This document shows positions 1-22,251 of a stretch of 22,251 bases of DNA, in pieces (within the stretch, counting starts at the first letter, position 1; each line of letters begins with the position of its first letter). The position numbers and the translations under genes were made by a program. The notes below the pieces were generated by a model, which searched no databases, was not told the DNA's origin, and saw only the letters and a list, made by a program, of their open reading frames with translations. This DNA is from a virus. The DNA lies in the IMG/VR virus record IMGVR_UViG_3300037185_000006, positions 1 to 22,251 of that record, one strand, 5' to 3'.

Positions 1-73
1 TATAATTGATGAATGATTATCGGGAAACTATTTATTCCTGATGAGTCATGAAACATGAAAGTTCAGATGAAGG

Positions 74-110
74 CTCCAAGTTCATCACTTATGATGACAA
101 CAACTTGGAG
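74..110. other. Strong two-part stem-loop
   Basis: An outer perfect 9-bp stem (CTCCAAGTT at 74-82 with AACTTGGAG at 102-110) encloses an inner 5-bp stem (CATCA at 83-87 with TGATG at 92-96) with loop CTTA at 88-91 and a 5-nt bulge at 97-101 on the 3' side. No T-run follows, so it is not a classical intrinsic terminator. It could be an RNA processing or stability structure at the 3' end of an upstream transcript, or a DNA-level recognition site. Confidence 0.55.
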
Positions 111-164
111 CATGACTGGAAATTCTAAACCACCCCTTCTTAAAGATTGCCTAATTTTAGTGTA

Positions 165-238
165 CTTAGTACACTGATCGCTTAGTACACTGATCGCTTA
201 GTACACTGATCGCTTAGTACACTGATCGCTTAGTACAC
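165..238. repeat. 16-bp tandem repeat, four full copies plus ten bases
   Basis: The unit CTTAGTACACTGATCG occurs without mismatch at 165-180, 181-196, 197-212 and 213-228, followed by a partial copy CTTAGTACAC at 229-238. Each unit has a GTAC core and a GATC. The first unit also forms a dyad with the bases just upstream (AGTGTACT at 159-166, AGTACACT at 168-175). More GTAC sites follow at 265, 287 and 293. The perfect identity points to selection or recent slippage. Iterons for an initiator protein or an array of operators are the most natural readings; both are inference. Confidence 0.9.
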
Positions 239-269
239 TTTTTAAGTTAATCAAATAATTTAATGTACA

Positions 270-283
270 CTTAATGTATTAAG
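270..283. repeat. Palindrome in the upstream control region
   Basis: CTTAAT-GT-ATTAAG is a 6-bp inverted repeat with a 2-bp centre, placed between two GTAC-containing sites. It may be a regulator-binding site or a small DNA dyad. Function is not shown. Confidence 0.4.
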
Positions 284-342
284 CAGTACAAGTACATAAG
301 TTATAGAAAATCCACTGGCAAGTTCTTTTAATTCCAAACCTA

Positions 343-350
343 TATTTATA
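343..350 (+). promoter_or_regulatory. TATTTATA motif, candidate late-type promoter element
   Basis: TATTTATA lies 15 nt before the ATG at 366. The same core occurs in front of 6012, 7431 and 12180. It is the reverse complement of the T4 late promoter core TATAAATA. There is no clear Shine-Dalgarno sequence in front of 366. The genome is AT-rich, so a single copy has little weight; the case rests on the recurrence and on the 19-bp identical pair at 5940 and 12143. Confidence 0.35.
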
Positions 351-365
351 CATTATGGAAAATTT

Positions 366-869
366 ATGAATGATGAAAATATAAACAGAGTCGTGTACTG
401 TGATTTGGATGGTGTGTTGGTGGACTTTTCCAGAGGATTTTATGACATCACAGGTAGAACATCAGATAGTGTTCAAGACCAAGAATTGTGGGCGGCAATT
501 GATGCCCACGGAAAAGCTAAATTCTTTTCAGAGTTAGATTGGACTTCTGGCGGTCAGGAAATGTGGTCGTTTATCAATGAAAACTTTCTAAGAGTAAAAA
601 TTCTCAGTGCTCTTGGAAAATCAGACAAAATTGACAGACAAACCACACGAGGGAAACTTATGTGGCTACGCAGTAATGCCCCAGAATTACAGCTAGACGA
701 TATAATACTAGTGGAGAATAAGCATAGAAAACGGCATTATTCGAAGCCGGGAGACATAATTATAGATGATACACTAGTGGTAATCGAAGAATGGAATCAG
801 AAAGGTGGTATTGGCATCTTTCATGAAACCGCTTCTAATACCATTGCTAAACTAAAGCAATATGTATGA
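366..869 (+). CDS. HAD-type 5'(3')-deoxyribonucleotidase-like protein
   Basis: A 167-aa protein resembling the phage 5' nucleotidase (NT5C) branch of the HAD superfamily, which removes phosphate from (deoxy)nucleoside monophosphates in the cytoplasm. Motif I is visible at residues 11-17 (YCDLDGV, nucleophile D13 and acid/base D15). ILSAL near 79-83 fits motif II, K97 or K119 may supply motif III, and IIIDDT at 131-136 fits motif IV with metal-binding D134 and D135. Its length is typical for small phage members. The gene starts at ATG 366; an earlier ATG at 355 hits a stop at once. It overlaps the next gene by ATGA, so translation is probably coupled. It may supply nucleotides for phage DNA synthesis or salvage, though it sits next to structural-region genes. 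Family assignment is firm; the exact substrate is not. Confidence 0.75.
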   Translation: MNDENINRVVYCDLDGVLVDFSRGFYDITGRTSDSVQDQELWAAIDAHGKAKFFSELDWTSGGQEMWSFINENFLRVKILSALGKSDKIDRQTTRGKLMWLRSNAPELQLDDIILVENKHRKRHYSKPGDIIIDDTLVVIEEWNQKGGIGIFHETASNTIAKLKQYV

Positions 870-1513
870 ATGAGAAGAAAAAACGAGTATTAATTACAGA
901 AATTGTACCGCCTGAAAAACTGAGAGATCTTATCAAAAAGGTGTGGGGTAAGGTTATGACGAGTAAGAGTTCGACTGGCAACGTTAAAACTACTGCGCCG
1001 ACTTCAATAACAGACCCAGAGTTGGAACAGCCTGAACTATTTCCACCAACTACAAAGACTAAAAAAATAAGAGGCATCCATAAACAAACAGAGCTTCCTA
1101 TAGATGTTCCCGTCAAAAAAGTATCTAAAACTTCAACTCCACAATCTAGGCAAAGAACTGGATTATTTTCCATATTAAATAATATAGTAGAATATACCGA
1201 TAAATATGAATGGATAAAAGATAATTATAAAGAAATTGGTAAACCTCTACGTGGACGAGATAGACTGGATTATTTTAAAAGAAAAGAAGCTAGAGCCAAA
1301 TATATTGGACCAGATTTAACCGAATGGTACAATATACCATTTGATATGTTTACGCCCGGCAATATAGTTGCTTCACTTTCCGATCATTTTATAATGAAAG
1401 CAGATAAATACATGAAAATATGGAATAAAGGTATGCGAAGAAAAAGTGCGGCGGCCGCTTATGATATTTATCGTGCTGCAAAAGCAAAAGAAAAAGCAAA
1501 TCAAAAAAAATGA
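866..1513 (+). CDS. Unrecognised basic protein with N-terminal LRDLIKK motif
   Basis: A 215-aa protein of no family I recognise. Residues 18-28 (KLRDLIKKVWG) form a short amphipathic helix that resembles motifs in five other proteins of this window. Residues 30-85 are low-complexity, rich in Thr, Pro and Ser, and probably disordered. Residues 105-170 (with EWIKDNYKEIG and FKRKEARAKYIGPDLTEWY) look folded, and the C-terminus is a Lys/Ala-rich helix. It overlaps both neighbours by ATGA. A cluster of coupled genes just before the tail tube gene suggests a virion-associated role, but this is inference. Confidence 0.6.
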   Translation: MNEKKKRVLITEIVPPEKLRDLIKKVWGKVMTSKSSTGNVKTTAPTSITDPELEQPELFPPTTKTKKIRGIHKQTELPIDVPVKKVSKTSTPQSRQRTGLFSILNNIVEYTDKYEWIKDNYKEIGKPLRGRDRLDYFKRKEARAKYIGPDLTEWYNIPFDMFTPGNIVASLSDHFIMKADKYMKIWNKGMRRKSAAAAYDIYRAAKAKEKANQKK

Positions 1514-3399
1514 AACTACCAGAACTAAAAAGTTTGTTGGGTGAAATTATATTGGAAGAAATTCTAAATAAAAAAGATTTAGTAGGTCCATATACTGTCC
1601 ATGTCAAAAAAGGAAGGTTGGCTGGTCAAACTGTAATGGCTAATCTTAATCAAAAGACAGGCATCTATTATTACCTAAATCCAGACACAGGTCACGATGA
1701 ACCAATAGGTGACGAAACAAGTGTTGATGTTCAGAAACAAAACGTTGGTGAAGGAAAACAAAATGTTGATGCTTCTTTAATGCAATTTGCTAAACAACAT
1801 CCAGAAATCATCAAACAAATGAGGGAATGGACAAAGGATTGTCAGTGGAGAGACGTTGAAGACGAATCAGATGTTGATGAATTTTCAGATATTCAAATAC
1901 TACAGGGTGTAAATAGATATTATGAAGGTGGCATCAGACAATTTATTGCTGATGCAAATCCACAACAACAATTGAATGAGGCTGAATTTGGTAGTAAAGG
2001 ATATTGGGTTGACCTAGAGGGAAACATTCTCAGTGTGGATGAAGACGGTTCACATAGAGACTACGCTAAAAGAGTTTTCAATAAAGACCCCGATGAAGCC
2101 TTTTTTCATGCTCTTAAATTGGGTTGGGTTAGAATGAGACAGTATAGACACATGGGATTGGAAGTAGAGTATGAAAAGATAAATGATGTTCAGGAAAAGA
2201 CCATAATGGATTTTGCTGCAAAGAATAAACTGAGAATATTAAGGGGAAATAATGGAAAGCACGTAGAAGAAGGCGTCGGATATGTCTATGCAAAAGATAG
2301 AGAAAAGGATCCTAAATCAATCAAAAAAGGTCCTGATGCAGTTAAAGATGGTGGTTCTACCAAACATTGGACTATCAAATTTCAGAGTGCCAATGATTTG
2401 AAAAAACACGGTGATACGGAAAAATCACCAGTTACAGAAACAATCAAAAAATCTGATGTAAAATCAGTAATAAAAGATTTGATTAGTGAAATGTGGATGG
2501 ACATAGCTACAGGTGGAAAAGAAAAGAAAGGTCCAACTGGAAGAGGAACAGAACCGGGGGCAGATGAACCTTTTGTTAGTTTATATAAAGGTGGACCAAG
2601 AACAGGTGGTGCAAGTGTATATAGTGGTGGCAAGGGTGATGGTGCATCCGAAATGCTTCCATCTACAGGTGGTGCCATGTCAGAAGCCGTTGATGATTTT
2701 GAGTTGGGCAAACAAAAAGCAATATTGGATTTTAGAAATAAGGTGCCCTATAAGAAAAATCCAGTAGGAATGTCAGCAAGATGGATAGAAGGATATAAAT
2801 TCGCTTATGGAACACTTCGTCGTGCTGAAAGAATGAAAACCCCTCCGACTGCCGGTATGGACGCAGGAACACCAAGAGTGGAAAGAGACAGTCAGGCAGA
2901 TTTTGGCCTTCAAGAAGTAACAATGCCACATTCTCAACAAACCCCTCCAGACACAATGAAATTATGGAAATTAATTGAACAGTTGGAAGTAGGTCAATTC
3001 ATCAATTTCTATAATCCAAAGAATCCAAACCCTAATACTACAGCTCCTTGGGTTTACATTAAGAAAATTCTAACTACAGATGACGGTGGTGAAGAAGCAT
3101 ATGGATATAATCTGAGTATTGAACCAAGGATGGATTGGAAACCGACATCTGTTGCTTTGAGAGGATTTCAAGGTGTTGAAACAGGAGAAGATGTTACGGA
3201 AGATGAAGTCAGTGTAGCATTGGAAATTGTTGAACAAAACCGAAATATTCTTTCAATGTATTATATTGAAACGGAAGATGCTCCACGAAAGAGAAGACCG
3301 TATCAAGGTGACCCAGACCGTGATATTGGAGATTATGAAAGATTTGGTCCTGACCATATACGAGCACAGGACGTAACAGAAAGTAAAGTAAACAAATGA
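1510..3399 (+). CDS. Large multi-segment protein sharing a WVDxxG...GWVRMR domain with the 7431 gene
   Basis: A 629-aa protein of unknown function. Residues 4-18 (LPELKSLLGEIILEE region) and 314-328 (KSDVKSVIKDLISEM) carry two copies of the recurring amphipathic motif. Residues 25-66 have a GIYYYLNPDTG segment. Residues 164-240 (GYWVDLEGNILSV ... GWVRMR) match a segment of the 7431 protein in order and spacing. Residues 335-395 are Gly-rich linker. Residues 400-445 (NPVGMSARWIEGYKFAYG) and 483-560 look like further domains. The layout of small domains joined by flexible linkers suggests a structural or virion-carried protein. It starts and ends in ATGA overlaps. I do not recognise an enzyme in it. 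Confidence 0.65.
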   Translation: MKLPELKSLLGEIILEEILNKKDLVGPYTVHVKKGRLAGQTVMANLNQKTGIYYYLNPDTGHDEPIGDETSVDVQKQNVGEGKQNVDASLMQFAKQHPEIIKQMREWTKDCQWRDVEDESDVDEFSDIQILQGVNRYYEGGIRQFIADANPQQQLNEAEFGSKGYWVDLEGNILSVDEDGSHRDYAKRVFNKDPDEAFFHALKLGWVRMRQYRHMGLEVEYEKINDVQEKTIMDFAAKNKLRILRGNNGKHVEEGVGYVYAKDREKDPKSIKKGPDAVKDGGSTKHWTIKFQSANDLKKHGDTEKSPVTETIKKSDVKSVIKDLISEMWMDIATGGKEKKGPTGRGTEPGADEPFVSLYKGGPRTGGASVYSGGKGDGASEMLPSTGGAMSEAVDDFELGKQKAILDFRNKVPYKKNPVGMSARWIEGYKFAYGTLRRAERMKTPPTAGMDAGTPRVERDSQADFGLQEVTMPHSQQTPPDTMKLWKLIEQLEVGQFINFYNPKNPNPNTTAPWVYIKKILTTDDGGEEAYGYNLSIEPRMDWKPTSVALRGFQGVETGEDVTEDEVSVALEIVEQNRNILSMYYIETEDAPRKRRPYQGDPDRDIGDYERFGPDHIRAQDVTESKVNK

Positions 3400-3818
3400 A
3401 CGAAAAAAGAGAATTATTAAGAAGTCTTATTCGCGAGTCGATCCAAGAAGTTCAAGATGAAGATCACGAATATCAAGAACAACAAGAAGTAATGTCAATG
3501 AAGAGGATTCAATCTTACGCTCATTGGGGATTGGCTCATATCAAAACAAATCCTGCTGAAGTAGTTCAGGAGAAGATTTTTGACAAAATCGTTCAAGAGA
3601 TTGACGGTCTTGTTAAAGCTCATGAAGCCGGTAAAGAAGTTTCCAACGTGAACATGCAACAACCATCAACTACAGCGGCTCTTTCTATCAACGAAAAATC
3701 CCCGCCGGGATTTAGTGGAACTGTTAAAGCTATGAAAAAACACAAAGATATAACAAACCCATTTGCGTTAGCATGGTGGCAAAAAAATAGGGGATACAAG
3801 TCACATAAAAAAGCCTAA
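3396..3818 (+). CDS. Small protein with LRSLIRE motif and Lys-rich C-terminal motif
   Basis: A 140-aa protein. Its first 18 residues (MNEKRELLRSLIRESIQEV) are the clearest copy of the LxxLIREx(I/V)xE motif in the window. The middle (35-83) is helical, and the C-terminus (about 103-139) reads PPGFSGTVKAMKKHKDI, then NPFALAWWQKNRGYKSH, a compact Trp/Tyr/Lys-rich block that looks like a separate binding motif. It overlaps the previous gene by ATGA, and its stop codon directly touches the GTG start of the next gene. No enzymatic motif is visible. A virion or scaffold-associated protein is possible; function is unknown. Confidence 0.65.
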   Translation: MNEKRELLRSLIRESIQEVQDEDHEYQEQQEVMSMKRIQSYAHWGLAHIKTNPAEVVQEKIFDKIVQEIDGLVKAHEAGKEVSNVNMQQPSTTAALSINEKSPPGFSGTVKAMKKHKDITNPFALAWWQKNRGYKSHKKA

Positions 3819-5927
3819 GTGAAACTTCGTGTTTACAACAAGACATTAGATCCAAACATTTGGGGTGAGAACAAAACTCTCAAACCAGAGGTTAGGGACG
3901 CTTTGTTGAAAATCGCTGAGGATTTCTACAATACTACCGACCTTAAAGCTGAAATCCAAAACATTCTGTTTTTGGGTTCATCTGCGAATTATAATTGGAC
4001 TCCTAATAGCGATATAGACCTACATGTTGTTATAGACATTGCAGGAGAAAAAATCCATGAAGATTATGCTCGCAAATTCATGGATGGGCTATCATTCAAA
4101 TGGAACTCAGAACATTCCATAGAAGTAAAGGGACATCCTGTAGAAATTTATCTTCAAGATGTAAGGGAACCCAATTCTACATCCCAACAGGCACGGCCCG
4201 GCTCCGCCATATACTCACTTTTTGATGACAAGTGGATGTTGGAACCTAACCCGCAAAACATCAAGTTAGACGCAGACAAGATACGTCAAAAATTCCATCA
4301 GTTAAAGAAGAGTATAACCACTCTCATTGAAACGCAAAATGTTGACCACATGAAAAAACTGATGAAATCTATAAGAAATTATAGAGATGCTGGGTTAGCA
4401 GAAGGTGGAGAATTTAGTGTTGAAAATCTTGTATTCAAAGCTCTTCGTTATAGTGGAGATTTGGCTAAGTTGAAAGACACCATAATTAAACTCTATGATA
4501 AGAGCGCCAGTTTGCCAGAGGGTGGTAATATTCAACCTGACAAAAAAACTGAACCCCTAAAAGAAAATGAAGGAAAACCATTCATAGTTGTTGGCTCTAT
4601 TAACGGTGATTTGGATATTAAATCAGAAATAGATTATGTTGGCGCTACTGGAAATTATTGGAATACCCCAGTGATGCATAGTGGTCATGGATATATAGAT
4701 TGGAGATATAAATCTAAAACAAATACAGTTTATTGGAAAGAAGAGATGAATGCAAGAATGAAAGATGCGGTGAAAATTTATCTTGATAGAAAGTATGGTA
4801 TTATAAACTCTAAACATTCTAATGTATTTCAAGATTATATGAGTCAAGGTCATTATGTAAATGAAACTGAAAATAAACCATTTTTAATTGTAGGTATGGT
4901 CTTTGATGATTTATCTGTAAAAACGGTTGTAGATTACAAAGGAGCCATAGGAAATTTTTCAAACGCAAATGTAAGACATAAAACTAATGATATGTATGGA
5001 GGCATACGATTTAGATATAATTCAACAGATAATACAATATATTGGTGGTCTCCTGAATATTCAAGATTAAATGATAATCAAAAAAATGCTGTAATAAAAG
5101 ATTTGAAATTAAAGTATGGTATTGTTAACCCAAAAGAAGAAGCATCAACCGAAAAATATAAGATGAGGGGTCATAAATTAAATGAAGATTTAATTAGGAA
5201 AGACGCCAATCTCTATCTTGGTTTCATAAATCGTGAAACTTTCAAAGTAATAGGAACGGATGTTCATGATGAAGGTTTAACACACGCAAATTGGCAACCA
5301 AGTCTTCCAAAAGAGTATCAGTGGTATTTTGGAACAGAAGCCTTACTATGGAGATACAAGAGGGAACCAAACACTGTATATTGGTGGTCAACTTTTCCTG
5401 AACCAAATGAAGATGAAAAACGATATGTAGATGATTGGTTGTTCAAACACGCTAACATAAAATATCCAACACATCAGATGATATCTTGGGCAAAAGACCC
5501 AGAATCAATGGATAAAAGAATATCAGCACATACGTTTGGTACTACTGGAGAACCTTACACAGGTATGGATGAAAATATTAACAAATTTTTGGTGGTCGGT
5601 TTTGTAAATGGTGATTTACAAATAATAGCTGATGTAGATGAAACGGGTAAGTTGGACCATGAAGCTGTTTTGAAAAACCATCCAGAATTTGAGAAGGGCC
5701 AGATAGATGATTTAGCGTTCTGGAGGTATAAATCCCTAACAAACATGCTTACTTGGCTTCTAAAAAAACCTACAGACCAACAAAGGCATTCAGTTGTAAC
5801 GTATTTACACTCCAAATTATCTATAGGCGAACCAAGACAGGAATTGGGTCAATATGGTGGCGAAGCTTACAAAATAGATGAAAATACAGATAGGCTCGTT
5901 AAGTGGATTTTCACAAAAAATAGCTAA
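3819..5927 (+). CDS. Pol-beta-type nucleotidyltransferase fused to four tandem ~80-residue repeats
   Basis: A 702-aa protein that starts with GTG directly after the previous stop. Residues 46-73 hold the Pol-beta nucleotidyltransferase signature: GSS at 53-55, then NSDIDLHVVID with the paired aspartates D65 and D67. A likely third acidic residue is E109 in VEIYLQD. A helical region follows to about 230. The remainder is four related repeats at about 253-330, 353-437, 463-549 and 588-670. Each has a KPFIVVGSINGDL-type start, a WRYKSxTNTVYW-type core and a helix ending near KYGI. Three of the four are preceded by an acidic (L/V)NE-like linker. I do not recognise the repeat family. The N-terminal domain could transfer a nucleotide to RNA, protein or a small molecule; the repeats may bind the target or mount the enzyme on the virion. 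Confidence 0.7.
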   Translation: MKLRVYNKTLDPNIWGENKTLKPEVRDALLKIAEDFYNTTDLKAEIQNILFLGSSANYNWTPNSDIDLHVVIDIAGEKIHEDYARKFMDGLSFKWNSEHSIEVKGHPVEIYLQDVREPNSTSQQARPGSAIYSLFDDKWMLEPNPQNIKLDADKIRQKFHQLKKSITTLIETQNVDHMKKLMKSIRNYRDAGLAEGGEFSVENLVFKALRYSGDLAKLKDTIIKLYDKSASLPEGGNIQPDKKTEPLKENEGKPFIVVGSINGDLDIKSEIDYVGATGNYWNTPVMHSGHGYIDWRYKSKTNTVYWKEEMNARMKDAVKIYLDRKYGIINSKHSNVFQDYMSQGHYVNETENKPFLIVGMVFDDLSVKTVVDYKGAIGNFSNANVRHKTNDMYGGIRFRYNSTDNTIYWWSPEYSRLNDNQKNAVIKDLKLKYGIVNPKEEASTEKYKMRGHKLNEDLIRKDANLYLGFINRETFKVIGTDVHDEGLTHANWQPSLPKEYQWYFGTEALLWRYKREPNTVYWWSTFPEPNEDEKRYVDDWLFKHANIKYPTHQMISWAKDPESMDKRISAHTFGTTGEPYTGMDENINKFLVVGFVNGDLQIIADVDETGKLDHEAVLKNHPEFEKGQIDDLAFWRYKSLTNMLTWLLKKPTDQQRHSVVTYLHSKLSIGEPRQELGQYGGEAYKIDENTDRLVKWIFTKNS

Positions 5928-5939
5928 AAACTATAAGTC

Positions 5940-5958
5940 GCTACTATTTATATTCAAC
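5940..5958 (+). promoter_or_regulatory. Candidate late promoter, 19-bp sequence shared with 12143-12161
   Basis: GCTACTATTTATATTCAAC is present here and, without a mismatch, at 12143-12161. Both copies are in intergenic gaps before major tail genes (tail tube here, tape measure there). The core TATTTATA is at 5945-5952. A leader of about 55 nt would lie between a start just downstream and the tail tube ATG at 6012. It is probably recognised by a phage-directed late sigma factor, which is inference. Confidence 0.6.
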
Positions 5959-6011
5959 ATCAACATAAAGGATGATTTTGTGAGTAAAACAATTAAACAA
6001 AAGGAAAAAAG

Positions 6012-6503
6012 ATGGCTGACTTACTAAATAGCAACGAGATCTTTTGGACGGCATACGAACCAAAGACCGTAAACCGTTTCATTTTGTACATTGATGGTAT
6101 TCCTTCATTTCTTCTAAGAAAGACGGACAGACCAAAAATCGTGCAGGAAAGAAAAGCATTAGACCACATCAACCTACAGAGATACTACAAAGGTAAGTCG
6201 ATCTGGCAGGAAGTTGTAATGGAACTTTACGACGCTATCGTTCCTTCTGGTGCTCAGGCAGTAATGGAATGGATTCGTCTATCACACGAATCTGTCACAG
6301 GTCGTGACGGTTACATGGACTTCTACAAGAAGAACATCACTGTCAACGTTCTTGGTCCTGTAGGTGATAAGGTAGAAGAATGGACTATGGTAGGTGCATT
6401 CGTTACCAATGGAGATTTCCAGCTAGTGGACTGGACGAACACAGGTGATCCACTATCAATTAACATCACAGTTAGCTACGATTACGCCATACTTCAGTAT
6501 TGA
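6012..6503 (+). CDS. 19: Tail tube protein (T4 gp19 type)
   Basis: A 163-aa protein, the same length as T4 gp19, that would stack as hexameric rings to make the inner tube of a contractile tail. Features typical of the family are visible: the N-terminal segment around residues 13-30 (FWTAYEPKTVNRFILYIDG), the LYDAIVPSGAQAVMEWIRL block at about 75-93, a Gly/Asp loop (VTGRDGYMDFYKKNITVNVLGPVGDKVEEW in outline), and the final GAFVTNGDF...LSINITVSYDYAILQY strand region. An AGGA sequence six bases before the ATG gives a good ribosome site. It is preceded by the shared 19-bp promoter-like element and followed by an intrinsic-terminator-like hairpin. Synonymous codons look less AT-rich than in the neighbouring endonuclease gene, as expected for a highly expressed virion gene. 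Confidence 0.9.
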   Translation: MADLLNSNEIFWTAYEPKTVNRFILYIDGIPSFLLRKTDRPKIVQERKALDHINLQRYYKGKSIWQEVVMELYDAIVPSGAQAVMEWIRLSHESVTGRDGYMDFYKKNITVNVLGPVGDKVEEWTMVGAFVTNGDFQLVDWTNTGDPLSINITVSYDYAILQY

Positions 6504-6584
6504 TCTATCGTATTATCAACCACTTACGCATATTTTTATCGTATATTACCGCCAATAAAATCGCACAATTAAAAGTAATTGTTG

Positions 6585-6626
6585 AAAATCTCCCTGATAT
6601 GTATAATGTCGGGGAGATTTTGTTTT
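6585..6626 (+). terminator. Intrinsic terminator-like hairpin that also contains the ribosome site of the next gene
   Basis: AAAATCTCCC (6585-6594) pairs perfectly with GGGAGATTTT (6612-6621) around a 17-nt loop, and the 3' arm runs into TTTTGTTTTA. It lies about 80 nt after the tail tube stop and would end that transcript. The same 3' arm carries GGGGAGA (6611-6617), nine bases before the ATG at 6627, so the folded form hides the ribosome site of the HNH endonuclease gene. Confidence 0.7.
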
Positions 6627-7418
6627 ATGATTAAATGTGAAATAGATGAAAAAGAGTTTAAAAACGGCGGCGTATTAGCCAGATACCTAAAAGAAAAATA
6701 CTCTCTAACTTATAGAGAATATTACCACAAGTATATTGTAAAAACCGATGATATACCAAAATGTAAATGTGGTTGTGGTATAGAAATGAAATGGACCAAC
6801 GTAGGTTATAAAGACTACGCAAAGGGTCATTATAGTAGAGTAAAAAATAATTGGGGACATAATATTTCGGCCCAGTTAAAATCCGCAGAAACAAGGCGCC
6901 AACAGTATGCCAGTGGTGAGAGGGAAGTGTGGAATAAAGGACTTACTATAGATGACGAAAGGGTAAAAAATAATGGCGTATCCATATCAAATAGTTTTTC
7001 AGATGATAGAAAAAGTAGATATGCTACAATAATGAGTCAAAATAGAAAGAATGGTGTTGTGCCTACTCTCTTCGGTCCCGACTCTTCCCGTTGGAAAGGT
7101 GGTACATCCGAAGTCAATAACATAGCTCGCTCCAATAAACGTTTATACGATGAATGGAAATATCCTATTCTTATTAGAGACGGGTTCAAGTGTGTAGAGT
7201 GCGGTAATTCTAAAAAACTCCATATACATCACGACAAAGAAAAGTTTTGTGAGATTGTTGAAAAACATATGCCTGACCAAATTTTGATAACCGATTTTGA
7301 GTTAAAGAAATCCATAGCAGAAAAAATTGTAGATTATCACATCCAAAACAAAGTTTCCGGAATAACCCTCTGTGGTAAATGCCACGAAAAATATCATCCA
7401 TCATTGAATTTTGACTAA
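6627..7418 (+). CDS. Free-standing HNH homing endonuclease
   Basis: A 263-aa protein when started at ATG 6627; the longer frame opening with TTG at 6579 runs through the terminator hairpin and is unlikely. The C-terminal third is an HNH nuclease with a zinc site: FKCVECG (C189, C192), LHIHH (199-202 region) and LCGKCHEKYH (C249, C252, H253, H257). Just before it, GPDSSRWKGG (150-159) is a segment common in phage HNH endonucleases. The N-terminal part has another Cys cluster, KCKCGCG at 46-51, and a helical DNA-binding-like middle. Such enzymes cut a site in a related genome lacking the gene and spread by repair. The gene sits alone between tail tube and a nucleotidyltransferase gene, with no intron signs. 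Expression is probably restrained by the hairpin over its ribosome site. Confidence 0.85.
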   Translation: MIKCEIDEKEFKNGGVLARYLKEKYSLTYREYYHKYIVKTDDIPKCKCGCGIEMKWTNVGYKDYAKGHYSRVKNNWGHNISAQLKSAETRRQQYASGEREVWNKGLTIDDERVKNNGVSISNSFSDDRKSRYATIMSQNRKNGVVPTLFGPDSSRWKGGTSEVNNIARSNKRLYDEWKYPILIRDGFKCVECGNSKKLHIHHDKEKFCEIVEKHMPDQILITDFELKKSIAEKIVDYHIQNKVSGITLCGKCHEKYHPSLNFD

Positions 7419-7426
7419 TATTTATA
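7419..7426 (+). promoter_or_regulatory. TATTTATA motif before the 7431 gene
   Basis: TATTTATA ends four bases before the ATG at 7431, directly after the HNH gene stop. No Shine-Dalgarno sequence is seen before this ATG. If it acts as a promoter, the transcript would begin at or inside the gene start, so this copy is weaker evidence than those at 343, 5945 and 12148. Confidence 0.25.
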
Positions 7427-7430
7427 TGTT

Positions 7431-8846
7431 ATGTGGACGTATAAAGAATCAAAACCTATAGCTGATAAGTTGAATGCTAGAATTGTTGGTTCTGTTAGAA
7501 CAAAAGGAAGTTCAAATCATGATTTGGATTTATTAGTTAAAGATTACACCACCAACATTAATGATTTTTTAGAATCTATGGGATATGAGTTTGTGGGTAG
7601 TCAGGTTGTATCACCACAGGAATTACGTTTATTGAGAAAATTTGGTGTGAGAAAATTTGGTAACAATGTAAATGTTTGGCTGAGAAATAGAAGATTTGAA
7701 AATTCAGAAACTAAAAAAGTCATAGAGATATGGAGTAGTGAAGGAATGAATGAAAAAATAAAAAAATCGCAACTAAAGAATTTGATGAAAGAAGTTGTGA
7801 AACGAACCCGCCTTTCACAACTGAAACCTATTAGAGAAAGTATAAGGAATAATGAGGGCGGCGAATGGATAGACCCCGGTGGTACAGTTCACGATATTGG
7901 ATACCAAACCCACACGGAATGGGCATCAGAGTATTTGAGGACTAGTGAGAGACGATTTAGTGACAATCCAAAAGATGAAATGTTAGGTCGTGGTTGGCTG
8001 AGAATTCGTTACAATCATGTATTTCTTCTAATAATTGCTGAATATAATAAAATACTTACAAGATATCAGAACGAACACGTTCAAGATTTGGCAGAGGATT
8101 TTGAATGGTTGGTTGTGGATGGTAAAATGAATCCTATTTACAAACCTTGGCGTTGTAAAACTCCAAACGCTCCAGAAGAAGTAATAACAGAAGTTACACA
8201 AAAAGACATCAAACAAAGATTGCCGGGTGTAAACGCTTGGGATATTAGAAAACAACAAAATCAACCAAATCAACCAACTCAACAAATTCCAAAACTACAC
8301 ATGATGACGTTGGATAATTTGAATGCACTAAGAACTAAACAAGGTAACATCATAAAGTATTTACAAAAACTACGCAAAGGAGAGCAAAGCGTTGGAGCAG
8401 AGTTAATCAAGGCATATAAGGATTATTTGATGTTTAGTGATGAAATAAAAAGACGGTCGAGATACATTAATAAGCCAGTAAAAGAGGACCACGGATTGGG
8501 ATATAGTCATAATTCTACAGATGATTATAGTAATGTCCCATTTGCTCGTGATACGTTGAATGACCCATTATTAAATGGTAAAATGAATGAAAGTTATAGA
8601 TTTGATGATTTTAAGTGGATGGGTAGTATGGATGGGTTCAGAGTCCCGTCAGATGTTTACGAAGGTGCCGTATATTTAGGTGTTATTGAATCATATGCTG
8701 ATAGATATGTAATAAAGGGTATAGCAGGTCCGCATAAAATGATTGATGCCAGTGATTTGCCGAGGAACAATTTTAAAACAAAGGACGACGCAGCAAAAAT
8801 GCTCCATCGTATATGGAAGTCATTAAGAACTGGAAAATATCCATGA
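7431..8846 (+). CDS. Pol-beta-type nucleotidyltransferase with shared WIDxxG domain and LKNLMKEV motif
   Basis: A 471-aa multi-domain protein. Residues 16-36 (ARIVGSVRTKGSSNHDLDLL) carry the Pol-beta signature GS at 20-21 and D31/D33; a third acid may be near 83-100 (NVWLRNRRF to VIEIW). Residues 106-124 (MNEKIKKSQLKNLMKEVVK) hold the recurring amphipathic motif, including an internal methionine in a sequence like the N-termini of the 866 and 3396 proteins. Residues 143-195 (GGEWIDPGGTVHDIGY ... GWLRIR) match the domain of the 1510 protein. A Gln/Pro/Asn-rich linker at 276-287 leads to a helical segment (290-350) and a small C-terminal domain (about 398-471). The gene ends in an ATGA overlap with the GIY-YIG gene. 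The enzyme's target is unknown; a virion-carried effector is a possibility, not shown. Confidence 0.65.
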   Translation: MWTYKESKPIADKLNARIVGSVRTKGSSNHDLDLLVKDYTTNINDFLESMGYEFVGSQVVSPQELRLLRKFGVRKFGNNVNVWLRNRRFENSETKKVIEIWSSEGMNEKIKKSQLKNLMKEVVKRTRLSQLKPIRESIRNNEGGEWIDPGGTVHDIGYQTHTEWASEYLRTSERRFSDNPKDEMLGRGWLRIRYNHVFLLIIAEYNKILTRYQNEHVQDLAEDFEWLVVDGKMNPIYKPWRCKTPNAPEEVITEVTQKDIKQRLPGVNAWDIRKQQNQPNQPTQQIPKLHMMTLDNLNALRTKQGNIIKYLQKLRKGEQSVGAELIKAYKDYLMFSDEIKRRSRYINKPVKEDHGLGYSHNSTDDYSNVPFARDTLNDPLLNGKMNESYRFDDFKWMGSMDGFRVPSDVYEGAVYLGVIESYADRYVIKGIAGPHKMIDASDLPRNNFKTKDDAAKMLHRIWKSLRTGKYP

Positions 8847-9586
8847 AAATATCTGGTATTTATAAAATAATTAATAGAACTAATGGTAAATATTATATTG
8901 GAAGTAGCAATAACATTAAAAGACGGTGGATTGATCACAAGAAAATGTTAAAAGGAAATAGGCATGATAATCAATATTTACAAAATGCTTGGAATAAATA
9001 TGGCGAAAATAGTTTTGATTTTGTAATTGAAAAAGAAATACCACAAAATAAATTAATAGAAGTAGAACAAAAATATTTTGATGATACACAATTAAAAGAT
9101 AAAATATATAATCTATCTTTTATCGCTAATAAAATAGAAATGACGGCGGAAATTAGAAAGAAAATTGGCGATGGTAATAGGGGAAAGATAAGAAGCGAAG
9201 AAACAAAGAAAAAATTAAGTAATATAAACAAAAAGAATAGAGATTTTTATATCAGTTGCGGAAGTAAAAGCCGTGGTAATTTAGGAAGGCATTTTTCTAA
9301 GGAATGGCGCAAAAAAATTGGTGATGGTAATAGAGGAAAAATAGTTTCGGAAGAAACAAAAAAGAAATTACATTATATTAATTTGGGAAAAAAATACTCC
9401 GAAGAAACAAAACAAAAAATGAGTAAATCCAGTAAAAAATTTTGGAAAAATTCTATAATTAGAAAATTACATGGGAGTAAAGTAAGTGAAGGATATAAAA
9501 ATATGAGTAAAGAAGATAGACAAAGACATAGAGATAATATTAAAAAATCTTGGGTATTAAGAAAACTTAAAAATTGGAAAGAATAA
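8843..9586 (+). CDS. Free-standing GIY-YIG homing endonuclease (Seg-like)
   Basis: A 247-aa protein from ATG 8843, which overlaps the previous stop by ATGA; a longer frame from 8813 would extend back into that gene and is less likely. The GIY-YIG catalytic domain is clear: GIY at 5-7, YIG at 18-20, R27 in IKRRW, and a Glu in LIEVEQKYFD (about 71-80). The C-terminal part has two nearly identical DNA-binding repeats of the NUMOD3 type, KKIGDGNRGKIRSEETKKKL at 106-125 and KKIGDGNRGKIVSEETKKKL at 157-176, then a degenerate third (YSEETKQKMSKSSKKFW). It is very Lys-rich and its DNA is more AT-rich than the structural genes, in line with separate ancestry. It stands between two enzyme genes with no intron signs. 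Confidence 0.88.
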   Translation: MKISGIYKIINRTNGKYYIGSSNNIKRRWIDHKKMLKGNRHDNQYLQNAWNKYGENSFDFVIEKEIPQNKLIEVEQKYFDDTQLKDKIYNLSFIANKIEMTAEIRKKIGDGNRGKIRSEETKKKLSNINKKNRDFYISCGSKSRGNLGRHFSKEWRKKIGDGNRGKIVSEETKKKLHYINLGKKYSEETKQKMSKSSKKFWKNSIIRKLHGSKVSEGYKNMSKEDRQRHRDNIKKSWVLRKLKNWKE

Positions 9587-9590
9587 ATAT

Positions 9591-10625
9591 ATGAAAATTG
9601 TGTCAATTTATCCGGGAAACTTTCAGCCACCAACTAAAGCACATTTCAAGGTATATGAACAACTGAAAAGGATAAGCGGAAAAGAGAACGTTTTCGTTGT
9701 TACTACAGACAGAAATCCTGTTCCAGAAGCTCCACTAAATTATGGAGATAAGGAACAGATTTGGGTAAGACATGGAGTACCAGACAGTAACATAGTTAAG
9801 GTTGCCGATTGGAAAAATCCAAATGAGGTTCTTCATAAGTTCGATGAAAACCTAATATCTACAGTATTTGCCTTAAATCAAAATGAATCTAAAGAAACAT
9901 TATCAAGAGATCCAAAACGATTTTTACCATATGCTGGAAATGAAGGGACTTTACAACCTGCTTCTAAAGTAAAATACATCATGCCCGTTGATGATTCCAG
10001 AATTGAAACAACTACGGAAAGTGTTCACAACGAAATCACCACGGACGATATTCGCAAAGTGTTAGGGTCAGATAAATATGATAGTAATACTAAAAAGAAG
10101 TTTTTCAGGTTTGTATTTGGATGGTTTGATATTAGCTTGTACACATTGATAAGTGCAAAGTTCAAGCAAGCGTTCCAATCCACCAACACAGAACCACAGG
10201 AGCCCCAAATTGGTGTGCCACAACAAAGAGAACAGACGAAATTAAGTCCAAAAGTTAGGTCATCTTTGCAAAAGATGGTTCGTGAAGTTCTTGGTGAAAT
10301 TATGGATGAAGAAATAGATGAAGAATATGATGTGAATATCAACGACCCTAGTTCTCCTGATAACATGACTACAAGTGTGGATAAGGCTCAACAGAAAAGT
10401 AATCCAGCAGCACAAAGACAAGCTTTGGTAAAACAAAAGCAAGCGTTGGAACTTCAATCCAAACAGAATAAACAACAACGCGACCAATATGCTACTACAG
10501 TCAAAAATTACGACCAAGTTAAGAAGAAAGCAGATAGGGATGCGATTGATACTGTCAATAAACAAATATCTCAGCCACCTAGTACTTCTACGACAACCAC
10601 TAGTGTTGTAGATAACAGTTCATAA
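9591..10625 (+). CDS. HIGH-type nucleotidyl/cytidylyltransferase-like protein with long Gln-rich tail
   Basis: A 344-aa protein whose first ~165 residues resemble the nucleotidylyltransferase superfamily (NMN adenylyl- or cytidylyltransferase type). The nucleotide-binding motif is at 5-19, IYPGNFQPPTKAHFK, with T15 and H18 in the TxxH position, and ITTDDIRKVLG at 149-159 fits the usual ISxTxIR motif. Family enzymes join a nucleoside monophosphate to a phosphorylated substrate. The rest is unusual: a segment around 165-195, then LQKMVREVLGEIMDEE at 226-241 (the recurring motif), then a Gln/Lys/Ser-rich probably disordered or coiled-coil tail. The added tail in a structural gene region suggests attachment to the particle. 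It starts four bases after the GIY-YIG stop without a clear ribosome site, and its stop overlaps the next ATG (TAATG). Confidence 0.65.
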   Translation: MKIVSIYPGNFQPPTKAHFKVYEQLKRISGKENVFVVTTDRNPVPEAPLNYGDKEQIWVRHGVPDSNIVKVADWKNPNEVLHKFDENLISTVFALNQNESKETLSRDPKRFLPYAGNEGTLQPASKVKYIMPVDDSRIETTTESVHNEITTDDIRKVLGSDKYDSNTKKKFFRFVFGWFDISLYTLISAKFKQAFQSTNTEPQEPQIGVPQQREQTKLSPKVRSSLQKMVREVLGEIMDEEIDEEYDVNINDPSSPDNMTTSVDKAQQKSNPAAQRQALVKQKQALELQSKQNKQQRDQYATTVKNYDQVKKKADRDAIDTVNKQISQPPSTSTTTTSVVDNSS

Positions 10626-10993
10626 TGTTTACAATTCTATTAATAATTGCTGGTATTTTACTCGAATTAATAGTTCTTGTTGGTGGTGTGTATTTTACAC
10701 TAAAGTATTTCCATAAAACAAAATCTCCAAACCATCCTATAGAAGTAAAAGTTGCTAGTAGAAATATAACATCTGAGGTTATACGTGATGGAGTTAAATC
10801 TGCATTACAAGAAGTGGCTTACGAAAAAGAACAGGAAAAAATATTTGAAAAAAAGAGAAGACAACCTGATCACGTATATAGCACATTAGAAAAACAAGAT
10901 GAACTTGTCAAACACTCCGGCGGCAATCTTGTTCCTTTCAATCTCACAGAAAGTGAGAAAGAATTGTTGGAAATGTTTTACGGCGATGATTAA
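10625..10993 (+). CDS. Small single-span membrane protein
   Basis: A 122-aa protein with one strong N-terminal membrane segment (about residues 3-27, ILLIIAGILLELIVLVGGVY) followed by a charged region with a helix TSEVIRDGVKSALQEVAYEK (49-68) and a Lys/Glu-rich stretch, then a polar C-terminus. The topology (short N-terminus, cytoplasmic or virion-facing tail) is compatible with a membrane-anchored accessory protein. The helix weakly resembles the recurring LxxLIRE motif. It overlaps the previous stop by two bases. It lacks the double span of most holins and has no lipobox, so a lysis role is not supported. Confidence 0.55.
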   Translation: MFTILLIIAGILLELIVLVGGVYFTLKYFHKTKSPNHPIEVKVASRNITSEVIRDGVKSALQEVAYEKEQEKIFEKKRRQPDHVYSTLEKQDELVKHSGGNLVPFNLTESEKELLEMFYGDD

Positions 10994-11013
10994 AATAAGC
11001 CTGAAAGTTTGGG

Positions 11014-11040
11014 TGCCTCTCTATATATCTCAGAAAGGCA
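11014..11040 (+). promoter_or_regulatory. Hairpin covering the ribosome site of the gp26-type gene
   Basis: TGCCTCTCT (11014-11022) pairs with AGAAAGGCA (11032-11040) with one mismatch (C11019 with A11035) and a 9-nt loop. The 3' arm contains AAAGG (11034-11038), the only Shine-Dalgarno-like sequence before ATG 11050. A moderate hairpin here could limit translation of the gp26-type gene to a low level, suitable for an assembly factor. Confidence 0.4.
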
Positions 11041-11049
11041 AATACAGTT

Positions 11050-11910
11050 ATGAGTGAAAACAATAACCAAACAATTCCAATTAAGCGTCAGGTAGTCAAT
11101 GTTCCAGATTTTGTAGCCAAATCGCATACAGACGTTCCACAACCAAAAAATACAAAGTATCCAAGTGAAGTGATTCCTCTTCCTACAAAGGGGTGGTTCT
11201 ATCCGGAAGGTAATCCACTGTCATCCGGCGAAATCGAAATCAAACAGATGACAGCTAGAGAAGAAGACCTTCTTGCCAACCAAGAACTCATTAAGAAGGG
11301 TAAAGTGTTGGATAAATTAATGGAGTCTGTCGTTATTAACAAGTCAATCCGCTTGGATGACATATTGATTCCTGATAAAAATGCAATTTTCATAGCTATT
11401 AGGAGGCTCGCTTATGGTGACGATTACAATGTTTCCGTTGTATGCCCGGGATGTGGAGAGAATAACAAGGTAAAAATCAATCTAGCCGAGCTTTCATATA
11501 AACCATACTCTTTTGAGGGACATCCAAAGGGTCAGAACAGTTTTTCGTTCAAACTTCCTACAGCGGGAGTGAATATAACCTATAAACTTCTAAACGCAAC
11601 CGATGAACAATCAATTGATGCCGAACTAACACAAATCAAAAAGATTTCCAAGGAAAATACCGCAGAAGTAACAACCAGAATGAAATACGTTATTACATCT
11701 ATTGACGGTAATCCCGATAGGGCTAGTATAAGACGGTTTGTAGAAGAAAAACTAACAGCCAAGGACAGCTTTGCTCTTAGGAGACAAATGAGAGAAAACG
11801 CTCCTGATGTGGACATGACATTCGATTTCAAGTGTTCTAATTGTGATTTTGAAAGGAGGATTGATGTACCGCTCGGTGCTTCCTTTCTATTCCCTGACAT
11901 TGACGCCTGA
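11050..11910 (+). CDS. 26: Baseplate hub assembly protein, T4 gp26 type
   Basis: A 286-aa protein resembling the T4 gp26 family of baseplate hub assembly proteins, and longer than T4 gp26 (208 aa). A disordered N-terminus (1-38) leads to the typical PSEVIPLPTKGWFYPEGNPL segment (38-57) and the EIEIKQMTAREEDLL block (61-75). Two Cys pairs, CPGC at 132-135 and CSNC at 262-265, probably bind one zinc ion. The middle (IFIAIRRLAYGDDY, 113-126) is also typical. In T4 and cyanophages such genes lie beside hub and tape measure genes, as here. The last 47 bases overlap the start of the next gene. Confidence 0.75.
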   Translation: MSENNNQTIPIKRQVVNVPDFVAKSHTDVPQPKNTKYPSEVIPLPTKGWFYPEGNPLSSGEIEIKQMTAREEDLLANQELIKKGKVLDKLMESVVINKSIRLDDILIPDKNAIFIAIRRLAYGDDYNVSVVCPGCGENNKVKINLAELSYKPYSFEGHPKGQNSFSFKLPTAGVNITYKLLNATDEQSIDAELTQIKKISKENTAEVTTRMKYVITSIDGNPDRASIRRFVEEKLTAKDSFALRRQMRENAPDVDMTFDFKCSNCDFERRIDVPLGASFLFPDIDA

Positions 11911-12130
11911 GGATAAAGTTAGGATTCACGAAGAGATATTTCAGTTGGTTTATTATGGTAATGGCTTCTCACACGATGAAGTCTATACTATGCCCATTTT
12001 CCTTAGATACTTCTATCTAAAGCTTCTTATTGACCAAAAACGAAAAGAAAATGAGGCCAACGAAGGTGAAACAGGCGACGTAGTTCAAAAATCACCTGCC
12101 CGTCCGCCAATTCCTAAGAAACCATTCTAA
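11864..12130 (+). CDS. Small tail/baseplate assembly protein following the gp26-type gene
   Basis: An 88-aa protein from ATG 11864, chosen because AAAGGAGG at 11852-11859 lies just before it; a frame opening at GTG 11843 would put that ribosome site inside the gene. The body has IFQLVYYGNGFSHDEVYTMP (about 27-46) and FLRYFYLKLLIDQKRKENE, a pattern I associate with the small protein encoded after the gp26-type gene in T4-like phages (gp51-like or chaperone-like). The C-terminus is Pro-rich (SPARPPIPKKPF). It lies in the place of a tail assembly chaperone, right before the tape measure gene. The first 47 bases overlap the gp26-type gene in another frame. Confidence 0.6.
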   Translation: MYRSVLPFYSLTLTPEDKVRIHEEIFQLVYYGNGFSHDEVYTMPIFLRYFYLKLLIDQKRKENEANEGETGDVVQKSPARPPIPKKPF

Positions 12131-12142
12131 ATCCACTCTTTT

Positions 12143-12161
12143 GCTACTATTTATATTCAAC
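12143..12161 (+). promoter_or_regulatory. Candidate late promoter, second copy of the shared 19-bp sequence
   Basis: An exact copy of the sequence at 5940-5958, with core TATTTATA at 12148-12155. It lies in the short gap before the tape measure gene (ATG 12180). A start about seven bases downstream of the core would give a leader of roughly 18 nt with no Shine-Dalgarno sequence. Confidence 0.6.
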
Positions 12162-12179
12162 GTAGTAATTTCTTGATAT

Positions 12180-14810
12180 ATGGCAGACAAAGATTATGTT
12201 GCGGGTAATCCAACGGATTTAATAAACATAGAAAAATCCTTACGCATAATCTCTGCGTTAAACGCCGGAAGTAAAACGGTTTGGAAAGAAATTGAAAGCA
12301 TTCATCAAAAGGTCCTTAAAAGTGTAGAAAAACAGACCGATGACCAAAAAGGACTTCTAGACATAAACATGAAAATGGAAGTTGCAGTAGGTGTAATTGC
12401 AAAGGCTGAAGAGGCTATGCTAAAAGGGTTGAAGCCTAAAGCTGCGATGCAGAAGGAAATAAGAGAGAACTATAGACTCATAAATCAACTTCTTGTTGAA
12501 AGAGAAGGTCTCGAAGAAAAGATGTCTAAAGCAGCAATAGAGACATCTAAACATCAAAAAATACATGAGTCGTTAATTAAAGCTATAACCAACGCACAAT
12601 CAAAAACTCTAGGCAGTTTATTTGAAATGGTTGGTGTGTGGAGAGATACGGGTTCTGTAACATTGGTGGTATTAAATATACTAAAACAAATACTTGATAT
12701 TTTTGATGAACTAGATACTTCTGCAATGAATTTCCGAAAGGAATTGGGGTTCACAAGAACTTATACGGCGGATATAGATAAGTGGGCTAGGGCAGGGGCA
12801 GTGAGTATGGCCAAGGTCGGTGTTGTAGGCAAAGACATGTATGAGTCTGCTGCTGCGCTGTCTAAAGAGTTATTTTCTTCAACAAATGTGTCAGAGGAAA
12901 TGATGAATAACACCGCGTTGATATCTGCACAACTTGGTGTATCGGTAGCAACTACGGCAGAATTTGTCAAGAGTTTAGGAATGGCTAGCAGACTTTCCGG
13001 AGAAACACAACAAAACGTTTTGATATTTGCAGCAGCATTATCAGAAGCTGCGGGAACTCCACTGAAAGACATAATGGGTGATGTTAGTAATGCTACCAAG
13101 AGCATGTATCAGTTTATATCAAGGTCTGGTGTCTCAATGATTAAGGCCGCTATTGAAGCTAAGAGAATGGGAACAAGCCTAGAATCTGCTACTAAGACTT
13201 CTTCTTCATTGTTGAATTTTACACAGAACGTAAAAGATGAAATGGAAGCTAGTGTTCTATTAGGCAAATCCATCAATCTACAAAAAGCTCGTGAATTGGC
13301 CTATAATAGAGATATTAAGGGGTTGAATGCAGAAATCCTCAACATCATCAAACAAACGGATTTTGAAAATCTTGATCCATTCCAGCAAGATGCCGTGGCT
13401 AGGGCATTGGGCAAATCGGCTGGTGAGTTGGCTCAGATGGCACAGGCTGAGAGGGAAAGAGAACGTATGGTTAGGAGTATGACTCCTGAACAAAGCAAAC
13501 AATACGAGACTTACAAAAAATTATTAGAAGTTGGTTCAAAAGATTTAAAAACCCAAGCAGATATAAATAAAGAAAAGTTGATGCAGATGGGTAACCAGAC
13601 TAGACTAAACAACATCACCAATTCTTGGCACGCTATCATGATGAAGTTGTCTGAAAAACTTCTACCTGTTATTGACGTAACGTTAGAGTTTATAGCAAAA
13701 CATTTTGACAGAATAACAAAGACCGTTGGAGCAGTTTTTGGATTGTTTGGTGGTGTTTATAACCTGATTGCCAAAACTGTGTCAGTGGCGAGTGGTTTGG
13801 AAAAGAAATTTTCAATATTTACAAAAATTGGTGTATGGGTTCTGGATGCATCTAAAATAGTAGATACGTTCATATTAACATCTGTAAAAGGTGGTGGTTT
13901 TATTTCGGCTGCGTTTAAACTTGTTTTTGTAGGAATTAGTCGAGTATTTGGCTTTTTTACCAAATTGTTTACGGGCATAGGTAAACTAATGACGTGGTTA
14001 AAACCTGTTGGTTTAATTGGTGGGGCATTTGCAAAATGGATTCCTGTAATTGGTTGGATTATTACCGGCATCATGTTTGTAATTAACTTATTCAGTAGAT
14101 TGTCAGGTATCACAAAAGTTTATAGGGAAGGCGGTCTTGGTAAAGCTATAGTATTTGGTTTGAAGGCTGTTGTTGGAGCCATCTATGATACATTAATTCA
14201 GCCGTTTGTTGACGTTTGGAATTGGCTCAAAAAACACTTGTTTGGTAGTTCACCATCAGAAGCAGGATTGATGATACTAAAAGGAATACAGGCCATAGGT
14301 GGCATGTTATTGGATGCCTTGTTATTCCCGTATAAAATGGCTTGGGAAGGTATTAAGAAAGTTGGTTCATACATATCAGATTTCTTTGGAAGCAAGATTG
14401 GTTCAAACATAGTAAATGGTATGAAGGCTGCCGGCGGTGCAATTTGTGATGCCTTGTTGTTCCCATATAAGACTGCTTGGAATATCATTAAGAAGATTCC
14501 GTTTGTATCAAAACTTTTTGGTGGTAGTAAAGATATGACTCTAGATGTTACTCCTGAAGCAAAAACGACAACTACTGCTGAAAGGGCTAACCCGGAAGTA
14601 GATACTAGAAAGGCAAAAGATACTTTGTCCACGGTTACGACCAGTCAAACTGATGATTTTGCTAAGATAATAGCCACGGTGGTTGATGCTATTAACGCAT
14701 TACGTGACGATATGAAGAATGGCACTCTAACTGCCAATGTTTACATTGATAGTCAAAAATTAGACTCTACTATGGGTAGAAGATTGGCCTATACCGGAGT
14801 CTTAGTATAA
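12180..14810 (+). CDS. Tail tape measure protein (gp29-like position)
   Basis: An 876-aa protein, the second longest here, located between the gp26-type genes and further baseplate genes, as tape measure genes are in T4-like phages. The N-terminal third is strongly helical (residues 20-140, heptad-like, with QKGLLDINMKMEVAVGVIAK). The middle (about 195-400) is Ala/Ser-rich helix. From about 505 on there are several hydrophobic, Gly-rich segments, including GWIITGIMFVINLF near 625, that could insert in the host membrane at ejection. Three ~28-residue repeats begin at residues 660, 702 and 747. The C-terminus (about 785-860) is polar, then a short strand. No ribosome site is seen; the 19-bp promoter-like element lies just upstream. 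T4 gp29 has 590 aa, so the tail may be longer than T4's. Confidence 0.75.
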   Translation: MADKDYVAGNPTDLINIEKSLRIISALNAGSKTVWKEIESIHQKVLKSVEKQTDDQKGLLDINMKMEVAVGVIAKAEEAMLKGLKPKAAMQKEIRENYRLINQLLVEREGLEEKMSKAAIETSKHQKIHESLIKAITNAQSKTLGSLFEMVGVWRDTGSVTLVVLNILKQILDIFDELDTSAMNFRKELGFTRTYTADIDKWARAGAVSMAKVGVVGKDMYESAAALSKELFSSTNVSEEMMNNTALISAQLGVSVATTAEFVKSLGMASRLSGETQQNVLIFAAALSEAAGTPLKDIMGDVSNATKSMYQFISRSGVSMIKAAIEAKRMGTSLESATKTSSSLLNFTQNVKDEMEASVLLGKSINLQKARELAYNRDIKGLNAEILNIIKQTDFENLDPFQQDAVARALGKSAGELAQMAQAERERERMVRSMTPEQSKQYETYKKLLEVGSKDLKTQADINKEKLMQMGNQTRLNNITNSWHAIMMKLSEKLLPVIDVTLEFIAKHFDRITKTVGAVFGLFGGVYNLIAKTVSVASGLEKKFSIFTKIGVWVLDASKIVDTFILTSVKGGGFISAAFKLVFVGISRVFGFFTKLFTGIGKLMTWLKPVGLIGGAFAKWIPVIGWIITGIMFVINLFSRLSGITKVYREGGLGKAIVFGLKAVVGAIYDTLIQPFVDVWNWLKKHLFGSSPSEAGLMILKGIQAIGGMLLDALLFPYKMAWEGIKKVGSYISDFFGSKIGSNIVNGMKAAGGAICDALLFPYKTAWNIIKKIPFVSKLFGGSKDMTLDVTPEAKTTTTAERANPEVDTRKAKDTLSTVTTSQTDDFAKIIATVVDAINALRDDMKNGTLTANVYIDSQKLDSTMGRRLAYTGVLV
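14157..14504 (+). repeat. Three tandem coding repeats in the tape measure gene
   Basis: Repeats begin at 14157 (residue 660), 14283 (702) and 14418 (747), spaced 42 and 45 residues. They share the pattern G(L/I/M)(K/Q)A..GA(I/L)xDxLxxPYKxAWxxIKK. The second and third share DALLFPYK exactly. Internal duplication of this kind is a plausible route to changing tail length. Confidence 0.8.
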
Positions 14811-14819
14811 TTATAACAT

Positions 14820-17393
14820 ATGGCAACGATAAATACAACAGTGGTAAAGCTTTCGGAGTTTCCTCCAACTCTACCTAATATCCCGGCCAATTATCCATCA
14901 ACTCCGGTGCCGGGTAAAATACAGCTATTGTTCGATGCCAATGCGGAGTATCTTTATAGTAAGTTTAGTCCTTATACAAATTATCAAGCTAGTAACGTGT
15001 TTGGTGGCGTTCTATCCGACAAACAACCATTCATTTATACACAAATTGAAACTGGTCAAAACAACGTCAGGGGGTTCAATAGTTTGGCTGGGCAAATTCT
15101 TGATATTGCGAATATCAACACAGATACGGTTGATGATGCTGCCAGAATATCAAAGTTTTTGATTTCATCTTGGGGTGTAAGTTTTTTGGCGGCACAGTTA
15201 GCTATTCAAAGAACCGCTCCGTTTGACGAAACCAGAATTTACAATCCGTTATCGCCTTTATTGGCTACTGTTCAACCACTAACTCTTGGAATTGGAGAGG
15301 CTCCAACAAGACACATCGAACCTATTGGAAGTGGACTATTAGGCACTGCCCTTGGTGCGTTAAACTCACTTACATCAACCATTGGTATCAATTTACAAAA
15401 CGGATACTCAAAACCATCTAGCACGGCTGGCGATGAAACAGCATTACCTTCGACACAGACGGGTATTGCAGGAAGCCAAGGAAAAGGCATGATACGTGGT
15501 AGTGATGCACAGAAAGCTGCAACGTCATTACAATCGAAGTGGATTACATCAACCAATCAAGGTGGCCTTGGACTTGGTTCTTTGTTGAGTTCTGCCGTAA
15601 ACAATTTCGCAAGTTCTATAGCCGGTTCATTTCTATCATTCTTTGGTGGTGCTCCTAAAGCTAAAGGTATTTTTAGAACAGATGAAGGAACATACGTTCT
15701 GATGGCCGATTATTTTGGTAAACAAGGAATTACGGGCGTATCTGGTGTTACTGGTGGGGCAAAATCAAGTATAATCCAACCTTGGTATGCCTCACCTACA
15801 ACATATCCACAATCTCTTGATGCTTTTGGTATTCCATTACTTCGAAAAAACAAGTCAACTTTCGGTATTGTAGTTTCGACGGTCCCAGCACAATCTGATT
15901 TTTTCAAGAGTAAACTTCTTTCCACGCCAGATGGGTGGGAGGCCGTTGATACAAGTAATGGTCTATTAGGTTATTATGTTAGTAATAAGCCTACGGGAGT
16001 TCCAGTAGGAGACAATTACGGTGATGTTGTAGGTAGAGTCAACGGTGACGACCTTACCAATTCTGAAATGTTGGTTCAATACAGTCGTTATGTTCAGATA
16101 GACAACAATTACGCAACAAAGATAGTTGGTCCAAGTTCAGATACAGTCAAAGCAATACAGGCTGGTTTGGAAGCAGTAGTTGCTAATATAGGTAAAAGCG
16201 GTGTATATAATGCTACAGGTCAACTACAATCTTATCTGTTGTCAGACGGCGACCCGTCAGCGATTGGTTATGATAACCTTTACAATACAACTCCTACTTC
16301 AAGAACTGACCCAAAAACCAGCTACGGTGTAATAAAGGAATATCGTGATGGAGATTCAGAAGTTCCAAGTATTGATGCTGGTGTAAAAAGTGGTCAGGTT
16401 GGAAGTAATCTTAGAATGGCTACTACTTTTTATTCTGATGGTATTAATAGATTAGATGTATTAGGTAAAGATAAAAGTACACCTGATAATGTTTCATTTA
16501 ATTCTTCTTATCCTGATTGGATACAATGGGACCCATATAAAGACGATTTGATTGCTTTCTTCTTCTATGATGTTGTAAATGACACGTATATTCCATTTAG
16601 AGCTACGGTAAAAGCTATTTCGGAAGGTGCTACAGCGTTTTGGGATGAACTTCGTTTCATTGGTCGTGCTGACCAGCTTTATTCATACAACGGATTTAGT
16701 AGAACACTTACGTTCTCATTCAACATTGTAATTGGCTCTGTAATGGAATTGCTTCCAACTTGGAAGAAGATTAATTACATGGCTAGTTCTGTAAAACCAT
16801 CCAGTTATACAACTGGTCAAGGTATCAATCAGAAATTCAACCGATTTATAATTCCACCTATGTTTATGGTGACGATTGGTGATTTATACAAGTTTCAACC
16901 AATAGTCATAACATCTATCAACATTAACATTCCTGATGATGCTGCTTGGGAAACACTAAATGAAGATAATTCAAAATTAGGATGGAGTTATCTAAACGGT
17001 TTGATTACTTCTCCAAGTGTTGGTAAGAATTACGGACAACTTCCAAGAGAAGTTGAAATAGCTGTAGTTTGTAATTTACTTGAAAAAGAACGTGCTATTG
17101 TTGGTGGTTCTAACTTTGGCCACGAACCAAGGGTTGATGATTGGGAGAGTAAGTCTGGTGATGATAGGTTCCTATCCAATGGTGATGTTTCGTTCTTGCC
17201 ACAACCCACTACATTACACAAAGGAATGACACAGTTTAACGCTCCCGGTCAGTCAATAGCTCCACAACCAGTTTCAGCACCATCTGCACCTGCTACAGTT
17301 ACTACACCACCAGCAGTAGCTACACCTGCCATTTCAAATCCAAGGATAAACCGTGGTGGTCAAACATTTAACGGTACTCCGGGAGTAGGATAA
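14820..17393 (+). CDS. Large baseplate protein, probable tail-tube cap/initiator (gp48/gp54-like)
   Basis: An 857-aa protein. The N-terminal half (about 1-470) is Gly/Ser/Thr-rich with hydrophobic stretches (SLLSSAVNNFASSIAGSFLS) and no known motif. The C-terminal part carries the informative block: PFRATVKAISEGATAFWDEL (from about 591), FIGRADQLYSYNGFSRTLTF (to about 633), ELLPTWKKINYMASSVKP (643-660), then a FIIPPMFMVTIGDLYKFQP region (about 678-696). That pattern recalls the tube-like domain of T4-type baseplate cap proteins, and the place after the tape measure agrees with the T4 order 29-48-54. The last 60 residues are Pro/Ala/Thr-rich and probably flexible. No ribosome site precedes the ATG, which follows nine bases after the tape measure stop. 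The exact T4 counterpart is uncertain. Confidence 0.6.
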   Translation: MATINTTVVKLSEFPPTLPNIPANYPSTPVPGKIQLLFDANAEYLYSKFSPYTNYQASNVFGGVLSDKQPFIYTQIETGQNNVRGFNSLAGQILDIANINTDTVDDAARISKFLISSWGVSFLAAQLAIQRTAPFDETRIYNPLSPLLATVQPLTLGIGEAPTRHIEPIGSGLLGTALGALNSLTSTIGINLQNGYSKPSSTAGDETALPSTQTGIAGSQGKGMIRGSDAQKAATSLQSKWITSTNQGGLGLGSLLSSAVNNFASSIAGSFLSFFGGAPKAKGIFRTDEGTYVLMADYFGKQGITGVSGVTGGAKSSIIQPWYASPTTYPQSLDAFGIPLLRKNKSTFGIVVSTVPAQSDFFKSKLLSTPDGWEAVDTSNGLLGYYVSNKPTGVPVGDNYGDVVGRVNGDDLTNSEMLVQYSRYVQIDNNYATKIVGPSSDTVKAIQAGLEAVVANIGKSGVYNATGQLQSYLLSDGDPSAIGYDNLYNTTPTSRTDPKTSYGVIKEYRDGDSEVPSIDAGVKSGQVGSNLRMATTFYSDGINRLDVLGKDKSTPDNVSFNSSYPDWIQWDPYKDDLIAFFFYDVVNDTYIPFRATVKAISEGATAFWDELRFIGRADQLYSYNGFSRTLTFSFNIVIGSVMELLPTWKKINYMASSVKPSSYTTGQGINQKFNRFIIPPMFMVTIGDLYKFQPIVITSININIPDDAAWETLNEDNSKLGWSYLNGLITSPSVGKNYGQLPREVEIAVVCNLLEKERAIVGGSNFGHEPRVDDWESKSGDDRFLSNGDVSFLPQPTTLHKGMTQFNAPGQSIAPQPVSAPSAPATVTTPPAVATPAISNPRINRGGQTFNGTPGVG

Positions 17394-17403
17394 ATGTCAA
17401 CTA

Positions 17404-17426
17404 CATCTACCCTAAAGGGATAGATG
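17404..17426. repeat. Left subterminal imperfect hairpin of the IS605-like element
   Basis: CATCTA (17404-17409) and CCC (17410-17412) pair with GGG (17417-17419) and TAGATG (17421-17426), with loop TAAA and one unpaired A at 17420. The geometry equals that of the hairpin at 17747-17769, while the stem sequence differs. Confidence 0.65.
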
Positions 17427-17546
17427 CTTGCCCGGCTCTAATGCTTATGCTTAACACAACTCAAAAAAGACTTATAGACAATTGGCTCATTGACCGGAGC
17501 CTGCCTTCCAGCTTATCTTTAACAGATAACGAGGAGGATGTTGATT

Positions 17547-17792
17547 GTGAGTCAAAGCCACATAACTGTTGCTCCAATGTATGGAGTGCCTTCTTGGCTA
17601 TCACAAAACGATGCTTTCTGGGTTTTACTGGGTGGAAGCAAATTATTTTGTCCATCCAAACCATATACCAAAGAACTATACCAAATATATACTATGTTAA
17701 CAAACAAATCAACTTATTATATTAGAAAGAAATGGTCGGAATTCCTCCACGAGGCTAAAGCCGTCGTGGTTTCCTTCCTCCAAAATATATGA
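17547..17792 (+). CDS. Possible small protein with strong ribosome site, overlapping the right-end hairpin
   Basis: An 81-residue frame from GTG 17547 has the best Shine-Dalgarno of the window, GAGGAGG at 17531-17537, nine bases ahead, and ends in an ATGA overlap with the next gene, like other genes here. An ATG at 17538 is too close to the Shine-Dalgarno. The product includes GVPSWLSQNDAFWVLLGGSK and a C-terminal helix RKKWSEFLHEAKAVVVSFL; I recognise no family. Against it: its last third coincides with the IS605-like hairpin, and overlapping frames are also open. It could be a real phage gene, a cargo gene of the element, or chance. Confidence 0.35.
   Translation: MSQSHITVAPMYGVPSWLSQNDAFWVLLGGSKLFCPSKPYTKELYQIYTMLTNKSTYYIRKKWSEFLHEAKAVVVSFLQNI
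17747..17769 (+). repeat. Right subterminal imperfect hairpin, omega-RNA-like 3' end
   Basis: CCACGA (17747-17752) and GGC (17753-17755) pair with GCC (17760-17762) and TCGTGG (17764-17769), loop TAAA, one unpaired G at 17763. It is preceded by GGAATTCCT and followed by TTTCCTTCC. In TnpB systems the guide begins shortly after such a hairpin, which here would read into the start of the 17789 gene. Confidence 0.6.
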
Positions 17793-18088
17793 AAAGATAT
17801 AATACAACACAGATTACTCCAAGATGGGATGGTAAGAAGGTTTATAGAACTACTTTATATCCTATCATAGAACCACAAAATGGCGATGCTATTGTTATAT
17901 CCAGTGATGCTGACTATTTGGATAGTTTGGCTTATAAGTATTACAACGACCCTACCTTGTGGTGGGTTATAGCATTGGCTAATAATCTTGGTAAAGGAAG
18001 AATGAGTGTCCCTCCCGGCCTTCAACTAAGAATACCAGCAAATATCAATGCAATTTTGGTTCAATTTAATAATCTGAATTTACAATAA
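17789..18088 (+). CDS. 53: LysM-like baseplate wedge protein (gp53 type)
   Basis: A 99-aa protein with a LysM-type fold signature: DYLDSLAYKYYNDPTLWWVI at about 42-61, then ALANNLGKGRMSVPPGLQLRIP (62-83 in outline). This pattern, with WWVIALAN and a Pro-rich turn before the last strand, matches the LysM-like domain of gp53-type baseplate wedge proteins, which help join wedges into the hexagonal baseplate. It is shorter than T4 gp53 (196 aa), so it may consist mainly of that domain. No ribosome site is seen in front of ATG 17789; translation may be coupled to the small frame upstream through the ATGA overlap. Confidence 0.7.
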   Translation: MKRYNTTQITPRWDGKKVYRTTLYPIIEPQNGDAIVISSDADYLDSLAYKYYNDPTLWWVIALANNLGKGRMSVPPGLQLRIPANINAILVQFNNLNLQ

Positions 18089-18105
18089 AAATAATTTGCT
18101 CTATT

Positions 18106-18855
18106 ATGCCTATAATGTACCATAATGATATAAATATTTGGAAAAAGAATTGTCCCAAGTGCGGGGGAGAGCAGACGTATTGTTGTAAGAGTATTTATAT
18201 TAAATCGTTGAAGAAAAATAGTGTATGTATTAAATGTACTCAAAAGTTGCAAAGAACACATAATACTGATGTTTTGGAGAAAATTTGTAGATGTGGTGAA
18301 AAACAAATATACACAGATAGAAAAGTATTTAATAGATCAGTTAAAGGAAATTGGTTATGCAAAAAATGTGCTACTAAGATTAGTGCAAAAATTATAGATA
18401 GGTCTTTTCAAAGAACAGACAAGTATATTAAAAAAATGAGTTCAAAACTTAAAAATGCTTGGAAAAGATCTAAAAATTATGGGTCAGAATTACATAGAGA
18501 AAGATTGAGGGAAGCAAAATTAAATCAAATAAAAAAATTGGGAACTATAAATAATTACAATCTATCTGCTTGTAAATTTATAGATGATTTAAATAAAAAG
18601 TTTGGTTGGAGTTTACAACATGCGTTAAATGGTGGGGAGGTTGTAGTAACAGGATATTGTTTAGATGGTTATGATAGAGAAAAAAATATTGTATTTGAGT
18701 ATGATGAATCCAGACATAATGCTCCAAGTAAAAAATCTTTTGATTTAAAGAGGCAAAATAGGATAATAGATAAAATACATCCTACAATGTTTATTAGATA
18801 TAATGAACGTTTCAATACACTTAAAGATGTAATTAGCAACAAGGAGATTTTATAA
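18106..18855 (+). CDS. Putative homing endonuclease, Vsr/EDxHD-like, with two zinc clusters
   Basis: A 249-aa protein. Two four-Cys clusters at the N-terminus, CPKC (16-19) with CIKC (41-44), and CRC (61-63) with CKKC (85-88), look like paired zinc ribbons for DNA binding. A Lys/Arg-rich helical linker (about 90-150) follows. The C-terminal domain holds GYCLDGYDREKNIVFEYDES (183-202), then H204 and FDLKRQNRIIDKI (212-224), ending FIRYNE. The spacing of D, E198, D200, H204 and D213 is like the EDxHD homing nucleases related to Vsr, as far as I can judge by eye. The gene is very AT-rich, and stands free between two baseplate genes. Its last bases contain the AAGGAG ribosome site of the next gene, so it is neatly inserted. 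Confidence 0.65.
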   Translation: MPIMYHNDINIWKKNCPKCGGEQTYCCKSIYIKSLKKNSVCIKCTQKLQRTHNTDVLEKICRCGEKQIYTDRKVFNRSVKGNWLCKKCATKISAKIIDRSFQRTDKYIKKMSSKLKNAWKRSKNYGSELHRERLREAKLNQIKKLGTINNYNLSACKFIDDLNKKFGWSLQHALNGGEVVVTGYCLDGYDREKNIVFEYDESRHNAPSKKSFDLKRQNRIIDKIHPTMFIRYNERFNTLKDVISNKEIL

Positions 18856-18856
18856 A

Positions 18857-21571
18857 ATGCCGGCACCAATTATACCGTGGCAGAGCAGCAACATACCCGG
18901 AGAGATCCAAGCCGAATTAAACAGAAGGAAAATCAACAGGGGAATGAATTTCGTTAACAACCAGCAAGCAAACTGGAGTTCTAACGATGGCGATTGGAAC
19001 AAATATAGAGGACCGATGGTATCTTGGATTAGAGTATGCTCAAATAGTGCCGGTCATCCTGACGCAGATAACGTAACATTCAGCAGACAAAGGTTTGTGT
19101 TACACAGTGGTAAAGGATTCTACCAATCTTACGGGTTTCAACCATCTGTATCAACGCCGGGGTCAAGTTATCAAGTCATAGGATATACACCGGGTGATAG
19201 AGATGGTAAAGCTATTCAACGACATATTATACAGAACTCTCTTATTCAGCCTTCTGATGAACCCGTAAATTATCCAATTCACGTCCCGCCTCCAGAAATT
19301 TCCAGAATGGAAGTAACAGTTCAAAAGGAATTGTTTAGACGTGCTCAGTTTGAATGGGTCTGTTTTTCTTGGAAACAATTGGTTTATATGACTCCATATT
19401 TTCTTGTGCCCGGCATAACGTGTATGATTGAATGGGGATGGAATCATTTCAATCTTGAATCATTGGTAAACATAGGTGACACTACCGAAATGCGTTCTCT
19501 ATGGGATAATGCGTATCCTCTTTATACAAACAACATCATAAAATCTAAAGGTAATTACGATGTTGTTTACGGTATCATCACAAATTTCAATTGGGAAATC
19601 CAAGGTAGTAGAATTATTTGTTCAACAGAAATAACATCTAAAGACCGTCTATATTCTGGTATAGCTAAAGATTATGGTTTGTCGGTTATTAATAGAAAAA
19701 AAGTGCGAGATTCTGATGGAAATGTAACAGAAGTAGATGATGAAACAAGATCTGGTATATTTAAATCCATAAGAGATTTCTTAAAGAACGATAAAACTAT
19801 TAATAATTTAAGGTCATTGGTAACTAATCCAAATGTAAAAGATGAAGTTGTATCATTGATAAGAAATTATGTAGAGCCTCAAAACGCAATATGGTATGAT
19901 ATTCTAAATCCACTTCTAACAGAAGGAACACCTGAACAAATTGGTATGAGACAACCTTGGGTCTTTGGTTTCTTTTCAGGAAGACCACGTGACGCTTATA
20001 CAGCAAAAGAAAATTTTGGAACACCAAACGAGAATGATTTTGACAAAAACACTAATAATACAGACCCCAGTAAAAATGTATATATTAATATGGGAATGGT
20101 TGTGGAAATATTAAACTATTTTTCAAAACTGGATAGTGGCGCTAAAGGTGGTAAAAGTATGTTTTATGTTGATATTCAGAACTCTCTAATAAGTGGCCAT
20201 TCAAATTTAATTTCTTGTGACCCAAGGGTTTTGATACCAAATTATCAGGCACCTAAATTTTGTTATGGTCAAATAGGTTTAGATGATAATACCTCCGCCA
20301 TTGCTGGTATAGGCGTTTTAAATTTAGCTGGTAGAACGGCTTTATTAGAAAAAAATCCTTATTTAAATCAAGTACATAAAGTAATACCTATTGGAAATTC
20401 AATACAGAATAAAAAGTTACAGCAAACTTTTTTACAACCGGGAGGATGTTATCGTAATGATTTAGATGAAATAATAAATTATAACAGATATAGGTTTACA
20501 ACGGTTGGTACAGGTGGATTATTCTCTTATAGTTTTCCTGCACAATTTGATTCTAATGTGTTACCTAAAAGTATTAGAGGGTTGCCGGGCAATCAGGTAG
20601 AGAAGGATGTTTCTGGTTTTTTGTCAAATGTTTACATTTCATATAGTCTTTTGAAAGATGCTGTAGATAACGAAGCAAATGCTTCTTATCCAGACATTTA
20701 TAGATATATTTTAAATGTTCTTATGAGTGCATCTGATTATTTTTGGGATTTAATATTAGTAGAAGTTGATGGAACATTAACTATAGCTGATAAAAAGTTT
20801 ATAGGAAAATATGGTCTAAAAAATACTGTGGATGGACAAGGTATAACCCAAGGACCTGAAATTGTATATTCTTTTGATTATTATGATGCTGACAGTATTA
20901 TTAAAGCATTGAAATTTAGGCCACAATTATCAGATGCTCAGGCTACAAGAACTATTTACGGTGAAGTAAACAATAAAGACTCTAAATTCAAATACATGGA
21001 TAAAAACGATGTATTGGACTACAAGTTTAGGGATGCTGTAATAGGAACTCCAGAAGATAAATCAAAAGGCGACCCACAAGGAGCTCTTAACAAAAGTAAA
21101 ACTGCAAATGAACAACTTAAAGATTTGATAAGAATTGTTCAAAATATTAATTCTCCTAGTGATGATAATACATTGAAAATGTCTATAGGCCCTGACGGTG
21201 GAACTAAAGAAATAATAAAACTTGTAATGCCAGTTCCACAACTTTTAAGGTTATTATTAAATGACGACGATGAACTTAACAATGCAAGATATTGTGCAGT
21301 TCAGCCGGGTATTGTTCTTGAACTTACACTGCAAGGAATTGGCGGCCTGAGAACATTTCAATATTTCACTATTAAGAATTTTCCAGAACCATACAGTGAT
21401 AGGAATATCATTTTCCGTATTACAGACGTTCACCAAACACTTGAAACAGGCAACTGGGAGACTGTTATACGTGCTCAGCCAATGCCTCTTCGAGCTTATA
21501 TTAAGACTAGGTTAACGGGTCCACTTGGATTCAACGCTCCAAACAACGGCTGGCCACCCGATCCAAAATAG
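18857..21571 (+). CDS. Very large baseplate/tail structural protein, possibly hub-like
   Basis: A 904-aa protein started at ATG 18857 with AAGGAG ten bases ahead. The N-terminal part includes HVPPPEISRMEVTVQKELFR (about 143-162), a QLVYMTPYFLVPGITCMIEWGWN region (about 174-196) and a tract of beta-rich sequence (IVYGIITNFNWEIQGSRIICSTEIT in outline). The C-terminal part (about 790-904) has QPGIVLELTLQGIGGLRTFQ and ends FRITDVHQTLETGNWETVIR then a Pro/Gly-rich tail. The ending, a statement of result strands after a GIGGL turn, resembles hub or wedge proteins of contractile tails. I cannot assign a precise T4 counterpart. Position as the last gene of the structural run supports a baseplate role. 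Confidence 0.6.
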   Translation: MPAPIIPWQSSNIPGEIQAELNRRKINRGMNFVNNQQANWSSNDGDWNKYRGPMVSWIRVCSNSAGHPDADNVTFSRQRFVLHSGKGFYQSYGFQPSVSTPGSSYQVIGYTPGDRDGKAIQRHIIQNSLIQPSDEPVNYPIHVPPPEISRMEVTVQKELFRRAQFEWVCFSWKQLVYMTPYFLVPGITCMIEWGWNHFNLESLVNIGDTTEMRSLWDNAYPLYTNNIIKSKGNYDVVYGIITNFNWEIQGSRIICSTEITSKDRLYSGIAKDYGLSVINRKKVRDSDGNVTEVDDETRSGIFKSIRDFLKNDKTINNLRSLVTNPNVKDEVVSLIRNYVEPQNAIWYDILNPLLTEGTPEQIGMRQPWVFGFFSGRPRDAYTAKENFGTPNENDFDKNTNNTDPSKNVYINMGMVVEILNYFSKLDSGAKGGKSMFYVDIQNSLISGHSNLISCDPRVLIPNYQAPKFCYGQIGLDDNTSAIAGIGVLNLAGRTALLEKNPYLNQVHKVIPIGNSIQNKKLQQTFLQPGGCYRNDLDEIINYNRYRFTTVGTGGLFSYSFPAQFDSNVLPKSIRGLPGNQVEKDVSGFLSNVYISYSLLKDAVDNEANASYPDIYRYILNVLMSASDYFWDLILVEVDGTLTIADKKFIGKYGLKNTVDGQGITQGPEIVYSFDYYDADSIIKALKFRPQLSDAQATRTIYGEVNNKDSKFKYMDKNDVLDYKFRDAVIGTPEDKSKGDPQGALNKSKTANEQLKDLIRIVQNINSPSDDNTLKMSIGPDGGTKEIIKLVMPVPQLLRLLLNDDDELNNARYCAVQPGIVLELTLQGIGGLRTFQYFTIKNFPEPYSDRNIIFRITDVHQTLETGNWETVIRAQPMPLRAYIKTRLTGPLGFNAPNNGWPPDPK

Positions 21572-21575
21572 TAAA

Positions 21576-21604
21576 TTGACTTTTTGACATTGGACACGTA
21601 TATT
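21576..21604 (+). promoter_or_regulatory. Sigma70-like promoter for the terminal gene
   Basis: TTGACT at 21576-21581, a spacer of exactly 17 bp, and TATATT at 21599-21604 make a near-consensus housekeeping promoter. The expected start, about seven bases on, falls at 21611-21612, on the ATG itself, so the transcript would be leaderless or nearly so. It differs from the TATTTATA elements before structural genes, consistent with an early or middle class gene read by host polymerase. Confidence 0.6.
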
Positions 21605-21609
21605 GTCCA
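21591..21609. promoter_or_regulatory. Operator-like inverted repeat over the -10 region
   Basis: TGGACA (21591-21596) and TGTCCA (21604-21609) are perfect inverted arms around seven bases that include most of the -10 hexamer. A dimeric repressor bound here would block the promoter, which would allow shut-off late in infection. No regulator gene is visible in the window. Confidence 0.45.
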
Positions 21610-21611
21610 TC

Positions 21612-22251
21612 ATGGTGAATTATAAAAAGTTCTTAGATACCATAAAGAAGAATAGAAGCCCAATTGTTCTCTGGGCAGTTCCTTCTGACAATTTTTTGCA
21701 TCCATGTGCTACGGACCTTTCGGCTGTTTTTATAAAGAACATTGATATAAAGGAAACTTATTGCTTGGGATTCAATCACCCGGATTTGCCTGTCGTTACC
21801 GATAAAGTAATTTTTGCCAAAGACCTAAATGAGTTAGACAATAAATGGGTGTTCGATAAAAAATCGTTCATTCAATTCTTACCTGTAAAATGTTTGTTTG
21901 ATATTAACTTGTATAGTCATCTTCAAGAAGGTAAAATAATCGAACAACAAACGTTTGAAACTCCCGCTCACAGATTCATTTATAGGAGCAAAAGAGAATC
22001 TGGTGATTTGAACAAGGTAGTTCCAATTTTGAAGCATAAAGAGACATTTGAAAAAATATGTGATGAATTTCTGAAAATTGACATTAGTTCAAGCGAAGAA
22101 GATTATGGGTATCAACGGGAAAATGAGTATATCATAGAGTCTTTGGCAGATTTGGAATCAAACGGAATTTATGTGAATGCTGAGTGCTTCAACAAGCACT
22201 TTGATGCGAAAGTGAACCCGAACGGATTGGTGTATAGCCAGTATAACGTTT
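21612..22251 (+). CDS. N-terminal part of a probable family A DNA polymerase (runs off the end)
   Basis: An open frame of 213 codons from ATG 21612 to the window edge. The last part, SLADLESNGIYVNAECFNKH (177-196) followed by VNPNGLVYSQYNV (201-213), resembles the region of family A phage polymerases just before the TGRPSN-type motif of the palm domain (helix with a NGIYV turn, then a YNxYT strand). The first 150 residues would hold the region equivalent to a 3'-5' exonuclease domain, but I see no clear DxE exonuclease motif, so that part may be degenerate. There is no Shine-Dalgarno sequence. The gene has its own promoter and operator-like site and starts a non-structural region. Confidence 0.55.
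   Translation, partial: MVNYKKFLDTIKKNRSPIVLWAVPSDNFLHPCATDLSAVFIKNIDIKETYCLGFNHPDLPVVTDKVIFAKDLNELDNKWVFDKKSFIQFLPVKCLFDINLYSHLQEGKIIEQQTFETPAHRFIYRSKRESGDLNKVVPILKHKETFEKICDEFLKIDISSSEEDYGYQRENEYIIESLADLESNGIYVNAECFNKHFDAKVNPNGLVYSQYNV

Follow-up and report, generated by a model that had tools for sequence, protein, structure and literature searches.

The window, by which we mean the whole 22,251-nt stretch of viral DNA analysed here, includes part of a tail operon in which the gene for an 857-residue protein is followed by a 393-nt stretch and then by a gp53-like baseplate wedge gene (Table 1). Two 23-nt hairpins lie in this stretch, reading CATCTACCCTAAAGGGATAGATG (17404-17426) and CCACGAGGCTAAAGCCGTCGTGG (17747-17769) on the + strand, where both have 6 bp, 3 bp, a TAAA loop and a 1-nt bulge on the 3' side; read on the minus strand, which is that of the element described below, they show a TTTA loop and a bulge on the 5' side. 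A scan of all 22,251 nt with the loop left free matched this geometry at these two places only; 20 Markov simulations put the chance level at 0.25 per window when any loop is allowed and at 0 when the loop is TAAA. The twin hairpins of one design noticed in a first, sequence-only reading are therefore real and the sole pair of their kind in the window, and the flanking motifs it gave, GGAATTCCTCC...TTTCCTTCC, were located as well. The spacer also folds more stably than its shuffled versions (z -3.06). Conservation of the shape, as claimed in that reading, is true only in part: the hairpin at the end that we call RE is still 23 nt long in other short copies of the element, although the position of its bulge is shifted there (CCCCGACCCTTCAGGGTCGCGGG).

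Table 1. Features of the tail-operon locus, in window coordinates
Feature	Position	Strand	Remark
Upstream tail-operon gene (857 aa)	14820..17393	+	stop codon TAA 2 nt from the element
Whole non-autonomous element	17396..17788	-	393 nt; TTCAT at right, stop of the upstream gene at left
Predicted guide segment ATTTATCCTACTCCCGGAGT	17376..17395	-	antisense to 3' end of upstream gene; inferred from ISDra2
RE terminus TTGAC	17396..17400	-	cleavage-site pentanucleotide; last bases of scaffold
RE subterminal hairpin CATCTATCCCTTTAGGGTAGATG	17404..17426	-	covarying helix 4 of the RE-end RNA alignment
Conserved structured RNA, about 282 nt	17396..17677	-	3' half is the omega-RNA scaffold
Omega-RNA stem GGCTC-CGGTCAAT-GAGCC	17484..17501	-	helix 2; 100% paired across the 27 copies, changes compensated
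GTCAA loop	17490..17494	-	complementary to terminal TTGAC; candidate pseudoknot partner at -99 to -95 relative to guide junction
Small hairpin TTATCT-GTTAA-AGATAA	17513..17529	-	helix 10; covaries between copies (TTATCC/GGATAA, TTGCCC/GGGCAA)
Promoter-like TTGATT-17-TATATT	17684..17712	-	consensus match, of a quality expected by chance
LE subterminal hairpin CCACGACGGCTTTAGCCTCGTGG	17747..17769	-	from hairpin geometry and comparison with TnpB loci
Target/TAM pentanucleotide TTCAT	17789..17793	-	precedes LE; same 5 nt in 31 distinct elements
gp53-like baseplate wedge gene (99 aa)	17789..18088	+	phrog_7145, E 7e-8; directly downstream of the element

The gp53-like protein has 52 relatives in viral contigs, and where these are 75-82% identical to it the gene order up857, gp53, dn904 is maintained. 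In most of those relatives the gp53 gene begins, as ATGAAAAGATAYGA, a few nucleotides past the upstream stop codon, and in none of them is the 393-nt insert found. Uninterrupted junctions read GGCTTAATTT-ATGAAAAG (L088) and GCGTAATT-ATGAAAAG (L087), and joining the flanks in the window gives GGATAAAT-ATGAAAAG. Judged by this synteny, which displays the empty site, the 393-nt stretch is an insertion into the tail operon. A comparison with relatives free of the insert had been suggested at the outset, together with the counter-case that they might share the spacer without its hairpins; the outcome was the opposite, an uninterrupted operon without any spacer. The exact 19-mer of the empty site was not found in viral contigs, and the joined flanks of ten elements gave no junction-spanning match in 19 phage records. 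Other genes of the region can be noted here. A 249-residue zinc-ribbon-like gene (18106-18855), resembling Lak phage proteins, lies at the next junction along, between gp53 and the 904-residue gene, and is optional, being present in some relatives only (L096, L097). A GIY-YIG endonuclease with a NUMOD3 motif (8813-9586) and an HNH endonuclease-like gene (6579-7418) also lie in the tail region.

The polarity of the insertion follows from elements that encode a protein. A pattern based on the right hairpin retrieved one phage contig with the same ends around a TnpB gene (PF07282, E 5e-13), and a search with that TnpB yielded 16 loci in phage contigs. When these are aligned by TnpB, nearly all have TTCAT and the LE hairpin block upstream of the gene, and the scaffold, a hairpin and TTGAC downstream. 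This order places the window element on the minus strand, so that the right hairpin is LE and the left one RE, the reverse of the initial assignment of the right hairpin to the right end; at the right of the element TTCAT is followed by GGAGGAAGGAAACC-hairpin-GGAGGAATTCCGACC. TTGAC stands at the RE of 15 of the 16 loci, all picked by TnpB protein alone, and its presence in 27/27 RE-end copies is circular, because TTGAC was used to pick them. The 393-nt limits are based on four complete copies (393-397 nt), which follow the same boundary rules in different flanks, and the flanks of the element copies contain no target duplication. On the evidence of its ends, its TTCAT target and the uninterrupted operon in relatives, the window element is a non-autonomous IS200/IS605-type insertion of 393 nt without protein genes, which upholds the earlier suggestion of an IS605-like insertion lacking tnpA and tnpB. 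Hairpins, a fixed target and a fixed RE terminus are those of the IS200/IS605 family; a Y1 TnpA of its own is absent, and the element is for this reason classed solely as a non-autonomous derivative.

On the + strand TTCAT reads ATGAA and contains the start codon of the gp53-like gene. This appears to be a general rule of insertion, as 26 of the 31 TTCAT-preceded elements have an opposite-strand ATGAA that opens a reading frame of at least 40 residues, against a background of 31% in the same DNA (p = 1e-9, which is overstated, as some copies are related). The placement at start codons is likely due to selection, noncoding TTCATs in dense phage genomes being mostly start codons. Because TTCAT is ATGAA on the other strand, the elements land before start codons and seldom break genes.

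The family to which the insertion belongs emerged from a pattern search of viral contigs for the scaffold core, which matched 34 stretches. Beside TnpB elements, these include a distinct group of short elements, 393-397 nt long. Two near-identical ones occupy two sites of one record, 3300025162_000043 (L022 and L044), another is in 3300025162_000041 (L025, with L041 the same insertion), and two end at a contig edge (L032, and L074 in G002). The copies in L022, L044, L025 and L032 have different flanks and lie at unrelated sites, and the window copy is 80% identical to the other short copies. Two further elements, L070 and L071, agree with the short element in the first ~190 nt and in the final 40 nt but have a different scaffold core, the same 5' module (LE, promoter region and first ~80 nt of the RNA) standing on another omega-RNA core, as in a modular exchange. 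In L079, a standalone element of a 303-kb phage, about 50 nt of the LE are identical to the LE of the window; its 274-nt body encodes no TnpB, and it has a TTGACA-17-TATAGT match. There are also elements that consist of ends without an omega-RNA, of 68 nt (L072/L073) and about 115 nt (L138, in G027, a 251-kb relative).

Several neighbouring observations extend this picture. A TnpB-less element (L076, G003:22.0-22.7 kb) has TTGACA-17-TATTTT and a CACTCCGTTTACGGAG hairpin resembling that of the short family. Mini-elements of 143 nt in contig 3300050010_000571 (L040:6169-6311 and L050) have TTCAT followed by omega-RNA and RE, with no LE hairpin; their left boundary is the same at two sites, so that they are either mobile without LE or the product of repeated deletion. 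The L040 mini-element seemed to split a tRNA (CTTCATACC...GGTTCGATTCC, anticodon/T-loop-like), an idea dropped when ARAGORN reported no tRNA in the joined flanks. An exact 18-19-mer of the invariant block returned, from viral contigs, the known copies and one chance match (L056) and, from bacterial genomes, two chance matches within unrelated sequence. L057 is a Bacteroides MAG, and among 395 genomes of its phylum model R1 had one weak match. No DNA match turned up in reference collections of plasmids and phages, and Rfam had none for the hairpin region.

What is conserved in the element is an RNA. We aligned 27 RE-end RNAs, 22 of them from TnpB-type copies, in which 90.9% of cells in four stems are paired and 20/27 pairs show double-sided changes. 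The covariation score is 0.54, against 0.19 when shuffled (0/500 shuffles) and 0.04-0.13 in slid controls, where pairing reached at most 49%. In the GGCTC/GAGCC stem two positions have four pair types each. As helix 1 overlaps the tnpB coding sequence in TnpB copies, the stems 3' of the gene provide the less ambiguous evidence. GTCAA and TTGAC are complementary in all copies and invariant, hence without a covariation signal. In the five short copies alone, double-sided pair changes number 10, versus 2.4 expected. The window copy, found in the overlapping record G007, scores 118.6 bits with model R1, in whose training set it was included. Upstream of the RNA, copy L022 has TTGACA-17-TATACA at the same offset as the promoter-like match in the window.

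Protein-coding explanations were pursued in both directions. The element contains no conserved reading frame, the frames of both strands being broken among copies. A 67-residue minus-strand frame (17461-17664) has relatives at 56-60%, yet indels shift it among copies, and we rejected it as a protein. On the + strand, the hairpins might instead be regulatory or terminator structures of the tail operon itself, or the stretch might encode a small protein (17538-17792), given an 84-residue frame with GAGGAGG 5' of it and a TGA overlapping the gp53 ATG. Since the stretch is absent from the operon in relatives, and the frame runs for only 9-33 codons in other copies and matches nothing in Pfam or PHROG, we regard this as close to negligible; a conserved protein over 17547-17792, envisaged earlier as evidence against an insertion, is likewise not seen. 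With GAGGAGG just 5' of its ATG and its TGA at the gp53 start, the 84-residue frame could restore translational coupling to gp53 by chance. Taken together, comparison among copies indicates that the element carries an RNA with a TnpB omega-RNA scaffold in its 3' half, and not a protein; the omega-RNA suspected from the start is borne out by scaffold covariation shared with TnpB-type copies.

With the polarity reversed, the predicted guide changes too. It is not the start of the gp53-type gene, as had been thought, and would instead be the reverse complement of the bases immediately preceding the element, at the 3' end of the 857-residue gene (5'-AUUUAUCCUACUCCCGGAGU-3'). A guide antisense to a structural gene might suggest a domesticated, TldR-like regulatory RNA aimed at the tail gene. 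We consider this highly improbable, because the guide is in each copy the landing flank, which fits homing and leaves no conserved target, and because the TnpBs of the set retain their nuclease motifs, where TldR-like systems have a conserved guide and a nuclease-dead TnpB; the first RuvC Asp motif was found in 15/15 TnpBs inspected.

As for helper proteins, the earlier statement that neither tnpA nor tnpB is present held for the element and in our scans of the window. No TnpB domain was found in the 22-kb window or in ten closer relatives of its phage, among them records of 365 kb and 251 kb. The overlapping record G007 contains no TnpA, and no large ORF that was scanned resembles TnpA. A TnpB acting on the element would thus be encoded elsewhere, either in the rest of the genome or by a different phage or the host. 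The records with short copies have one (G001), three (G002) and two (G003) TnpBs, and large relatives have many more, of several subfamilies: 15 matches to PF07282 in the L019 record (G005, 368,758 bp) and 11 in the L007 record (G004, 303,564 bp). The gp53-like proteins of G004, G005 and G009 are 51-57% identical to that of the window, which makes these phages distantly related to that of the window. Three records contain Y1 TnpA genes. Two loci are ordered LE, divergent tnpA, tnpB, RE, one with the LE class of the window (L059) and one with that of the other short copies (L085), and the ends and target of the window element match those of TnpB and tnpA-tnpB elements of related jumbo phages. 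In a 353,772-bp phage, one TnpB (L008) has intact catalytic motifs and no recognisable LE or RE hairpins, and is possibly immobile.

On the basis of these results, the element is very probably a PATE-like satellite of the IS200/IS605 family that has lost tnpA and tnpB and retained LE, RE and an omega-RNA gene. In our analysis it most likely moves by means of a TnpA acting in trans and provides TnpB with a guide derived from the end of the upstream gene. A Y1 TnpA from elsewhere would, by analogy with ISDra2, peel the element and paste it 3' of TTCAT. Leftward transcription into the flank, probably from an internal promoter, would give an omega-RNA with a guide of 16-20 nt, to be loaded by a TnpB from another element of the same phage, a co-infecting phage or the host. 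The loaded TnpB would cut TTCAT plus guide (TTCAT-ATTTATCCTACTCCCGG), which is the empty version of the tail-operon junction, and the occupied copy could then serve as repair template, so that the element is restored or spread.

Two other accounts share much of this outline. According to the first, TnpA acts in trans through the two hairpins and the omega-RNA is an unused passenger left from a lost tnpB. The elements without omega-RNA in the same phages indicate that ends alone can be mobilised, and Halanaerobium offers a precedent in a PATE-like element in which LE and RE enclose the last 58 nt of tnpB (PMC7290912). Compensated scaffold changes inside the short family and a common 5' module on two omega-RNA cores argue that the RNA is selected, and we hold this account to be rather unlikely. 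The second account, a formerly mobile relic fixed in the operon and decaying, seems distinctly improbable: only one copy was seen for the window phage, no helper gene was seen and divergence from other copies is 20%, but the hairpins are perfect, TTCAT and TTGAC are intact, the omega-RNA stems are intact with compensated changes, and the LE is identical over about 50 nt to that of an element in another phage. Within the satellite interpretation, the window copy itself may be old and now immobile, given its 80% identity to the others. Whether jumbo phages harbour a whole class of such 'guide-only' satellites, with a promoter and omega-RNA gene between the ends and interchangeable cores, which use the TnpA and TnpB of others and occupy the sites of competitors, we see as evenly balanced.

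One of the closest known systems is ISDra2, which also has subterminal hairpins, makes no target duplication and produces an RNA from its 3' part and RE that continues into the flank, the last ~16 nt serving as guide (PMC8612924). Both insert 3' of a pentanucleotide, TTGAT in ISDra2 and TTCAT here, and the loop of the scaffold stem is placed where ISDra2 has its pseudoknot partner (-106 to -102; PMC10097598). Unlike ISDra2, the window element lacks tnpA and tnpB, and a 5' RNA module of its own replaces the tnpB coding region. The jumbo-phage TnpB elements (L004-L019, L059, L085) share its LE classes, its RE and the core GGCAGGC-N4-GTCAA-N3-GCC, and differ in encoding TnpB, and in some cases TnpA, over about 1.3-2.6 kb.

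With PATEs the element shares an IS605 LE and RE around a remnant, no protein gene and presumed mobilisation in trans (PMC7290912), the last indicated by two near-identical copies at different sites of one phage record and calling for a putative trans-acting transposase. In contrast to the Halanaerobium element, the window type is found at several unrelated sites, keeps its omega-RNA with compensatory changes and has a conserved 5' module, without recognised similarity to tnpB, on two scaffold types. The literature we searched, which did not take in Altae-Tran 2021/2023 or Meers 2023, contained no multi-copy TnpB-less phage elements with a conserved guide-RNA gene. Altae-Tran and colleagues are said to have described, in 2021, standalone omega-RNA loci of OMEGA systems in a cellular genome; there too the guide RNA is apart from the nuclease, whereas the window type consists of complete transposable elements in phages. 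Cas12 descends from TnpB, whose guided cutting is generally taken to serve, in nature, to keep the transposon at its site. Jumbo phages that combine 6-15 TnpBs with several guide-only elements would provide a natural test of RNA-guided homing and phage competition and, if the guide-only interpretation is true, the retention service of TnpB would be parasitised in trans, just as MITEs parasitise transposases.
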